Part shown: piece after piece, positions 1 through 64,000 of the stretch
Position numbering within the stretch: position 1 is the first letter of the stretch
Layout: every line of letters starts with the position of its first letter
Assembly (NCBI RefSeq): GCF_900148835.1
Contig: NZ_FRYK01000001.1
Location: forward strand, 620,001-684,000
Reading direction: 5' to 3'
Source of the DNA: Flavobacterium cucumis
GTDB lineage: Bacteria; Bacteroidota; Bacteroidia; Flavobacteriales; Flavobacteriaceae
DNA: 64,000 bases
Notes under the pieces: model-generated
The model's database searches: none
What the model saw: only the letters and a program-made list of their open reading frames with translations
What the model was told of the DNA's origin: nothing
Made by a program: the position numbers and the translations under genes

Positions 1-70
1 GATGTTGTATTAAATTTAAACGCCGCAAAATTCGTAACTTTCCGGACGATTAATGTAGTCCAGTTTTAAA

Positions 71-1570
71 ATGAAAGATAGTCCGGTTAATTCTTTATTA
101 AAAGAACTTATTTACTTCGATAAAACGAGTACTACATCGGTGTATATTCAAATTTCACAACAAATTATCAATGCGATCCAAAGAAGTTATTTAAAAGAAG
201 GATCGGCATTACCAGGCACAAGAATTTTTAGTCAATTATTGCACATCCATAGAAATACGGCTGTTGCGGTCTATGAAGAATTGGCGGCTCAAGGTTGGGT
301 AGAAATCATTCCTAATAAAGGTACTTTTGTTTTATTACCAAAACCAAAAACAGCTAAAATAAAAGCGATAACAAATCAAGTTGAAGATGCATATCGTTAT
401 CCAAAAACAACAGGATTTCCATTTCAAACTTCTTTTCATTTAGTTGCAACCGATACTTTTTCAGAAGCAAAATACATATTAAATGATGGTCAACCCGATT
501 TAAGATTACATCCCATTCATGAATTTTCGAAATGGTATAGTGCCTCAATGAAACGAAAATCTTTGATTACGAAATGGAATTCAAGTTCCAAAACAAAATA
601 TGCTACATTCGAAAATCAACTGTGTAATTACCTAAATGCCTCAAGAGGATTTCATATTACGCCAAATAATTTGGTGAGTACACGAAGTACTGAATTGAGT
701 TTGTATGTAATTTCCCGGCTTTTGATTCGAAGAAAAGATGTGGTTTTAGTTGGAAATCTTAGTAATTACAATGCTAATATGATTTTTCAGGAAGTGGGAG
801 CCGACATTAAAACCATTCCAACAGATGCTAATGGATTAGACATTAATTATATTGAAAAACACTTTACAAAAGGCAAAATTCGATGTGTTTATGTATGTGC
901 TAATCGCGATTATCCTACAACAAATACTTTGTCTGCCGAACGAAGATTACAGCTTTTACAACTTGCCAAGAAATACCAATTTGCCATTATTGAAGATGAT
1001 TTTGACTATGATTTTCAATTAGAAGGTTCCGCAATGGTTCCAATGGCAAGTTCCGACGGAAACGGAATGGTAATTTATCTTGGAAAGCTTGGACAATCCT
1101 TATTTCCGAGCTTTCAAACTGGATTTGTTGTGGCTCCTGAAAATGTGATTTCGGAAGCAAAAAACTATCTTCAAATTCTAGACAAACAAGGTGACTTGAT
1201 TCAAGAACAATTGCTTTCTGAATTAATTTACGAAGGCGAAATCCATCGATTACTCAAAAAGAATACAGTTATTTACAAAAGAAGACGGGATTATACTTTT
1301 GATTGTTTTAAACGCTACTTTAATGATTCTATACAAATTAAAAAACCGTCAGGAGGTTTGGCAATTTGGATTGAATTTACTCCATCTATATCATTAGTTC
1401 AACTTGCCGAACAAGTTTCGAAATTAGATGTTTTTCTACCTAAAACCTTACTTTATCAGGATAAAAACACATGTGCTATTCGATTTGGGTTTGGACATTT
1501 GAATGAAGAAGAAATTGAAATTGTAATACGCAAATTAAAACTTGCATATAATATTATTACTAGTTCATAA
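71..1570 (+). CDS. MocR/PdxR-type GntR regulator with aminotransferase-like domain
   Basis: A 499-residue protein with a GntR-type winged-helix domain at about residues 16-85, a linker, and a fold-type I aminotransferase-like domain from about 150 to the end. This is the MocR architecture; such regulators usually control vitamin B6, GABA or amino-acid genes. The EDDFD motif at 308-312 matches the family EDDYD that contacts the PLP ring. The position of the PLP Schiff-base lysine (family pattern GTFSK-T/S-LFP) reads GKLGQSLFP here, putting Gln at 342, and the Arg of the following LRxGY stretch is also Gln. It may therefore not bind PLP covalently. Its target is probably outside the window, to the left. 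The fold is certain; the effector and target are unknown. Confidence 0.85.
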   Translation: MKDSPVNSLLKELIYFDKTSTTSVYIQISQQIINAIQRSYLKEGSALPGTRIFSQLLHIHRNTAVAVYEELAAQGWVEIIPNKGTFVLLPKPKTAKIKAITNQVEDAYRYPKTTGFPFQTSFHLVATDTFSEAKYILNDGQPDLRLHPIHEFSKWYSASMKRKSLITKWNSSSKTKYATFENQLCNYLNASRGFHITPNNLVSTRSTELSLYVISRLLIRRKDVVLVGNLSNYNANMIFQEVGADIKTIPTDANGLDINYIEKHFTKGKIRCVYVCANRDYPTTNTLSAERRLQLLQLAKKYQFAIIEDDFDYDFQLEGSAMVPMASSDGNGMVIYLGKLGQSLFPSFQTGFVVAPENVISEAKNYLQILDKQGDLIQEQLLSELIYEGEIHRLLKKNTVIYKRRRDYTFDCFKRYFNDSIQIKKPSGGLAIWIEFTPSISLVQLAEQVSKLDVFLPKTLLYQDKNTCAIRFGFGHLNEEEIEIVIRKLKLAYNIITSS

Positions 1571-1575
1571 AACAA

Positions 1576-1600
1576 AAAGTCCCGCAAATTGCAGGACTTT
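1576..1600. terminator. Bidirectional terminator between regulator and atpC
   Basis: A ten-base stem with one mismatch (AAAGTCCCGC paired with GCAGGACTTT) sits between the converging regulator and atpC genes. A-rich and T-rich flanks on the two sides suit both directions. Confidence 0.7.
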
Positions 1601-1620
1601 ATTTCTATAAATCTAATGTC

Positions 1621-1902
1621 TTAGTCAGCTAAAACAATAATTTTATTTTCATTCATTTCGATGGTACCCGAATTAATAGGTAACCAATACGTTTGCTCAT
1701 TTACTTTACTGAATTTAGAAGCGAATTCTTTTTCAATTTTAATATTTTGAGCATTAATTTTCACATTCCCTTTTGCCAATAACGAAACAATAGGCGCGTG
1801 ATTATTTAGCATTTGAAACTCGCCGTTAATTCCAGGAACGGAAACCGAAGTAACTTCTCCTTTGAACAATGTAGCTTCTGGTGATACTATTTCTAAAATC
1901 AT
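1621..1902 (-). CDS. atpC: F1 ATP synthase subunit epsilon, short form
   Basis: A 93-residue epsilon subunit of the central stalk, which couples rotation of gamma to the c-ring. Only the N-terminal beta-sandwich domain is present, starting ILEIVSPEATLFKGEV. The C-terminal helical hairpin of the roughly 135-residue proteobacterial protein, which inhibits ATP hydrolysis, is absent; short forms like this are usual in Bacteroidota. It lies 85 bases after atpD and is presumably co-transcribed with it. The other F1Fo genes are about 51 kb away. Confidence 0.95.
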   Translation of the reverse strand: MILEIVSPEATLFKGEVTSVSVPGINGEFQMLNNHAPIVSLLAKGNVKINAQNIKIEKEFASKFSKVNEQTYWLPINSGTIEMNENKIIVLAD

Positions 1903-1987
1903 ATTTCTTAGTGATTAGTGATTAGTGATTAGTAATTAGTGAAAAGCTTAGTAACTGAATACTAAAAACTGAACACTGAAAACTAAA
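1903..1987. repeat. Spacer repeats between atpD and atpC
   Basis: The atpD-atpC spacer holds three to four tandem copies of a seven-base unit (GTGATTA or GTAATTA) followed by ACTGAATACT and ACTGAACACT words. The decamer ACTGAACACT at 1968-1977 recurs, mostly inverted, at 35703-35776, and the GTAATTA words recur in the atpA-atpG spacer. No ORF is present. Confidence 0.75.
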
Positions 1988-3502
<1,515 letters not shown>

Positions 3503-3559
3503 TTATGTATTTATTTAATAGCTAATTAATGTTGAAAAAATGATGTATTTTTCCGAGTG

Positions 3560-3591
3560 CAAAGATAGTTTTTTCTAAAACAATTTTGCAA
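3560..3591 (-). promoter_or_regulatory. Promoter of atpD-atpC
   Basis: Reading leftwards, TATCTTTG (3567-3560) matches the Bacteroidota -7 consensus TAnnTTTG, with TTG at 3591-3589, 21 bases upstream. It lies between the glmS terminator and atpD and leaves a leader of about 55 bases. Confidence 0.75.
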
Positions 3592-3614
3592 TTTATTTTT
3601 TGAATTTTTTGCAA

Positions 3615-3644
3615 TAAAAAAGCGAAATTTTACAATTTCGCTTT
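3615..3644 (-). terminator. Terminator of the glmS transcript
   Basis: A short hairpin (AGCGAAATT paired with AATTTCGCT) starts just after the glmS stop and is followed on the minus strand by a run of six T. It separates glmS from the atpD promoter. Confidence 0.85.
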
Positions 3645-3651
3645 TAAAATG

Positions 3652-5499
3652 TTATTCTACAGTAACCGATTTTGCTAAATTCCTAGGCTGATCTACATTA
3701 CAACCTCTTAAAACTGCAATATAATAAGACAACAACTGCAATGGGATTGTCGTCAGCAAAGGTGTAAATGGTTCGTTTGTTTCAGGGATTTCAATCACGT
3801 GATCTGCTAAAGCTTTTACCTGCGTATCTCCTTTAGTTACTACAGCTATAATCTTCCCACTTCTCGATTTTATCTCTTGAATATTGCTCACCACTTTATC
3901 GTAATGTCCTTTATTAGGAGCTATTACAATTACAGGCATATGTTCGTCTATCAATGCAATTGGCCCATGCTTCATTTCTGCTGCCGGATAACCCTCTGCG
4001 TGTATATATGAAATCTCTTTTAATTTTAAAGCCCCCTCTAAGGCAACAGGAAAATTGTAACCTCTACCTAAATACAGACAATTGGTTGCATCTTTATAAA
4101 TTTCGGCAATCTGTTTCGCTACATCATTTGTCAATAAAGCTTCTTGAACTTTTTCTGGCATTAATTCTAATTCCAAAAGATAACGTTGGTAATCAGAATT
4201 ATTCATTGTCCCTTTTGCTTTAGCTAAACGTAATGCTAACAAAGTAAGGATTGTGATCTGAGTAGTAAACGCTTTTGTAGAGGCTACTCCAATTTCTGGA
4301 CCTGCATGTGTGTAAGCTCCGGCATGAGTCTCACGTGAAATTGATGAACCCACCACATTACAAACTCCAAAAACAAATGCTCCGTTTTCTTTGGCTAACT
4401 TAATTGCTGCTAAAGTATCCGCAGTTTCACCTGACTGTGAAATAGCAATAACTACATCATCTTTATTAATAATTGGATTTCTATAGCGGAATTCTGACGC
4501 ATATTCAACCTCAACTGGGATTCTTGAAAATTCTTCGATAATATATTCTGCAACTAACCCTGCATGCCATGAAGTCCCACAAGCAACGATTAGAATTCGT
4601 TTTGCGTTTAAGAATTTTTCCAAATTATCTTCAACACCTGACATTTGAATAATTCCTTTGTTCGCCAAAAGTCTTCCTCGGTAAGTATCTTTGATTACAC
4701 TTGGCTGTTCATAGATTTCTTTCATCATGAAATGATCATACCCTCCCTTTTCAATTTGCTCCAAGTTTAACTGAAGTTCTTGAATGTAAGGATCTACCAA
4801 TGAATCATCTTTAATTTTTCTAACTTTTAATGGTTTGTGTAAACGCACAATTGCCATCTCTTCGTCCTCCAAATAAATAGCATTGGACGTATACTCTATA
4901 AAAGGAGTTGCATCAGAGGCAATAAAAAATTCATCCTCTCCAATACCAATTGCCAATGGACTTCCTAAACGAGCAACAATAATTTCGTCTGGTTTTTCAA
5001 CATCAATTACTGCAATCGCATAAGCACCAATTACTTGATTCAAGGCAATTTGCACTGCCTTACCAAGTTTGCAATTTTCTTTTTTCTTAACTTCTTCAAT
5101 TAAATTCACCAACACTTCAGTGTCAGTGTCTGATTTGAAAGTATATCCTCTTTTAATTAATTCTTGCTTTAAAGGTTCATAATTTTCAATAATACCATTA
5201 TGAATTATAACCAATTTACCAGAATTTGAAAAATGGGGATGCGAATTAACATCATTGGGAACTCCATGGGTTGCCCAACGTGTATGTCCCATTCCAACTT
5301 TACCAATAGTAGTTTTCTCACTTTCCGCTCTCGCTTCTAAATCAGAAACTTTCCCTTTGGTCTTAGATAATTTTAAAGTATTTCCATCATATAGCACAAT
5401 ACCTGCACTATCATAACCTCTATATTCTAGTCGATGTAATCCTTTTATAATAACAGGATATGCATCTCTATGTCCTATATAACCTACAATTCCACACAT
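3652..5499 (-). CDS. glmS: Glutamine-fructose-6-phosphate aminotransferase (isomerizing)
   Basis: This 615-residue enzyme makes glucosamine-6-phosphate from fructose-6-phosphate and glutamine, the first step towards UDP-GlcNAc for peptidoglycan and LPS. It begins MCGIVGYIG, with the N-terminal nucleophile Cys of the glutaminase domain (about 2-220). Two SIS domains follow (about 290-420 and 460-600), and the C terminus PRNLAKSVTVE is the family signature. It starts two bases after the DUF4270 gene ends, so the two are translated from one message. No upstream glmS ribozyme-like sequence is seen; the position is occupied by coding sequence. Confidence 0.98.
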   Translation of the reverse strand: MCGIVGYIGHRDAYPVIIKGLHRLEYRGYDSAGIVLYDGNTLKLSKTKGKVSDLEARAESEKTTIGKVGMGHTRWATHGVPNDVNSHPHFSNSGKLVIIHNGIIENYEPLKQELIKRGYTFKSDTDTEVLVNLIEEVKKKENCKLGKAVQIALNQVIGAYAIAVIDVEKPDEIIVARLGSPLAIGIGEDEFFIASDATPFIEYTSNAIYLEDEEMAIVRLHKPLKVRKIKDDSLVDPYIQELQLNLEQIEKGGYDHFMMKEIYEQPSVIKDTYRGRLLANKGIIQMSGVEDNLEKFLNAKRILIVACGTSWHAGLVAEYIIEEFSRIPVEVEYASEFRYRNPIINKDDVVIAISQSGETADTLAAIKLAKENGAFVFGVCNVVGSSISRETHAGAYTHAGPEIGVASTKAFTTQITILTLLALRLAKAKGTMNNSDYQRYLLELELMPEKVQEALLTNDVAKQIAEIYKDATNCLYLGRGYNFPVALEGALKLKEISYIHAEGYPAAEMKHGPIALIDEHMPVIVIAPNKGHYDKVVSNIQEIKSRSGKIIAVVTKGDTQVKALADHVIEIPETNEPFTPLLTTIPLQLLSYYIAVLRGCNVDQPRNLAKSVTVE

Positions 5500-5501
5500 A
5501 C

Positions 5502-7202
5502 TTAATTATTTGGTCTAGAGTAAAATATTTGCAATTTTAATTTCTTTGAATCAGTTCTGTTACTTCCATACAAAACTGTTCCTAATGGATTCATCACTGA
5601 TGCAACAGGAACAAACTTAACTTGTCCTGAACCCAATGGAATAGGTGTTCGCAATGCAGTATTTTGAGGAATTCCAATATTCTCCGTAACAGTTAAGCCT
5701 AACCTAACGTTTTTATTAATACTTTCATCATCACTATTAATAATTCTATTGATATATTCGGTTATTCTAACCTTATATGAAACTCCTTTTTTATTTTCTC
5801 CTTCACCTGTTAACTCTATTATACCTCCAAATATAAATTTATTAAATTTCGGGTTTACAAATGTTGTTGGATCAAAGGTGTAATCAACTATAGGTCTATT
5901 ATTTGTTGCGTCATACAAATATATTCTGCTAGGCTCCTTTGGCTTACCAACAACTGGTTGCATACCATTCTCAGTATCATCAATATGAAAAACCAAATTG
6001 GCTTCATTTATTATCCAATTGTTATCTCTTAGTTCCTCCAATTGATCAGGAATTCCATCAGAATCATTATCCGGACCAAACAAATCGATAAAAGCTACGG
6101 AACCTTGACCCCCTCTTAAAAACAAACGCTCAGCCCCAGTAGTAGTATTTGAATTATCAACAATAGCAGTTTGATACGCTGAATCATCAGAGTAATCAAA
6201 GAAATTAACTGTATTTCCTCTTAAATTAAGAACCAACTCTCTTTTAGCTGATGTAGTAACTGAAACACCATTAGATGTTGTTGTAACATCCGAATGATAC
6301 TGAACCGTAATTTTTCCTTGTGAAAAATCTAAAGCTGACATTACCCCTTCTTGACCACTGTTTTCTTCTACCTGAAAATAAAGCCCTCTAAAATACTCCT
6401 TGAAAGCAGTATTGTTAAATAATTTGCCCGAACCAGCATTCAAAATCTGTGTCTCAAAAAAATCTTTATCGAGATTAACCCACATCCCTGGTCGTTTTCT
6501 CTCCTTTACAACTCTATCCTCAATAGCTGTTACGATTTCACCACTGCTATTCAAAAAATTACCGCCATCATCTGTTTTGTAAATAATGATTTCACTTTTG
6601 TCAAATTTAAATTGAGTATTCTCTACTGTGTTAGCACTAGTATTAAGTTGCATTCCTAGATTACCCTCAACTAAACCTTTATCATCATTAAAATACCTCT
6701 GATTGTAAGATAAATTATCATTGGGGTCTGGATTTGGATTTAAATCTCTAAGTATATATCTACTTTCATAAATCTTAAGATTCAAAGTACTATTTGGATC
6801 ACCATAAATAGAGTCAAGCTCATAAGTGGTAACACCCGCAGTAGTCTCTGAAGTACTAAAATAAGGAATGTATAAATATACTGAGTCATTAGCTTTAATA
6901 TCAATATTCGTTCCTAATGTTGGATTTGGAGTTTCCAATTCCACTTGAGTTACAAAATGTGCAGCTGTTTTTCCAAAAACACTATTGCTATAAACTCCAA
7001 GAGAATTTATCGGTAAATTATTAGTTTGAACTGGCCCAGTAGGTTTTGTATAGGCTATAACCGAAGTTTCATCATATAATTCTAAATCAAAATTATTTTC
7101 TCCAACAACATCGGAACCCAAAGAATTAAAATCCTTATCACATGAAACTAATAAAACAAAGAAAGAGAACAAAGAGGATATTTTTAAAAAACTTTTTTTC
7201 AT
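5502..7202 (-). CDS. DUF4270 family lipoprotein
   Basis: A 566-residue predicted outer-membrane or periplasmic lipoprotein. It has a signal peptide with lipobox LVSC and lipid Cys near residue 21, followed by acidic residues. The body matches the DUF4270 family of Bacteroidota, with the opening D-x-N-S-L-G-S-D-V-V pattern and a beta-rich sequence. Its function is unknown. It lies between the glgA-like gene (15 bases) and glmS (2 bases), so it is part of a three-gene unit. The link to cell-wall amino-sugar supply is inference from position only. Confidence 0.85.
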   Translation of the reverse strand: MKKSFLKISSLFSFFVLLVSCDKDFNSLGSDVVGENNFDLELYDETSVIAYTKPTGPVQTNNLPINSLGVYSNSVFGKTAAHFVTQVELETPNPTLGTNIDIKANDSVYLYIPYFSTSETTAGVTTYELDSIYGDPNSTLNLKIYESRYILRDLNPNPDPNDNLSYNQRYFNDDKGLVEGNLGMQLNTSANTVENTQFKFDKSEIIIYKTDDGGNFLNSSGEIVTAIEDRVVKERKRPGMWVNLDKDFFETQILNAGSGKLFNNTAFKEYFRGLYFQVEENSGQEGVMSALDFSQGKITVQYHSDVTTTSNGVSVTTSAKRELVLNLRGNTVNFFDYSDDSAYQTAIVDNSNTTTGAERLFLRGGQGSVAFIDLFGPDNDSDGIPDQLEELRDNNWIINEANLVFHIDDTENGMQPVVGKPKEPSRIYLYDATNNRPIVDYTFDPTTFVNPKFNKFIFGGIIELTGEGENKKGVSYKVRITEYINRIINSDDESINKNVRLGLTVTENIGIPQNTALRTPIPLGSGQVKFVPVASVMNPLGTVLYGSNRTDSKKLKLQIFYSRPNN

Positions 7203-7217
7203 AATGATAAAATCATA

Positions 7218-8024
7218 TTATAATACGTGATTCTTGATAAACGAAGTATACAATTCTTTAATTGTATCTTTTGATGCGAAAGGTAAAAAAGGTTTGTTCG
7301 AACTTTCTATAAATTTTGTTAAAGTTGGGGTCAATGTCTCAGAACCAAAAACAACAGCATCAGAATGCGCTATAGAGACCTTCATTAGATTTTCATAAGT
7401 AGGATTCTCTAAGTCTAAAACCGAATTCTTATCTATGTTGTCAAACAAAACTTTATTTATAAATTCTTTATCTAAATTCCCCTGAAAACCCTGTGCATAA
7501 ACCGATGAAATAATTTTAGTCTCAGCAAAGATACCTTCATCTTTGTAATAATGTTTTAAATATACTGGTAACATTGCAGCCATCCAACCGTGAACATGAA
7601 TAACATCTGGAACCCAATTTAATTTTTTTACTGTTTCAACCACTCCTTTAGCGAAGAAAATGGCTCTCTCATCATTATCAGGATACAAAGCTCCTTCTTC
7701 ATCTGAAAATGTAGCCTTTCTTTTAAAATATTCATCATTATCAATAAAATAAACCTGAATTCTTTCCTTTGGAATTGAAGCTACCTTTATTATAAGAGGC
7801 ATATCCATGTCATTTACCACCAAATTCATTCCTGATAAACGTATAACTTCATGCAATTGGTGTCTTCTCTCGTTAATATTGCCATACCTAGGCATAAAAA
7901 TTCGTATTTGTCCACCTAAATCATTAATCATTTTTGGCATTTCATACGATTGTAACGACACCTCGTTTTCAGCTAAATAAGGCACCACTTCAGATGATAC
8001 ATACAATATCCTCTTGTCTTCCAT
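7218..8024 (-). CDS. Half-length glycogen/starch synthase-like protein (GT5 N-terminal domain only)
   Basis: The 268 residues correspond only to the N-terminal Rossmann half of GlgA (GT5), which is normally about 470 residues. Family landmarks are the start YVSSEVVPY, the MPRYG stretch, and DVIHVHGWMAAMLP matching the DVIHxHDWHT region. The ADP-glucose-binding KTGGL motif that should follow SSEVxPF is replaced by AENEVS, and the C-terminal nucleotide-binding domain is missing. The ORF is intact and heads a unit with DUF4270 and glmS, so it is not an obvious pseudogene. A scaffold, sensor or sugar-binding role is possible; glycogen synthesis by this protein alone is unlikely. Confidence 0.8.
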   Translation of the reverse strand: MEDKRILYVSSEVVPYLAENEVSLQSYEMPKMINDLGGQIRIFMPRYGNINERRHQLHEVIRLSGMNLVVNDMDMPLIIKVASIPKERIQVYFIDNDEYFKRKATFSDEEGALYPDNDERAIFFAKGVVETVKKLNWVPDVIHVHGWMAAMLPVYLKHYYKDEGIFAETKIISSVYAQGFQGNLDKEFINKVLFDNIDKNSVLDLENPTYENLMKVSIAHSDAVVFGSETLTPTLTKFIESSNKPFLPFASKDTIKELYTSFIKNHVL

Positions 8025-8061
8025 AATGTATTCTAGTTAATTATTGTTTTAAAAAACCTTG

Positions 8062-8069
8062 CAAAATTA
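8062..8069 (-). promoter_or_regulatory. -7 element for glgA-like/DUF4270/glmS unit
   Basis: The minus strand reads TAATTTTG, a TAnnTTTG match 38 bases before the glgA-like start codon. No clear TTG at the -33 position was found. Confidence 0.5.
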
Positions 8070-8100
8070 CAAAATTTTATGGATTTATCCACTAAAATAG

Positions 8101-8108
8101 TAAGTTTG
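8101..8108 (+). promoter_or_regulatory. -7 element for panC
   Basis: TAAGTTTG matches TAnnTTTG and lies 24 bases before the panC ATG, divergent from the glgA-like promoter. The -33 TTG is not obvious. Confidence 0.55.
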
Positions 8109-8131
8109 CACCTGAAATAACAAAGTAGAAA

Positions 8132-8980
8132 ATGCTCGTTTTTAACAAAAAGTCTGATTTAAGTGCTTTTTTAAGCCCATTAATCAATCAAAATAAATCC
8201 ATTGGATTTGTCCCTACCATGGGAGCTCTTCATCAAGGACACCTGTCATTATTAAAGAAATCGCTTTCAGAAAACGATGTAACTGTAATGAGTATTTTTG
8301 TGAACCCAACACAATTTAACAACGCTGATGATTTAAATCAATATCCTAGAACATTAGAACGCGACATACAAATCATGCAAGATTTGAGCAACAATATTAT
8401 TGTTTACGCTCCTGAAGTGACGGATATCTACGAAGGAAATACTGTTTCTGAAAATTTTGACTACGACGGATTAGAAAACCAAATGGAAGGAAAACATCGT
8501 CCAGGTCATTTCAATGGTGTAGGAACAATTGTAAAAAGACTATTTGAAATTATACAACCAAAAAGAGCTTATTTTGGAGAAAAAGATTTTCAACAATTAC
8601 AAATCGTAAAAAAATTAGTTTCTAAATATAAAATCCCAGTCGATGTCATTGGCTGCTCTATTCACAGAGAAGCAAATGGATTAGCTATGAGCTCAAGAAA
8701 CGAAAGACTTTCTCCAATGGCTAGAGAAAAAGCCGCTATTGTTTATCAAATATTAAATAATGCTAAAATCCTTTTTAAAACAAAAGCAATTGAAGACATA
8801 ATAATTTATGTTACAAACGAATTTAAAAAACATCCAGAATTTCAATTGGAATATTTTGAAATAGCAGATGAAAACACCCTTCTTCCAGTTTTAAAAAAAG
8901 AGGCTAACACAAAATATCGAGGTTTTATAGCAATTTTTGTTGAGAATATCCGATTAATTGATAATATTTCACTAAATTAA
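8132..8980 (+). CDS. panC: Pantothenate synthetase (pantoate-beta-alanine ligase)
   Basis: A 282-residue ligase joining pantoate and beta-alanine with ATP to give pantothenate, the precursor of coenzyme A. The [16 protein letters not shown] stretch contains the nucleotide-binding HxGH. The R-PGHF-GV motif and the SSRNERL loop are also present, as expected for the family. It is directly followed by panD (13-base gap), which supplies the beta-alanine, so two consecutive steps of the pathway sit in one transcript. Confidence 0.98.
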
Positions 8981-8993
8981 TTACCTTTGCAAC

Positions 8994-9344
8994 ATGCAAA
9001 TTCAAGTAGTAAAATCAAAAATTCATAGAGTAACCGTAACGGGTGCCGATTTGAATTACATAGGAAGTATCACCATCGATGAAGCCCTTATGGAAGCTTC
9101 TAACATCATTGAAGGTGAAAAAGTACAAATCGTTAATATCAATAATGGAGAACGTCTGGAAACATATGCCATTAAAGGACCAAGAAATACTGGCGAAATC
9201 ACATTGAATGGACCGGCTGCTCGAAAAGTTCACCGTGGCGATATTGTAATCATTATTTCATACGGAATTATGGACTTTGAAGAAGCTAAAAAATTCAAAC
9301 CAACTTTAGTTTTTCCTAACGAAAAGGATAATTCATTAACCTAG
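8994..9344 (+). CDS. panD: Aspartate 1-decarboxylase proenzyme
   Basis: A 116-residue pyruvoyl enzyme that makes beta-alanine from aspartate. The self-cleavage site is Gly24-Ser25 within the YIGS tetrapeptide; Ser25 becomes the pyruvoyl group. The ING-E-x-ETY and GxRNTGEI-NGPAARK patterns are typical. It is paired with panC upstream and followed after one base by the membrane-protein gene. Confidence 0.98.
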
Positions 9345-9345
9345 T

Positions 9346-10308
9346 TTGAAAGCTAGTATTCGAAAATTTTTAAGCCTTTCTATCCCTCTCATTATTGGGC
9401 TAGGTATTATTTATTATCAATACAATACACTTTCTGATGATGAATTAGAAAAAATAAAAATCAGCTTCATTAAAGCCGATTACTTTTATATCTATTTATC
9501 ACTATTTATTGCCCTTTTTGGTTTTTGGTCAAGAGCATACCGTTGGAAATTCGCGTTACAACATTTAGGATATCAAACCAAATTTCGAAACGACCTAATG
9601 ACCGTTTGCGTGTCTTATTTGGTTAATTTAACTATTCCAAGATCTGGTGAAATATCTAGGGCCGCATTATTAAAAAAGTACGAAAACGTACCTTTTGACA
9701 AAGGCTTTGGAACAATTGTCGCAGAACGAATAGTTGACATGATTATCGTTCTGCTCTTTATCGCCATTGGATTGATCTTACAATTTGATAAAATTTACCA
9801 ATTTTTAATTGATAAAGGGGTTCAATTTGAAGCCTTAATTGGGTCTGCAATTATAGGACTTATTCTCTTCATTATTCTTGTTTTGGTCTGGATTTACGCT
9901 GAATGGAATGTTATTTTAAAACTTAAACAAAAACTATCTGGCCTAATCGAAGGGATGCAAAGCATCTTAAAAATGAAGGATAAATGGAAGTATATTTTTC
10001 ATTCCTTCTTTATTTGGTTTTCCTACTTGATGATGTTTTACGTTACTATTTTCGCCCTGCCTGAAACCGCAACCATCAGTTTCGATATAGTCGTAATGGG
10101 CTTTATTTTCGGAACACTTGCTGTCGGTTTTACTAACGGAGGTTTAGGTGCTTTCCCATTAGCCATCGCCATGATTTACGCTCTTTATGGAATACCAAAC
10201 GATGTAGGAGTTGCCTTTGGCTGGCTAGTTTGGACATCACAAACCCTTTTAACCATTTTTTTAGGGCTAATATCTTATTTACTTTTACCTATTTTAAATA
10301 AAAAATAA
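9346..10308 (+). CDS. UPF0104/YbhN-like lysylphosphatidylglycerol synthase transmembrane protein
   Basis: A 320-residue polytopic inner-membrane protein with about eight hydrophobic segments. It has the features of the LPG synthase membrane domain/UPF0104 family: the WRWK-like segment (RAYRWKFALQ), the N-x-x-I-P-R-S-G-E stretch, and the later GGLGAFP motif. No cytoplasmic aminoacyl-transferase domain is present, so it is not a lysyl-PG synthase as such; related proteins act as lipid flippases. A TTG codon one base after the panD stop fits the frame, and translation is probably coupled to panD. Confidence 0.85.
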   Translation: MKASIRKFLSLSIPLIIGLGIIYYQYNTLSDDELEKIKISFIKADYFYIYLSLFIALFGFWSRAYRWKFALQHLGYQTKFRNDLMTVCVSYLVNLTIPRSGEISRAALLKKYENVPFDKGFGTIVAERIVDMIIVLLFIAIGLILQFDKIYQFLIDKGVQFEALIGSAIIGLILFIILVLVWIYAEWNVILKLKQKLSGLIEGMQSILKMKDKWKYIFHSFFIWFSYLMMFYVTIFALPETATISFDIVVMGFIFGTLAVGFTNGGLGAFPLAIAMIYALYGIPNDVGVAFGWLVWTSQTLLTIFLGLISYLLLPILNKK

Positions 10309-10346
10309 ATTAGTAAATTGCTTGCGCTAACCAAATCTCACTAAAG

Positions 10347-11546
10347 ATGAAAATGAAGCTTCTGATACTATTATTATTGCTTTCCAATTCTATATTTTCT
10401 CAAAAAATTAAAGAATCCATTCAAACAAAAAAACTAGGCACCCGCAATTTCACGATTGTAATACCTCCTTCATATGAAAACAATAAAGATAAAAAATACC
10501 CTTTATTGCTGCTCTTGGATGGAGAATATTTACTCCCACCATTTGAAGGAACGTTAAACTATGGTAATTATTGGGATGATCTACCAGAAATGATTATTGT
10601 AGCTATCGATCAAAACTATAACGAAGTACGATTTGATGACAGCCAATTTGATTTAAAAGGATTTCCGATAGAAAAAGGAGCTGACTTTTTCGAATTTATT
10701 GGTGTTGAACTAATTCCATTGATAGAACAAAAATACAGAACGCTTCCTTTCAGAATTATTGCAGGTCACGACACAACAGCTGGATTTTTAAATTTCTACC
10801 TATATAAAGACAATCCCGTTTTTAATGGTTACATATCGCTTGCGCCAGAAATGGCTCCCGCAATGGAAACGAGAGTTGCTGAACGGCTATCCAAAATCAA
10901 CAAACCCTTGTTTTATTATCAAGCTACCGCGGATGGTGATTTACCTGAAATCAATGAAAAAGCAACTACTCTAGACAAAAATATCAAAGCTATTCAGAAT
11001 CCAAATTTAAAATACCAAAACGATGCTTTTAAGAATACTTCACATTATTCAGTAGTAACTAAAGCAATCCCGAATGCATTGTATTTTATTTTTGAAGGTT
11101 ACCAACCTATTTCTATGTTAGAATTCCAAAATAAGATTGTTAATTTAGAATCTGGATACGCCAATTATCTAATCGAAAAATACAATTATTTAGAAAATAT
11201 GGGGCTTCAAGTAAAACCACGCCTTTCAGACTTTAAAGCTATTGAAGCTGCAATTTTAAAAAACAAAGCATTTTTGGAACTCCAGCCACTAGCGGATTAT
11301 GCAGATAAAAAATATCCAAAAACTACATTAGGAACTTATCATCAAGCTTTGTATTTTGAGAAAACTGGTAATTTTAAAAAAGCACTAAAAACATATCAAA
11401 AATCATTTGCTTTAGAAGAAGTTAGAGAATTAACAAAAGATTATTTAATGTCGCGAGCAGATGCGTTAAAGGGTAAAGAAGACGCACCCGAAGAAGATGC
11501 CCCAACAGAAATAATTGAAGAAACTGCAACAGATAAGAAAGAGTAA
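10347..11546 (+). CDS. Esterase-like alpha/beta-hydrolase fold protein with C-terminal TPR-like helices
   Basis: A 399-residue exported protein (signal peptide about 1-19, ending SIFSQ). It has an esterase-D/IroE-like alpha/beta-hydrolase fold to about residue 260, followed by a helical region with one or two TPR-like units near 330-370 and an acidic tail. The nucleophile elbow, normally GHSxGG, reads GHDTTAG, with Asp at 142. A possible catalytic His lies in the TSHYSVV segment. With Ser missing, normal esterase activity is doubtful. It is four bases upstream of radA and part of the panC-to-radA run. Its function is unknown. Confidence 0.7.
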   Translation: MKMKLLILLLLLSNSIFSQKIKESIQTKKLGTRNFTIVIPPSYENNKDKKYPLLLLLDGEYLLPPFEGTLNYGNYWDDLPEMIIVAIDQNYNEVRFDDSQFDLKGFPIEKGADFFEFIGVELIPLIEQKYRTLPFRIIAGHDTTAGFLNFYLYKDNPVFNGYISLAPEMAPAMETRVAERLSKINKPLFYYQATADGDLPEINEKATTLDKNIKAIQNPNLKYQNDAFKNTSHYSVVTKAIPNALYFIFEGYQPISMLEFQNKIVNLESGYANYLIEKYNYLENMGLQVKPRLSDFKAIEAAILKNKAFLELQPLADYADKKYPKTTLGTYHQALYFEKTGNFKKALKTYQKSFALEEVRELTKDYLMSRADALKGKEDAPEEDAPTEIIEETATDKKE

Positions 11547-11550
11547 AACT

Positions 11551-12912
11551 ATGAGTAAAGTAAAAACTGCTTTTTTTTGCCAAAATTGCGGCACCCAATA
11601 TTCAAAATGGCAAGGCCAATGTAATGCTTGCAAAGAATGGAATACCATCGTTGAAGAATTGGTTCAAAAAGAAGAAAAAGTGGCTTGGAAAACAACTGTT
11701 AGTACCTCGAAAGTAGCTACAAAACCTTTACTTGTAAAAGAAATTGATACCGCACAAGAAATCCGATTAAACACTACTGATAACGAGTTGAATCGGGTTT
11801 TGGGGGGCGGATTGGTCCCAGGTTCTTTGACTTTGCTGGGAGGTGAACCAGGAATTGGAAAAAGTACATTATTACTGCAAATTGCATTAAAACTTCCTTA
11901 TAAAACGTTTTATGTTTCAGGAGAAGAAAGCCAAAAGCAAATAAAAATGCGTGCTGAACGCATTACCTCAAATGGTGATAATTGTTATATCTTAACCGAA
12001 ACGAAAACCCAAAACATCTTCCGTCAAATATTGGAGATCGCGCCTGATATTGTTATTATCGATTCGATTCAAACCTTACATACCGATTATATTGAATCGT
12101 CTGCTGGAAGCATTTCTCAAATTAGAGAATGTACCGCTGAGTTAATAAAATTTGCTAAAGAGACCAATACACCCGTTCTTTTAATAGGTCATATTACAAA
12201 AGATGGAACTATAGCTGGACCAAAAATTTTGGAACACATGGTCGATACCGTTTTACAATTTGAAGGCGATCGAAATCACGTGTATCGTATCTTACGATCG
12301 TTAAAAAACCGTTTTGGCTCTACAGCTGAATTGGGAATTTACGAAATGCAAGGCTCTGGTTTACGAGAAGTCGACAACCCATCAGAAATTTTGATTTCTC
12401 ATAAAGACGAACAACTTTCAGGAACAGCAATTGCAACTACCTTAGAAGGGATGCGTCCGTTGATGATTGAAATTCAAGCTTTGGTTAGCACTGCTGTTTA
12501 CGGAACACCTCAACGAAGCACCACAGGTTACAATGCGAAACGCTTGAACATGATTTTAGCCGTGTTAGAAAAACGAGCGGGTTTTAGATTGGGCACAAAA
12601 GACGTATTCTTAAATGTAACAGGAGGAATTTCAGTTGAAGATACTGCAATTGATCTAGCAGTTGTTGCCGCTATTTTATCTTCTAACGAAGACATAGCCA
12701 TCGCAGAAGGCTTTTGCTTTGCTGGTGAAGTGGGGCTTTCTGGAGAAATCAGACCCGTTAATCGAATTGATCAGCGAATACAAGAGGCTGAGAAATTAGG
12801 TTTCACCTCAATTTTTGTTTCCAAGCACAATAAAATCGCTCTGAAAAAGACAGAAATTAAAATTATATTAGTGTCAAAAATTGAAGATATGGTAAGTGAA
12901 TTGTTTGGCTAA
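11551..12912 (+). CDS. radA: DNA repair protein RadA (Sms)
   Basis: A 453-residue RecA-related ATPase that helps process recombination intermediates by driving branch migration. It has an N-terminal four-Cys zinc finger (CQNCG and CNACK), Walker A GGEPGIGKST, the RadA signature KNRFG, and a C-terminal Lon-protease-like domain from about 280 on. I chose the ATG at 11551. A longer in-frame start at 11515 would overlap the preceding gene by 32 bases and add residues not seen in the family. No terminator follows; the DUF547 promoter begins about 50 bases later. Confidence 0.97.
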   Translation: MSKVKTAFFCQNCGTQYSKWQGQCNACKEWNTIVEELVQKEEKVAWKTTVSTSKVATKPLLVKEIDTAQEIRLNTTDNELNRVLGGGLVPGSLTLLGGEPGIGKSTLLLQIALKLPYKTFYVSGEESQKQIKMRAERITSNGDNCYILTETKTQNIFRQILEIAPDIVIIDSIQTLHTDYIESSAGSISQIRECTAELIKFAKETNTPVLLIGHITKDGTIAGPKILEHMVDTVLQFEGDRNHVYRILRSLKNRFGSTAELGIYEMQGSGLREVDNPSEILISHKDEQLSGTAIATTLEGMRPLMIEIQALVSTAVYGTPQRSTTGYNAKRLNMILAVLEKRAGFRLGTKDVFLNVTGGISVEDTAIDLAVVAAILSSNEDIAIAEGFCFAGEVGLSGEIRPVNRIDQRIQEAEKLGFTSIFVSKHNKIALKKTEIKIILVSKIEDMVSELFG

Positions 12913-12964
12913 AACGAAAATATATTAAAAATTCAATAAAAGTTTAATTTTTTTATTTTTTTTA

Positions 12965-12972
12965 TATCTTTG
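12965..12972 (+). promoter_or_regulatory. -7 element for the DUF547 gene
   Basis: TATCTTTG matches TAnnTTTG after a T-rich tract. It is 48 bases upstream of the ATG and marks a separate transcript from radA. Confidence 0.65.
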
Positions 12973-13020
12973 CAAACCTTAATTGACGGGATAATAACAT
13001 TTTAAATTATAAACATTTAT

Positions 13021-13716
13021 ATGAAAAAATTACTTTTACTTATCTTTTTTATCGGTTTCTTAGGTAATAGTCAAACCATTGACTATAAATTATATGACGA
13101 ATTTTTGAAGAAACATGTTTCCGAAGAAGGAATTGTTGATTATGACAAAGTTTTGAAAAATATGGGTCAAATAAATTTAATTGCTTCCAATTTTTCAAAA
13201 ATTTCCCCAAACAAGAGTTGGACAAAAAGTGAAATAAAAACATTTTGGATTAATGTTTACAATGTAAATGTTATTAAACTTTTTGCAGAAAATTACCCAC
13301 TGAAAAGTATCAACTACATCAGAGATCCTTTTCAAATGAAGTTTATTTCTTATGATGGTGAAAAAATATCATTAGACCACATTCAAAATGAGATTTTAAA
13401 ACCACTTGGTGACCCAAGAGTACTTTTTGTATTATACTCTACTGCCATTTCTTCTCCGAAGCTTAAAAATGCTGCTTATTCAGCTGATACTTTAGAAAAT
13501 GAATTAAATTTAGCTACTAATTCCTTTATCAATGATCCTTCAAAAAATAATATAACAGCTAAAAACTGTTCAATTTCTAAAATTTTCGAATGGAACATAA
13601 CCGATTTTATGGGAAGTAACACCATGGTTTCTTTCATAAACACTTATTCAAATACTAGAATTTCTGATGACACTAAAATTAGTTTCATGGAATATAACTG
13701 GAATTTGTTTAAATAA
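13021..13716 (+). CDS. DUF547 domain protein, exported
   Basis: A 231-residue protein with a signal peptide (about 1-18) and a DUF547 domain. Family patterns are the FWINVYNVNVIKL stretch near 78-90, the LDHIQNEIL segment, and the closing ISKIFEWNITDF. DUF547 proteins are thought to have a papain/transglutaminase-like fold. Members usually carry Cys residues in the HFALxCxxxxCPPL region; here it reads VLFVLYSTAISSPKL with no Cys. The gene has its own promoter and a strong terminator and is bracketed by the radA 3' end and a decayed second radA 3' end, so it looks inserted. Confidence 0.8.
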   Translation: MKKLLLLIFFIGFLGNSQTIDYKLYDEFLKKHVSEEGIVDYDKVLKNMGQINLIASNFSKISPNKSWTKSEIKTFWINVYNVNVIKLFAENYPLKSINYIRDPFQMKFISYDGEKISLDHIQNEILKPLGDPRVLFVLYSTAISSPKLKNAAYSADTLENELNLATNSFINDPSKNNITAKNCSISKIFEWNITDFMGSNTMVSFINTYSNTRISDDTKISFMEYNWNLFK

Positions 13717-13735
13717 TAAAAAATCAAAATATATA

Positions 13736-13772
13736 AAAGCTCCTAATTTATAAATAATTAGGAGCTTTTTTT
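13736..13772 (+). terminator. Strong terminator after the DUF547 gene
   Basis: AAAGCTCCTAATT pairs with AATTAGGAGCTTT around a short AT loop, followed by a seven-base T run. It can also work on the minus strand for the HTH gene. Confidence 0.9.
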
Positions 13773-13783
13773 ATATAACCTAT

Positions 13784-13894
13784 GGTTCTAAAATGCGATC
13801 AAACAAAATGCTCTAGTGAGATATTAGCATCATCAGGTCAAAATTGTTTTTAGTAGAGAATATAGAAGTTATGGTTAGTGAGTTGTTTGGGTAG
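13784..13894 (+). pseudogene. Decayed second copy of the radA 3' end
   Basis: The last 33 bases, read in frame, give IEVMVSELFG and stop, against IEDMVSELFG and stop at the end of intact radA. They are identical at 27 of 33 bases, and four of the six differences are silent. Upstream, skipping two extra T near 13847-13850, the reading K-I-V-L-V-E-N aligns with K-I-I-L-V-S-K. Weaker similarity reaches about 13784 (SK..NK..L), with stop codons inside. It lies after the DUF547 terminator and ends three bases before the stop codon of the opposing HTH gene. It is best explained as a displaced or duplicated radA tail left by an insertion or recombination event. Confidence 0.75.
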
Positions 13895-13897
13895 AAA

Positions 13898-14104
13898 TTA
13901 CTCTTTTACATATTCTAAAATATCTGCGGGTTGACAATCCAAAATTTCACAAATGGCTTCTAAAGTAGTCAATCGAATTGCCTTTGCTTTACCTGTTTTT
14001 ATAATGGATAGATTAGCGGTTGTAATGTCAAGTTTTTCAGCTAATTCTGCCGAACGCATTTTTCTTTTAGCTAACATGACATCTAAATTGATGATAATGG
14101 GCAT
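13898..14104 (-). CDS. Small Cro/CI-type HTH regulator (YozG-like)
   Basis: A 68-residue helix-turn-helix protein of the short YozG/HTH_26 type. The helix-turn-helix lies around ELAEKLDITTANLSIIKTGK, and the end ICEILDCQPADILEY is typical. It starts two bases after the DUF2975 gene ends. Small HTH genes of this class commonly pair with a DUF2975 membrane protein, so it probably regulates this two-gene unit or an unlinked target. Confidence 0.9.
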   Translation of the reverse strand: MPIIINLDVMLAKRKMRSAELAEKLDITTANLSIIKTGKAKAIRLTTLEAICEILDCQPADILEYVKE

Positions 14105-14106
14105 AA

Positions 14107-14610
14107 TTAAAATGTTAAATCGTTTTCTTCTTTTAAATGTTTGGCGATGACAAAAACTTCACTCAAAACTAAGAAAAACAAACCTAATGAAAATAACATT
14201 ACAAAAGGATTCAATCCTAAACTCAATGAAATTGTATTTTCCATTAACTCCGAAATAAAATTAGGAATTCCTCCTAACAGAGCAGATGAAGTGATAACAA
14301 ATCCTATTCTTTTTAAAAGGGTAACAACCTCTTCATCAAAAATAACTCGCAATTGAAACAAACGCAATAGTTTTCGAAAAAGAAACAAACCATAAACAAT
14401 TAGTGAAGCCGAAATAATTAAAAACACAAAAATCAACTTTGATTTAAAATCGACTACTTCTAAAGTTGTACCGTTAATTTCAATCGGAATATCAAGAGAT
14501 TCATTACTAAAAAGCATCATTCCAACAAAAAACAATAAAAATGGAATCGTAATCAACATGGTAATCCAAACAAAATCAACAATTCCTTTTAAAAAATTTA
14601 ATTTTCTCAT
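14107..14610 (-). CDS. DUF2975 membrane protein
   Basis: A 167-residue protein with four predicted membrane helices, of the DUF2975 family, whose function is unknown. I chose the ATG at 14610. A longer in-frame start at 14637 would overlap the -7 promoter element (14635-14642) and lie upstream of the expected transcript start, so it cannot normally be translated. It forms a tight pair with the downstream HTH gene. A membrane sensor or partner for the HTH protein is an inference from the pairing. Confidence 0.85.
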   Translation of the reverse strand: MRKLNFLKGIVDFVWITMLITIPFLLFFVGMMLFSNESLDIPIEINGTTLEVVDFKSKLIFVFLIISASLIVYGLFLFRKLLRLFQLRVIFDEEVVTLLKRIGFVITSSALLGGIPNFISELMENTISLSLGLNPFVMLFSLGLFFLVLSEVFVIAKHLKEENDLTF

Positions 14611-14634
14611 CTCTTTACTTTTTAAAGTTCGAGA

Positions 14635-14661
14635 CAAATATATAAAATTATTGTTTTACAA
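14635..14661 (-). promoter_or_regulatory. Promoter of DUF2975-HTH pair
   Basis: The minus strand reads TATATTTG (14642-14635), with TTG at 14661-14659, 16 bases upstream. It places the transcript start around 14628 and decides the start codon of the DUF2975 gene. Confidence 0.7.
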
Positions 14662-14706
14662 TAATAAAATATTAAATTTTGATAATTTTTATACTGTTTA
14701 GCAGAA

Positions 14707-14739
14707 AGACCTGACAGGTTTTTGAAACCTGTCAGGTCT
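14707..14739. repeat. Perfect 15-base inverted repeat, REP-like
   Basis: AGACCTGACAGGTTT and its exact reverse complement are separated by TTG. There is no T run long enough for a standard terminator. The palindrome resembles a GACCTGACAGGTTT palindrome I recall as dispersed in Bacteroidota genomes. It is seen once in this window. Confidence 0.85.
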
Positions 14740-14782
14740 AAAATTGTATGATTATTGTGAAAGAATATCCAAGTAAACGAAA

Positions 14783-15415
14783 TTACCTATTCTTTGAATT
14801 ATCAAATAAGGTATTCAAATTAATTTCTGTATTATAATAAAAATTATACATGATAACTAATTTAGTTGCACTATTCTTATAATCTTGTTGGTTAATATTT
14901 AATAAAAAAGTATTAGGAAAATTTTGGCTATAATACTCTTTATTCTTTTTAACATCACTTAAATATCTTTTTAAATTTTTAGTGGCATTTTTTTCAATAA
15001 TTTTAAAAAAAAGTGATTTTGAATTTAGAATATAAAGATTTGGATAATATTCATCAAAGTTTTCATCTTCGCCTTTGAATGGGTTTGAATAATTTTTATT
15101 AGCATCTTTAATTTTGATAAAAATGCTTGTGTTTTTTAATAAATTATTATTGATTTTATCTTCGTATGCAATTGTGTAAAAACCTTTTTTAACCTCATCT
15201 TTTACAAAATCTTGAACAAATTGCTGATAAGATTCATTATAAGTCAGATTTGGATAACATTTTTTTAGATAATTATTAAAATGAGTAACAGAGAGTTCAA
15301 TTGCTTTGTATTCTTTATCATTCAACTTCCCTTTAAACATGTCTGCTTCATTAATTGTATTCTCATTACAACTAAATAAAATAAACAAACTAAAAAAACA
15401 GAATAAACATTTCAT
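14783..15415 (-). CDS. Lipoprotein of unknown function
   Basis: A 210-residue protein with a lipoprotein signal peptide (hydrophobic stretch, then LFSC with lipid Cys near 16). The rest is rich in Lys, Asn and Tyr with no recognised domain. It follows mfd by 40 bases on the same strand and may be read through from it. Its base composition is more AT-rich than mfd's, which could mean recent arrival or weak constraint. I do not recognise the family. Confidence 0.7.
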   Translation of the reverse strand: MKCLFCFFSLFILFSCNENTINEADMFKGKLNDKEYKAIELSVTHFNNYLKKCYPNLTYNESYQQFVQDFVKDEVKKGFYTIAYEDKINNNLLKNTSIFIKIKDANKNYSNPFKGEDENFDEYYPNLYILNSKSLFFKIIEKNATKNLKRYLSDVKKNKEYYSQNFPNTFLLNINQQDYKNSATKLVIMYNFYYNTEINLNTLFDNSKNR

Positions 15416-15455
15416 AATAATAAAAAGATAAAATTTTAAAACAATTCAATTCAAC

Positions 15456-18400
15456 TTAAATCCCTTCCAACAACTCCAACGCCTTATTTACACTTTTGAC
15501 ATTATCAAAAGTCAGTAATAAACGTAAGCCGTTCTTGGTTTCTTTTTCTTTTATCTTACATACATTACCGTTGCGTTGCGCAAATTGTAGTACGTTCATA
15601 AAACGATTACTTTGGTAAAAATCACTTTGTTGGTCGCCAATGAAATAGCCTATCATTTTGCCTTGTTTCATCATCAAACGTTCAATTCCCATAGCCGTGG
15701 CTTTCCATTTGATGCGTACGCTATTTAGTAAAGCAATCGCTGGTTTTGGTAACGCGCCAAAGCGGTCAATTAGTTTTTGTTCAAATTGTTGTAAGGTGGC
15801 TTCGTCTTTAATTTGGCTCAACTCGTTGTATAAATTCAAACGCTCGGTAATGCTGTTGATGTATTCATCTGGGAACAGCAATTCGAAATCGGTATCAATT
15901 TGAATGTCTTTAACAAATTCTTTGGTTTCGATGTCATTTTCTTCTTGGTATAACTCTTTGAATTCGTTTTCTTTCAATTCGTCTATGGCTTCATTCATGA
16001 TTTTTTGGTAGGTATCAAAGCCAATTTCGTTGATAAAACCACTTTGTTCACCACCTAATAAATCTCCCGCACCACGAATTTCCAAATCCTTCATCGCAAT
16101 ATTAAAACCGCTTCCTAGTTCGCTAAATTGTTCCAAAGCCGTAATACGTTTTTGCGCTTCACCCGTCATCATCGAATACGGTGGCGTAATGAAATAACAA
16201 AACGCTTTTTTATTACTTCTTCCCACGCGACCACGCATTTGGTGCAAATCAGACAATCCGAAATTATTGGCATTATTGATGAAAATCGTATTCGCATTCG
16301 GTACATCTAAACCACTTTCGATAATCGTAGTAGCGACCAAAACGTCAAATTCACCTTCCATGAAAGCCAACATCAATTCTTCCAATTTTTTCCCATCCAT
16401 TTGACCGTGACCGATGCCGACTTTTGCACCTGGCACCAAGCGTTGAATCATACCGGCAACTTCTTTAATGTTTTCAATTCGATTATTGATGAAATAGACT
16501 TGTCCACCACGCTGAATTTCATACGAAACCGCATCGCGAATGACTTCTTCATTAAAACGAATAACTTGTGTTTCAATCGGATAACGATTTGGCGGAGGCG
16601 TTGTAATTACCGATAAATCACGAGCCGCCATCAACGAAAACTGCAACGTTCTCGGAATCGGAGTTGCGGTTAAGGTTAACGTATCGACATTCGTAGCGAT
16701 GGTTTTTAATTTATCTTTTACGTTCACGCCGAATTTTTGTTCTTCGTCGATAATCAACAAACCTAAATCTTTAAACACGACATTTTTATTGACCAATTGG
16801 TGTGTTCCAATCAAAATATCGACTTTTCCTTCTTGTAGTTTTTGAAGTGTCTCCGATTTTTGTTTGGCTGTTCTAAATCGGTTTAAATAGCTAACGGTAA
16901 CGGGCATATCTTTCAAACGCTCAGAAAACGTGCGATAATGTTGATACGCTAAAATGGTCGTTGGCACTAAAACAGCAACTTGTTTCCCATTATCTACCGC
17001 TTTAAAAGCCGCACGAATCGCGACTTCTGTTTTCCCGAAACCTACGTCACCACAAACTAATCGGTCCATCGGACGTTCGTTTTCCATATCCGCTTTTACA
17101 TCTGCTGTTGCGGTAATTTGGTCGGGCGTATCCTCGTAAATGAACGAACTTTCTAATTCTTTTTGCAAATAACTATCGGGTGCAAACTGAAAACCTTTGT
17201 CTAATCTTCGCTTCGCATACAACTGAATTAAGTTGAACGCAATGTGTTTTACACGTGCTTTTGTTTTTTGTTTTAGGGTTTTCCAAGCGTTACTTCCTAA
17301 TTTGTAAATCTTTGGAGGTGCACCATCTTTACCATTGTATTTTGAGATTTTATGTAGCGAATGAATGCTCACATACACAATATCGTTATCGGCATAAACC
17401 AATTTTATGGCTTCTTGCGTTTTACCTTCGACCTGAATTTTCTGCAAGCCACCAAATTTTCCAATTCCATGATCGATGTGCGTTACATAATCACCTACCG
17501 ACAACGAAGTTAACTCCTTTAATGTAATGGTTTGCTTTTTTGAATAACCGTTTTTAATGGAAAACTTATGGTAACGCTCAAAAATTTGATGATCGGTATA
17601 ACAAGCAATTTGATTTTCTTCATCGATGAAACCTTCAAACAAAGGTAACACCATAGTTTTGTATTGCTTGCGAATACTTTCTGAATTGGCTTCATCAATA
17701 TCTTCAAAAATATCATGAAAACGACTCGCCTGATTTTCATTGGAACAACACAAATAATTTTTGTAACCGTTGAAATGATTTTCACTTAAATTATTCAATA
17801 ACAAATCGAATTGTTTGTTGAACGAAGGTTGCGGTTGAAAGTGAAATTCCACTTTTTTATCAATTTTAAAAACCGCTTGATTGTGAAATTCAATTACCGA
17901 AAAATCAAGAGCTCTTTTCAAAAACTGTTTTTGATCTAAGAATAACTCTTCGGGTTTTGCGTGTTGGATATCTTTGGATAATTTTTCAAAAGCTTCATTG
18001 GCTTTGTCGAATAATTTATCCAATTGTTGGCCTAATAATTCAGTATTTTGAATGACTAAAACCGTTTTTTCGTTGATATAATCTAAGAAACTTTCGCGGT
18101 TTTCTTGCAATAATTTGTTTTCGACATTAGGAATGATGGAAATCTTTTTCAGCTTTTCAACTGACAATTGGGTTTCCACATCAAAACTTCTAATGCTATC
18201 GACTTCATTTCCGAAAAATTCAATTCGGTACGGATTATCATTGGAAAATGAAAACACGTCGATGATTCCTCCACGAACGGAAAATTCGCCTGGTTCGGTA
18301 ACAAAATCAACACGTTTGAAATTGTATTCGAATAAGGTTTCGTTGATAAAATCGATAGACAAATTATCGCCAACTGAAAGTTTTAAAGTGTTTTTTTCTA

Positions 18401-18809
18401 ATTCTTTTCGAGTAACAACTTTCTCGAAAATGGCTTCAGCATAAGAAACAATAATCGCTGGTTTTTTGCGGGAATTGATTCGGTTTAAGACCTCAGCACG
18501 TAATAAAACATTAGCGTTATCGGTCTCTTCAATTTGATAAGGTCTTCGGTACGAACTTGGATAGAAGAGGACGTCTTCAGTATTGATTAATTGCTCCAAA
18601 TCGTTCAAGTAATAGGCCGCTTCTTCCTTATTACTGAATAAAATCAGGAACGGAAGTTCGGATCTTTTAAACAGTGAATTTGTCACAAAAGAAAATGAAG
18701 ATCCTACCAAACCCGTCATTTGAGATTTTTGGCGCGCTGCGAATGTACTTTGTAAAACGGCAATTTTGGACGACTTATCGTAAAGGGATATAATGTCTGA
18801 CTTGCTCAA
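15456..18809 (-). CDS. mfd: Transcription-repair coupling factor
   Basis: The 1117-residue Mfd translocase, which removes RNA polymerase stalled at lesions and recruits UvrA. It has a UvrB-like N-terminal module, a CarD/RNAP-interaction domain at about 434-490 (SVGDYVTHIDHGIGKF), helicase Walker A GDVGFGKTE near 586, a DEEQ box near 688, helicase C-terminal motifs including the QMRGRVGR stretch, and the TRCF C-terminal domain. Length is normal. The start is three bases after the preceding lipoprotein gene, so expression is likely coupled. Confidence 0.98.
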   Translation of the reverse strand: MSKSDIISLYDKSSKIAVLQSTFAARQKSQMTGLVGSSFSFVTNSLFKRSELPFLILFSNKEEAAYYLNDLEQLINTEDVLFYPSSYRRPYQIEETDNANVLLRAEVLNRINSRKKPAIIVSYAEAIFEKVVTRKELEKNTLKLSVGDNLSIDFINETLFEYNFKRVDFVTEPGEFSVRGGIIDVFSFSNDNPYRIEFFGNEVDSIRSFDVETQLSVEKLKKISIIPNVENKLLQENRESFLDYINEKTVLVIQNTELLGQQLDKLFDKANEAFEKLSKDIQHAKPEELFLDQKQFLKRALDFSVIEFHNQAVFKIDKKVEFHFQPQPSFNKQFDLLLNNLSENHFNGYKNYLCCSNENQASRFHDIFEDIDEANSESIRKQYKTMVLPLFEGFIDEENQIACYTDHQIFERYHKFSIKNGYSKKQTITLKELTSLSVGDYVTHIDHGIGKFGGLQKIQVEGKTQEAIKLVYADNDIVYVSIHSLHKISKYNGKDGAPPKIYKLGSNAWKTLKQKTKARVKHIAFNLIQLYAKRRLDKGFQFAPDSYLQKELESSFIYEDTPDQITATADVKADMENERPMDRLVCGDVGFGKTEVAIRAAFKAVDNGKQVAVLVPTTILAYQHYRTFSERLKDMPVTVSYLNRFRTAKQKSETLQKLQEGKVDILIGTHQLVNKNVVFKDLGLLIIDEEQKFGVNVKDKLKTIATNVDTLTLTATPIPRTLQFSLMAARDLSVITTPPPNRYPIETQVIRFNEEVIRDAVSYEIQRGGQVYFINNRIENIKEVAGMIQRLVPGAKVGIGHGQMDGKKLEELMLAFMEGEFDVLVATTIIESGLDVPNANTIFINNANNFGLSDLHQMRGRVGRSNKKAFCYFITPPYSMMTGEAQKRITALEQFSELGSGFNIAMKDLEIRGAGDLLGGEQSGFINEIGFDTYQKIMNEAIDELKENEFKELYQEENDIETKEFVKDIQIDTDFELLFPDEYINSITERLNLYNELSQIKDEATLQQFEQKLIDRFGALPKPAIALLNSVRIKWKATAMGIERLMMKQGKMIGYFIGDQQSDFYQSNRFMNVLQFAQRNGNVCKIKEKETKNGLRLLLTFDNVKSVNKALELLEGI

Positions 18810-18812
18810 AAC

Positions 18813-19421
18813 TTATTCTATTTTTTTATCTGAAATTTCCATCTTTTTTCGCATCTCATCTGGGTTGGCGTTTCTTGTGGTATCCAAAGCTTGCAGCATA
18901 AGATCTTCTCCAATTTCTTTTGGAATCGCCTTTTTGATGATGATTTCATCCCATTGTTTATATAATCCTTTGATTTCTTCGTTAATTTCAGGAATTAATT
19001 TAGCAATTCGCTGTTCAGGAATTATACGTAAATTCATGAAAGTCTCTAATGATTTTAATTTGGTATTTAAAGTCGTTATTCTACTTAAAATTTGAGGCTT
19101 ATTGTATTCAAAAGGAATCGATAATGCTAACGTATCTGCTTTTTTTGATAAATTCTTTGTCTTCATTTGAAAAGCTGATAATGTAGATTGGGGTTTTTGA
19201 AGCATTTCGATTTCAAACTGACGCCACTCATTCCATCGATCTAAAGTAGTTTTAACCTCGACACGTGGTGTGGGAAAATTAAATTGCCACATTTTAGAAA
19301 TATTTTTAAAAACAGCTTCATTTTTTTGAGCTACTTTTTGGGCCTCTAATTGCTGATTTTCATTCTCACACGAAATCAAGGTCAAAACTAAAAGCGATAA
19401 ACTATATAAGAAAACTTTCAT
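18813..19421 (-). CDS. Coiled-coil lipoprotein upstream of mfd
   Basis: A 202-residue protein with signal peptide and lipobox LISC (lipid Cys near 18). It is rich in helix-forming and charged residues, suggesting an elongated helical fold. It has no recognised domain. It is the first gene of a unit with mfd, with its own -7 promoter element 18 bases upstream. A role beside Mfd cannot be inferred from sequence. Confidence 0.75.
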   Translation of the reverse strand: MKVFLYSLSLLVLTLISCENENQQLEAQKVAQKNEAVFKNISKMWQFNFPTPRVEVKTTLDRWNEWRQFEIEMLQKPQSTLSAFQMKTKNLSKKADTLALSIPFEYNKPQILSRITTLNTKLKSLETFMNLRIIPEQRIAKLIPEINEEIKGLYKQWDEIIIKKAIPKEIGEDLMLQALDTTRNANPDEMRKKMEISDKKIE

Positions 19422-19438
19422 TCGGATAAATTAAAAAG

Positions 19439-19446
19439 CAAAGGTA
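19439..19446 (-). promoter_or_regulatory. -7 element for lipoprotein-mfd unit
   Basis: The minus strand reads TACCTTTG, a TAnnTTTG match, 18 bases before the lipoprotein ATG, giving a very short leader. No good -33 TTG is seen. Confidence 0.5.
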
Positions 19447-19613
19447 CAAATGTTTGCCGAATGCTGTATTTTTTATAATACTATCTTAACACCAAATTTG
19501 TTAATCAATTAAGAAAAACTATTTACAAGATGTTAATTTATTAAATATTTAAATTTAGGTCGCAATTTGTAAAAATATCACAAAAATCCAACAGCAAAAT
19601 AAAGGCAAAATAG

Positions 19614-19621
19614 TATATTTG
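19614..19621 (+). promoter_or_regulatory. -7 element for threonine dehydrogenase gene
   Basis: TATATTTG, 22 bases before the ATG at 19643. It overlaps an upstream in-frame TTG codon at 19619 and so argues against that codon as the start. Confidence 0.6.
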
Positions 19622-19642
19622 TTACCTCATTTACACAACAAA

Positions 19643-20599
19643 ATGGATACAAAAATTTTAATTATTGGTGCTTGTGGACAAATTGGCACCGAACTTACTG
19701 CAAAACTTAGAGCAACCTACGGAGTTAATAACGTTATTGCATCAGATATTAGAAAATTAGAAAATGATGTAGTTAATAACGGAATTTTTGAAGTAGTAAA
19801 CGCTCTTGATTATAACCAAATTGAGCACTTACTTGAAAAATATCAAATTACAGATGTCTATTTAATGGCAGCTTTACTTTCGGCCACAGCTGAGAAAAAT
19901 CCAGCATTTGCATGGGATTTGAATATGAATTCATTGTTCCATGTTTTAAATTTAGCGAAAGCAGGAAAAATTAAAAAGATATTTTGGCCTTCGAGTATTG
20001 CCGTTTTTGGACCAACAACTCCAAGACAAAACACACCTCAATACACAGTAATGGAACCTTCAACGGTTTATGGAATTTCGAAACAAACAGGAGAAAGATG
20101 GTGTGAATATTACCACAAACAATATGGTGTAGATGTAAGAAGCATTCGTTATCCAGGTTTAATTAGTTGGAGTACCGAAGCAGGTGGCGGAACTACAGAT
20201 TACGCAGTAGACATCTATCACAAAGCCATTACCGATGGAAAATTTACTAGTTTCTTATCTGAAAATTCAGAATTACCAATGATGTATATGGACGATGCCA
20301 TCAAAGCGACAATCGGAATTATGCAAGCGCCAGCGGAACAAATTAAAATTCGTTCGTCTTACAATTTAGCGGCGATGAGTTTTACCCCGAAGCAAATTGG
20401 AGAAGAGATTAGAAAACACTATCCAAACTTCGAATTAAACTACGACCCTGATTTCCGTCAAAAAATTGCTGATAGTTGGCCAGCAAGTATTGACGATACT
20501 TCGGCGAGAGAAGATTGGGGTTGGAATAACGATTTCAATTTACAAAACATGACAGTAGCTATGTTTAAAAATTTAAACGAACACATCTACAAGAAATAA
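19643..20599 (+). CDS. tdh: L-threonine 3-dehydrogenase, SDR (epimerase-like) type
   Basis: A 318-residue extended short-chain dehydrogenase. The NAD-binding glycine motif GACGQIG is at 8-14, and the catalytic pair is Tyr143 and Lys147 in VYGISKQ. The sequence matches the Flavobacterium-type L-threonine dehydrogenase, which is related to UDP-galactose 4-epimerase and oxidises threonine to 2-amino-3-ketobutyrate on the way to glycine. The alternative is an uncharacterised NAD-dependent epimerase, but the SSIAVFGPTTP stretch favours threonine dehydrogenase. It is a single-gene transcript with its own promoter and terminator. Confidence 0.9.
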   Translation: MDTKILIIGACGQIGTELTAKLRATYGVNNVIASDIRKLENDVVNNGIFEVVNALDYNQIEHLLEKYQITDVYLMAALLSATAEKNPAFAWDLNMNSLFHVLNLAKAGKIKKIFWPSSIAVFGPTTPRQNTPQYTVMEPSTVYGISKQTGERWCEYYHKQYGVDVRSIRYPGLISWSTEAGGGTTDYAVDIYHKAITDGKFTSFLSENSELPMMYMDDAIKATIGIMQAPAEQIKIRSSYNLAAMSFTPKQIGEEIRKHYPNFELNYDPDFRQKIADSWPASIDDTSAREDWGWNNDFNLQNMTVAMFKNLNEHIYKK

Positions 20600-20600
20600 A

Positions 20601-20627
20601 AAACGCTCCGAAATAATCGGAGCGTTT
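20601..20627. terminator. Bidirectional terminator between tdh and globin gene
   Basis: A perfect 11-base stem (AAACGCTCCGA and its complement) with a five-base loop lies between two converging genes. Confidence 0.85.
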
Positions 20628-20648
20628 CCATTAAAACAAAAAACAAAC

Positions 20649-21230
20649 TTACTCCTGAACGATAGGAGCTCTCAATGATTCTAAAACTGCTACAACCTCA
20701 TTTATAATTTCTGGGTCAGTTACACCATTTAAGCCCGCAGCCGCACCAACATATCCAATAAATTTATCGTATTCTGCATCATTAGATTTTTTTCCCATAC
20801 GCGGATTCAAAGCTGGATCATGAGCACTTACCATATCCAATCCAGTGTATGTATTTGTAGCACCACCTCCAGTATTAGCTGAAAAGAAGTCCGTTAAATT
20901 ATCACTCAAAATAGCTACGTTAGTAGTATTCCCACTTAATGCCTCAGAAATCACTGGTGCAAAATGTTCTCCTAAATTACCTTCTGCTCCCACTACAATA
21001 TCAGAAACAATTAAAGTAATAGTAGAATCCACAACCGAACGATAACTCAAACGTCCTTGTTCAATCATTTGTGATGTATTGTTAGGATCTACAACCATTC
21101 TTGTTCCTCCTAATTTTGTGTAAAGAGAAACCGGTTCTGGGGCTCTCTCATCATCGTCACTACAAGAAGCAACAAAAGTTCCTGAACCAATAAATAAAGC
21201 CAACATGGCTAATCTAGAAAAATTTTTCAT
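20649..21230 (-). CDS. Exported truncated-hemoglobin-like lipoprotein
   Basis: A 193-residue protein with a lipoprotein signal (lipobox VASC, lipid Cys near 23) and an acidic spacer, then a group-1 truncated globin-like domain from about 35. Landmarks are the start LYTKLGG, the DFFSANTGGG segment corresponding to the E-F region, YTGLDMVSAH with the likely proximal His, a Phe-containing FIGYV helix, and the LNGVTDPEI...VLESLRAPIV helix. The usual Tyr at B10 and Gln at E7 do not appear at the expected places, so ligand chemistry may differ. It is 18 bases downstream of a membrane-anchored partner gene. Most truncated globins are cytosolic, so the lipid anchor is notable. Confidence 0.75.
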   Translation of the reverse strand: MKNFSRLAMLALFIGSGTFVASCSDDDERAPEPVSLYTKLGGTRMVVDPNNTSQMIEQGRLSYRSVVDSTITLIVSDIVVGAEGNLGEHFAPVISEALSGNTTNVAILSDNLTDFFSANTGGGATNTYTGLDMVSAHDPALNPRMGKKSNDAEYDKFIGYVGAAAGLNGVTDPEIINEVVAVLESLRAPIVQE

Positions 21231-21248
21231 AGTAATAGTATTTAAAAA

Positions 21249-21686
21249 TTAATTAAAAATTCGTTGTATTCCTCTAGAAAACTTATAACTAAAACTGTCT
21301 TCATTCATAACAGGACAAGCTTTCTTGTTTTTTAGTCGCTCTGGCAATACAAAGCGTTCTGCCTTATAATTCCCCATCGCAATAAGTTGATCGTAAATCT
21401 CTTTAGAATTAGCTACTTTTAAGTCGTGAAAGTAAACTAGAACCCCTGTTTCTGGATTTAATCTATCCGTCTTAACACCAGGAATCTTTTTTAAATTTCT
21501 ATGAATTTCTTTTGCTTTTAGCGAATCTATAGGTTCTTTAAAATCAATTCGGCTAATTTGCAAAGAAGCATTATCTACTTCTAAAGGTTTCGCTGTAGCA
21601 ATATGAACTACTAAAACCACAAATAAAATTAGGAAGACACCAAAGATACTTCCTAAAGCAATTTTGACTTTTCTGTTAATTTTCAT
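21249..21686 (-). CDS. Membrane-anchored small protein with possible HMA-like fold
   Basis: A 145-residue protein with one N-terminal membrane helix (about 9-31) and a soluble domain. Its pattern of alternating strands and helices (ISRIDFKEPIDSL..., GVKTDRLNPETGVLVYFHD) is reminiscent of heavy-metal-associated domains: a helix before a conserved turn, then VLVYF. No CxxC metal site is present; one Cys occurs in the tail KKACPVMNE. It is directly upstream of the globin-like lipoprotein gene and almost certainly co-transcribed. The fold assignment is a guess from sequence pattern. Confidence 0.6.
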   Translation of the reverse strand: MKINRKVKIALGSIFGVFLILFVVLVVHIATAKPLEVDNASLQISRIDFKEPIDSLKAKEIHRNLKKIPGVKTDRLNPETGVLVYFHDLKVANSKEIYDQLIAMGNYKAERFVLPERLKNKKACPVMNEDSFSYKFSRGIQRIFN

Positions 21687-21780
21687 TTTTATTGAGATTT
21701 TTGTTTAATCTCATTTACGAAATCAAAATCATTTCGGTTTTAGAAAATTGAAAAAAAAGAATTTTTAACATTTGGAAACA

Positions 21781-21810
21781 AAAAATCCCAAGACGAAATA
21801 TCCTGGGATT
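21781..21810 (-). terminator. Terminator of the NTF2-like/ALDH transcript
   Basis: On the minus strand, AATCCCA and TGGGATT form a stem with a longer loop, followed by six T. It ends the ALDH to NTF2-like lipoprotein unit. Confidence 0.75.
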
Positions 21811-21830
21811 AAAAATGATTGGCATTACTT

Positions 21831-22331
21831 TTATTTTTTTTCGGAAAGAATCTTGTCTTCTAAAACCGACTTTATTTTTACTATTTCCTCAACATTCTCA
21901 TTAGGAACCGTCATAGAAAGTACGTAATGCTTAATTTTCCATTGTCCGTTTTCTAAAGCCAAAACTCCAGAACCACGACAAATTTTCATCTGAGTACTCA
22001 GCAATTCATCAAACCAAACGACTTTCCGATTTTCGCTAAAATAGATATTGCGTTCGATAGCTTTAAAATTCCAAGCTTTTCCTTTATCAAAATGAGGTTT
22101 TGCATAAACTTGAAATTGTTCTTTATTCCAATTTTCTTTGGCATCCGTTCCAATAAAAACAGATTTATCAGACATAACATCAAAATAAACTTTATAACTT
22201 GCTGTTGCAGCCGCTTTATGCCAATTATCTAAAATAACAGTAATATTTTGTTTTTCTGATTGTAGTTTTTCTTGGCAAGGTCTACAAGACAGAACTAGCG
22301 TTGCTAAGATTAGAATGGTTAGTTTTTTCAT
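21831..22331 (-). CDS. SnoaL/NTF2-like lipoprotein
   Basis: A 166-residue protein with a lipoprotein signal (VLSC, lipid Cys near 16) and an NTF2/SnoaL-like domain. It has an N-terminal helix with a WHKAAATA stretch, a D-x-SVFIGTDAKE-W segment, and a late strand pair GVLALENGQWKIKHYVLS typical of this fold. Its substrate is unknown. The gene begins two bases after the aldehyde dehydrogenase gene, so both share a transcript. Confidence 0.8.
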   Translation of the reverse strand: MKKLTILILATLVLSCRPCQEKLQSEKQNITVILDNWHKAAATASYKVYFDVMSDKSVFIGTDAKENWNKEQFQVYAKPHFDKGKAWNFKAIERNIYFSENRKVVWFDELLSTQMKICRGSGVLALENGQWKIKHYVLSMTVPNENVEEIVKIKSVLEDKILSEKK

Positions 22332-22333
22332 TT

Positions 22334-23623
22334 TTAAAAAATATTAATTACAACCGTTTTTACATTCACGAATTCTTTGATGCCGTCTTCGGCTAATTCT
22401 CTTCCGTAACCTGATTTTTTGATGCCTCCGAAAGGTAATCTTGGATCAGATTTTACCATTTCGTTGATAAAAACGGCGCCTTCATTAAAAGCTGAAATCT
22501 TGGTTTTGATGAAATCAATGTTTTGAGTAAAAATGGAAACGCCCAAACCAAATTCCGATTGATTACTTAATTTAATTGCTTCCTCAATGGTTTTGAAAGT
22601 TATGATGGCAGCCACAGGTCCGAAAGTTTCTTCATTGAAAACTGGCATTTCTGTTGTTACTTTTGTTAAAGTTGTAGGTTCATAGAAAGCGTCTTTCCTG
22701 TTTCCTCCAGCAATCAACTTAGCCCCCATTTCAATAGATTTTTGCACTTGAACTTCTAATTCTTCTGCCAAATCTACTCGTGCTAACGAACCGATTTGTG
22801 TTTCTTTGTCTAACGGATTTCCAGTTTTTAAGTTTTTAAGAGCAACTTTGAATTTTGCCACAAACTCATCTGCAATGTTCTTATGAACTAAAAAGCGTTT
22901 GGCTGCGATACAACTTTGGCCTGCGTTTTGCATTCGAGCATTCACGGCTGTTGCAACAGCTTTTTCGACATTAGCATCTTCTAAAATGATAAAAGCATTG
23001 CTTCCCCCCAATTCTAAAACACACTTTTTTAAATGTTTTCCTGCTTCGGTAGCAACTGCAATTCCAGCTTGTTCACTACCAGTTAAGGAAACGGCTTTAA
23101 CAATTGGATTTCCGATGACTTTTGCTACTTCGTCACTTGAAATTCGTAAATCTTGATAACAACCTTTTGGAAAACCAGCTTGTTCAAAAATTTCCTGAAT
23201 TAATTTGGCTGATTTCGGAACATTACTGGCGTGCTTTACTACAACGGTATTTCCTGCGATAAGTGTTGGAACCGCAAATCGGAATACTTGCCAAAATGGA
23301 AAATTCCATGGCATCACGCCTAAAATAACCCCTAAAGGTTCGTAAGTAACAAAACTCTCAGAAGCTTCAGTTTTTATGTTTCTTGTGGCTAAAAAGGTTT
23401 CGGCATTTTCGCTATAGTAATTGCACAAAAGAGCGCATTTTTCAACCTCAGCAATGGCTTGTGAAATGGGTTTGTGCATTTCGGTGGTAATGCAGATTGC
23501 ATATTTCTCTTTATTTTCTAAAAGTAGTTTAGCTAATTGTAGCAGAAAAGAAATTCGATTTTGAATACTGAAATTGCACCAAGAAAGCTGGGTGTTTTCT
23601 GAAACTTTTAAAAGATGTTGCAT
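22334..23623 (-). CDS. Aldehyde dehydrogenase, succinate-semialdehyde type
   Basis: A 429-residue NAD(P)-dependent aldehyde dehydrogenase. The catalytic Cys is at 238 (AGQSCIAAKR) and the general-base Glu at 204 (LELGGSN). The PWNFPFWQVFR motif and the C-terminal PFGGIKKSGYGRE are present. It is closest in pattern to short succinate-semialdehyde dehydrogenases, though about 25 residues shorter at the N terminus than many. Substrate identity is inferred only. It is the first gene of a two-gene unit with the NTF2-like lipoprotein. Confidence 0.9.
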   Translation of the reverse strand: MQHLLKVSENTQLSWCNFSIQNRISFLLQLAKLLLENKEKYAICITTEMHKPISQAIAEVEKCALLCNYYSENAETFLATRNIKTEASESFVTYEPLGVILGVMPWNFPFWQVFRFAVPTLIAGNTVVVKHASNVPKSAKLIQEIFEQAGFPKGCYQDLRISSDEVAKVIGNPIVKAVSLTGSEQAGIAVATEAGKHLKKCVLELGGSNAFIILEDANVEKAVATAVNARMQNAGQSCIAAKRFLVHKNIADEFVAKFKVALKNLKTGNPLDKETQIGSLARVDLAEELEVQVQKSIEMGAKLIAGGNRKDAFYEPTTLTKVTTEMPVFNEETFGPVAAIITFKTIEEAIKLSNQSEFGLGVSIFTQNIDFIKTKISAFNEGAVFINEMVKSDPRLPFGGIKKSGYGRELAEDGIKEFVNVKTVVINIF

Positions 23624-23675
23624 GCTGAAAGGTTTTTGTAAAAATACTAATTTTAATTGAAAAGGCAGTTCGCTT

Positions 23676-23770
23676 TAGGGATTGCAGCGGAAATCCTTTA
23701 TTTGTAACATGGCTAAATTTTATAAATAAAGATTGGAACGGACGGCCCGCCCCTTGAAGGAACACCCAAA
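23676..23770. repeat. Dispersed flavobacterial intergenic element (degenerate)
   Basis: This stretch holds AGGGATTGCAGCGGAAATCC, then a stem made by CTTTATTTGTAA (23696-23707) and TTATAAATAAAG (23720-23731) with one mismatch, then GATTGGAACGGACGGCCCG and a short GC-rich end. The layout resembles an intergenic repeat I recall from Flavobacterium genomes with two GATTGCAGCGG-type words flanking an AT-rich stem. Its function is unknown. It lies between two divergent genes. Confidence 0.55.
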
Positions 23771-23786
23771 TTAAAAAAGGAAATGA

Positions 23787-23794
23787 TATCTTTG
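23787..23794 (+). promoter_or_regulatory. -7 element for 2OG-Fe(II) oxygenase gene
   Basis: TATCTTTG, a TAnnTTTG match, 26 bases before the ATG. The -33 TTG is not evident. Confidence 0.6.
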
Positions 23795-23819
23795 TAAAGT
23801 ATTTTACAACGTAAATAAA

Positions 23820-24413
23820 ATGGAAGATTGTTTTGAAATCTTAATTTCGAGTTATTTGGATTCAAAAGTGGGCATTGTGGAACATTTTGTATCGGAAGAA
23901 TTGGCGCAACACTTGGTAAAGAGATTGTTTGAATTAAAAGAACAAAACTTATTAAAAGCCGCCGGAATAGGAAATGCTGCAAAATTAACTCAAAATTCTG
24001 CAATAAGAAGCGATGCGATTTATTGGTTAGACCGAACAAATAATAACCAACATGAAAACGCTTTTTTAGATCAAGTGGATGCTTTTGTGTCGTATTTAAA
24101 CCGCAGTTGCTATACTGGAATTACTGGTTATGAATTTCACTTTGCGTTGTTTGATAAAGGTAGTTTTTACAGAAAACATTTGGATCAGTTTCTAGATAAT
24201 TCGAGCCGACAATTTTCGATGATTACGTATTTGAATGAAAATTGGCAACCTGAAGATGGTGGCGAATTATGCATTTATGATGGCGATGAGACTCAAAAAA
24301 TTGCTCCAACCAACAGAAAAACGGTTTTCTTTAAAAGCAACGAATTGGTTCACGAAGTTTTAGAAAGTCACAGACCTCGTTTGAGCGTTACAGGTTGGTT
24401 GAGAAGGGATTAA
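23820..24413 (+). CDS. 2-oxoglutarate/Fe(II)-dependent oxygenase (prolyl-hydroxylase-like)
   Basis: A 197-residue protein with the full facial triad of this superfamily: His120-x-Asp122 (KHLDQF) and His178 (ELVHEV), with Arg187 in place to bind the 2-oxoglutarate carboxylate. The strand context GGELCIYDGD and the TVFFKSNELVHEVL segment match P4Hc/EGL-9-like domains. Substrates could be proteins such as ribosomal proteins or elongation factor; this is not visible in the sequence. It is a single-gene unit with its own promoter and terminator. Confidence 0.88.
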   Translation: MEDCFEILISSYLDSKVGIVEHFVSEELAQHLVKRLFELKEQNLLKAAGIGNAAKLTQNSAIRSDAIYWLDRTNNNQHENAFLDQVDAFVSYLNRSCYTGITGYEFHFALFDKGSFYRKHLDQFLDNSSRQFSMITYLNENWQPEDGGELCIYDGDETQKIAPTNRKTVFFKSNELVHEVLESHRPRLSVTGWLRRD

Positions 24414-24420
24414 AATAAAA

Positions 24421-24447
24421 AAAACCGATACAATGTACCGGTTTTTT
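24421..24447. terminator. Bidirectional terminator between oxygenase and tRNA genes
   Basis: AAACCGATAC and GTACCGGTTT form a ten-base stem with one G-T pair, with A and T runs on either side. It serves the oxygenase on the plus strand and the tRNA transcript on the minus strand. Confidence 0.8.
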
Positions 24448-24451
24448 GTTG

Positions 24452-24525
24452 CTCCCCCTCTTGGGCTCGAACCAAGGACCCTCTGATTAACAGTCAGATG
24501 CTCTAACCAACTGAGCTAAGGAGGA
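24452..24525 (-). tRNA. tRNA-Asn (GTT), copy 2
   Basis: A 74-base cloverleaf: acceptor TCCTCCT paired with AGGGGGA (one T-G), the D-arm with TAGCTCAGTTGGT, anticodon stem CTGAC-TGTTAAT-CAG type with GTT anticodon, and GGTTCGAGCC in the T-arm. Discriminator is G and CCA is not encoded. It is identical to the neighbouring copy. Confidence 0.97.
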
Positions 24526-24560
24526 ATCACCTCAAAGGTTTATGTTTTGCTAAAAAGTTG

Positions 24561-24634
24561 CTCCCCCTCTTGGGCTCGAACCAAGGACCCTCTGATTAAC
24601 AGTCAGATGCTCTAACCAACTGAGCTAAGGAGGA
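24561..24634 (-). tRNA. tRNA-Asn (GTT), copy 1
   Basis: Same 74-base sequence as the copy 109 bases to the left, with the same anticodon GTT and no encoded CCA. It is first after the promoter, so the two are probably processed from one transcript. Confidence 0.97.
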
Positions 24635-24658
24635 AGGTGTTTATCTTTTTAGCGAGTG

Positions 24659-24688
24659 CAAATATAAACTGATTTTTTGTTATCGCAA
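24659..24688 (-). promoter_or_regulatory. Promoter of the tRNA-Asn pair
   Basis: The minus strand has TTTG at 24689-24686 and TATATTTG at 24666-24659, with 19 bases between TTG and the -7 element. This is the best match to the Bacteroidota promoter consensus in the window. Confidence 0.85.
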
Positions 24689-24705
24689 ATTATTTATTGA
24701 AAAAA

Positions 24706-26034
24706 TTATAAAAGTTTATCTACTACTAATTGATAGATATCTTTTCCAAAAGTTAAAGCCATTAAGGTCAGCAAGATAATCATTCCGGCGGTCTGAACAT
24801 AACCTGCTGCTTTGTCTGATAATTTTCTTCCCGTTATCATTTCAACTATTGTAAATAAAGCGTGTCCTCCGTCTAATCCTGGGATTGGTAATAAGTTCAT
24901 AAAAGCCAATCCGATTGAGAATAAAGCGGTGAAATTCCAAATGAATTCCCAATTCCAAGTATCTGGTAAACGACGCGCAATTCCAATTGGACTTTGAACG
25001 TGTTTGTAGGCTTCTGTTTTTGGACGTAAGATTAATTTAAACTGTTTTACGTTATAAACCAATAACGACCAAGATTCTTTTACTGCGGCCGGAACTGCCT
25101 GACCTATTGATAATTGATTATTAACCTCATAATCATCCTTAAGAAGTCTTGTGTTTTGAACAAAACCTAATGTCCCTTCTTTTGTAACTAATGCTTTAAT
25201 AGTCAATATTTGATTATTCCTATTCACACTTAAAACAACCGAATCATTTTTAAATCTAGCCAAAGCATCTCTAAGTTCATCAAAAAAGACAATCTTTGAA
25301 TTATTAACTTCTACTATATTATCACCCGCTTTAAGACCCGCTTTCATTGCATTTGAATTTGGAACAACTGAATCTATTTTAATATTAGTAGTTCTTGGTC
25401 CAACAAATTCTTTACCCTCTTTACTAATGATTTCACCTTTCATTTCATCGGTTAAAATCACATCTACTTTTTCACCATTACGTTCTACCTCAACTTTATC
25501 ACCAAGTAAAACATCCAATGTCATTCGGTTAAAACTTGGTTGGTGTTTTCCGTCTACAGAAAGAATTTTATCGCCATTTCTAAAACCTGCTTTCTGACCT
25601 ACTTCGCCAAATGCTAATCCGTTTTCTTGAATTTTTTCAGTAGCAATAAATTTCTGTCCAACAGTTGCATACATAATGGTAAAAATCAACCAAGCCAAAA
25701 TTACATTCACAATAATTCCGCCTAACATGATGATTAAACGTTGCCAAGCTGGTTTTGAACGGAATTCCCAAGGTTCTGCTGGAGCATTCATTTGTGCAGT
25801 ATCCATACTTTCATCGATCATTCCTGAAAGTTTTACATAACCTCCTAATGGTAACCATCCGATTCCCCATTCGGTTTCACCAATTTTCTTTTTCACTAAA
25901 GAAAAACCAGCATCCATAAACAAGTAAAATTTCTCTACTCGGACTTTGAACATTCTTGCGGTTATGTAATGACCAAATTCATGAAGGATTACTAAAACGG
26001 ATAATATGAATAATATTTGTGCTACTTGAATCAT
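24706..26034 (-). CDS. rseP: Site-2 intramembrane zinc protease RseP
   Basis: A 442-residue integral-membrane protease. The zinc site HEFGH is at 18-22 in the first helix, and the second active-site motif is NLLPIPGLDGGH near the C-terminal membrane region. Two PDZ-like segments lie between (about 130-200 and 215-290). RseP cleaves anti-sigma factors and cleared signal-peptide remnants in the membrane. No anti-sigma factor or sigma factor gene is adjacent here. Length is normal for Bacteroidota. Confidence 0.95.
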   Translation of the reverse strand: MIQVAQILFILSVLVILHEFGHYITARMFKVRVEKFYLFMDAGFSLVKKKIGETEWGIGWLPLGGYVKLSGMIDESMDTAQMNAPAEPWEFRSKPAWQRLIIMLGGIIVNVILAWLIFTIMYATVGQKFIATEKIQENGLAFGEVGQKAGFRNGDKILSVDGKHQPSFNRMTLDVLLGDKVEVERNGEKVDVILTDEMKGEIISKEGKEFVGPRTTNIKIDSVVPNSNAMKAGLKAGDNIVEVNNSKIVFFDELRDALARFKNDSVVLSVNRNNQILTIKALVTKEGTLGFVQNTRLLKDDYEVNNQLSIGQAVPAAVKESWSLLVYNVKQFKLILRPKTEAYKHVQSPIGIARRLPDTWNWEFIWNFTALFSIGLAFMNLLPIPGLDGGHALFTIVEMITGRKLSDKAAGYVQTAGMIILLTLMALTFGKDIYQLVVDKLL

Positions 26035-26056
26035 TTTTATGCATTTATTTAAACGA

Positions 26057-26082
26057 CAAAAGTAAGGTTTTCACCTTACTTT
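26057..26082 (-). terminator. Terminator of the M1 peptidase gene with rseP -7 element nested in it
   Basis: AAAGTAAGGT (26059-26068) and its exact complement (26073-26082) form a ten-base stem with loop TTTC. On the minus strand the 3' arm runs straight into TACTTTTG (26064-26057), a TAnnTTTG element 23 bases before the rseP start. The terminator of one gene and promoter of the next thus share bases. Confidence 0.6.
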
Positions 26083-26104
26083 TCATCATTATTTTATTTT
26101 AGAA

Positions 26105-28033
26105 CTATTTTTTTATAAAATTTTTATGAATTGCGCCTTCAGAAGTCGTGATTTTCATCACATGCATTCCCGAACTCAAATTATCGATTCTAAAATCTGC
26201 CGCTTGATGCGTTGCTAACAATTGCCCTAACGTATTATAGATTTCTACTCTTTCCAATTGTGTAGTTGTTGGCATCATAATATGTAGTTCATCATTTGCT
26301 GGATTTGGGTAAACCGAAATCGCTTCCTCTAATTCAAAACTATCATTTGATAATGTTGTGGTACTATTTCTTGAAATAATATGCTTATTTGGATCAAAAA
26401 CAACTCCTGTCACTAAAAACGGTACAGACACCACAAATTGTTGTCCGTTTGACGTATTATTAACAACCACATCATGAATTGCTCCTCCTGCCCCTGTTAA
26501 TCTTATTTGTAAAGGCATTTCAAAAAATGAAACACTTGGATGTGATTGGGTTTGATTGACGGTAATTCTAGCTTGTCCAAACCCTAGTGCTTGAACATCA
26601 ACTGTATAAGTTGGATACCCTTGCATATAAACCCAATCATTGAAAAACGCATCTAAACTACTTCCATGAACCGCTTCTAAATGTCCTTTTAAGTCGTTTG
26701 TTTGCGCATAAGCATAAGCCAAGTTAGTATCATTTAAATAGTTTCTTAAGGCTAGGAAAAAGTTAGTATCTCCCATTACCCAACGCAACATGTGAGTCAC
26801 CATGGAACCTTTGTTATAAGACAAACGACTACTGAAAATTCTATTTACATCTAGCGCTTCAGCTTCTGTTAAGTACAAAGCGCCTCCAGTTTGAGAAGTT
26901 ATGTTTGTTATTTTATTGTTTTTCCAGGACACAAACGAAGTTTGCCCATCTAATTCTTCTACCACAATTCCTGCTGTATACTCTGTTAACCCTTCGTTTA
27001 ACCAAATATCCTTCCAAGAACCACATGTTACTTTATTCCCAAACCACTGATGCCCTAGTTCATGAGCGATTAAACTCCTACCCCAACTTCCCATTGAGGA
27101 CATAGTAGCATGTTCCATACCTCCAGACCAATTAAACTGAACATGACCATATTGCTCATTTCTATAAGGATAAGAACCAAATTTTTGCTCAAAAATATTC
27201 ATAATTGGAACAGTCACATCAATTGCATTTCGAATTGTTGTAGTATTACTCTCTGGATATAAATAATTGTTAATTGGAAAAAATGGCCTCTCGGCTGTAC
27301 CTAAACCGGCTTGAATATTATATGAGGTATAATTTGTAACATTTAACGAAATTAAATACGCCGGAATTGGATAATTGTGCTTAAAATGGCGCGTTGTTAA
27401 TCCTCCAGAAGTAACAGAACTTTGTAACAATCCATTAGAAACCCCAATATAAGTTTCAGGACACGTGATATAGATATCAAAACTTGCAATTTTATCGGTC
27501 AAGTCTTGCTTACATGGCCACCAATCTCTAGCGCCAAATGGCTCAGAAAGTGTAAAAATTATTGGTGTTCCCCCATGCATACTTCTTGTAAAAGCCCCCT
27601 CTGCTTGTGGAGGTGAACCGGCATAAGTAATTTCTACTGTTGCAGCACTTCCAGTTGTTAATGTTGCTGGCAAGTTAATATTTAGCTCGTAGTTGCTTTG
27701 ACTAAAAGAAAGATTGGAACTATTCATTGTTACCGAACTTACTACTAAAGCGGTTGCCATATCAAAAGTAACAACATTCATGTCTGACAAGGCTGTAAAA
27801 GTTGTTTGAACCACCCCATTAATATAGGGTGTTGTATTGTCAGGATTTACCGTAAAACGCAATTCATGATAGGTTACATCATAATTTTGAGTATTGGGAT
27901 TTACTCTAAACTCTTGTAAAGAGGAAGCTGATTTCATTTCCGCCACCACCATTCTATCAAATTCAGAATTATCTGTTTGAGCAAAACCGATAAGAACAAA
28001 TAAGATTAAGAAACTTAAGGTAATTTTTTTCAT
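26105..28033 (-). CDS. M1 family aminopeptidase with type IX sorting domain
   Basis: A 642-residue secreted metallopeptidase. Signal peptide about 1-18 (ending GFAQ). The M1 core has GGMEHATMSS and the zinc site HELGH (324-328) with Glu347 in WLNEG. A C-terminal domain of about 70 residues carries VYPNPANDELHI and ends with HKNFIKK, the type A sorting signal for the type IX secretion system. I chose the ATG at 28033, which is followed by a proper signal peptide; a longer frame adds 52 residues with no such role. SprE, encoded about 33 kb away in the window, is part of the machinery expected to export it. Confidence 0.92.
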   Translation of the reverse strand: MKKITLSFLILFVLIGFAQTDNSEFDRMVVAEMKSASSLQEFRVNPNTQNYDVTYHELRFTVNPDNTTPYINGVVQTTFTALSDMNVVTFDMATALVVSSVTMNSSNLSFSQSNYELNINLPATLTTGSAATVEITYAGSPPQAEGAFTRSMHGGTPIIFTLSEPFGARDWWPCKQDLTDKIASFDIYITCPETYIGVSNGLLQSSVTSGGLTTRHFKHNYPIPAYLISLNVTNYTSYNIQAGLGTAERPFFPINNYLYPESNTTTIRNAIDVTVPIMNIFEQKFGSYPYRNEQYGHVQFNWSGGMEHATMSSMGSWGRSLIAHELGHQWFGNKVTCGSWKDIWLNEGLTEYTAGIVVEELDGQTSFVSWKNNKITNITSQTGGALYLTEAEALDVNRIFSSRLSYNKGSMVTHMLRWVMGDTNFFLALRNYLNDTNLAYAYAQTNDLKGHLEAVHGSSLDAFFNDWVYMQGYPTYTVDVQALGFGQARITVNQTQSHPSVSFFEMPLQIRLTGAGGAIHDVVVNNTSNGQQFVVSVPFLVTGVVFDPNKHIISRNSTTTLSNDSFELEEAISVYPNPANDELHIMMPTTTQLERVEIYNTLGQLLATHQAADFRIDNLSSGMHVMKITTSEGAIHKNFIKK

Positions 28034-28093
28034 TCTTAGTAGATTATAAAATTTTGGGGTAACTTTTAGCAATTCAACTTTATTAAAAACCAA

Positions 28094-28101
28094 CAAAATT
28101 A
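28094..28101 (-). promoter_or_regulatory. Candidate -7 element for the M1 peptidase gene
   Basis: The minus strand reads TAATTTTG 60 bases before the chosen start. The only TTG upstream is 13 bases away, closer than usual, so this is tentative. Confidence 0.4.
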
Positions 28102-28245
28102 AGGTTAAAATTATCAATTTGCATAAAAAGAAAGCGAATATACAATAATATCTTTGCTTTGATAAAGCTTTTTGTCGGATTTTCATCAATTCTTAAAAAC
28201 ACGTAAGTGAAATAGTTTTTTATAAATTATCTAAATCCAATTTCT

Positions 28246-28253
28246 TAAATTTG
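28246..28253 (+). promoter_or_regulatory. -7 element for serS
   Basis: TAAATTTG, a TAnnTTTG match, 22 bases before the serS ATG. Confidence 0.5.
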
Positions 28254-28275
28254 CATCCTTAAAATCCTATATATT

Positions 28276-29547
28276 ATGTTACAAATAGCGTACATTAGAG
28301 AAAACAAAGACGAAGTAGTAAAACGATTAGCTAAGAAAAACTTAGATGCTAAAAATGCCATTGAAGAAGTAATTGCATTGGACGAAAAAAGAAGAGCAAC
28401 TCAAGTGGAATTAGATACTATCAAATCCGAGTCGAACAAGCTATCCAAAGATATTGGGGATTTAATGAAGAGCGGTGAAAAAGCGAAAGCTGAAATCTTA
28501 AAAGAAAAATCGGTTCAACTGCGTGAAAAAGATAAAGAGTTGACCGAAATCTTGAATACATACACCAATAAACTACAAGAAGAGTTATACAAATTACCAA
28601 ATTTACCAGCCGATATCGTTCCTGAAGGAAAAACACCAGAAGAAAACTTAAACGTGTATCAAGAAGGTGAAATTCCAAAATTATTCGAAGGTGCTTTACC
28701 ACACTGGGAATTGGCAAAAAAATACGATTTGATTGACTTTGAATTGGGTGTTAAAATCACTGGAGCTGGTTTTCCTGTTTACAAAGGAAAAGGAGCTAAA
28801 TTACAACGTGCCTTAATCACTTATTTCTTAGATAAAAATACAGATGCTGGCTATCAAGAATACCAAGTACCACATTTAGTTAACGAAGCTTCTGGATTTG
28901 GGACAGGACAGTTACCTGACAAAGAAGGACAAATGTACCATGTTGGTGTCGATGATTTATATTTAATTCCAACAGCAGAAGTTCCAGTGACAAATATCTT
29001 TAGAGATGTTTTGCTAAATGAAAACGATTTACCAGTTCTTTGTACAGGATACACACCATGTTTCCGCCGTGAAGCTGGTTCTTATGGCGCACACGTTCGC
29101 GGATTAAACCGTTTACACCAATTTGACAAAGTAGAAATCGTTCGCATTGAACATCCTGATAAATCGTATGAAGCATTAGACGGAATGGTGGAACACGTAA
29201 AAGGAATTCTACAAGAACTAAAATTACCATACCGCATTTTGAGATTATGTGGCGGCGACATGAGTTTTGCTTCTGCTTTAACCTATGATTTCGAAGTGTA
29301 TTCAACTGCGCAAGAACGTTGGTTAGAAATTAGTTCGGTTTCTAATTTTGAAACATTCCAAGCAAACCGTTTAAAATTACGCTTCAAAGACAAAGAAGGT
29401 AAAAACCAATTGGCACACACATTGAACGGTAGTTCATTAGCATTACCTCGAGTATTAGCTGGAATTTTAGAAAACTACCAAACACCAGAAGGCATCGTAG
29501 TTCCTGAAGTTTTAAGAAAATATACTGGATTTGATATCATTAACTAA
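28276..29547 (+). CDS. serS: Seryl-tRNA synthetase
   Basis: A 423-residue class II synthetase that charges tRNA-Ser. The N-terminal long coiled-coil arm is at about 25-105, and the core has motif 2 (TPCFRREAGSYG) and motif 3 (NGSSLALPRVLAGILENYQ). Motif 1 lies near the GAGFPVYKGKGAKLQRALI stretch. Length is normal and no neighbour shares the transcript closely (next start 74 bases on). Confidence 0.98.
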   Translation: MLQIAYIRENKDEVVKRLAKKNLDAKNAIEEVIALDEKRRATQVELDTIKSESNKLSKDIGDLMKSGEKAKAEILKEKSVQLREKDKELTEILNTYTNKLQEELYKLPNLPADIVPEGKTPEENLNVYQEGEIPKLFEGALPHWELAKKYDLIDFELGVKITGAGFPVYKGKGAKLQRALITYFLDKNTDAGYQEYQVPHLVNEASGFGTGQLPDKEGQMYHVGVDDLYLIPTAEVPVTNIFRDVLLNENDLPVLCTGYTPCFRREAGSYGAHVRGLNRLHQFDKVEIVRIEHPDKSYEALDGMVEHVKGILQELKLPYRILRLCGGDMSFASALTYDFEVYSTAQERWLEISSVSNFETFQANRLKLRFKDKEGKNQLAHTLNGSSLALPRVLAGILENYQTPEGIVVPEVLRKYTGFDIIN

Positions 29548-29621
29548 ACGTTAATCTTTATAAAATAATATACTAATTTGATACTAAAAAGTGTTACTTT
29601 AGTACATTATTTATTTTATTT

Positions 29622-31403
29622 ATGTTGCAAAAAATTGCTTTTTTCACACTTTTAATGTCTTCGTTTTGGGTTTCGGCACAAAACGAACAATTGGCTTTAG
29701 ATTATTTTGATAAAGGCGAATTTCAAAAAGCACTGCCCTTATTTGAAGAAATTTCAACAAAACAACCTACAAATTACTTTTTTTTTCAAAAAATAATTGA
29801 ATGTAATCAACAACTTCAACAATATGAAAAAGCAGAAATTTTAATAGCGAAAAGAAAAGAAAAATATTTCCAGCCTTTTTTATTTGTAGAACTAGGTTAT
29901 AATTACCAACTCCAAAAAAAAATTGAAATAGCAGAAAAAAACTATGATTTAGCCATTCTTGAAGTTAAAAAAGAACCAAATTATGCCTATCAAGTTGCCA
30001 ATTCTTTTGAGAAAAAAGTACTATTAACCTGGGCATTAAAAACATATGAAACTGCACAAAAAGAGAACCCAAATTTAAATTTTGATTACCAATCAGCCAT
30101 GCTACAAGGACAGCTAGGTAATCTTGAGGTCATGTTAAATAAATTATTAGACTACAGCTTTAACAATCCTGAAGGAACTCCAATGGTTCAAAATCAATTA
30201 ACTCGGTTTTTAACAGACGATGCAGATGGCACTTTCTCAGCTACTGTTAGAAAAAACTTATTACTAAGAACCCAAAAATCACAAGAGGTATATTGGAACC
30301 AATTTTTGAGTTGGTTTTTTGTGCAGCAAAAAGAATACGGAAAAGCTTTTGTTCAAGAGAAAGCGGTTTATAAGAGAAATCCTGAAAGTTTTTACAATAT
30401 TGTTACTTTGGGAAGAATGGCAATGGAAGAAAAACAATTTGAAGATGCCAAACTTATCTTAGAATTTGTTTTGGAAAATACTCAGGATTTAGATTTACAA
30501 ATGAGAGCACATCACTTCCTAATTTCTATGGAAATAGCATCCGCAACTTTAAAAGACTATCCCACTATCGATATAAAACTTCAGGAATTGCTGAAGAAAT
30601 ATGGCATTAATCCATATTCTACAGACTTACAAATTCTTTCGGCTCATTTCAAAACGTTTTATCTGAAGCAATCAAAATTAGGAATTGAGTTATTGCAGAA
30701 CACCTTAAAACTTCCGCTAAACCTAAGAGAACAAGCTAAAGTCAAAATGGAATTGGCAGATATTATGGTGTATGATGAAAAATTCAATCAAGCCATTTTG
30801 TATTATGCGCAAGTAGAAGATAATTTGAAAAACGATGTTTTAGCACACGAAGCCAGTCTAAAATTAGCTAAAACCAACTTTTACAAAAAAGATTTTGATT
30901 GGACCTTACAACAAGTTAAAGTTCTGAAACAATCACCAAGTTTATTAATTGCAAATGATGCCGTTGAAATGTTTTTACTTATTCAGGACAATTCAGCTGA
31001 AGACAGTTTAAGAACAGCGCTACAATCCTATGCTACGGCTGATTTGAAGTTATATCAGAATAAAAAAGAAGAAGCGCTTCAATTCTTTTTAGCCATTTTA
31101 CAAAAACATAAAGGCGAAAGCATCGAAGAAGGAACCTTATTCAAAGTTGGAAAAATTTACGAAGAAAAAGGAGATTTCAACAAAGCCTTAACGTATTTTC
31201 AAAACATTTTAGAAAATCACAAAGACGGAATTTATAAAGATGAAGCCTTATATTTTTCGGCAGAGATTTACAGAAAGCAGCTTTTAGATAACGAAAAAGC
31301 AAAAGCATTATACGAAAAAATAGTTTTAGAACATCCCGATAGTTTGTATTATACCGAAAGTAGAAAACAATATAGAACGTTGCGAGGTGATTCGACAATT
31401 TGA
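29622..31403 (+). CDS. Exported tetratricopeptide repeat protein
   Basis: A 593-residue protein with a signal peptide (about 1-19, ending VSAQ) and TPR units through most of its length. Clear repeats lie at 20-90 and 500-580 (FKVGKIYEEKGDFNKALTYF, then a YKDEALYFSAEIY repeat). The spacing resembles outer-membrane assembly or periplasmic scaffold TPR proteins. No enzymatic domain. Function unknown. The stretch after it is a repeat-rich spacer rather than a gene. Confidence 0.85.
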   Translation: MLQKIAFFTLLMSSFWVSAQNEQLALDYFDKGEFQKALPLFEEISTKQPTNYFFFQKIIECNQQLQQYEKAEILIAKRKEKYFQPFLFVELGYNYQLQKKIEIAEKNYDLAILEVKKEPNYAYQVANSFEKKVLLTWALKTYETAQKENPNLNFDYQSAMLQGQLGNLEVMLNKLLDYSFNNPEGTPMVQNQLTRFLTDDADGTFSATVRKNLLLRTQKSQEVYWNQFLSWFFVQQKEYGKAFVQEKAVYKRNPESFYNIVTLGRMAMEEKQFEDAKLILEFVLENTQDLDLQMRAHHFLISMEIASATLKDYPTIDIKLQELLKKYGINPYSTDLQILSAHFKTFYLKQSKLGIELLQNTLKLPLNLREQAKVKMELADIMVYDEKFNQAILYYAQVEDNLKNDVLAHEASLKLAKTNFYKKDFDWTLQQVKVLKQSPSLLIANDAVEMFLLIQDNSAEDSLRTALQSYATADLKLYQNKKEEALQFFLAILQKHKGESIEEGTLFKVGKIYEEKGDFNKALTYFQNILENHKDGIYKDEALYFSAEIYRKQLLDNEKAKALYEKIVLEHPDSLYYTESRKQYRTLRGDSTI

Positions 31404-31574
31404 TTTTACACAGAGATTCACAGAGATCCTTTTTCTAACTTTGTATTGAGGAGAGATACTCAGAGACATTTAGTTTTATTATATTAAAGTAGGGTTTTGA
31501 ATTTATTCTTTGCGAACTTTGCGAAAAACTTAGCGTTCTTTGCGTTAAAATATTGAATTTGAAATTTATTAAAA
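31404..31574. repeat. Repeat-rich spacer with ACACAGAGATT and CTTTGCG words
   Basis: No gene. It holds ACACAGAGATTCACAGAGA, AGATACTCAGAGAC, and then CTTTGCGAACTTTGCG followed by GCGTTCTTTGCG. ACACAGAGATTC recurs at 37910-37922. Words of this kind are common between genes of Bacteroidota; their role is unknown. Confidence 0.65.
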
Positions 31575-31901
31575 ATGATTATATACAACGTAACCATAAA
31601 CGTAGACGAAAGCATTCATTCTGCTTGGTTAAAATGGATGCAAAACAAACATATTAACGATGTTTTAGCAACCGGTTTGTTTACCAATGCTAAAATGGTT
31701 AAGGTTTTGGTAGAAGAAGAAATGGGCGGTACAACTTATGCAGTGCAATATTTCACAGATTCTAGAGCCAAATTAGAAGACTACTACAAAAACCACGCGC
31801 CAAGATTACGCCAGGAAGGCTTACAACTTTTTGCGGATAAAATGGTGGCTTTTAGAACAGAGTTAGAAATCATGGAAGAATTCTACGGAGAAACGAATTA
31901 A
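31575..31901 (+). CDS. DUF4286 family protein
   Basis: A 108-residue cytosolic protein of the DUF4286 family, with the opening [20 protein letters not shown] and the WMQNKHI stretch typical of it. The size and alternating strand-helix pattern suggest a ferredoxin-like alpha/beta fold. It begins a run with rsmA, which follows after one base; the pairing with rsmA is common in this group. Function unknown. Confidence 0.9.
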
Positions 31902-31902
31902 A

Positions 31903-32682
31903 ATGGAAAAAGTAACCGCGAAAAAACACTTAGGACAACATTTCCTAAAAGACGAAAGCATCGCAAAAGACATTGCTGATACGCTTTCGCTAGAAGGCTA
32001 TTCAAAAATTTTGGAAATTGGTCCAGGAATGGGTGTTTTAACCAAATATTTATTGGACAAACCAACCGAAACCTATGTAATTGAAATCGATAAAGAATCG
32101 GTGGAATATTTGGGCGTTCATTATCCAAAATTAGAAAATCACATCATTTCGAAAGACTTTTTAAAATACAATTTAAACGAAGTTTTTAATGGTGAACCAT
32201 TTGCCATCATTGGCAATTTCCCCTACAACATTTCAACGCAAATTGTATTCAAAACGTTAGAAATGCGCGATCAAATTCCAGAATTTGCTGGAATGTTTCA
32301 AAAAGAAGTAGCCGAGAGAATTTGCGAGAAAAAAGGAAGTAAAACCTACGGAATACTATCCGTTTTAGCCCAGGCTTTTTATGAAGCGGAATACTTATTT
32401 ACGGTTCCACCAGATGTTTTTAATCCACCGCCAAAAGTAGATTCTGGTGTTTTGCGATTACGAAGAAAAGCCGATTATTCATTACCTTGTGATGAAAAAT
32501 TATTCTTTAGAGTGGTAAAAACTGCTTTTCAACAACGAAGAAAAACCTTGCGAAATAGCTTAAAAACATTCAATTTTTCTGATAATTTAAAATTAGACAC
32601 TATCTTTGACCTCCGTCCGGAACAATTAACGGTGGAACAATTTATAGATATTACCCAAAAAATAGCAGCCGATGGAGTTTAA
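31903..32682 (+). CDS. rsmA: 16S rRNA dimethyladenosine transferase
   Basis: The 259-residue RsmA (KsgA) enzyme, which dimethylates the two adjacent adenines near the 3' end of 16S rRNA late in 30S assembly. It has the SAM-binding motif [12 protein letters not shown] and the catalytic motif NFPYNIS (a variant of NLPYNIS). The start [11 protein letters not shown] is the family signature. It overlaps mgtE by 11 bases. Confidence 0.97.
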
Positions 32683-34024
32683 AATCAGCAGAGAGTTTCT
32701 ATCTGAAATAGAGCAACTTATAAGTGAAAACAAGTCGCAAGAATTGCTTTTGCTTCTTGAAGATATTCACTTTGCTGATATTGCCGAAATCATGGAAGAA
32801 CTCGATGATTATGGCGCTGCTTATATTTTTAACACCTTAGATTCTGAAAAAACAGCCGAAATTCTTCTAGAATTAGATGAAGAAGTTCGTGAAAAAATCT
32901 TACGCAATCTTTCACCAAAAGAAATCGCAGAAGAGCTTGACGAATTAAGTACAGACGACGCTGCTGATATTATTGCCGAATTACCGCAATACAAAAAAGA
33001 ACAAGTAATTTCGGAACTTGAAGATGTAGAACATGCCAAAGACATTGTCGACTTATTACGCTACGATGAAGATTCTGCTGGAGGTTTGATGGGAAAAGAA
33101 TTGGTGAAAGTTAACGAAAACTGGAATGTTTTAACTTGTGTAAAGGAAATGCGTGCGCAAGCTGAAAACGTTTCAAGAGTTCATTCCATTTATGTGGTTG
33201 ATGACGAAGAACGATTAAAAGGTCGTTTGTCATTAAAGGACTTATTGACAACCTCAACAAAAACACCTATTAGTGATGTTTACATCAAAAAAGTAGATTA
33301 CGTAAAAGTAGATACAAAAGATGTAGAAGTAGCACGAATCATGCAAAAATATGACTTGGAAGCCATTCCAGTTGTTGATGAATTAGGAAGATTAGTAGGG
33401 AGAATTACTATTGATGATATTGTAGACGTAATTAAAGAAGAAGCCGACAAGGATTACCAGTTGGCAGCCGGTATTTCGCAAGACGTTGAAGCAGATGATA
33501 GTGTTTTACAACTTACAAAAGCACGTTTACCTTGGCTAGTTTTGGCCTTGTTAGGAGGATTTATTTCCGTACACGTTTTAGGAATCTTTGAACCAGTAAT
33601 GGATTTACATCCCGAGCTATTTTTCTTTACACCACTAATTGCCGCGATGGCTGGTAACGTTGGGGTACAATCTTCTGCGATTATTGTGCAAGGTTTGGCA
33701 AACAACACTATTATTGGTCCAGTTGTCGAACGTTTATTAAAAGAACTTTCGTTGAGTTTATTAAACGGAGTGATACTTTCTGTAATTTTATTAGCTGGAA
33801 GCTATTTCTTGTTAGGTTACGAAATACACGTAGGTTATACCGTTTCAATTGCTTTGCTTTCGGTAATTATTATGGCATCGCTAATTGGAACTTTTATCCC
33901 AATCATCTTAAATAAATACGGAGTAGACCCAGCACTAGCAACAGGTCCGTTTATCACTACAAGTAACGATATCTTAGGGATTTTGACTTATTTTACGATT
34001 GCTAAGATTATTTTGGGAATATAA
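32672..34024 (+). CDS. mgtE: Magnesium transporter MgtE
   Basis: A 450-residue Mg2+ channel/transporter. The N-terminal MgtE domain (about 25-130) with acidic residues is followed by two CBS domains (about 135-260) and a five-helix membrane part from about 285. The conserved membrane motif [17 protein letters not shown] is present. Mg2+ binding by the cytosolic domains closes the channel. Its start overlaps the end of rsmA, so translation is coupled. No Mg2+ riboswitch is visible upstream. Confidence 0.97.
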
Positions 34025-34091
34025 TTTTACTTGCTTCCCAACCTTTTCCATTTTATTTCACTCTATACTAAAAATACTAAAGTTTAAAAAG

Positions 34092-35702
34092 ATGAAAAAA
34101 ATACTTGTACTAACACTATTCTATTTTGCAACATTCGTTTTTGCTCAAAAACCAATTTTTACTACAGCTAAAATTAAAAGCGCAACCGTTTATAGCAATT
34201 CAGCTGAATTATTACAATCGGCTTCCGTTACACTTCCTACGGGAACTAGTGAAATTGTTATTAAAAACGTTGCTGATTATATTAATGAAAACACAATTCA
34301 AATTGGTGCTCCAGCTAATGTTACGGTTTTATCGGTTCAGTTTACTCGAAATTTTATTTCGGAATATGAAATTGATGAAAGTAATCCGATGATCAAAAAA
34401 GTGCGTGATAGCATTGTACTCATCGAAAAAGAGATGGGAAAAATTGCCAATGAAAAAGTGTCGTATTCCAAAACTATAGATTTATTAGATAAAAATCAAA
34501 ACGTGGCGGGAGAAAATTCGGGTTTAAATGTAACCGAATTAATCAAACTAGTGGATTATTACAGAACCAAAAGAAACGAATTGAGCAATTTAGTTGATAT
34601 TCTTATCGAAAAAGAGAAAAAATTAAAAGACGTACTTTCAAAATTGAATTCAAAATTAGAATTGAACACCCAAAAACAAGAGAAAACTTCGCAAGGAAAA
34701 TTAGTGTTACAAGTAATGACTGATGTAGCAAGCTCTGTGAATTTAGACATCAATTACCTAACGAACAACGCTTCTTGGTCTCCCTTTTACGATTTACGTG
34801 CCGACAATATCAATTCACCAATCAACTTAATGTATAAAGCAAAAGTGATACAAAATACAGGAATCGATTGGAAAAAAGTAAAACTTACACTTTCAAGTGG
34901 TAATCCAAATCAAAACAATACGGCTCCTATTTTACAAGCTTGGTTGTTACGTTTTGGATATCCGAGAGTTTATAATAATAGTAATGCTGTTTATAATTCA
35001 CTTCAAGGTCAAGTTTCAGGTGTAGCTTATGACAAAAAAAAGGAAATGGATGACGAATCATCAATCTCCAACTACACGACAATCAACGAAAACCAATTAA
35101 ACATTTCTTTCGATATCGACATCCCATATGATATTTTATCGAATGGAAAAGCGCACAGTGTAGCCTTAAAAGATTTGAAATTACCTGCAACGTATAAATA
35201 TTACGCCGTTCCAAAAGCTGAAAAAGAAGCCTTTTTGCTAGCTGAAATTAGTGAATATTCTAAATTCAACCTGTTGCCTGGTGAAGCAAATATTATCTTC
35301 GAAGGAATGTATGTGGGTAAAACCATGATCAATCCAAATCAAACTTCTGATACTATAAATTTAAGCATGGGAAGAGATAAAAAAATCGCTATTAAACGTG
35401 AAAAAATTGCTGATAAGTCGGGAACTAAATTCCTATCGAGTTACAAAGAACAAACGTTTACATATGATATTACCGTAAAAAACAACAAAAAAGAAGCGAT
35501 TGAAATGGTATTGAAAGATCAATATCCTATTAGCTCTGATAAAGAAATTACTATTGAATTACTAGACAACGGAAAAGCAAAAGTAAACGCAGAAACCGGA
35601 ATTTTAACTTGGGATGTAAAATTGGGTGCTGGAGAAACCAAGAAATACCGAATCAGTTATAAAATCAAATATCCGAAGGATAAGTTTATAGATAACTTAT
35701 AA
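34092..35702 (+). CDS. DUF4139/DUF4140 (mucoidy inhibitor A-like) exported protein
   Basis: A 536-residue exported protein. Signal peptide about 1-17 (ending FVFAQ), an N-terminal DUF4140 strand region (KIKSATVYSNSAEL), a coiled-coil (about 110-180), and a C-terminal DUF4139 beta-rich domain (WSPFYDLRADN, then the final AGETKKYRISYKIKYPKDK). The segment SLQGQVSGV at 303-311 looks like the plug-domain motif of SusC-type TonB receptors and sits in a linker inside DUF4139. I chose the ATG at 34092, which starts the signal peptide; an upstream frame adds 31 residues. Function unknown. Confidence 0.85.
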   Translation: MKKILVLTLFYFATFVFAQKPIFTTAKIKSATVYSNSAELLQSASVTLPTGTSEIVIKNVADYINENTIQIGAPANVTVLSVQFTRNFISEYEIDESNPMIKKVRDSIVLIEKEMGKIANEKVSYSKTIDLLDKNQNVAGENSGLNVTELIKLVDYYRTKRNELSNLVDILIEKEKKLKDVLSKLNSKLELNTQKQEKTSQGKLVLQVMTDVASSVNLDINYLTNNASWSPFYDLRADNINSPINLMYKAKVIQNTGIDWKKVKLTLSSGNPNQNNTAPILQAWLLRFGYPRVYNNSNAVYNSLQGQVSGVAYDKKKEMDDESSISNYTTINENQLNISFDIDIPYDILSNGKAHSVALKDLKLPATYKYYAVPKAEKEAFLLAEISEYSKFNLLPGEANIIFEGMYVGKTMINPNQTSDTINLSMGRDKKIAIKREKIADKSGTKFLSSYKEQTFTYDITVKNNKKEAIEMVLKDQYPISSDKEITIELLDNGKAKVNAETGILTWDVKLGAGETKKYRISYKIKYPKDKFIDNL

Positions 35703-35776
35703 ATAAGTGTTCAGTGTTCAGTAGTAAGTGTTCAGTATATAACTGATAACTTATAACTGAACACTGATTACTTTTA
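35703..35776. repeat. AGTGTTCAGT spacer repeats with inverted copy
   Basis: Three direct copies of AGTGTTCAGT (35706, 35713, 35727) and one inverted copy (35756-35765) lie between converging genes. The last direct and the inverted copy can form a ten-base stem. The inverted word also occurs in the atpD-atpC spacer. The stem may serve as a weak terminator. Confidence 0.8.
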
Positions 35777-36817
35777 TTAAGGCGCTGGATTCGGAATTAG
35801 TTCCTGAATTTTCTCTATTTCAGCTACAATTTCGTCTGATAAAATGGTTTCAAAAGCCTGAATGTTTTCTTGCAATTGTTCCATAGTTGTAGCACCAATA
35901 ATAGTAGAAGTCACAAATTTTTGACGATGTACAAAAGCAATCGCCATTTGGGTTAATGTTAATCCGTTGGCTTCCGCTAATTCTTTGTATAATTTGGTTG
36001 CTTTAAAGCAGTTTTCATTGGTATAGCGAACAAAATTTGGGAACAATTTCATACGAGAATTCTCTGGATAACCGTTCAAATATTTACCTGATAAAAATCC
36101 GAAACCTAATGGCGAATACGCTAACAACCCAACATTTTCTCGCATTCCAATTTCCGACAAACCAACTTCATACAATCGGTTCAATAACGAAAAAGGATTT
36201 TGTATCGTGGCAATTCTTGGTAAACCGTGCTTTTCACTTTCCATTAAAAAACGCATCACACCCCATGGATTCTCATTTGAAAGTCCAATATGTTTGATTT
36301 TTCCTTCTTTAATTAATCCGTCATAAACAGATAATACATCAAAAATATTGTCTTGCCATTTTGTGTCTAATTCCTGAACTCCGCGTTTTTGAAACATATT
36401 CATCACACGCTCTGGCCAATGCATTTGATACAAATCAATATAATCGGTTTGGAGATTTTTTAAACTCAACTCCACTGCTTCATGAATACTTTTCTTTGAA
36501 AAATCCAAGGGTTGACGAATGTATTCCATTCCTCTATTAGGTCCAGCTATCTTTGTTGCTAAAACTAATTTCTCACGTTCCGATGCACCAATCTTCTTAA
36601 TCCAAGTTCCAATGAAACGTTCTGTGCTTCCAAAAATTTGAGCATTACCGCCAATTGGATACATCTCAGCAGTATCAATAAAATTGATTCCTTTTTCGAT
36701 GGCATAATCTAACTGCGAATGCGATTCACTTTCAGTATTTTGATTCCCAAAAGTCATCGTTCCTAAACAGATTTTACTGACTTTAAGTTCGGTATTTGGT
36801 AATGTTGTGTAGTTCAT
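35777..36817 (-). CDS. Aldo/keto reductase, Tas-like
   Basis: A 346-residue NADPH-dependent reductase. It has the catalytic Asp and Tyr pattern FIDTAEMYPI, a Lys in VLATKIAG, and the conserved His in YQMHWPE. The sequence resembles the Tas/YhdN-like branch, and the 40-residue insertion around the LDFSKKSIHEAVE segment is normal there. Its substrate is unknown. It is a single-gene unit with a -7 element upstream. Confidence 0.93.
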   Translation of the reverse strand: MNYTTLPNTELKVSKICLGTMTFGNQNTESESHSQLDYAIEKGINFIDTAEMYPIGGNAQIFGSTERFIGTWIKKIGASEREKLVLATKIAGPNRGMEYIRQPLDFSKKSIHEAVELSLKNLQTDYIDLYQMHWPERVMNMFQKRGVQELDTKWQDNIFDVLSVYDGLIKEGKIKHIGLSNENPWGVMRFLMESEKHGLPRIATIQNPFSLLNRLYEVGLSEIGMRENVGLLAYSPLGFGFLSGKYLNGYPENSRMKLFPNFVRYTNENCFKATKLYKELAEANGLTLTQMAIAFVHRQKFVTSTIIGATTMEQLQENIQAFETILSDEIVAEIEKIQELIPNPAP

Positions 36818-36840
36818 TTTAGAAATTAAAATTTAAAACT

Positions 36841-36848
36841 CAAAGTTA
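36841..36848 (-). promoter_or_regulatory. -7 element for the aldo/keto reductase gene
   Basis: The minus strand reads TAACTTTG 23 bases before the start codon, just after the ompA-family terminator. No clear -33 TTG. Confidence 0.45.
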
Positions 36849-36865
36849 CAAAGTTTAAATCAAAG

Positions 36866-36898
36866 AAAAAGGCTTGAATTTACAATACAAGCCTTTTT
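36866..36898 (-). terminator. Terminator of the OmpA-family lipoprotein gene
   Basis: AAAAAGGCTTG and CAAGCCTTTTT form an 11-base perfect stem with an 11-base loop; on the minus strand it ends in five T plus CTTTG. Confidence 0.85.
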
Positions 36899-36918
36899 AA
36901 TCAAAGTTTTATGATATA

Positions 36919-37884
36919 TTACATTTCATTCAAAAGTTTTGAAATCTCATCTAACTTAGGAGTCAAAATGATTTCAATTCTTCTGTTTTTTGCTTTCCCT
37001 TCAGCCGTTTCATTACTACCTAATGGTACATATTCTCCTCGACCCGCTGCTGTCAAATTTTTCTTGTCAATCGCTTTATTTTCTCCTAATATATTTACAA
37101 TAGCTGTTGCACGTTTTGTTGATAAATCCCAATTGTTTTCAACACCTCCACCGATTGTTCCTACAATTTTATCATTGTCTGTATGTCCTTCAATTAACAC
37201 AGCGATTTCTGGGTTTTGACCTAAAACGTCTCCTAATGCTTTCACCGCTTTTTTCCCTTCTGAACCAACTGTCCAACTTCCTGATTCAAAAAGTAGTTTG
37301 TTCTCCATTGAAACATAAACCTTTCCGTTTCTTTGTTCTACCGTTAAACCCTTTCCTTCAAACGCATTAAGCGCTTTTGATAACGTTTCTTTCAACTTTT
37401 TCATTGCAGCTTCTTTATCAGCCATCATTTTCTCTAACTCTGCCAAACGAGTTGAAGAAGTCTCTAAATCTTTTTTCAATTTATTCAAACGCTCTTGTTC
37501 AGCAGTCAGCGCTTTTTGTTTCGCCTCTAATTCAGCTAAAAGCTGTCTGTTTTTATTAATATTTGCCTCTAAAGCCGCATTACTATCTTTTTCAAGTGCT
37601 TCATAAGAGGCTTTCAAATTATCTAAATTTTTCTTTGTAGCTGCATAATCTGCTGCTAATTTATCTCGTTCTGATTTAGTTTTATCTAATTCTGTTTGTA
37701 AATTATTTTTATCTAATTCTAACTGATTCTTATCTGTTTTTAACAATCCGTTTTCATCTGATAAAGCATTATGCTCTTTCTTCAAATCGGCATATTTGTT
37801 CTCCAAATCTTGATAGATTTTTTTAGAAACACATGAAGTAGTTAAACTTAAAACTACGCAAGCAAGGGCAAATTTTCTAATCAT
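36919..37884 (-). CDS. OmpA-family lipoprotein with long coiled-coil
   Basis: A 321-residue lipoprotein. Lipobox TTSC (lipid Cys near 18), a long heptad-rich coiled-coil from about 20 to 175, then a C-terminal OmpA peptidoglycan-binding domain with VLIEGHTDND and NWDLSTKRATAIV, ending GRGEYVPLGSNET...RRIEIIL. It probably links the outer membrane to peptidoglycan. It is preceded by a repeat-rich spacer and followed by its own terminator. Confidence 0.93.
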   Translation of the reverse strand: MIRKFALACVVLSLTTSCVSKKIYQDLENKYADLKKEHNALSDENGLLKTDKNQLELDKNNLQTELDKTKSERDKLAADYAATKKNLDNLKASYEALEKDSNAALEANINKNRQLLAELEAKQKALTAEQERLNKLKKDLETSSTRLAELEKMMADKEAAMKKLKETLSKALNAFEGKGLTVEQRNGKVYVSMENKLLFESGSWTVGSEGKKAVKALGDVLGQNPEIAVLIEGHTDNDKIVGTIGGGVENNWDLSTKRATAIVNILGENKAIDKKNLTAAGRGEYVPLGSNETAEGKAKNRRIEIILTPKLDEISKLLNEM

Positions 37885-38011
37885 TATATATTGTTTTTAC
37901 ATTTTAGTATTACACAGAGATTCTCCGAGTTTTTATTATTTAGACGCTGTTAAAAAGAGACAAACAGAGACGTTTCACTTTTTATCGTTATTAAATTTGA
38001 ACTTATTTTTT
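37885..38011. repeat. Repeat-rich spacer upstream of OmpA-family gene
   Basis: No gene. It holds ACACAGAGATTCTCCGAG and AGAGACAAACAGAGACG, related to the words at 31404-31480. The promoter of the OmpA-family gene should be in its left part, but no TAnnTTTG element was recognised. Confidence 0.6.
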
Positions 38012-38773
38012 TTATTTTATTTCTACTAAAACAGGGCAATGGTCGGAATGTTTCGCTTCGGGTAAGATTAATGCTCTTTGAATTTTATCTTTCAAAGGTG
38101 TAGCCGCCAAACAATAGTCGATTCGCCAACCTTTGTTATTATTTCGAGCATTTGCTCTATAACTCCACCAACTGTAATTATGGGGCTCTTTGTTCAGATG
38201 ACGAAAAGTATCAATGAAACCACTTTTCATGAAACCGTCTAACCATGCACGTTCCTCTGGTAAAAAACCCGAGATTTTCGCATTGCGAATTGGATCATGA
38301 ATGTCTATTGCTTCGTGACAAATATTATAATCACCACAAATTACCAAGTTAGGAACTTCTGCTTTCAATTCATTTACATAGCTTTGAAAATCATCCATAT
38401 ACTTGAATTTATGCTCTAACCTATCAATATTTGTGCCAGAGGGAAGATACAAACTCATAACAGATACCTCTTCAAAGTCTAAACGCAGATTTCTTCCTTC
38501 AAAATCCATATGGGAAATTCCTGTACCATAAACCACATTTTTAGGTGCAATTTTAGACAAAATAGCAACGCCACTATAGCCCTTTTTTTCTGCTGGAAAA
38601 TAATATTGATAAGGATAGCCTGCTGCCTCAATTTCTAATTTTGGGATCTGATCTTCTGTTGCTTTTATTTCCTGTAAACAAATTACATCAGGATTTGCTT
38701 GTTGTAACCATTCTAAAAAACCTTTGGTAATGGCAGCACGTATTCCGTTTACATTATAAGATATGATTTTCAT
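38012..38773 (-). CDS. xth: Exodeoxyribonuclease III
   Basis: A 253-residue metal-dependent endonuclease/exonuclease/phosphatase-fold enzyme acting at abasic sites in base-excision repair. It has the NVNGIR start, the metal-binding Glu in ICLQEIKA, the active-site stretch GDYNICHEAID, and the C-terminal His in AKHSDHCPV. Length is typical of the bacterial ExoA/Xth family. It stands alone with its own -7 element. Confidence 0.96.
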   Translation of the reverse strand: MKIISYNVNGIRAAITKGFLEWLQQANPDVICLQEIKATEDQIPKLEIEAAGYPYQYYFPAEKKGYSGVAILSKIAPKNVVYGTGISHMDFEGRNLRLDFEEVSVMSLYLPSGTNIDRLEHKFKYMDDFQSYVNELKAEVPNLVICGDYNICHEAIDIHDPIRNAKISGFLPEERAWLDGFMKSGFIDTFRHLNKEPHNYSWWSYRANARNNNKGWRIDYCLAATPLKDKIQRALILPEAKHSDHCPVLVEIK

Positions 38774-38793
38774 CTAGTTCTGTAGCTTTTCTT

Positions 38794-38801
38794 CAAAAGT
38801 A
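38794..38801 (-). promoter_or_regulatory. -7 element for xth
   Basis: The minus strand reads TACTTTTG, a TAnnTTTG match, 20 bases before the ATG. Confidence 0.5.
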
Positions 38802-38932
38802 CTAAAAAGGTTTTTAAAAATAAAGTTGGATTTTACACAATTTATAAAACTTTAGTATTCAATTATGTAAAACACCCTTCAAATAACTCTTTTTATTGCG
38901 AATTTAAAAGTGCTAAAATTCAACAGAATTCT

Positions 38933-38940
38933 TATCTTTG
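38933..38940 (+). promoter_or_regulatory. -7 element for the PlsC-GNAT gene
   Basis: TATCTTTG, a TAnnTTTG match, 26 bases before the ATG. The only upstream TTG is 34 bases away, longer than usual. Confidence 0.5.
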
Positions 38941-38966
38941 TTTCTTGCTCAATAAACAAATTATAA

Positions 38967-40757
38967 ATGGGTTTAGTTACTGCTAAAGAAGTTGCAAAAG
39001 CAATCAATGCTGATAAATATGGTGTTTTAGGAACTTTTTCGGGCTGGTTGCTCATGAAAGTCCTTAAAATTTCAACGCTCAATAAATTATACAACCGACA
39101 TAAACATTTAAAAGATGTCGAATTTTTAAATGCCATTTTAAACGATTTACAAATTAAATTTGAAATCCCAGAGGAGGATTTAAAACGGTTACCAAAAGAA
39201 GGTCCCTACATTACCATTTCCAACCACCCGCTTGGTGGCATCGACGGTATTTTACTCTTGAAATTAATGTTAGAAAGAGAACCTAATTTCAAAATCATTG
39301 CTAATTTTTTATTACACCGCATAGAACCGTTAAAACCGTTCATAATGCCTGTAAACCCATTCGAAAACCACAAAGATGTTAAATCGAGTGTCGTAGGGAT
39401 AAAAGAAACCTTACGTCATTTAAGTGATGGGAAACCACTGGGCATGTTCCCTGCTGGCGAAGTTTCCACCTATAAAGATGGCAAATTAGTGGTTGACAAA
39501 CCTTGGGAAGAAGGCGCTGTCAAAGTTATAAGAAAAGCTCAAGTTCCTGTAGTACCCATTTATTTTCATGCCAAAAATAGTAGATTGTTTTATCTGCTGT
39601 CTAAAATTGATGATACGCTAAGAACTGCTAAACTTCCGAGTGAATTACTAACGCAAAAGGATCGCGTTATTAAAGTTCGTATTGGAAAACCTATTTCTGT
39701 AGCCGAACAAAACGAATACCAAGACATTAAAAATTATGGTGAATTTTTAAGAAAAAAAACCTATATGCTTTCTAATGCTTTTGAAGATGAAAGCAAAATT
39801 AATTTACCTAAATTAACAATTCCAAAACCGCCTAAACAAATTGCAAAACCTGCAAATCATGATCAAATTATAGAGGAAATGGCCTTTTTAAAAAAAGGTG
39901 ATTATCGTTTATTACAAAGTAAAAACTACGAGGTTTTCTTTGTAACTGCAGATAAAATCCCAAATATTCTTCATGAGATTGGACGTTTACGCGAAATAAC
40001 CTTTAGAGAAGTAGGTGAAGGGACAAATGAATCTTTAGATCTTGATGCTTATGATAAATATTACCATCATATGTTTCTATGGGATGACGAAACCCAATGT
40101 ATTGCAGGTGCTTACAGAATGGGATTAGGCGCTCAGATATATCCTAAACATGGAATTGATGGTTTTTATTTGCATGAATTGTTCCGTTTTGAACCAGAAC
40201 TGTATGATATGATGAGTAAATCTATTGAAATGGGTAGAGCTTTCATCATTAAAGAATACCAACAAAAACCTATGCCTCTATTTTTGCTATGGAAAGGAAT
40301 CGTTCATACTACCTTACACTATCCTGAGCATAAATATTTGATTGGAGGAGTAAGTATTAGCAATCAATTCTCTGATTTTTCTAAATCGTTAATGATTGAA
40401 TTTATGAAGTCGCATTATTATGACCCTTACATTGCACAATACGTTCATCCGAAAAAAGAATACAAAGTAAAACTAAAAGACGCGGACAAAGATTTTGTCT
40501 TCAACGAAACGGAAGCCGATTTGAATAAGTTTGACAAAATAATTGATGAAGTAGAACCAGGAAATTTACGTTTGCCGGTTTTAATTAAAAAATACATCAA
40601 ACAAAACGCAAGAGTAGTGGCTTTTAATGTGGACCCATTATTCAACAACTCGGTAGATGGCTTAATGTACATTAAAATTGCCGATTTACCAGAAAGCACC
40701 GTAAAACCCGTCATGGAAGAATTTCAAGCGGAATTGGAAAGAAAAGAGAAAGGCTAA
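38967..40757 (+). CDS. olsF: Fused PlsC-type and GNAT-type acyltransferase (OlsF-like)
   Basis: A 596-residue protein with two acyltransferase domains. The N-terminal PlsC-type domain (about 60-260) has NHPLGGID with His87 and Asp93 (a HX5D spacing, not HX4D), and FPAGEVSTYKDG. The C-terminal GNAT/Acetyltransf_5 domain (about 300-520) has LREITFREVGEG and the GGVSISNQFSDFSK stretch. This is the layout of OlsF, where the two domains make ornithine or glycine aminolipids: the N-terminal part acylates the hydroxyl and the C-terminal part the amine. It is probably made from its own transcript. The headgroup amino acid cannot be told from sequence. Confidence 0.85.
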   Translation: MGLVTAKEVAKAINADKYGVLGTFSGWLLMKVLKISTLNKLYNRHKHLKDVEFLNAILNDLQIKFEIPEEDLKRLPKEGPYITISNHPLGGIDGILLLKLMLEREPNFKIIANFLLHRIEPLKPFIMPVNPFENHKDVKSSVVGIKETLRHLSDGKPLGMFPAGEVSTYKDGKLVVDKPWEEGAVKVIRKAQVPVVPIYFHAKNSRLFYLLSKIDDTLRTAKLPSELLTQKDRVIKVRIGKPISVAEQNEYQDIKNYGEFLRKKTYMLSNAFEDESKINLPKLTIPKPPKQIAKPANHDQIIEEMAFLKKGDYRLLQSKNYEVFFVTADKIPNILHEIGRLREITFREVGEGTNESLDLDAYDKYYHHMFLWDDETQCIAGAYRMGLGAQIYPKHGIDGFYLHELFRFEPELYDMMSKSIEMGRAFIIKEYQQKPMPLFLLWKGIVHTTLHYPEHKYLIGGVSISNQFSDFSKSLMIEFMKSHYYDPYIAQYVHPKKEYKVKLKDADKDFVFNETEADLNKFDKIIDEVEPGNLRLPVLIKKYIKQNARVVAFNVDPLFNNSVDGLMYIKIADLPESTVKPVMEEFQAELERKEKG

Positions 40758-40781
40758 TCAATCGATTAGCCTTTCTCTTTT
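40742..40781. terminator. Long bidirectional terminator overlapping the PlsC-GNAT stop codon
   Basis: A perfect 18-base stem (AAAAGAGAAAGGCTAATC and its complement) with loop AATC. The stop codon at 40755-40757 is inside the left arm. It serves the converging RDD gene as well. Confidence 0.92.
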
Positions 40782-40798
40782 CTTGATAAAAATCTTTT

Positions 40799-41227
40799 CT
40801 ATTTTTTTACATCCACAACAGTCGTATTTGCAATAATATCGCCCAAACGTTGATTTTTACTTGAATTCTTTATGGTTAAAACTCCGATTATTCCAAAAGG
40901 AAACATATCTATAGGGTCAAATAAATGCCTTGTGATAGATTGACCAAGGGTTAATTCTCCATTATTTGACGTTAGTGATTTAGGTTTCAAATTCACTATC
41001 GAATTACCTACTGTAGCTCCAAAGAAAACTTCGGTTAATACAACAATTGCAAACCACATAACAAAAGGAACAATAGCGGCAACTCCAGTAACTGAATAAC
41101 CTCCCTCATTATTTGGTTCACCAAACGAGTATAGATATGCAAAAATTAAGGAGTATAAAAGCGCATAATCAATAAAGCCCGCAATAAATCTTTTTCCAAT
41201 ATTTTTTTTATCTTCTGATTGATTCAT
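40799..41227 (-). CDS. RDD family membrane protein
   Basis: A 142-residue protein with three to four membrane helices. It has the RDD pattern: RFIAGFIDYALL at the start (Arg and Asp of the motif), and SLTSNNGELTLGQSITRHL with FDPIDMFPF later. RDD proteins are of unclear function, often near transport genes. It is last in a five-gene leftward run and follows the M48 gene by eight bases. Confidence 0.85.
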   Translation of the reverse strand: MNQSEDKKNIGKRFIAGFIDYALLYSLIFAYLYSFGEPNNEGGYSVTGVAAIVPFVMWFAIVVLTEVFFGATVGNSIVNLKPKSLTSNNGELTLGQSITRHLFDPIDMFPFGIIGVLTIKNSSKNQRLGDIIANTTVVDVKK

Positions 41228-41235
41228 AACAAGAA

Positions 41236-42024
41236 TTACTTTTCAATATTTCTCTTAAAATCTTCCCAAGCCTCTTTGGTCAAAATAGGCTCTGATTTTA
41301 TTTTTTTATTTTTTAGATAATTCAAAATGGTTTTGGCTCTCGCCTCTGATTCGGGATGCGTGGAAACCCAATACGTGTATTTGTGTAACTCATTATCTAA
41401 AGACAGTTCATAAAGAAAATCAGCAAATGGTCTTGGATCGATATTCGCGTTAAGCAAATATTTCACGCTTTGCATGTCGGCTTCAGTTTCTAAACTTCGG
41501 TCGTAAGCTGATGATGAAAGTGCTTTTAAAATCTCACTTAAAACCGCACCATTTGAACCCGTTGTGATCGATAATAAAACCGAAAGACCGATTTCTTTCG
41601 ACAATTTTTTCATTACGTGATTGCCTTCTATATGCGCAATTTCGTGACCTAAAACCCCTAATAACGCTTGCTCGTTTTTACAAGCTTTAATCAATCCTGT
41701 ATACACTACCAAATGATTATCCGGCATTGCAAAAGCATTTACCTCATCTTTGTCAATGATGTGTACTTTTAAACTGTCTCTCTCAATTCCGTTTTCTTTA
41801 CAGATTGGTAATAACAAAGAATCCAACGTATTCACAATCGAATCATCAAAAATGATGGTTTCGGTGTTTTCGATTTCGTCCCAAATAATATCACCAATTG
41901 TTTTTTCGGTACCTGATTTAGCTTCTTTTACTTTAAAATGTTTCACAAAATCAATTTGCGACAACAACATCCAAACACCAAAAAAGAGTGCTACGATTAC
42001 TAATCCTTTACTTATTGTTTTCAT
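41236..42024 (-). CDS. M48 family zinc metalloprotease
   Basis: A 262-residue protein with an N-terminal membrane anchor (about 6-24) and an M48 peptidase domain. The zinc site HEIAH lies in LGHEIAHIEGNH, and the third ligand Glu in SLETEADMQSVKYL; a further conserved segment is THPESEARAKTIL. It resembles BepA/LoiP-like periplasmic quality-control proteases. It overlaps the upstream DUF4870 gene by 17 bases, so the genes are co-translated. Confidence 0.92.
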   Translation of the reverse strand: MKTISKGLVIVALFFGVWMLLSQIDFVKHFKVKEAKSGTEKTIGDIIWDEIENTETIIFDDSIVNTLDSLLLPICKENGIERDSLKVHIIDKDEVNAFAMPDNHLVVYTGLIKACKNEQALLGVLGHEIAHIEGNHVMKKLSKEIGLSVLLSITTGSNGAVLSEILKALSSSAYDRSLETEADMQSVKYLLNANIDPRPFADFLYELSLDNELHKYTYWVSTHPESEARAKTILNYLKNKKIKSEPILTKEAWEDFKRNIEK

Positions 42025-42454
42025 TCGTTTTGCAAATTAAATTAGTAACATCCCCAAAAAAGAAGAATTCTGTGTGTTGTCCTTTTCTTACTTTAGTCGC
42101 AATAATTAAGGTAGAGAAAAACTCAATTAAATTAAAAATCACTAACGTAATAATGTAAGCAAAATAATAATTGGTTGCTGTTTCATCATAAAACAAAATA
42201 GAAACCGTCCACCAAAAACCAGCGCTATTAAAGAAAAACAATCCCAATTGAGAAACCAAAGCTTGTGTACAATGCCATTTTACAAAAGCGGTACTTTTTC
42301 GGTTTCCTAAATAAAAGAAAATACTTGCCATTAAATTTAAAATAGGCAATGGTAACCCGCCAATTACGGCCACTAACGACATCAAATAACTATTTGATGC
42401 GCGCTCTAATTCCGATTCGTGAGGTTGATAATTAAATTTTGCGGTTGTTATCAT
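42008..42454 (-). CDS. DUF4870-like membrane protein
   Basis: A 148-residue protein with four hydrophobic segments, resembling DUF4870/Tic20-like proteins (pattern FVKWHCTQALVSQLGLFF). It overlaps DUF2752 by four bases (ATGA type) and the M48 gene by 17 bases. Function unknown; its place in the run suggests a membrane partner for the protease. Confidence 0.8.
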   Translation of the reverse strand: MITTAKFNYQPHESELERASNSYLMSLVAVIGGLPLPILNLMASIFFYLGNRKSTAFVKWHCTQALVSQLGLFFFNSAGFWWTVSILFYDETATNYYFAYIITLVIFNLIEFFSTLIIATKVRKGQHTEFFFFGDVTNLICKTNENNK

Positions 42455-42864
42455 AGTTTTTTTTTAATGTTCCAAATCCAATTGGCTATTACCAGAATGA
42501 TAAGTACAATTGCGACTTTTCGTTTTCTGAGTATCGTTTCAATTTTTAAATAAGCGGTGTAAAACGTTTCCTCTTTTTGAATGAAATCATAGCCAATCCA
42601 AACAGGAGCTATTATCATTATTAGTGCAACAATAATACCAAAAGGATTGATTAAAATTGCGGAAAGAAAATTTCCGTGTGAAAGTTGCATTACAGAACGT
42701 GTAGTTCCGCAAGAAGGACAAGGAACAGTGGTTACTTTTTTAAACAAACAAACGGTAAATTCTTGACTTTGAATATCGTGTTCGTGTTGCAACGAAAAAA
42801 GCAACCAACTATACCCTACAAAACAAGCGCATAAAAGAAATAGATATAGCTTGTTTTTATGCAT
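42451..42864 (-). CDS. DUF2752 membrane protein
   Basis: A 137-residue membrane protein of the DUF2752 family, identified by the conserved CPSCGTTRSV motif with its two Cys, set between hydrophobic helices. I chose the ATG at 42864, two bases after the TM2 gene ends. A longer frame to 42969 would overlap most of the TM2 C terminus with no family similarity. Function unknown. Confidence 0.88.
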   Translation of the reverse strand: MHKNKLYLFLLCACFVGYSWLLFSLQHEHDIQSQEFTVCLFKKVTTVPCPSCGTTRSVMQLSHGNFLSAILINPFGIIVALIMIIAPVWIGYDFIQKEETFYTAYLKIETILRKRKVAIVLIILVIANWIWNIKKKL

Positions 42865-42866
42865 TA

Positions 42867-43208
42867 TTAGAACATAAAAGTTCTGTTGAATAATTCCATG
42901 TTTTTCTCTTTGGTAGCCCCTTGGATTAAAAACCAATCCACGATAGCCCAAACGCCTAAACCACCACAAGTAAGTAGTTTTCCAACTCCCATGCCAGTAT
43001 CACCAATATAAAAACGATCAATTCCATAAGCTCCAGCAAAAATTGAAATTAATAAAGAGGTTGTTGGATCTTTGAATTGAAGTGTTTGCACCATTGGCCA
43101 TTTATCATCGTCCATTTGTAATAAACGTTCTCTGATGGCATTTAATTGATGACCTTCAAAAAATTTAGCGTTTGTCATCATAAACATGTCTACTTTTTGT
43201 GCTTCCAT
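42867..43208 (-). CDS. TM2 domain protein
   Basis: A 113-residue protein with a TM2 domain: two membrane helices joined by a short turn, with the GAYGIDRFYIGD motif and CGGLGVWAIVDWFLI. An N-terminal cytosolic part of about 50 residues precedes it. First gene of the leftward run to RDD. Such proteins are often near stress or secretion genes; here its role is unknown. Confidence 0.9.
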   Translation of the reverse strand: MEAQKVDMFMMTNAKFFEGHQLNAIRERLLQMDDDKWPMVQTLQFKDPTTSLLISIFAGAYGIDRFYIGDTGMGVGKLLTCGGLGVWAIVDWFLIQGATKEKNMELFNRTFMF

Positions 43209-43326
43209 TGTAAAATTGTTTGTTTTAGTTGTCTCCTACTCGTAAGGCTTTTCGGGTGCGCCATAAAATGCTAATATAAAAATATTTTCTACATTAGTCG
43301 AATACTTGTTAAAAAGTTACAAATTT

Positions 43327-44274
43327 TTAAAAAATATTCTTAATCTTATTTACAATTGTCTGCGCTAACTTTTGATGACTCTCAAAAGTCCAACCTGCAA
43401 TATGTGGTGTAAGTAAAACATTCTCAGCTTTTAAAAGATACTCAAAAGCGGCTGGCTTTGCTCCTTCAAATAGCGTTTCAAAAGATAGTTTTTCATATTC
43501 TAAAACATCTAAACCAGCACCTAAAATTTTTCCTGATTTCAACCCTTCCACCAAATCAGCAGTTACCACTGAATTTCCTCTTGCAGTATTAATCAACCAA
43601 AACGGTTTCTTAAATTGATTAATAAAATCCGAATTAATCATTTTATCGGTTTCGGGTGTCCAAGGGGTGTGCAAACTTAAAACATCAGCTCTTTCTTGAA
43701 GTTCGGATAGTGAAACTTGAGTCGCATAGGCATCACCTATATTGGGTAAAATATCATGACATAACACTGTCACATCAAATCCACGTAATTTTTTAGCGAA
43801 TGATTTCCCCATGTTGCCATACCCTACAATCCCAATAGTTTTGCCTTCTAATTCATAGCCGCGATTGGCTTCTCGCTTCCATTGACCTGATTTTACTTCG
43901 TTATTGGCTTTGTTCAAATTATTAAACAACGACAACAACATTCCGATAGCATGTTCGCCAACAGCATTAGCATTTCCTTCTGGAGCAGCAATTAGGTGAA
44001 TTCCTTTCGTTATGGCGTAATCACAATCGATACTCTCTAAACCTGCACCAACACGCGCTATAAATTTCAGATTAGTCGCTTTATCTAAAAATGTTTTATC
44101 AATTTTAAAACGACTACGAATGACAATTCCGTGATAGTTTTCAATTTTAGCTTCCACTTCTTGTTTGGATGAAGTAAAATCGGCTTCGTTATGAAAACCT
44201 GCTTGTTCTAATTGATCCCATAACAACGGATGATTACTATCGATGTGAAGTATTTTAAAACTAGTTAAATTCAT
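43327..44274 (-). CDS. D-isomer-specific 2-hydroxyacid dehydrogenase
   Basis: A 315-residue NAD-dependent dehydrogenase related to SerA. The nucleotide-binding motif is GIVGYGNMG near 150, and the catalytic residues Arg (NTARGNSVV), Glu (LDVLEYE) and His (TPHIAGWT) are in place. There is no C-terminal ACT domain, unlike full-length phosphoglycerate dehydrogenase; it could still act in serine synthesis or on another hydroxyacid. Substrate unknown. It stands apart, with 118 bases to the TM2 gene. Confidence 0.93.
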   Translation of the reverse strand: MNLTSFKILHIDSNHPLLWDQLEQAGFHNEADFTSSKQEVEAKIENYHGIVIRSRFKIDKTFLDKATNLKFIARVGAGLESIDCDYAITKGIHLIAAPEGNANAVGEHAIGMLLSLFNNLNKANNEVKSGQWKREANRGYELEGKTIGIVGYGNMGKSFAKKLRGFDVTVLCHDILPNIGDAYATQVSLSELQERADVLSLHTPWTPETDKMINSDFINQFKKPFWLINTARGNSVVTADLVEGLKSGKILGAGLDVLEYEKLSFETLFEGAKPAAFEYLLKAENVLLTPHIAGWTFESHQKLAQTIVNKIKNIF

Positions 44275-44311
44275 ATGTTGGAATTAGAAGGTAAAAGTAA
44301 AAAATTGATTT

Positions 44312-44339
44312 AAAAAAAATGAGGCCATAATGACCTCAT
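44312..44339 (-). terminator. Terminator of the EnvC-like gene
   Basis: On the minus strand ATGAGGTCA and TGGCCTCAT form a nine-base stem with one mismatch and a three-base loop, followed by a run of eight T. Confidence 0.85.
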
Positions 44340-44345
44340 ACTATT

Positions 44346-45581
44346 TTACATATTCAACCAAATTTCAGGATTAAGAGTAGTCGTGTTTTGAAGTACTAAA
44401 AATTTAATAACAGCACTTCCTGAAGAATCGGTATGAATTTTTCCTATACTTTGTTTTATACTTACTTTTTGTCCTTTCGTCACACTAACAGTTGATAAGT
44501 TCAAATAAACGGTAATAAAATCTCCATGTTGAATATAGACGGCTTTATTATTTGCTGATATCACTTGAACTTGTAATACCTCACCTCCAAAAACAGCTCT
44601 CGCATAAGATCCTGGTTTTGTTGAAATCTCAACACCACTATTGTGTATCGTTAAATTCTTATGTACGGGGTGCGGTTGATCTCCATGTTTTAGTGAAATA
44701 TAACCATCAGCAACAGGCCAAGGAAGTTTTCCTTTATTGGCTATGAAATTATCTGAAACTACTTTGCCTTCGGCTGTTAATACAAACTTCGAAGCCTCTC
44801 TGCTTCCTGATTTAGGAGCTGATTTCCCTGTTTTTGCTGCATTTCTTTTATTAGCAGCGGCAATTTCAGCTGCAACTAAACTTTTAATTTTAGCATCGAT
44901 TGATTTTGCTTCTTTTTGTTTTTTATCTATTTCAGCCGCGTACTTTTTCTTATCTTTTTGAATGATTTTGGCTAAACGTTCTTGCTCCTTCTTCTCTTTC
45001 TCTAATTCTTGCTTTTCTTTTTCAGTTTGTTCTAAGACGATTTCTTTTTCTTTTTTACGCTCCGACAAACGCTTTTCTGCTTGGGCTAATTTAATTTGTT
45101 TTTCTTTAATTTCTTCACCCTGCATCTTTCTGAATCCTGCATATTGTTTCATATACTGAATACGCTTATATGCTTGCAGAAAATTCTCCGAAGAAAGAAT
45201 AAACATAATTCTACTTTGTTCGTTTCTACTTTTGTATGATTTCACAATCATCTTTTCGTAATCCTCTTTCAAAACTTTTAATTCTCTATTTAACTTGTTC
45301 ATTTCTAATTGTGTTAAATAGATTTCATCACTTAAAATACGGGTTTGTTTCGCCGTAGTACTAAGTAATTTTTGTCGCAATTGAATTAAATTCCTTTGCT
45401 GACTTATTTGCTTCAAAACCGATTTTTCTTTCTTTTTTTCAGCTTCTAACCTAGCTTTAGTCTCTGAAATCTCTTTTAAGACTTGAGCTTTACGCTCTTC
45501 CAATTTTTGTTGTTCGGAAGATTGTGCAAAAGATAGATTTATAAAGAAAAAGAAAATAACAATTTTAAAAAAATAATTCAT
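44346..45581 (-). CDS. EnvC-like coiled-coil protein with degenerate LytM (M23) domain
   Basis: A 411-residue exported protein. Signal peptide about 1-19 (ending LSFAQ), coiled-coil from about 20 to 240, and a C-terminal M23/LytM domain (about 285-411). Key zinc ligands are changed: the metal Asp of the usual NNSGIDI-type motif is Glu318 in HNSGVEI, and the HLHFE motif near the end reads VIKFLV. EnvC, which activates amidases instead of cutting peptidoglycan itself, also has a degenerate LytM domain. I chose the ATG at 45581, which starts the signal peptide; the frame extends 15 codons upstream. It probably acts in cell separation. Confidence 0.85.
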   Translation of the reverse strand: MNYFFKIVIFFFFINLSFAQSSEQQKLEERKAQVLKEISETKARLEAEKKKEKSVLKQISQQRNLIQLRQKLLSTTAKQTRILSDEIYLTQLEMNKLNRELKVLKEDYEKMIVKSYKSRNEQSRIMFILSSENFLQAYKRIQYMKQYAGFRKMQGEEIKEKQIKLAQAEKRLSERKKEKEIVLEQTEKEKQELEKEKKEQERLAKIIQKDKKKYAAEIDKKQKEAKSIDAKIKSLVAAEIAAANKRNAAKTGKSAPKSGSREASKFVLTAEGKVVSDNFIANKGKLPWPVADGYISLKHGDQPHPVHKNLTIHNSGVEISTKPGSYARAVFGGEVLQVQVISANNKAVYIQHGDFITVYLNLSTVSVTKGQKVSIKQSIGKIHTDSSGSAVIKFLVLQNTTTLNPEIWLNM

Positions 45582-45629
45582 GTATAGAAGATTTTTACAA
45601 AGGTAAATTTGTTTTCTAGATTTCAAAAA

Positions 45630-46394
45630 TTAATCCAATTCTATTTGGGTATATCCGCTAGGTATAGAATAAGAATAACTCAAATTTTCATTAAATGTTG
45701 TGTTTTTATACTCAATTTCAATTGAAATCTTATCTTTTTGAGAGGCTTTTATTAGTACTTCATTGGGTAAAAACATATCATTTATCTTCTTGTGAGATGG
45801 ATATTGAATTTCCAAACTTCTGTTTTTACTAACTTGATTAATGGTTTCTTTTTTCAATAAATAATTAGCTCCTTCAAAATAAAACTCTTTTGTAACTGCC
45901 GATGTAGTCGATAAAGACAATTTGAACAAAGCATCAACTACCTCAGAATTCCATCGGTCCTTTGTTAAATCATCAATGGCTTTGCCTAAAAATAAATTTT
46001 GTACTTTATTAAAATCTAAATCGGTTCCCAACCAATTGCTTAACATACTGAAATCGCCCTCAAAATAAGTCCCATTTAATTTCTCATAATAACTTACTTT
46101 TGTTGGAGTTATGATAGCTTTTGCCATTGGAATGCCAAAAAATTTGATGTTTATCCAAATAATTTCGTCTTTTTTGATACGAATATCAGCGTTCATCGAA
46201 TGCGATTGCTTTTCATCCTCATAGCGAGCATTAGCTCTAATATTCAACGTCTTAAAATCAAAATCATTAGTATAATGACCCTTTATAACTTTAGAAACTT
46301 CGGTGTTCTCATTGGCAGCTGCAGTAGCTACGGCTTGTTTCGATTTACATCCGATTAAAAAAACGATTAAAAAAGTTGATAGTATTGGCTTCAT
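45630..46394 (-). CDS. DUF4292 lipoprotein (LolA-like)
   Basis: A 254-residue lipoprotein (LIGC, lipid Cys near 16). The DUF4292 family has a LolA/LolB-like beta-fold; signature segments are LNIRANARYEDEK, IWINIKFFGIPMAKAIITP and the following strand pairs. It may carry lipids or lipoproteins across the periplasm, but this is inference from the fold. It is immediately downstream of the TPR gene (adjacent ends) and 48 bases before the EnvC-like start, so a shared transcript is likely. Confidence 0.9.
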   Translation of the reverse strand: MKPILSTFLIVFLIGCKSKQAVATAAANENTEVSKVIKGHYTNDFDFKTLNIRANARYEDEKQSHSMNADIRIKKDEIIWINIKFFGIPMAKAIITPTKVSYYEKLNGTYFEGDFSMLSNWLGTDLDFNKVQNLFLGKAIDDLTKDRWNSEVVDALFKLSLSTTSAVTKEFYFEGANYLLKKETINQVSKNRSLEIQYPSHKKINDMFLPNEVLIKASQKDKISIEIEYKNTTFNENLSYSYSIPSGYTQIELD

Positions 46395-47735
46395 TTATTT
46401 TTGTAATTGCTTTAATTTGTTGGTATACACTTGCTTTTTAGCATTATCATTCAAATTTTCGCAACTGATGATTAATTGTTTGTAAAAATTAGCTTCTAAT
46501 GACTGGTTCTCCACTACAAAATCCAAGCCATTTTCTAGAGCGGTTTTCGCTTTCTTAAATTCTTTTAACTTATTATAACCCAACCCTACATAGAGATAAA
46601 AATTAGGTTGCGTTGGAAAAGACTCTAAGAATTCTTCCGCATTTTGAGTAACCTTGTGAAAATCTAGTTTTTGGATTAATATTTCCAAATACAATTCCAT
46701 TGCTTCTATATCTTCTGGATTTTTCTTAAGTCCTTTCTCAAAATAAAACGATGCTTTCTCTAAATCGTTCTTTTTCCAGAAAAATTTAGCTAGTTCTTTA
46801 GCCACATTGATTTCTTTGTCATCATCAAAATACGGAATCGCTTTATCTATATCTTTCAAATACGTTGGATTTTTTACCGCAAAAATTAAAAACTCATTAA
46901 AAACACGATGCTTGATTTTTAAATCCATCCGTTCGTTTTCCAAAACTTTAAACATTGATTTGGAAGCATTTTCGCCATCGTTGTTATTCAAATGAAATTT
47001 CACCAAACTAACATGTGCCCAGTCGGAATTTGGAATTTCTTTTTCCAATTGTTTCGCTACTTCAAAAGCTTTGTCTTCTTGATTAAAACCTGAATACAAC
47101 ACAATCAAATCGATATAATTTTGCTCTACTTTTGGATTCTTTTTAATTGCATCTTCAAGTTGTTCTTTTTGGGGTTTCGCATAATTATTTGATTCTTGGA
47201 TTCTCAATTTATAGTATTCCATCATGCTGGTCAACTTGGATTTCGATTCCATGTCTTTCAACAAGTCTAACGCTTTTCCGTGTTGGTTGGTATTCATGTA
47301 AAGCGAAACCAAATCTTCTTTCATGTTAGCATCAAACTCCACTAATTTCTCAACAATTGGAATCGATTTTTGAAAATCTTTGGTTTGATAATACACATCG
47401 TACAATCCGTTCCAATACCAACGTTGTTTGTTGTCTAACTCAACTGCTTTTTTAAATGCTTTTTCAGCATACACATAATTTTTCAAACTCAAGTAATTTT
47501 TACCCAATTCATATTGAAAAGCGGCATTTGTAGGCTCTTTTTCGATGCATTTTTGAATCGCCACAATTGCTTTATCGTAATTTTCAATACCACGTTGTTT
47601 CATGGCTTCGTAAAAATTATTTTCCAATTGGTCATCCACCAAAGCAATTGCATCAGGATTATCTTGCGCGAACAAGTAATTCCCAAAACTGAAAAGCAGG
47701 AACGTAAATAAAGCTATGTGTTTTCTTTTTATCAT
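46395..47735 (-). CDS. Exported tetratricopeptide repeat protein
   Basis: A 446-residue TPR protein with a signal peptide (about 1-23, ending LFAQ). TPR units fill residues 40-430 (YEAMKQRGIENYDKAIVAI, FYLYVGLGYNKLKEFKKA). Its stop is directly before the DUF4292 gene and its start is directly after the nucleotidyltransferase stop. The fixed order with the envelope genes suggests a scaffold in envelope assembly. No enzymatic motif. Confidence 0.88.
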   Translation of the reverse strand: MIKRKHIALFTFLLFSFGNYLFAQDNPDAIALVDDQLENNFYEAMKQRGIENYDKAIVAIQKCIEKEPTNAAFQYELGKNYLSLKNYVYAEKAFKKAVELDNKQRWYWNGLYDVYYQTKDFQKSIPIVEKLVEFDANMKEDLVSLYMNTNQHGKALDLLKDMESKSKLTSMMEYYKLRIQESNNYAKPQKEQLEDAIKKNPKVEQNYIDLIVLYSGFNQEDKAFEVAKQLEKEIPNSDWAHVSLVKFHLNNNDGENASKSMFKVLENERMDLKIKHRVFNEFLIFAVKNPTYLKDIDKAIPYFDDDKEINVAKELAKFFWKKNDLEKASFYFEKGLKKNPEDIEAMELYLEILIQKLDFHKVTQNAEEFLESFPTQPNFYLYVGLGYNKLKEFKKAKTALENGLDFVVENQSLEANFYKQLIISCENLNDNAKKQVYTNKLKQLQK

Positions 47736-48746
47736 TTATTCTAAAACCGAATAATCTCCGATACTTACACTTGTAAAACTACCATCAAAACTAACATGAT
47801 TTCCTATCATCGCGTTATCTAAATTGGCATTTTTAATATGTGCATGAGTTTGAATCAAGCTGTTTTTAATCGTAGAATCAACTACGTGACATCCTTTTCC
47901 TAACGAAACATTTGGACCAACTGTAGCATTAATCAACACTACATCTTCACCAATATAACATGGAGGAATGATAGTTGAATTCTCTAATTTTACATCATAA
48001 TCAACTAAATGTTCGCCATCGTTATGTAAAAAACCTAACATTCTAGTATTGGTTTCTACTGTAACATCTTTATTTCCACAATCCATCCACTCGTCTACTT
48101 GTCCAGGCACAAATTTCATGCCTTTTGCCATCATTTGTTTGATTCCATCATTAATTTGATATTCGCCACCGTGAATAATGTTGTTATCTAAAACCGATTG
48201 CAATTCGTTTTTCAACACGGCAATGTCTTTAAAATAATAAATTCCGATAACTGCTAAATCCGATACAAATTCTTTTGGCTTTTCTACCAATTCGATGATT
48301 TCACCATTGTCATTTAAGTTTACTACACCAAAAGCTTCAGGCTGATCCACTTGTTTTACCCAAATTACGCTATCAGCAGTAGTATCCAAATCAAAATCGG
48401 CACGAATTAAAGTATCCGCATACGCAATAACCGCTGGACCAGATAAAGAATCTTTAGCACACATAATCGCGTGACCCGTTCCTAATGCTTCATTTTGATA
48501 ATAGATAGTTCCTCTTGCGCCCAACTTTTGAGCAATCGCAATTAAATCTTCTTCTACTTTTTTACCAAAACTCTCATGAATAATAAACGCAACTTCATCT
48601 ATTTTCTGATTTAAAACGCCAGCAATATCTTCCACTAAACGGTGAACGATTGGTTTTCCTGCTACAGGAATTAATGGTTTTGGAACGGTTAAGGTATGTG
48701 GGCGAAGACGTGAACCACGACCTGCCATTGGTACGATTATTTTCAT
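47736..48746 (-). CDS. Sugar-phosphate nucleotidyltransferase
   Basis: A 336-residue NDP-sugar pyrophosphorylase. It starts MKIIVPMAGRGSRLRPHTLTVPKPLIPVAGKP, containing the nucleotide-binding GxGxRxxP-T...PKPL pattern. The C-terminal part (about 245-330) has left-handed beta-helix repeats, as in GlmU and RmlA-like enzymes. It makes an activated sugar for LPS, capsule or peptidoglycan; which sugar cannot be told. Between it and dut is a 120-base repeat element. Confidence 0.9.
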   Translation of the reverse strand: MKIIVPMAGRGSRLRPHTLTVPKPLIPVAGKPIVHRLVEDIAGVLNQKIDEVAFIIHESFGKKVEEDLIAIAQKLGARGTIYYQNEALGTGHAIMCAKDSLSGPAVIAYADTLIRADFDLDTTADSVIWVKQVDQPEAFGVVNLNDNGEIIELVEKPKEFVSDLAVIGIYYFKDIAVLKNELQSVLDNNIIHGGEYQINDGIKQMMAKGMKFVPGQVDEWMDCGNKDVTVETNTRMLGFLHNDGEHLVDYDVKLENSTIIPPCYIGEDVVLINATVGPNVSLGKGCHVVDSTIKNSLIQTHAHIKNANLDNAMIGNHVSFDGSFTSVSIGDYSVLE

Positions 48747-48750
48747 GTTA

Positions 48751-48870
48751 GCCCCCTAACCCCCGAAGGGGGAATTCCTATTAGGGGTCAATAGGATTTT
48801 ATTAATTAATTCGATTTATATTTAACTATTCACACAATTTTGTCAATTCCCCCTTTGGGGATTAGGGGGC
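48751..48870. repeat. Inverted-repeat element filling the dut to nucleotidyltransferase spacer
   Basis: Two 26-base arms (48751-48776 and 48845-48870) are reverse complements with 24 of 26 bases matching; they start GCCCCCTAACC and end GGATTAGGGGGC. Each arm also has an internal C-run/G-run hairpin. The 68 bases between are AT-rich, with a small hairpin CCTATT...AATAGG. The arms abut the nucleotidyltransferase start codon (four bases) and the dut stop codon (one base). It resembles the GC-rich CCCCCTAAC repeats of Flavobacterium intergenic regions; a MITE-like origin is possible. Confidence 0.8.
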
Positions 48871-48871
48871 T

Positions 48872-49306
48872 TTACTTCACTCCCGTGCTACCAAAACCAC
48901 CTTCGCCTCTTGAAGTTTCTGATAATTCGGTTACTTCAATCCATTCCGCTCTTTCGTGTTTGGCGATGATTAACTGGGCGATGCGTTCTCCGTTTTCGAT
49001 TACAAAATCTTCATTGGATAAATTTACTAAAATCACACCTATTTCTCCACGGTAATCCGCATCGACAGTTCCTGGTGAGTTTAACACAGTGATTCCTTTT
49101 TTAGCAGCCAAACCGCTTCTTGGTCGTACTTGCGCTTCGTAACCGATGGGTAATTCAATAAAAAGTCCGGTTTTTATGATGGTTCTTTCTAGTGATTTTA
49201 AAGTGATTGGTTCTGAAATATTCGCACGTAAATCCATTCCTGCCGAAGCGATGGTTTCGTAGTTGGGTAACTCGTGATTGGATTTATTGATGATTTTGAT
49301 TTGCAT
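48872..49306 (-). CDS. dut: dUTP diphosphatase
   Basis: A 144-residue dUTPase, trimeric, which hydrolyses dUTP to dUMP to keep uracil out of DNA and supply dTMP synthesis. All five motifs are present: [38 protein letters not shown] and the C-terminal [10 protein letters not shown]. Transcription probably continues from the flippase upstream and crosses the repeat element to the nucleotidyltransferase. Confidence 0.98.
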
Positions 49307-49381
49307 TTTTAATTCTATTTTTTTTGGAACACAAATTTTAGAAATTGGAGAAATCCTTACTAAATCTATAATTCAAAGTTA

Positions 49382-50842
49382 TTATTTTCTTCTGATAATT
49401 GTTAAAATGGTTTCTTTTTCGTTTCGGTACACAAAGTAAGCAAAAAACAAGATAGCTGCAATTCCGAAAACGTAAGTTTCTCGTAAAATGGGCACGTAAA
49501 ACGAAATTCCGGAAAGCATTATCGCTAATCCTAAATACGTAAAAATCGCTTTTTTATCATACGGAATTGGGTATTTCTTTTGTCCCATGTAATACGAAAT
49601 GAACATCATGGTTCCGTAAGCCAAAATGGTTGCAATTGCAGAACCCATATAACTAATGAATGGAATTAAAATCAAGTTTAAAATTAAAGTTACAATTGCT
49701 CCTACAATCGAAATATAAGCACCAATTTTAGTTTTATCAATTAATTTGTACCAAACCGATAAATTGGTATAAATCCCTAAAAAGAAATTAGCCAAAACAA
49801 TTAACGGCACCACATCCATAGCATCCCAATATGTTTCTTTTGGAACCAAAATCAACTTTAAAATATCTGCAAAAACGATAACACCTAAACAAATGAAAGA
49901 ACCAAAAATGACAAAATATTTAGTAATCGTGGCATAAGTTTGCGGTGCGTTTTCATTTTTAGCGTGACTAAAGAAAAAGGGTTCGATTCCTAATGTATAA
50001 GCCGTGCGGAACAAGACCATAAACATTCCGATTTTGTAACAAGCGGAATAAGCTCCGATATCAGCCATATCGACTTCCATCCAATCTAACAAGATTTTAT
50101 CGAAATGTTCGTTGATGGCAAAAGCAATTCCGGCTACTAAAATAGGCAAACCATATTGCATCATTTTTTTCCACAAATCGGCATCGAATTGCCATTTGAT
50201 TTTGAAATAATCGGGTAAAACGAAAAGTAAAGTAGCTAAGCTTGCTATTAAATTCGCAACGAAAATATAACCAATTTGAAAATCATCGTGATAAATGGTT
50301 TGAATGATTAGATTCGAAGATTCGTTTGCTAAATCGGGAAGAAGAATCAAAAAGAAAACGTTTAGTAATAAATTAATTAAGACGTTTGAAATCTTAATTA
50401 CGGCATATTTTATAGGACGACCTTCGGCTCTAATTTTAGAAAACGGAATAATGGCCAACGCATCTAAAGCTAAAATCCAAATAGTAAAAACGATATATTC
50501 CACATTAATTTCTGACCAAAGTGCTAAATCTTTTCGAAATAAAAGAAACAAAACTAAAAACCCTATCGTTGACCAAAAGAGTGAAATAGTTGCCGTAGAA
50601 ATTACTTTGCTTTTATTGTTTTCGGAATTATAAAATCGGAAAAAAGCGGTTTCCATTCCGTAAGATAAAATCACATTGAAGAAAACCAAATAAGAAAAAA
50701 TAACTGAAACTTCCCCCATTTTTTCTTTATCAGTTAGATAGTAGACAAAAATTGGGTTTAGAATGAAACTGATAATTCTTGGCAAAACGGTTGCGATGCC
50801 ATAGATTGCCGTTTGTTTAAAAAGACTTTTGTAGAGACTCAA
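49382..50842 (-). CDS. Wzx/MviN-family polysaccharide flippase
   Basis: A 486-residue membrane protein with 12-14 predicted helices of the polysaccharide-transport (MATE/MurJ-like) superfamily. It has the segment AIYGIATVLPRIISFILNPIF at the start and a repeated hydrophobic pattern through the end. It probably moves lipid-linked sugars across the inner membrane, for O-antigen or exopolysaccharide. The neighbouring nucleotidyltransferase would support the same pathway. It follows the lipoprotein gene by 30 bases, with a -7 element in the gap. Confidence 0.9.
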   Translation of the reverse strand: MSLYKSLFKQTAIYGIATVLPRIISFILNPIFVYYLTDKEKMGEVSVIFSYLVFFNVILSYGMETAFFRFYNSENNKSKVISTATISLFWSTIGFLVLFLLFRKDLALWSEINVEYIVFTIWILALDALAIIPFSKIRAEGRPIKYAVIKISNVLINLLLNVFFLILLPDLANESSNLIIQTIYHDDFQIGYIFVANLIASLATLLFVLPDYFKIKWQFDADLWKKMMQYGLPILVAGIAFAINEHFDKILLDWMEVDMADIGAYSACYKIGMFMVLFRTAYTLGIEPFFFSHAKNENAPQTYATITKYFVIFGSFICLGVIVFADILKLILVPKETYWDAMDVVPLIVLANFFLGIYTNLSVWYKLIDKTKIGAYISIVGAIVTLILNLILIPFISYMGSAIATILAYGTMMFISYYMGQKKYPIPYDKKAIFTYLGLAIMLSGISFYVPILRETYVFGIAAILFFAYFVYRNEKETILTIIRRK

Positions 50843-50863
50843 TTTCGTTTGGTTTTAGATAAA

Positions 50864-50871
50864 CAAATGTA
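50864..50871 (-). promoter_or_regulatory. -7 element for the flippase-dut unit
   Basis: The minus strand reads TACATTTG, a TAnnTTTG match, 21 bases before the start. It abuts the end of the upstream lipoprotein gene. No good TTG at -33. Confidence 0.4.
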
Positions 50872-50872
50872 A

Positions 50873-51325
50873 TTAAAACTTTGGCTTTGCCGAAGGATAT
50901 TCCAAGCTTGGTTTTTCAATTACATTCGTAATTTTTTGTTGGTATTCTTTACCGTTTTTTGAAAATACTAAAATAGCTTCCTTGTCAGCTAATATTAAGG
51001 CATTTTTTGGGCTGGTATAAATTTGAGTATCATCCTCTTCAGATTTTTGTTGATTGCCTTCAGTTTTTATTCTCGCAATTAAATGTAATTCATCTTGATT
51101 CTCAAAAGTGACTTCGTATCCTCTAAAAATTACTTTTTTTAGTTCAATATTAGGAGGCAGTTCCGATTTTAAATCAATATAAAAATTAATCCCACTTCCC
51201 CCACCACGAATACCAGCTACCCAAGATTGATAAGAAGCCTCAATCGCTGATTCTTTAATGATTACATCCTGACTAGAACAACTCGTAACTAAAATCAAGA
51301 ATAGTATTGAAATATAATGCTTCAT
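50873..51325 (-). CDS. Lipoprotein of unknown function
   Basis: A 150-residue lipoprotein (signal peptide with lipobox VTSC, lipid Cys near 16). The body has a beta-rich pattern (KKVIFRGYEVTFEN) and a Gly-rich AGIRGGGSGINFY segment. I do not recognise the family. It follows the GNAT gene by five bases and is probably in the same transcript as it and the S9 peptidase. Confidence 0.7.
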   Translation of the reverse strand: MKHYISILFLILVTSCSSQDVIIKESAIEASYQSWVAGIRGGGSGINFYIDLKSELPPNIELKKVIFRGYEVTFENQDELHLIARIKTEGNQQKSEEDDTQIYTSPKNALILADKEAILVFSKNGKEYQQKITNVIEKPSLEYPSAKPKF

Positions 51326-51330
51326 AATTC

Positions 51331-51756
51331 CTATTTTAAATATTTCACAAAATGAAATCCTTTGGGGACAAATCCGTGATTCATGTAGAATTTTTGTGCT
51401 CCAAAATTGGTAGTATATGCATCTAAAGCAATCATATTACAATTTTCATCAATGGCCTTTTGGTTGAGATAATTCGTCATAATACTTCCTATTCCTTTAG
51501 AACGAAAATCTTCATGTACGACCACATTATCCATTTCTAAGTATTTTCCGCACCACAATTTTGTTCCAATCCAAAATCCAGCTAAACCCATCGTGATACC
51601 GTTTTCTACTACAATTAATTGTTTATAATTATGCGGGATCATTTTGTCTAACAAATCACCATAAATTTCAAGCGTATAATCGGGATATAACTGTTGGATA
51701 ATGGATAGTTGTTCCAACATATCGGCTTTATTTCCTAATTCAATTAACTGAGGCAT
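51331..51756 (-). CDS. GNAT family N-acetyltransferase
   Basis: A 141-residue acetyltransferase. The acetyl-CoA-binding R/Q-x-x-G-x-G/A motif is FRSKGIGSIM, and the following helix and GAQKFYMNHGF strand are typical. The small size and single domain are normal. The substrate is unknown. It starts one base after the S9 peptidase gene stops. Confidence 0.9.
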   Translation of the reverse strand: MPQLIELGNKADMLEQLSIIQQLYPDYTLEIYGDLLDKMIPHNYKQLIVVENGITMGLAGFWIGTKLWCGKYLEMDNVVVHEDFRSKGIGSIMTNYLNQKAIDENCNMIALDAYTTNFGAQKFYMNHGFVPKGFHFVKYLK

Positions 51757-51757
51757 T

Positions 51758-54100
51758 TTATTTTTGTAATAGATTTTCGTTAAATAAGTCTAAAATTCTT
51801 CGGTATTCGTCTATCCAAGAATAGGTTTCTGTAAAACCGTGTGCTTCAACTGGGAAAACTGCTAAATCCCAATCTTTTTTCCCTAATTCAATAAAACGTT
51901 GTGTTAATCTCACAATGTCTTGAAATTGTACATTGTCATCGACCATTCCGTGTAACATCAACAATTTATCTTGTAAGTTATTGGCGAAATAAATAGGTGA
52001 ACTTTTCTTGTATGCTTCAGGATCGGTTTCTGGGAAATTCAAAATATTTGACGTGTAACCGTGATTGTAATGCGCCCAATCGGTAACCGAACGCAAAGCA
52101 GCTCCAGCTTTGAATTCGCCAGGTTCAGTTAATAATGCCATTAAGGTGATGAAACCGCCATACGAACCACCGTAAATTCCCACTCGATCGGCATCAATTC
52201 CTAAATTTTGAACCAAATAGTTCTTTCCATCCAGTTGGTCGGATAAATCTTTTCCGCCCATGTGACGGTAGATTCCCGTTCTAAAATCACGCCCGTAACC
52301 ATCACTAGCTCTATAATCGATGTCTAAAACCGTGTAACCTAAATCGGTTAACATATTGTGAAACATGTATTCTCTGTGATAAGTACTCCAATAATTGTGC
52401 GCGTTTTGCAAATATCCTGCACCGTGAACAAAAATAACTGCGGCTTTGTTCTTGTTTTCTACTTTTGGTTGATACAAACGTGCGTAAACATTGGTTCCGT
52501 CTTCGGCTTTAAAAGTGATAACTTCTGGTGTTTTCCAATTGTATTTTTTGAATTCTGGCGTAGTTGAAAACGTAATTTGTTTTAATTCCGAATTCGGTTT
52601 GTTAGTTCCAACGTACAATTCCCAAGGTTTGTTTTTATAAGAATAACGCACTAAAAGCGTTTTTTCATCTGGTGATAATTCAACTTCGTAGTTACCATCA
52701 TTCGTTAAAATTCCAGTCATTTTTTTAGAAGTGATGTCCAATTTATAAAAACTTCTATTTCCTGGATGTGTTGTCGTAGTCGTAATGTAAAATGATTTTT
52801 TATCGTTGGATAATTTCACTTCACGAACTTCCCAATTCCCATTTGTTAACGATTCTTTTTTCTTAGTCTCCAGATTGTACGTGTACAAATGCGAAAAACC
52901 AGTAGCTTCCGATTGAAAATAAAAAGTGGAATTATCAATAAAAGCCAATGTTCCACCACCGAAACTATAGCCTGGAATTCCAGGTCCGCCAATCCAAGCT
53001 ACGTCGTGTTGGTGGTCTAACTCTAAGATTTTTCCTGAAATTAAATCCAATTGCACTATCCAGCGATGTTTGTTGTCTTGACTTCTGATTTCTAAAACGG
53101 CATTTTTCCCATCTGGACTGTATACCGGACTCATCATTACAACCGCGGTTTCGTAATCCGATTTGTCTTTTAGATTTTCGTATTCTTGATAGTATTTTGG
53201 TGCCTCTTTGATTCCCGTTAAATTGGAAAACGAAACGTAATACGTAGTGTCTTTCGCTACATTGAAAATTCCGAATTTATGTTTACTAAAATTATCAACT
53301 GAGACTTTTGCTCGTGCTCTTTCTTGACGTGTAAATCCATCAGCAGTGATGAAATTTTCTACATTTGTGGAAGCTTGATTTGGATAATCGGAAAGTCTGA
53401 AGGTTACAAATTTTCCATCTGGTGATGCTTTAATTTGCTCCAAAGAAGATTTATCGTAAAAGATTTCTTTTGGAAATTTCTCTTTCCTGTTTTTAGATTT
53501 TTCTTCATACCATTTTGAAGCTGCTTCTTCATCGCGCACAAATTGAAACAATTCTTTTTGTTGATTTTTTAAGAACGAATCTTCTTCTTTTGATGCTTTA
53601 TTTTCTTTTCCAGGTTTAAAATTGGTCAACTGAACAATCGAAAAATCTTTGGTATTGAATTGATATACATTTCTATTTTGCTGAAAGAAAATCACATCAG
53701 CATTCGTGCTTCTTTCTACCGAGTTAATTCTATCGGCTAATTGAATGACTTTTTTGGTCTTTTTAGTGGATTTGGTATACGAATACAAAACCCCTTGATT
53801 CGTATAATACACCACGTCATACTCTTTTTGTGCTACCATAAAATCCAAATCATAAATTGGATTTGAAGTCGTTACTTTTTGTGGGGTTTTCAACGTAGCA
53901 TTCCAGAAATAAGAGCTATTTCCTATTTCATTATTCGGATTCCAATCAAACAAAACGGTTTGCCCATCAATAGACCAACGGTGATTATCGGGTTGGTGTC
54001 CGATGAATTCATTTCCTTTCATGATGTCTTCTAAACGAAGAGTTTGTGCCGAAGCCAAAAAGGTAAAAAGTAGTAGAACGAAAGATGTATATTTTTTCAT
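51758..54100 (-). CDS. Prolyl oligopeptidase/DPP IV-family serine peptidase (S9)
   Basis: A 780-residue exported peptidase. Signal peptide about 1-18 (ending ASAQ), a beta-propeller with WD/PD40-like repeats (about 40-480), and an alpha/beta-hydrolase domain. The catalytic Ser is in GGSYGGF near 645, Asp in GMVDDNVQ near 732 and His in EAHGFTE near 763. Several segments match S9B dipeptidyl peptidases. No type IX sorting domain is seen, so it is probably periplasmic. It leads a three- to five-gene run with GNAT and the lipoprotein. Confidence 0.95.
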   Translation of the reverse strand: MKKYTSFVLLLFTFLASAQTLRLEDIMKGNEFIGHQPDNHRWSIDGQTVLFDWNPNNEIGNSSYFWNATLKTPQKVTTSNPIYDLDFMVAQKEYDVVYYTNQGVLYSYTKSTKKTKKVIQLADRINSVERSTNADVIFFQQNRNVYQFNTKDFSIVQLTNFKPGKENKASKEEDSFLKNQQKELFQFVRDEEAASKWYEEKSKNRKEKFPKEIFYDKSSLEQIKASPDGKFVTFRLSDYPNQASTNVENFITADGFTRQERARAKVSVDNFSKHKFGIFNVAKDTTYYVSFSNLTGIKEAPKYYQEYENLKDKSDYETAVVMMSPVYSPDGKNAVLEIRSQDNKHRWIVQLDLISGKILELDHQHDVAWIGGPGIPGYSFGGGTLAFIDNSTFYFQSEATGFSHLYTYNLETKKKESLTNGNWEVREVKLSNDKKSFYITTTTTHPGNRSFYKLDITSKKMTGILTNDGNYEVELSPDEKTLLVRYSYKNKPWELYVGTNKPNSELKQITFSTTPEFKKYNWKTPEVITFKAEDGTNVYARLYQPKVENKNKAAVIFVHGAGYLQNAHNYWSTYHREYMFHNMLTDLGYTVLDIDYRASDGYGRDFRTGIYRHMGGKDLSDQLDGKNYLVQNLGIDADRVGIYGGSYGGFITLMALLTEPGEFKAGAALRSVTDWAHYNHGYTSNILNFPETDPEAYKKSSPIYFANNLQDKLLMLHGMVDDNVQFQDIVRLTQRFIELGKKDWDLAVFPVEAHGFTETYSWIDEYRRILDLFNENLLQK

Positions 54101-54119
54101 TGGTGAATTGTTATTCTTA

Positions 54120-54127
54120 CAAATATA
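54120..54127 (-). promoter_or_regulatory. -7 element for the S9 peptidase unit
   Basis: The minus strand reads TATATTTG, 19 bases before the ATG. The -33 TTG is not evident. Confidence 0.55.
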
Positions 54128-54207
54128 CCAATAAAAGTAAATGAGGAAAAAAAGGTTTTGTTAAATGAAATGAAGTAAGAGAAGAATTTGTATCGAAATG
54201 AATTTAA

Positions 54208-54420
54208 TTATTCCAACAAAAACTCAATAAAATAAATTACTGAAGTAATTAAGCACAGACCTATGATAATCCAATCCTTTACAATTCCAACTTTCTTAAA
54301 ATCTTTATTTAAAACTTCTTCTTTCTCTTTTCTCTTATTTAGCCACCATTTATGGAATTTAAAATAAATAAAAGCTGCTGCTAAAAACAAAATACTATAC
54401 AAGAGACTATTATTTATCAT
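54208..54420 (-). CDS. Small two-helix membrane protein
   Basis: A 70-residue ORF with two hydrophobic segments (about 6-20 and 48-66) separated by a charged linker rich in Lys and Glu. It lies alone between the S9 peptidase and the ATP synthase terminator, with a TATATTTG -7 element 74 bases upstream (54501-54494). Its size and helix layout look like a real small membrane protein, but no homologue is recognised. Function unknown. Confidence 0.6.
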   Translation of the reverse strand: MINNSLLYSILFLAAAFIYFKFHKWWLNKRKEKEEVLNKDFKKVGIVKDWIIIGLCLITSVIYFIEFLLE

Positions 54421-54505
54421 AATATAAAGTTTAGTTAGAATCTTATTTAGAATAAGTGCATATAATTAGAAAACTCAAGATATAGCTGATACACAAATAT
54501 AAAAC

Positions 54506-54536
54506 AAAAAAGTCCCGAATAAATCGGGACTCTTTA
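54506..54536 (-). terminator. Terminator of the main ATP synthase operon
   Basis: AGTCCCGA and TCGGGACT form an eight-base stem with a five-base loop; on the minus strand it is followed by five T, G and four T. It lies after atpG. Confidence 0.88.
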
Positions 54537-54553
54537 TAATATCTAAATTAAAA

Positions 54554-55411
54554 TTAATTATTCAAAGCTTCTGCTCCACCAACGATTTCTAAGATTTCAT
54601 TTGTAATAGCTGCTTGACGTGCTTTGTTGTATGTTAATTTTAATTGGTCTCTTAATTCTGTAGCGTTATCGGTTGCTTTATGCATTGCTGTCATACGTGC
54701 TCCGTGTTCTGCTGCAAATGAATCTCTAATAGATTTGTATAATTGTGTTTTTAATGATTTTGGAATCAAAGTCAACACAATTTCTTCTTTAGATGGTTCA
54801 AAAATATAATCAGATGCTACTACTTCGCCACCCACAATTGGAGCTAAAGGTAAAAACTGTTGCGTTCTAACAATTTGAGTCGCTGCATTTTTAAATTCGT
54901 TGTAAACAATTTCGATTTTATCGTAATCACCTGCTACGAATTTATCCATTAACTGTTGTGCAATTGCTGCAGCATTGTCAAAAGTCAATTGATCGAAAAC
55001 ACCGTTTTGAACGTCAATCACATTATGTGTTTTACGTAAAACGTCGTTTCCTTTTTTACCGATAGCAAAAACATCAACTTGTTTTCCTTGGTAAGCATCT
55101 GCTACTACTTTAACTTGTTTGATAACGTTTGTATTAAACGCACCACACAAACCTCTATTAGAAGTAACAGCTACAACAAGCACTCTTTTTATTTCTCTTT
55201 GAGTTGTAAAAGCCCCACCTACTTCTCCTTCAAGAGTAGCACTTAAGTTTTGTAATAGCTCCGTAAGTTTTTCTGCATACGGACGCATAGCCGTAATAGC
55301 ATCTTGCGCTTTTTTTAATTTAGCCGCAGAAACCATTTTCATCGCCGATGTAATTTGCATCGTAGATGAAACAGAAGTAATCCTATTACGTATTTCCTTT
55401 AAGTTTGCCAT
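54554..55411 (-). CDS. atpG: F1 ATP synthase subunit gamma
   Basis: The 285-residue gamma subunit, the rotating coiled-coil shaft of F1. It starts MANLKEIRNRITSVSSTMQITSAMKMV, and the end RQAAITNEILEIVGGAEAL is the family signature. It is last in the main operon, after atpA, with a 73-base spacer holding a stem-loop. Confidence 0.97.
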   Translation of the reverse strand: MANLKEIRNRITSVSSTMQITSAMKMVSAAKLKKAQDAITAMRPYAEKLTELLQNLSATLEGEVGGAFTTQREIKRVLVVAVTSNRGLCGAFNTNVIKQVKVVADAYQGKQVDVFAIGKKGNDVLRKTHNVIDVQNGVFDQLTFDNAAAIAQQLMDKFVAGDYDKIEIVYNEFKNAATQIVRTQQFLPLAPIVGGEVVASDYIFEPSKEEIVLTLIPKSLKTQLYKSIRDSFAAEHGARMTAMHKATDNATELRDQLKLTYNKARQAAITNEILEIVGGAEALNN

Positions 55412-55433
55412 GTTTTTATAGTAATTAGTAATT

Positions 55434-55472
55434 AGTGAATAGTAATTAGCTCTTCACTAATCACTATTCACT
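55434..55472. repeat. Stem-loop in the atpA-atpG spacer
   Basis: AGTGAATAGTAATTAG (55434-55449) and CTAATCACTATTCACT (55457-55472) form a 16-base stem with one mismatch and a seven-base loop. The words belong to the same GTAATTA/TCACTAA family as those in the atpD-atpC spacer. It is inside the operon, with no T run on the minus strand. A role in transcript processing or stability is possible. Confidence 0.8.
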
Positions 55473-55484
55473 TTTCACTGAAAA

Positions 55485-57062
55485 TTAATTATATTTTGCT
55501 GAAATTTCTTTAGCTACTTTTTCTAAAACGTCAGTGATAGCGTCATCAAACTTACCTGATTTAAGTGCGTCTAATGTATCTCTGTGTTTTGCATTTAAGA
55601 ACTCTAAATAATCTTTTTCGAATTCTTTTACTTTGTCAACAGGTACATTTCTTAACAAGTTTTTAGAACCTGCATAAATAATTGCTACCTGATCTTCTAC
55701 TGTAAAAGGAGAGTTTAAACCTTGTTTTAAAATTTCAACATTTCTCTTACCTTTTTCAATTACATTTAAAGTAACTGCATCTAAGTCAGAACCAAATTTC
55801 GCGAAAGCTTCTAATTCACGGAATTGTGCTTGGTCTAATTTTAATGTACCAGCTACTTTTTTCATGGATTTGATTTGTGCATTACCTCCAACACGAGATA
55901 CTGAAATACCTACGTTGATAGCAGGACGAACACCCGAGTTGAATAAATCACCATCTAAGAAAATCTGTCCGTCTGTAATCGAAATTACGTTTGTTGGGAT
56001 ATAAGCAGAAACGTCACCTGCTTGAGTTTCGATAATTGGTAGCGCTGTTAACGAACCACCACCTTTAACAATTCCTTTAATAGAATCTGGTAAATCGTTC
56101 ATATTTCTAGCGATTTCGTCGTTAGCGATAACTTTACAAGCTCTTTCTAATAAACGAGAGTGTAAGTAGAAAACGTCTCCAGGGTAAGCCTCACGTCCTG
56201 GTGGTCTTCTTAATAATAAAGATACCTCACGATACGCTACTGCTTGTTTAGATAAATCATCATAAACAATTAAAGCTGGACGACCAGAATCTCTAAAATA
56301 CTCACCAATTGCAGCACCTGCCATAGGAGCATATACTTGCATTGGAGCTGGGTCAGAAGCATTAGCAGCAACGATAACGGTATAAGCCATTGCCCCTTTT
56401 TCTTCTAACATTTTTGCAATCCCTGCTACAGTTGAAGCTTTTTGCCCAATTGCAACATATATACAGAATACAGGTTTTCCTGCATCGTAAAATTCTTTTT
56501 GATTTAAGATAGTATCGATACAAACTGTTGATTTACCAGTTTGACGGTCACCAATAACCAACTCACGTTGGCCTCTACCAACCGGGATCATGGCATCAAC
56601 TGCTTTTACTCCTGTTTGTAATGGTTCAGTTACGGGTTGACGGAAGATAACTCCAGGAGCTTTTCTTTCTAATGGCATCTCATATAACTCACCACCGATT
56701 GGACCTTTACCGTCGATTGGGTTACCTAAAGTATCTACAACACGACCTACCATTTGCTCTCCTACTTTAAGAGAAGCAATACGTTGTGTTCTTTTTACTG
56801 TAGAACCTTCTTTGATACCTGTTGATGGCCCTAAAAGTACTACCCCAACATTGTCTTCTTCTAAGTTCAATACGATAGCCTCTAATCCGTTTTCGAATTG
56901 TACTAACTCACCGTATTGAGCGTTTGATAATCCGTAAACTCGAGCGATACCGTCTCCAACTTGAAGTACTGTTCCAACTTCCTCTAACGATGCACCAGAT
57001 TCAAAACCTGATAATTGTTGTTTTAATATTGCTGAAATTTCAGCAGGTTTAATTTCCGCCAT
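55485..57062 (-). CDS. atpA: F1 ATP synthase subunit alpha
   Basis: The 525-residue alpha subunit, which alternates with beta in the F1 hexamer and binds a non-catalytic nucleotide. The P-loop GDRQTGKST is present and the C-terminal region matches the family. It starts [17 protein letters not shown]. Length is typical. It is 23 bases after atpH. Confidence 0.98.
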
Positions 57063-57085
57063 TTTGATATATCTTTAATGGTATA

Positions 57086-57619
57086 TTAATTACTAAACTC
57101 TCTTTTTAAATTTTGCAAACTGTTAGCTACAGATGCATTGTATTGTTGGTCTCCCATTCTTAAAATGAATCCACCAATGATAGTTGGATCTACAATATTT
57201 TGAATGGTAATCTTTTTATTTGAAAAAGATGCAATTTTCGCCAATACTTTAGCTTCTAACTCTGACGTCATAGGAACAGCCGTTGTAACTTTAGCAACTT
57301 CAATCCCGTTAAGTTCATCGTATAAAGTATTATACTGTAAAGCGACATCATTTAATAATTCAAATCTTTTATTTGCTAAAAGCAATTGAAATAATCCTTT
57401 TGTCTCTTTTTGAGCAGAAGCAAAAATTTCATTTAAAGAAGAATGTTTGATTTCCCCTTTAATAATTGGGCTTTGCAAAAAGTCTTTTAATTCTGCACTT
57501 TCTTTAATTGCATTTACAATTGAAGCCATATCAGCATTTACTGCATCTACAGAATTATTTTCTTTGGCAATATCCAAAATGGCTTTAGCATATCGAATTG
57601 CTGCTCTAGTTCCTGCCAT
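57086..57619 (-). CDS. atpH: F1 ATP synthase subunit delta
   Basis: The 177-residue delta subunit of the peripheral stator stalk, which holds F1 to the b subunits. It has the opening AIRYAKAILDIAKEN and the C-terminal NIVDPTIIGGFILRMGDQQYNASV typical of the family. It starts four bases after atpF ends. Confidence 0.96.
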   Translation of the reverse strand: MAGTRAAIRYAKAILDIAKENNSVDAVNADMASIVNAIKESAELKDFLQSPIIKGEIKHSSLNEIFASAQKETKGLFQLLLANKRFELLNDVALQYNTLYDELNGIEVAKVTTAVPMTSELEAKVLAKIASFSNKKITIQNIVDPTIIGGFILRMGDQQYNASVANSLQNLKREFSN

Positions 57620-57623
57620 GATA

Positions 57624-58124
57624 TTAGTTTAATTTAGCGTCACCTAACATTTTCTCAACTAATTTAGTTTGAGCTTCTTTGTTAGATAATTCTCCTTTTA
57701 ATAATGTCTCAGCAATTTCTAATGACAAAGAAGAAACTTGATTTTTCAATTCTGCCATAGCTGCATTTTTCTCACTTTCGATTGAAGCTTTCGCTGATTC
57801 AATCATTTTTTCACCTTGTGCTTGCGCTTCAGATTTAGCATCAGCAATCATTTTTTCTTTGATTTCTCTTGCTTCTTTGATCATAGCATCTCTTTCCGCT
57901 CTTGCTTCAGCTAATAATTTTTCATTATCTGATTTAAGATTTTGCATTTCTTTCTTAGCATTTTCTGCAGCTAACAATGCATTGGAAATTCCTTCTTCAC
58001 GAGCGGCTAATGCTGCTAAGATAGGTTTCCAAGCAAATTTAGCTAATAATAAAATTAATATTACTAAGATAATAGCTTGCCAAAAAAACAAACCATAAGA
58101 AAAATCGTTGATTAACTTATCCAT
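57624..58124 (-). CDS. atpF: Fo ATP synthase subunit b
   Basis: The 166-residue b subunit: one membrane helix (about 10-28) and a long charged helix forming the stator stalk. It starts MDKLINDFSYGLFFWQAII. Only one b-type gene is seen (no b'). A strong hairpin lies in the spacer to atpE. It starts 87 bases after atpE ends. Confidence 0.96.
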   Translation of the reverse strand: MDKLINDFSYGLFFWQAIILVILILLLAKFAWKPILAALAAREEGISNALLAAENAKKEMQNLKSDNEKLLAEARAERDAMIKEAREIKEKMIADAKSEAQAQGEKMIESAKASIESEKNAAMAELKNQVSSLSLEIAETLLKGELSNKEAQTKLVEKMLGDAKLN

Positions 58125-58168
58125 TTATATAGTCTTTATAAAATTCTTTTTAATACTTTGTTTAATTA

Positions 58169-58203
58169 AACAACACTTGTAGCCAACCGCTACAGGTGTT
58201 GTT
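58169..58203. promoter_or_regulatory. Intra-operon hairpin between atpE and atpF
   Basis: AACAACACTTGTAGC and GCTACAGGTGTTGTT form a 15-base stem with one G-T type mismatch and a five-base loop, in the 87-base spacer after atpE. On the minus strand, the side that would follow it in transcription, only TTTAATTAAAC follows, a weak T tract; the plus side has eight T. It may partly stop transcription or protect the atpE message, raising c-subunit output over the genes behind it. Confidence 0.65.
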
Positions 58204-58211
58204 TTTTTTAA

Positions 58212-58406
58212 TTAAGCTCCTAAGATTAAAGCACCGAATGCTAAACCTTCTAATAACGCTCCAATGATAATCATTGCAGTTTGGATTTTTCCAGCAGCTT
58301 CTGGTTGACGTGCAATAGCGTCCATTGCAGATCCACCGATTTTACCTAAACCTAAACCAGCTCCGATTACGATTAAACCAGCTCCTACTAAATTTGGAAT
58401 TGTCAT
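58212..58406 (-). CDS. atpE: Fo ATP synthase subunit c
   Basis: The 64-residue proteolipid of the rotor ring: two membrane helices joined by the polar loop ARQPEA. The ion-binding carboxylate is Glu53 in ALLEGLAFG. The residue after it is Gly, not the Ser typical of Na+-coupled rings, which suggests H+ coupling. It lies 38 bases after atpB and is followed by a strong hairpin. Confidence 0.97.
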   Translation of the reverse strand: MTIPNLVGAGLIVIGAGLGLGKIGGSAMDAIARQPEAAGKIQTAMIIIGALLEGLAFGALILGA

Positions 58407-58444
58407 GATAATTGATTTATATAATTAAACAAAATTTATACTAA

Positions 58445-59602
58445 TTAATGGTGATCGTCGTGATGATGATCTTGTACCGCCATACCTATAAATAGCGATG
58501 ACAACATGGTAAAAATATACGCTTGTAAAAACGCTACTAATATTTCTATAACCGAAATAAACAAAGTTAACGCTAATGAAACTGCTGTAGCTCCACCTAC
58601 TGTTAATTGTTCTTTCATTAAAAACACAATTGCAATTAATCCCATTACTACTGTGTGACCCGCTGTAATGTTAGCAAAAAGACGAATCATTAACGAGAAT
58701 GGTTTTGTAAACATACCTAACACCTCAATTGGCGCTAAAATAATTTTCATTGGAACAGGCACTCCTGGCATCCAGAAAATATGACCCCAATACTCTTTAT
58801 TCGCACTGAATTGTGTAATGAAGAAAGTAAATAAAGCCGCACATAAAGTGAAAGCAATATTTCCAGTTACGTTAATTCCTAGCGGTGTTAATCCTAATAA
58901 GTTCAATAACCAAATTAAGAAGAAAACCGTTAACAAATAAGGCATGAATTTTTTATATTTCTTCTCACCAATATTTGGTCTTGCAATTTCGTCACGCACA
59001 TAGATTACTAAAGGCTCTAATACTCTGCTGAAACCTTTTGGTAAATTGTTATGTCCGTTTTTGTATGTTTTTGCTAATCCAACAAATAAGAAGAATAAAA
59101 TTGCCGCAGTAAGAATCAACGATACTACATTTTTAGTCATCGAGAAATTCAAAGGCATTTTATTGGTTGGGTGGTGGTGATCGTCCATAGTTAAATCACC
59201 AGCAGCATTTGTTTCGTAAATTTTTCCGTGGTATAATTTGTAGAATTTACCATCTACTTCAGCAACTGTTTCACCATAGTGGAATTTTGAAGCTGAGAAA
59301 ACTTTTAATCCTCCATCAATTAAAATTACTGGAAGCGGGAACCCGTAATGTTTACCTTCTGCCTCATCAGCGAAAAAAGTAAAATAATAATCATCTTGAA
59401 GGTGGTGCTCAATGTGAGCATTAACAACTTCTTTAGGCGATTTTGCTTCTTCTGCATGCGTTTCATGTGCTTCAACTTCTGTTGTTGCAGGCGCTGTGGC
59501 TACTTGTAAAGAATCAGTAGTTTCACTTGCAGAAAAAACCATTGAACTTGTTAAAAACAATATCGCTGTTAAAATGGAAATGGGTTTCCTTAAAATCATC
59601 AT
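58445..59602 (-). CDS. atpB: Fo ATP synthase subunit a, extended form
   Basis: A 385-residue a subunit that forms the proton half-channels with the c-ring. The essential Arg is in PFSLMIRLFANITAGH. It has an N-terminal extension of about 160 residues with a likely signal-anchor (about 8-24) and a His/Glu/Thr-rich stretch including DDHHHPTNK; the C terminus is also His-rich. Extended forms are usual in Bacteroidota. I chose the ATG at 59602. A TTG at 59638 lies inside the -7 promoter element, so it cannot be the start. It is first in the main operon. Confidence 0.93.
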   Translation of the reverse strand: MMILRKPISILTAILFLTSSMVFSASETTDSLQVATAPATTEVEAHETHAEEAKSPKEVVNAHIEHHLQDDYYFTFFADEAEGKHYGFPLPVILIDGGLKVFSASKFHYGETVAEVDGKFYKLYHGKIYETNAAGDLTMDDHHHPTNKMPLNFSMTKNVVSLILTAAILFFLFVGLAKTYKNGHNNLPKGFSRVLEPLVIYVRDEIARPNIGEKKYKKFMPYLLTVFFLIWLLNLLGLTPLGINVTGNIAFTLCAALFTFFITQFSANKEYWGHIFWMPGVPVPMKIILAPIEVLGMFTKPFSLMIRLFANITAGHTVVMGLIAIVFLMKEQLTVGGATAVSLALTLFISVIEILVAFLQAYIFTMLSSLFIGMAVQDHHHDDHH

Positions 59603-59635
59603 AACTATAATTCTTATGTTTCCTAAAAATTTTTG

Positions 59636-59664
59636 CAAAAGTACAATTTTAATTAATATTCCAA
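59636..59664 (-). promoter_or_regulatory. Promoter of the atpBEFHAG operon
   Basis: The minus strand has TACTTTTG at 59643-59636 and TTG at 59664-59662, 18 bases upstream. The expected transcript start is about 59629, giving a leader of about 27 bases to the chosen atpB ATG. Confidence 0.75.
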
Positions 59665-59712
59665 GTTTCTTAAATGCATTTTTTAAAGAATTATTGATTT
59701 TTTATTTCAAAA

Positions 59713-60081
59713 TCATTTTTTGTTTAATAATCTTATTACAAAATAGGCATCTAAGCATAAAAAAATCAAGAATATGACAAAAAAATTGATTTTCACTTCT
59801 TTAGGAATTGGTTGAGTTAGAAAAAGAAATTGTGTGAGTATCAGATAACTCGCAATAACTTTTGCCGAAGTCAAACCTAAAAAAACATAACCGAGTTGTT
59901 CCTTTGCGTTTTTTTCAATCTGAATTAACCCTAAAAGTATCAAAAAAGTTAGTACTGCTTGAGACAAATAGGACACTAAAAAATTTGAGCTATTAAAATC
60001 GGTAACAAAAAATTGACAATAAAAAAAATGAGCAATACCAACTATTAAAACTGCAAGAAATGACTTAATGTATATGAACAT
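59713..60081 (-). CDS. Small four-helix membrane protein of ATP synthase locus
   Basis: A 122-residue protein with four hydrophobic helices, found between atpB and the atpZ/atpI-like gene, where assembly factors are usual. I recall this kind of protein as the DUF6168 family of Flavobacteriia, but I cannot check it. A role in Fo assembly is inference from position. It follows the AtpZ-like gene by seven bases. Confidence 0.75.
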   Translation of the reverse strand: MFIYIKSFLAVLIVGIAHFFYCQFFVTDFNSSNFLVSYLSQAVLTFLILLGLIQIEKNAKEQLGYVFLGLTSAKVIASYLILTQFLFLTQPIPKEVKINFFVIFLIFLCLDAYFVIRLLNKK

Positions 60082-60088
60082 AAAACTT

Positions 60089-60307
60089 TTATTTTTTATT
60101 TATTTGATTCACTTGACTAATTACTAAATATATTGCAATAAAAACTCCTATTAAAGTGGCTATTTTGAAATTAATCTGTGACTTATTTTTATAGTAAGCA
60201 TCGACCAATTCTCCCAAATATGAAAAAACAAATATAACTAATCCCATTTGAAATGGAATGTGAATTAAATGCAACCATTTATTCGGTTGCTTTTTAGGAG
60301 AGTCCAA
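60089..60307 (-). CDS. AtpZ/AtpI family protein
   Basis: A 72-residue protein with two membrane helices of the AtpZ/AtpI family, which assists c-ring assembly or Mg2+ supply to F1Fo. Landmarks are the FQMGLVIFVFSYLGELVD stretch in the first helix and the second helix TLIGVFIAIYLVISQV. It follows the bactofilin by three bases and is part of the leftward run sprE to atpG. Confidence 0.9.
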   Translation of the reverse strand: MDSPKKQPNKWLHLIHIPFQMGLVIFVFSYLGELVDAYYKNKSQINFKIATLIGVFIAIYLVISQVNQINKK

Positions 60308-60310
60308 ATC

Positions 60311-60667
60311 TTAGTTTATACTTTTCATTTCACAACTTGCTTCAAATCGAGCCCCTGGTTCTACTGATAGCTTACCTACGATGACTTCACCTCGTATATA
60401 GGCTTTAGACTTCACATTAAGCATTCCTTCTGCTTGTAATTTTCCAGAAAATGTACCTTCAATATCGATACTCTTACAAATAACATCTCCAATTACTTCT
60501 CCCGTTGCGCCTATTACAATTTTTCCTTGTGAGGTAAAATTACCATTCAATTTTCCGTCTAATCTAAAGTCTGCTAAAGTGGTTACATCTCCTGTAATTA
60601 CAGTTCCTTCTACTATTCTATTAGTTTTTCCAAGTAAATGATCTTGGTTTTTAGGTTTTTCAAACAT
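60311..60667 (-). CDS. Bactofilin (polymer-forming cytoskeletal protein)
   Basis: A 118-residue bactofilin. Short glycine-rich turns at regular spacing (GTVITGDVTTLADFRLDG, GNFTSQGKIVIGATGEVIGDV) show the right-handed beta-helix of the DUF583 domain. It forms filaments at the membrane and can place envelope machinery. I chose the ATG at 60667, which gives the usual short N terminus; a longer frame to 60706 would overlap sprE by 22 bases. It is 17 bases after sprE. Confidence 0.93.
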   Translation of the reverse strand: MFEKPKNQDHLLGKTNRIVEGTVITGDVTTLADFRLDGKLNGNFTSQGKIVIGATGEVIGDVICKSIDIEGTFSGKLQAEGMLNVKSKAYIRGEVIVGKLSVEPGARFEASCEMKSIN

Positions 60668-60684
60668 AATAATAGGTATTTGGG

Positions 60685-63303
60685 TTATTTGTTTAAAGCG
60701 ATCCATTCTTCAAACTTTTTCTTCATTTGAACAATTTTATAATCTTCTGTTGAAATAATATACGCTTGATCGCTAATTTTATAATTTTTAAAGTCGCGCA
60801 ACACCGACAACACTGAAAGAGCTGCTTCTTTGTTATCAAATCCATGCACCACAATGAAGTCATTCTCAACATTATATATATCTGTAGACAACTTTAACGC
60901 CACGGCATTTGTGTCGTTTATGTATTTTGTAATTTTTTCAACTACACTTTTAGAATTGGCATTAAAAGGTATAGGCTTTTGAAAAATAATTTTATAGTCC
61001 GAATTCTTTTTCGAGTCAAAATTCATTGCTTCAAGAAAAGGTAAATCGTTTTGAAGTATTTTTTCTGCCTCTTTTCCTTCTTGAATATTAGGATAAGTCA
61101 AAGCTATATTATTCAGGGCTTTTCTATAAACTTCAAGACCTTTTAATCTTCCTAAAACTTTTGCCTTAAGCAATTCAAATTTTGCGACTGATTCTTCACC
61201 TGAAAATTTTTCTAAAAGCGAATCCATTTCAAAGAAAACTTCCCTTAGCTGATTGTTTTCATACTTTTTAAACGTCGCATAATAAACCGCTTCTGGATTG
61301 GATTCTTCAGCAATCGCTATTGTTGGATTTTTAATAATTTCGGCATATCTACTATTTGGATATTCTGCTAAAATCTGATTCTTCATAATTTCAGCTTTTG
61401 GAAGAGAAATAACTTGATAGATTTTATACAAATTATATTTTGTCGGCAATAGCAAACGTTCTTCTGGGTTATTTAAAAGCAATTGTTCTAAACGTGATGC
61501 TGCTAACTCGTTCTCTCCAAATTTTTCTTTGTAGATGATTCCCAATTGATAATACGCAAAATTTCGATTTTTTGACAAACTATCAATTACTTTTGTGTCT
61601 GTAGGCAACTGTTTGATATAAAACTGAGGGTCATATTTTGGATTGGAAACTATAATTTCATCTTTTTTACCGTCTTCTTCCTGGTTGGTATCCGTTTTCA
61701 CAAAATTTAAATTATTACCCTCTGTCGTCCACCTCCAATTGTCTTCTAATGATCTTGAGCCCCATCGATTTTGAAATTCTTTTTTTCCGTATTCTACGGT
61801 TATAGGATTATAAAAGTAAAACACACTATTGTCATTAGTACCAATCCCTGGAGGCAAACCAACCCCCGGTCCTGGATTGCCAATAGGATTTGCATTATTT
61901 GAAACAACTATATTAGAAGGACTAGAATTAGCAGCTAAATTTTGTTTCAGATTTTCCTCTTTTTTTGCAACTTCGGCAGCTAAATCTTCTTTTTTCTGAT
62001 CTTCAACTTTAAGTTTTAAAATAAAATTTTCATAATACGCTATTCTGTCCGCATCATTCATCCCAATAACCGACAATATACTATCGTTGTGCTGAGCGAT
62101 GCTTTCATATTTTATAACATCATCTAAGTTGATTCTTTTCTTTTTAATTTTTCTGTACTCGCGTGTCTTATCATCTAATTTAATCAAAGTACTATCATAA
62201 TACTTACCTGCTATTTTATAATTCGCCTCACGAAAATAAATTTCCCCTAAATTTCTATAATTAGAAGCAATCAAATAGTCATCTTCAGAGAAAGATTTTA
62301 CAGATTTATTATAATAAAACTTAGCGCGATTATTATTCTTTTGTTTATCGTAAAAAAGTGCCATTTGATGATTCAAAATATCTAAAAAAGGCCTGTTCTC
62401 TCTATCGTCCAAAAGCTTTGTGAATTTTTCAATAAAAACCAAGGTATCCCCATTTTTAAAATCAAATTGTTGCGTTTGTTTAGCATGAGCTTGCATTACA
62501 TATCTGCGTGGAGACTTTCTGTTCATGTCAATAACATCCTGAAAAGCAGTATAAGCACTATCTTGATAATTCAAAGCTTCGTAAAGTTGCCCTAAAATAA
62601 AAGAATATCTTGCCTTTTCTTCATTACTATTGGTACTACTCTTTGCAATTTTTACAGCCGTAATCGCACTGTCTTTAGCTTGGATATTTAAATACGCTTG
62701 AGCCAACATAGCATTTGCATCAGCTAGATCTTGACCAGAAATTCTCTTATCCTCTAATAATTTCTTAAGATTTTTAATCGCAATTTCATCATTATCTAGT
62801 CGAATATTTACTTTTTCACGCCAAACTTTTGCATGATAAATTCTGTCGCTTGATGGGTATTTATAAAGTATATAATTTAAAGCTTCTAATGACGGGATAA
62901 ATCGATTGTCATAATAACGAGACTTGGCTAATAAGAGATATGCTTCATCCATCTGCGGATTTTTTTCTCTTCCACCTATATTCATGGAATGTTTTTGAAT
63001 CGCTTTAACCGCTTTTTCCTCAGCGCGCTCAAAATTTGAATTTTTTGACTGTCCTGGCAAAACTGCATCAAAATCTGTTTGCATTCTTTCTATGGGAAGG
63101 ACTTGCCAAAAATTATCTTTAAAGGTAAGCTTTAGTTCATTCAAGCCTTTATCTAAAGCCAAATTACCATTATATAAGGTATTATATTCTGTAGTAACAG
63201 CATGGAGGTTTCGATTAAGAAACTTATCTTTCTTCACAGAACATGCCAATAGAAAAAGGAATAAGCCAATCGATAAAGTATATTTTAATATATTGCTTTT
63301 CAA
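60685..63303 (-). CDS. sprE: Type IX secretion/gliding motility lipoprotein SprE (PorW)
   Basis: An 872-residue lipoprotein: lipobox LLAC with lipid Cys21, then KFLNRNLHAVTTEYNTLYNGN, a pattern of SprE/PorW. TPR-like helices fill much of 100-700, with a Pro/Asn-rich linker near 460-500. In F. johnsoniae SprE is needed for the type IX secretion system and gliding. The window's M1 peptidase has a type IX sorting domain, so its export depends on this system. No other T9SS gene is in the window. The gene starts 105 bases after the ACT-domain gene stops. Confidence 0.92.
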   Translation of the reverse strand: MKSNILKYTLSIGLFLFLLACSVKKDKFLNRNLHAVTTEYNTLYNGNLALDKGLNELKLTFKDNFWQVLPIERMQTDFDAVLPGQSKNSNFERAEEKAVKAIQKHSMNIGGREKNPQMDEAYLLLAKSRYYDNRFIPSLEALNYILYKYPSSDRIYHAKVWREKVNIRLDNDEIAIKNLKKLLEDKRISGQDLADANAMLAQAYLNIQAKDSAITAVKIAKSSTNSNEEKARYSFILGQLYEALNYQDSAYTAFQDVIDMNRKSPRRYVMQAHAKQTQQFDFKNGDTLVFIEKFTKLLDDRENRPFLDILNHQMALFYDKQKNNNRAKFYYNKSVKSFSEDDYLIASNYRNLGEIYFREANYKIAGKYYDSTLIKLDDKTREYRKIKKKRINLDDVIKYESIAQHNDSILSVIGMNDADRIAYYENFILKLKVEDQKKEDLAAEVAKKEENLKQNLAANSSPSNIVVSNNANPIGNPGPGVGLPPGIGTNDNSVFYFYNPITVEYGKKEFQNRWGSRSLEDNWRWTTEGNNLNFVKTDTNQEEDGKKDEIIVSNPKYDPQFYIKQLPTDTKVIDSLSKNRNFAYYQLGIIYKEKFGENELAASRLEQLLLNNPEERLLLPTKYNLYKIYQVISLPKAEIMKNQILAEYPNSRYAEIIKNPTIAIAEESNPEAVYYATFKKYENNQLREVFFEMDSLLEKFSGEESVAKFELLKAKVLGRLKGLEVYRKALNNIALTYPNIQEGKEAEKILQNDLPFLEAMNFDSKKNSDYKIIFQKPIPFNANSKSVVEKITKYINDTNAVALKLSTDIYNVENDFIVVHGFDNKEAALSVLSVLRDFKNYKISDQAYIISTEDYKIVQMKKKFEEWIALNK

Positions 63304-63408
63304 AGTAAAACGTTTTTGTTCTTAACTACTAAAACACATTTTTAGTATGAAGAGAATGGTAAAAATACGTTTCTTTTTTTTATGTAAAAACAAATATGTT
63401 ATTTTTTG

Positions 63409-64000
63409 TTAATCAAACACATTTTTAAGATCCTTAATTACTTTAAAAGCCACATCAATTTGCTCATCACTTACAATAATTGTGAACTCATTTGTTGTTG
63501 AAATTACTTCATGAATAATAACTCCCTCCCAAGCCAGTCGTTGAAAAATATAATAATAAACCCCCGGAGTAGAAATATTTTCTTGTGGTAACTTAACGGT
63601 AATTGAAGATAGATTATCAATTTTATGCGTTAGCTTTTCTCCCTTGAACAAAGCGTCAATTATAGGCTCTACTGAAGCGCTAGTCACAATATTCGTTTCA
63701 TTTACACCCCTAGACGAAGTATAAAAAATATCTTGCAATCGGTTGATTTCGGACAACAGTTTTGCTTGGTTATCCAACAAAGTATCTGAAATTACAAACG
63801 TATAATCCGTTAAGGAAGAACGAACCGTTATTTCTCCTATGTTTTTTAAAACTTTGGATATTTTATAATTAATCTTAAAATCTAACTCTTCTGAAAGTCG
63901 TTTTAATGACATTACAATGGCCCCTTGTTTGACATCTTTCCCTAAATGCGCCTCTAACTCAGGCATCATAATTCTTGCTAAAGAAGTTAAGTTTATGATT
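63409..64000 (-). CDS. ACT-domain protein, aspartokinase C-terminal-like (5' end outside window)
   Basis: The frame is open to the right window edge, so the start is not in view. The 197 residues seen include an N-terminal helical part (LARIMMPELEAHLGK, GAIVMSLKRL) and two ACT-like units; the second, PGVYYYIFQRLAWEGVIIHEVIST, is the aspartokinase-type ACT motif. No kinase catalytic domain lies in the visible part, so it is probably a free-standing regulatory ACT protein, not an aspartokinase; the missing 5' end could change this. It is upstream of sprE in the same direction. Confidence 0.8.
   Translation of the reverse strand, partial: IINLTSLARIMMPELEAHLGKDVKQGAIVMSLKRLSEELDFKINYKISKVLKNIGEITVRSSLTDYTFVISDTLLDNQAKLLSEINRLQDIFYTSSRGVNETNIVTSASVEPIIDALFKGEKLTHKIDNLSSITVKLPQENISTPGVYYYIFQRLAWEGVIIHEVISTTNEFTIIVSDEQIDVAFKVIKDLKNVFD

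Follow-up and report, generated by a model that had tools for sequence, protein, structure and literature searches.

Gene order at the radA locus

The window, meaning the whole analysed stretch of 64,000 nucleotides, belongs to a 2.85 Mb Flavobacterium genome. The part of it that surrounds radA contains the following features, among which mfd is a presumed identity.

10347 to 11546, plus strand: esterase-like gene (PF00756), deviating from the host group
11551 to 12912, plus strand: radA (sms), intact and apparently mosaic (TIGR00416, 583 bits)
12684 to 12912, plus strand: 3′ part of radA, apparently of foreign type (max-chi2 change point and tail divergence)
13021 to 13716, plus strand: DUF547 gene of 231 amino acids, the proposed cargo of the insertion (PF04784, E 1.9e-19)
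13735 to 13769, either strand: terminator-like hairpin of 14 pairs, bidirectional
13770 to 13837, no strand assigned: DNA between the hairpin and the scar, without radA similarity
13838 to 13894, plus strand: scar, the last 57 nt of what is probably the resident radA, decaying (alignment to the radA ends of relatives)
13898 to 14104, minus strand: HTH (HTH_26) regulator, resident right neighbour of radA (PF13443)
14107 to 14637, minus strand: DUF2975 membrane protein, partner of the HTH gene (PF11188)
between the DUF2975 gene and mfd, minus strand: 210-amino-acid protein, without a match in Pfam
15456 to 18809, minus strand: mfd, the right flank, of host-group type (nucleotide identity and tree)

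The initial annotation had described a complete transcription unit between the two radA ends, made up of a promoter, the DUF547 gene and a terminator. The family assignment of the gene and the hairpin at 13735–13769 bear this out, but a promoter was not demonstrated, with eight sigma-70-like sites present and 7.7 expected. Terminator-like sites in 12850–14000 number four, against 0.4 expected. On the right-hand side, the HTH protein shares 96–97% of its amino acids with its counterparts in the three relatives where the HTH gene adjoins the radA stop, and the DUF2975 gene has a nucleotide identity of 0.94–0.95 to those of UBA12131 (L034) and F. fragile (L036).

Positions 14707–14739, in the gap after the DUF2975 gene, form a perfect palindrome with 15-nt arms (AGACCTGACAGGTTT / AAACCTGTCAGGTCT). 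Identical arms are present in the corresponding interval of UBA12131 and a variant half in that of L002, and judging from the sequence the element looks like a dispersed palindromic repeat. Upstream of radA, one of the compared loci (L061) has two tandem esterase homologs instead of one.

A second radA 3′ end downstream of the DUF547 gene

Downstream of the DUF547 gene lies a fragment of a radA 3′ end. The segment 13770–13900 aligns locally to the window's own radA with a score of 41, where no Markov shuffle of 1000 exceeds 36 and no other piece of the window, of 1554 tried, exceeds 31, and the radA C-terminal similarity noticed in the initial annotation is thereby placed above chance by a formal alignment. 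Against the radA tail of UBA12131 the remnant scores 75. In the remnant scan of 126 loci, this match is followed by a next forward match of 41, and the best reverse-strand control reaches 45, an AT-rich chance match. When 61 Flavobacterium genomes were searched with 13765–13900, the best non-self matches were radA ends, those of G023 (E 2.1e-12), G012 (2.7e-8) and G007 (3.0e-6), with the next match at 0.0017.

Together with the bases 3′ of its stop, the remnant aligns with the radA end and spacer of UBA12131 over 78 columns with two one-base gaps. It differs from the radA ends of 13 relatives at 7–10 of 56 sites and by one extra T, which takes the place of the two-base insertion read earlier. 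The six differences in the last 33 nt consist of four silent codon changes, one stop-for-stop change and one amino acid change, in agreement with the four silent differences already counted.

The remnant is shorter than the 111 bases (13784–13894) initially ascribed to radA, and only 13838–13894 is radA-like. Compared with the preceding radA sequence of 12 relatives, 13770–13837 shows no similarity (local P 0.43–0.97, global P 0.19–0.56), and an extension of the remnant to 13784 is ruled out, this segment being no better than shuffles. Because 13770–13837 is without radA similarity, the joint at 13837/13838 is sharp and looks non-homologous; the segment itself is probably the distal end of the incoming piece.

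The origin of the remnant as a genome repeat was ruled out by a search of the own genome with 13717–13900 at E ≤ 1, which returned the locus itself, its own hairpin, a hairpin-like place (E 1.3e-4) and seven short pieces (E ≥ 0.245). The matches that touch 13770–13837 are the hairpin-like place, which reaches 17 nt into it, and short pieces at E 0.85.

The uninterrupted locus and the probable resident radA end

In UBA12131, F. fragile and G114, the HTH/DUF2975 pair follows directly after radA and there is no DUF547 gene at that place, which is the arrangement that the initial annotation had suggested looking for. The HTH stop and the radA stop are separated by 3 nt in G114 and by 2 nt in the other two genomes, and in the window the HTH stop codon lies 3 nt from the stop codon of the scar.

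The window radA departs from the majority of its relatives at ten positions of the compared end, and at these discriminating sites the remnant has the base of the relatives seven times, that of the window radA once and neither of them twice. Four of the ten are fixed among the relatives; the remnant sides with the relatives at three and with the window radA at one. The intact tail and the remnant differ from each other at 14 of 56 sites. Across its final 259 nt, the window radA is on average 0.181 away from the group, whose members differ among themselves by 0.073–0.101. Since the distances to the 13 relatives over the 56 sites overlap (7–10 for the remnant, 7–13 for the intact tail, which is closer than the remnant to L035, L158, L159 and L160 and tied with it for L033), what chiefly decides the assignment of the tails is where they lie, together with the discriminating sites and the comparison over the longer radA tail. 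The scar, which offers 56 comparable sites, is probably the resident radA end and the intact 3′ part the outlier, the reverse of the earlier proposal that the remnant came from another lineage.

Reach of the presumed foreign DNA

The host group of the window is that of F. aquaticum, F. celericrescens and F. fragile, and identities were calculated against six named group members. The outer flanks are in line with the group, with mean nucleotide identities between the window and the group of 0.781 for the upstream membrane gene (0.807 within the group) and 0.917 for mfd (0.924 within the group). The esterase gene is an outlier (0.715 vs 0.850), and in radA the values are 0.875 and 0.940 for positions 1–550, 0.867 and 0.895 for 551–1100, and 0.820 and 0.926 for 1101–1359. 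In trees rooted at the midpoint and built from 23 sequences (14 for mfd), the upstream genes (support 0.96, next to F. fragile), the membrane gene (0.82) and mfd (0.96, next to F. celericrescens) place the window inside the group, and the esterase (group node 0.99) and the radA tail (0.90) place it outside. The tree of radA 1–1100 places the window outermost with weak support (0.36). The esterase gene pairs in its tree with the distant genome G202 (0.97). The deviation of the esterase from the group suggests a further or a larger import, and the gene (10347–11546) is probably part of the foreign tract.

Max-chi2 tests on private sites, with 1000 shuffles each, locate a change point at 10266 in the upstream stretch and another at 12684 in the test on 12050–12912, neither of which was equalled in any of the 1000 shuffles; for the latter test, the lowest P among 12 relatives is 0.071. 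Over the whole of radA, the change point is found at 12771 (P 0.004). Some relatives also have change points, L162 (P 0.004) and L159 (0.019) in radA and L154 (0.003) and L159 (0.017) upstream, so mosaicism alone is not special and recombination is common in the group.

The change point at 12684 and the outlying radA tail place one junction in homologous sequence, and the foreign signal starts about 170 nt upstream of the overlap between the two radA ends. Relative to the divergence within the group, that between the window and the group is high at 11634–12113, near 1 at 12354–12533, and from about 12654 onwards it is high once more. This profile fits a single long import interrupted by a resident patch as well as it fits two separate imports. 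Discontinuous imports are described for Bacillus transformation (PMC13344027).

Origin of the DUF547 gene

A search with the DUF547 protein over 398 Flavobacterium genomes gave matches in 44 of them, the best relative having 65% amino acid identity. In the wider family, 271 of 397 genomes match DUF547 at E ≤ 1e-30, with 58–59% for the best of the others. The protein has no match in 11 genomes of the host group (G012, G023, G066, G114, G163, G187, G198, G239, G253, G260 and G310), of which G023 and G253 are draft assemblies made up of hundreds of pieces. These 11 were taken as part of the 398-genome draw on the ground that the searches for the DUF547 protein and for donor DNA share its sample size and handles; for UBA12131 and F. 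lacisediminis, the reading was confined to the radA locus. At E ≤ 1e-4, no DUF547 homolog is present in the other 109 radA loci, covered for about 0.5 to 6 kb downstream.

Six relatives of the DUF547 protein come closest (60–65% amino acid identity, in six genomes), and their genes lie at another chromosomal place. There they are followed by what we assume to be DHFR-like and UbiE-like genes in all six genomes and presumably by an aldehyde-dehydrogenase-like gene in five, and in all five whose other side was visible an 813–816-amino-acid protein precedes them. The radA place was listed for 26 of the 43 other DUF547-bearing genomes; judged by eye, the two genes are on the same contig but more than 700 kb apart in five, and on different contigs in 21.

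The search for donor DNA with a 3.55-kb stretch gave no listed non-self match beyond about window position 12955, with 319 of the 398 genomes represented by one candidate place each. A donor with adjacent radA and DUF547 genes was thus not found, and the donor presumably belongs to an unsampled Flavobacterium lineage. The G+C content of the DUF547 gene is 0.27 and that of the window 0.33; with 0.29, the resident HTH/DUF2975 pair lies below the window value as well, and base composition is thus hardly informative about the origin of the gene. For the protein, there is no sequence match in the PDB at E 0.1 and no NCBIfam model, and none of the papers in the collection searched deals with both DUF547 and Flavobacterium.

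Proposed event and alternative explanations

The reading that we favour, and hold to be fairly probable, is that a foreign radA 3′ part together with the DUF547 gene was recombined into the chromosome by homology inside radA on one side and by an illegitimate joint 57 nt before the resident end on the other. In the ancestor, the esterase and radA genes would have stood immediately before the convergent HTH/DUF2975 pair, an order seen in UBA12131, F. fragile and G114. DNA from an unsampled Flavobacterium lineage would then have brought a related radA 3′ part and, behind it, the DUF547 gene. A homologous crossover may have taken place inside the resident radA, near the change point at 12684, and the esterase gene and the 5′ part of radA possibly arrived in the same import or in an earlier one. 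The other end of the incoming DNA, without homology, would have been joined 57 nt before the resident radA stop, turning the leftover tail into a non-coding scar that has been decaying since. Because the incoming piece carried its own end, radA would have stayed whole. We infer homology-facilitated illegitimate recombination (HFIR), presumably in a single event, as the simplest route. The report, in one study, that F. johnsoniae is not naturally competent (PMC7965970) was counted against this route. The initial annotation had offered recombination with incoming DNA carrying a different radA tail as one of two explanations; this explanation is supported, except that the intact tail and not the remnant is probably the foreign one.

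The main rival is a single crossover followed by a deletion, since in a test of conjugation in E. coli partial duplications accounted for 56 of 60 clones of similar appearance, which were single crossovers, compared with four HFIR events (PMC3240628). A circular or ligated molecule with a truncated radA 3′ fragment and the DUF547 gene would have produced a hybrid radA, the DUF547 gene and a second, 5′-truncated radA, of which all but the last 57 nt would later have been deleted. The tail types fit this course, with a hybrid first copy and the resident end in the second. It needs a second step, however, in the form of a deletion that ends 57 nt before the gene end, and the longer second copy of radA has left no trace in 13770–13837, for which reasons we regard it as unlikely.

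The polarity of the event could also be the opposite, with the order esterase, radA and DUF547 being ancestral and a radA tail with the HTH/DUF2975 pair from a group member being added downstream. All that the scar itself shows is that the HTH pair goes with the tail preserved in it. The pair is present in 4 of 13 group genomes, the window included, which are not grouped together in the mfd tree, and this scattered distribution implies that the pair also moves or is lost. What makes the opposite polarity improbable in our judgement is that the outliers are the esterase gene and the radA tail, whereas the upstream genes, the HTH/DUF2975 pair and mfd are of group type, and that the DUF547 gene is without a match in the 11 sampled group genomes.

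The second explanation of the initial annotation, that an element reconstructs the end of the gene, is not supported. In its specific form, a site-specific element would have targeted the radA 3′ end, supplied a tail in replacement and lost its integrase later on. At the attL and attR sites of elements inserted at a gene 3′ end, the architecture is alike, with an intact gene end, cargo and a remnant end in this order, which is also the order at the radA locus. Such an element is nevertheless highly unlikely, as the four genes between radA and mfd (DUF547, HTH, DUF2975 and the 210-amino-acid protein) have no recombinase or integrase among them in Pfam, the two ends are not near-identical (14 of 56 sites differ), the foreign signal extends well upstream of the overlap, by about 170 nt, and the arrangement recurs in none of the other loci scanned (1 of 126 loci). 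A simple insertion with target duplication, in which two identical radA ends drifted apart, would be expected to yield a duplicated gene end flanking a cargo gene, but there is very little to recommend it when the intact tail, presumably under selection, is the divergent one (0.181 against 0.073–0.101 over 259 nt) and the remnant keeps most of the group alleles, the latter not beyond doubt in so short a sequence.

Variability of the radA–mfd interval

Among 13 genomes, the interval between radA and mfd, 12913–15455 in the window, measures 797 to 2543 nt and varies in gene content. The HTH/DUF2975 pair is found in the four genomes mentioned above, a 196-amino-acid protein in four and a 108–110-amino-acid protein in three, and several further genes occur once or twice. 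In F. celericrescens, a 384-amino-acid frame is also located at the interval, and stands outside these counts owing to a boundary cut a few bases earlier. The variation invites the idea that the interval is, in this Flavobacterium group, an integrase-free exchange site, into which small cargo genes are repeatedly brought by homology to the conserved radA 3′ end; were this true, the scar would be an unusual record of a single exchange of this kind. We consider the idea improbable and do not claim it, because genomes that share cargo are not consistently closer to each other in the adjoining flanks, as an exchange through flank homology would have it, and because there is only one scar. The one clear flank excess concerns the radA 5′ part of the sister genomes F. 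sasangense and G066, and does not adjoin the interval. As to tail duplications elsewhere, for which a search had been suggested, no second case of a radA-tail scar came up in the 126 loci scanned, which reach up to 3 kb downstream (1.5 kb in many) and stand for a smaller number of genomes, as several of them are the same genome twice.

On its other side, mfd has variable surroundings too. The gene that follows it in the window (18813–19421) adjoins mfd in some relatives, is 1.8–2.4 kb away in L158, L159 and L160, and was not found in the stretch covered in other relatives.

Comparison with known systems

The scar is a real trace of horizontal replacement and adds one more case to a known kind of event. 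It offers a well-preserved natural example of a single cargo gene entering a chromosome without a visible mobile element, in which the resident gene end that was left behind gives evidence of the direction of the event. Such events could possibly be counted in general by looking for accessory genes flanked by gene ends that occur twice and stem from two different lineages; the radA locus itself is an ordinary trace of bacterial gene exchange and of modest significance. A literature search for radA as an integration site found no relevant report, and neither did a broader one for gene displacement.

Restriction-modification genes of Helicobacter pylori are known to insert with long target duplications, the two copies of which derive from the same target. 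As at the radA locus, cargo lies there between two copies of part of a host gene, but the two radA ends appear to come from two lineages.

In alignments of E. coli genomes, unshared segments occupy the same chromosomal place in related genomes, as they do at the radA locus, and illegitimate recombination, perhaps with the help of homology, has been held responsible for most of them (PMC2884548). That study stressed short segments of 20–500 bp, and in the portion of it drawn on here no gene end left behind is mentioned as a marker. HFIR is known from competent bacteria, with reports for Streptococcus pneumoniae, A. baylyi and P. stutzeri, and is rare in E. coli (PMC3240628); in it, one side recombines by homology in a shared gene, the other side joins without homology and cargo is gained, as proposed for radA. 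The radA case differs in that it would be a fossil event, with no donor found against which the joint could be compared, and in that the resident gene end was retained. A likeness in this last respect is offered by the displacement of type VI secretion effectors in Vibrio and of rhs C-termini, for which HFIR has been proposed and in which a homologous anchor imports genes and the old 3′ part is pushed downstream as a leftover (PMC5361080). In those systems effector ends and immunity genes accumulate in arrays, whereas at radA the end of a housekeeping gene was displaced in what would have been one event, leaving a decaying scar.
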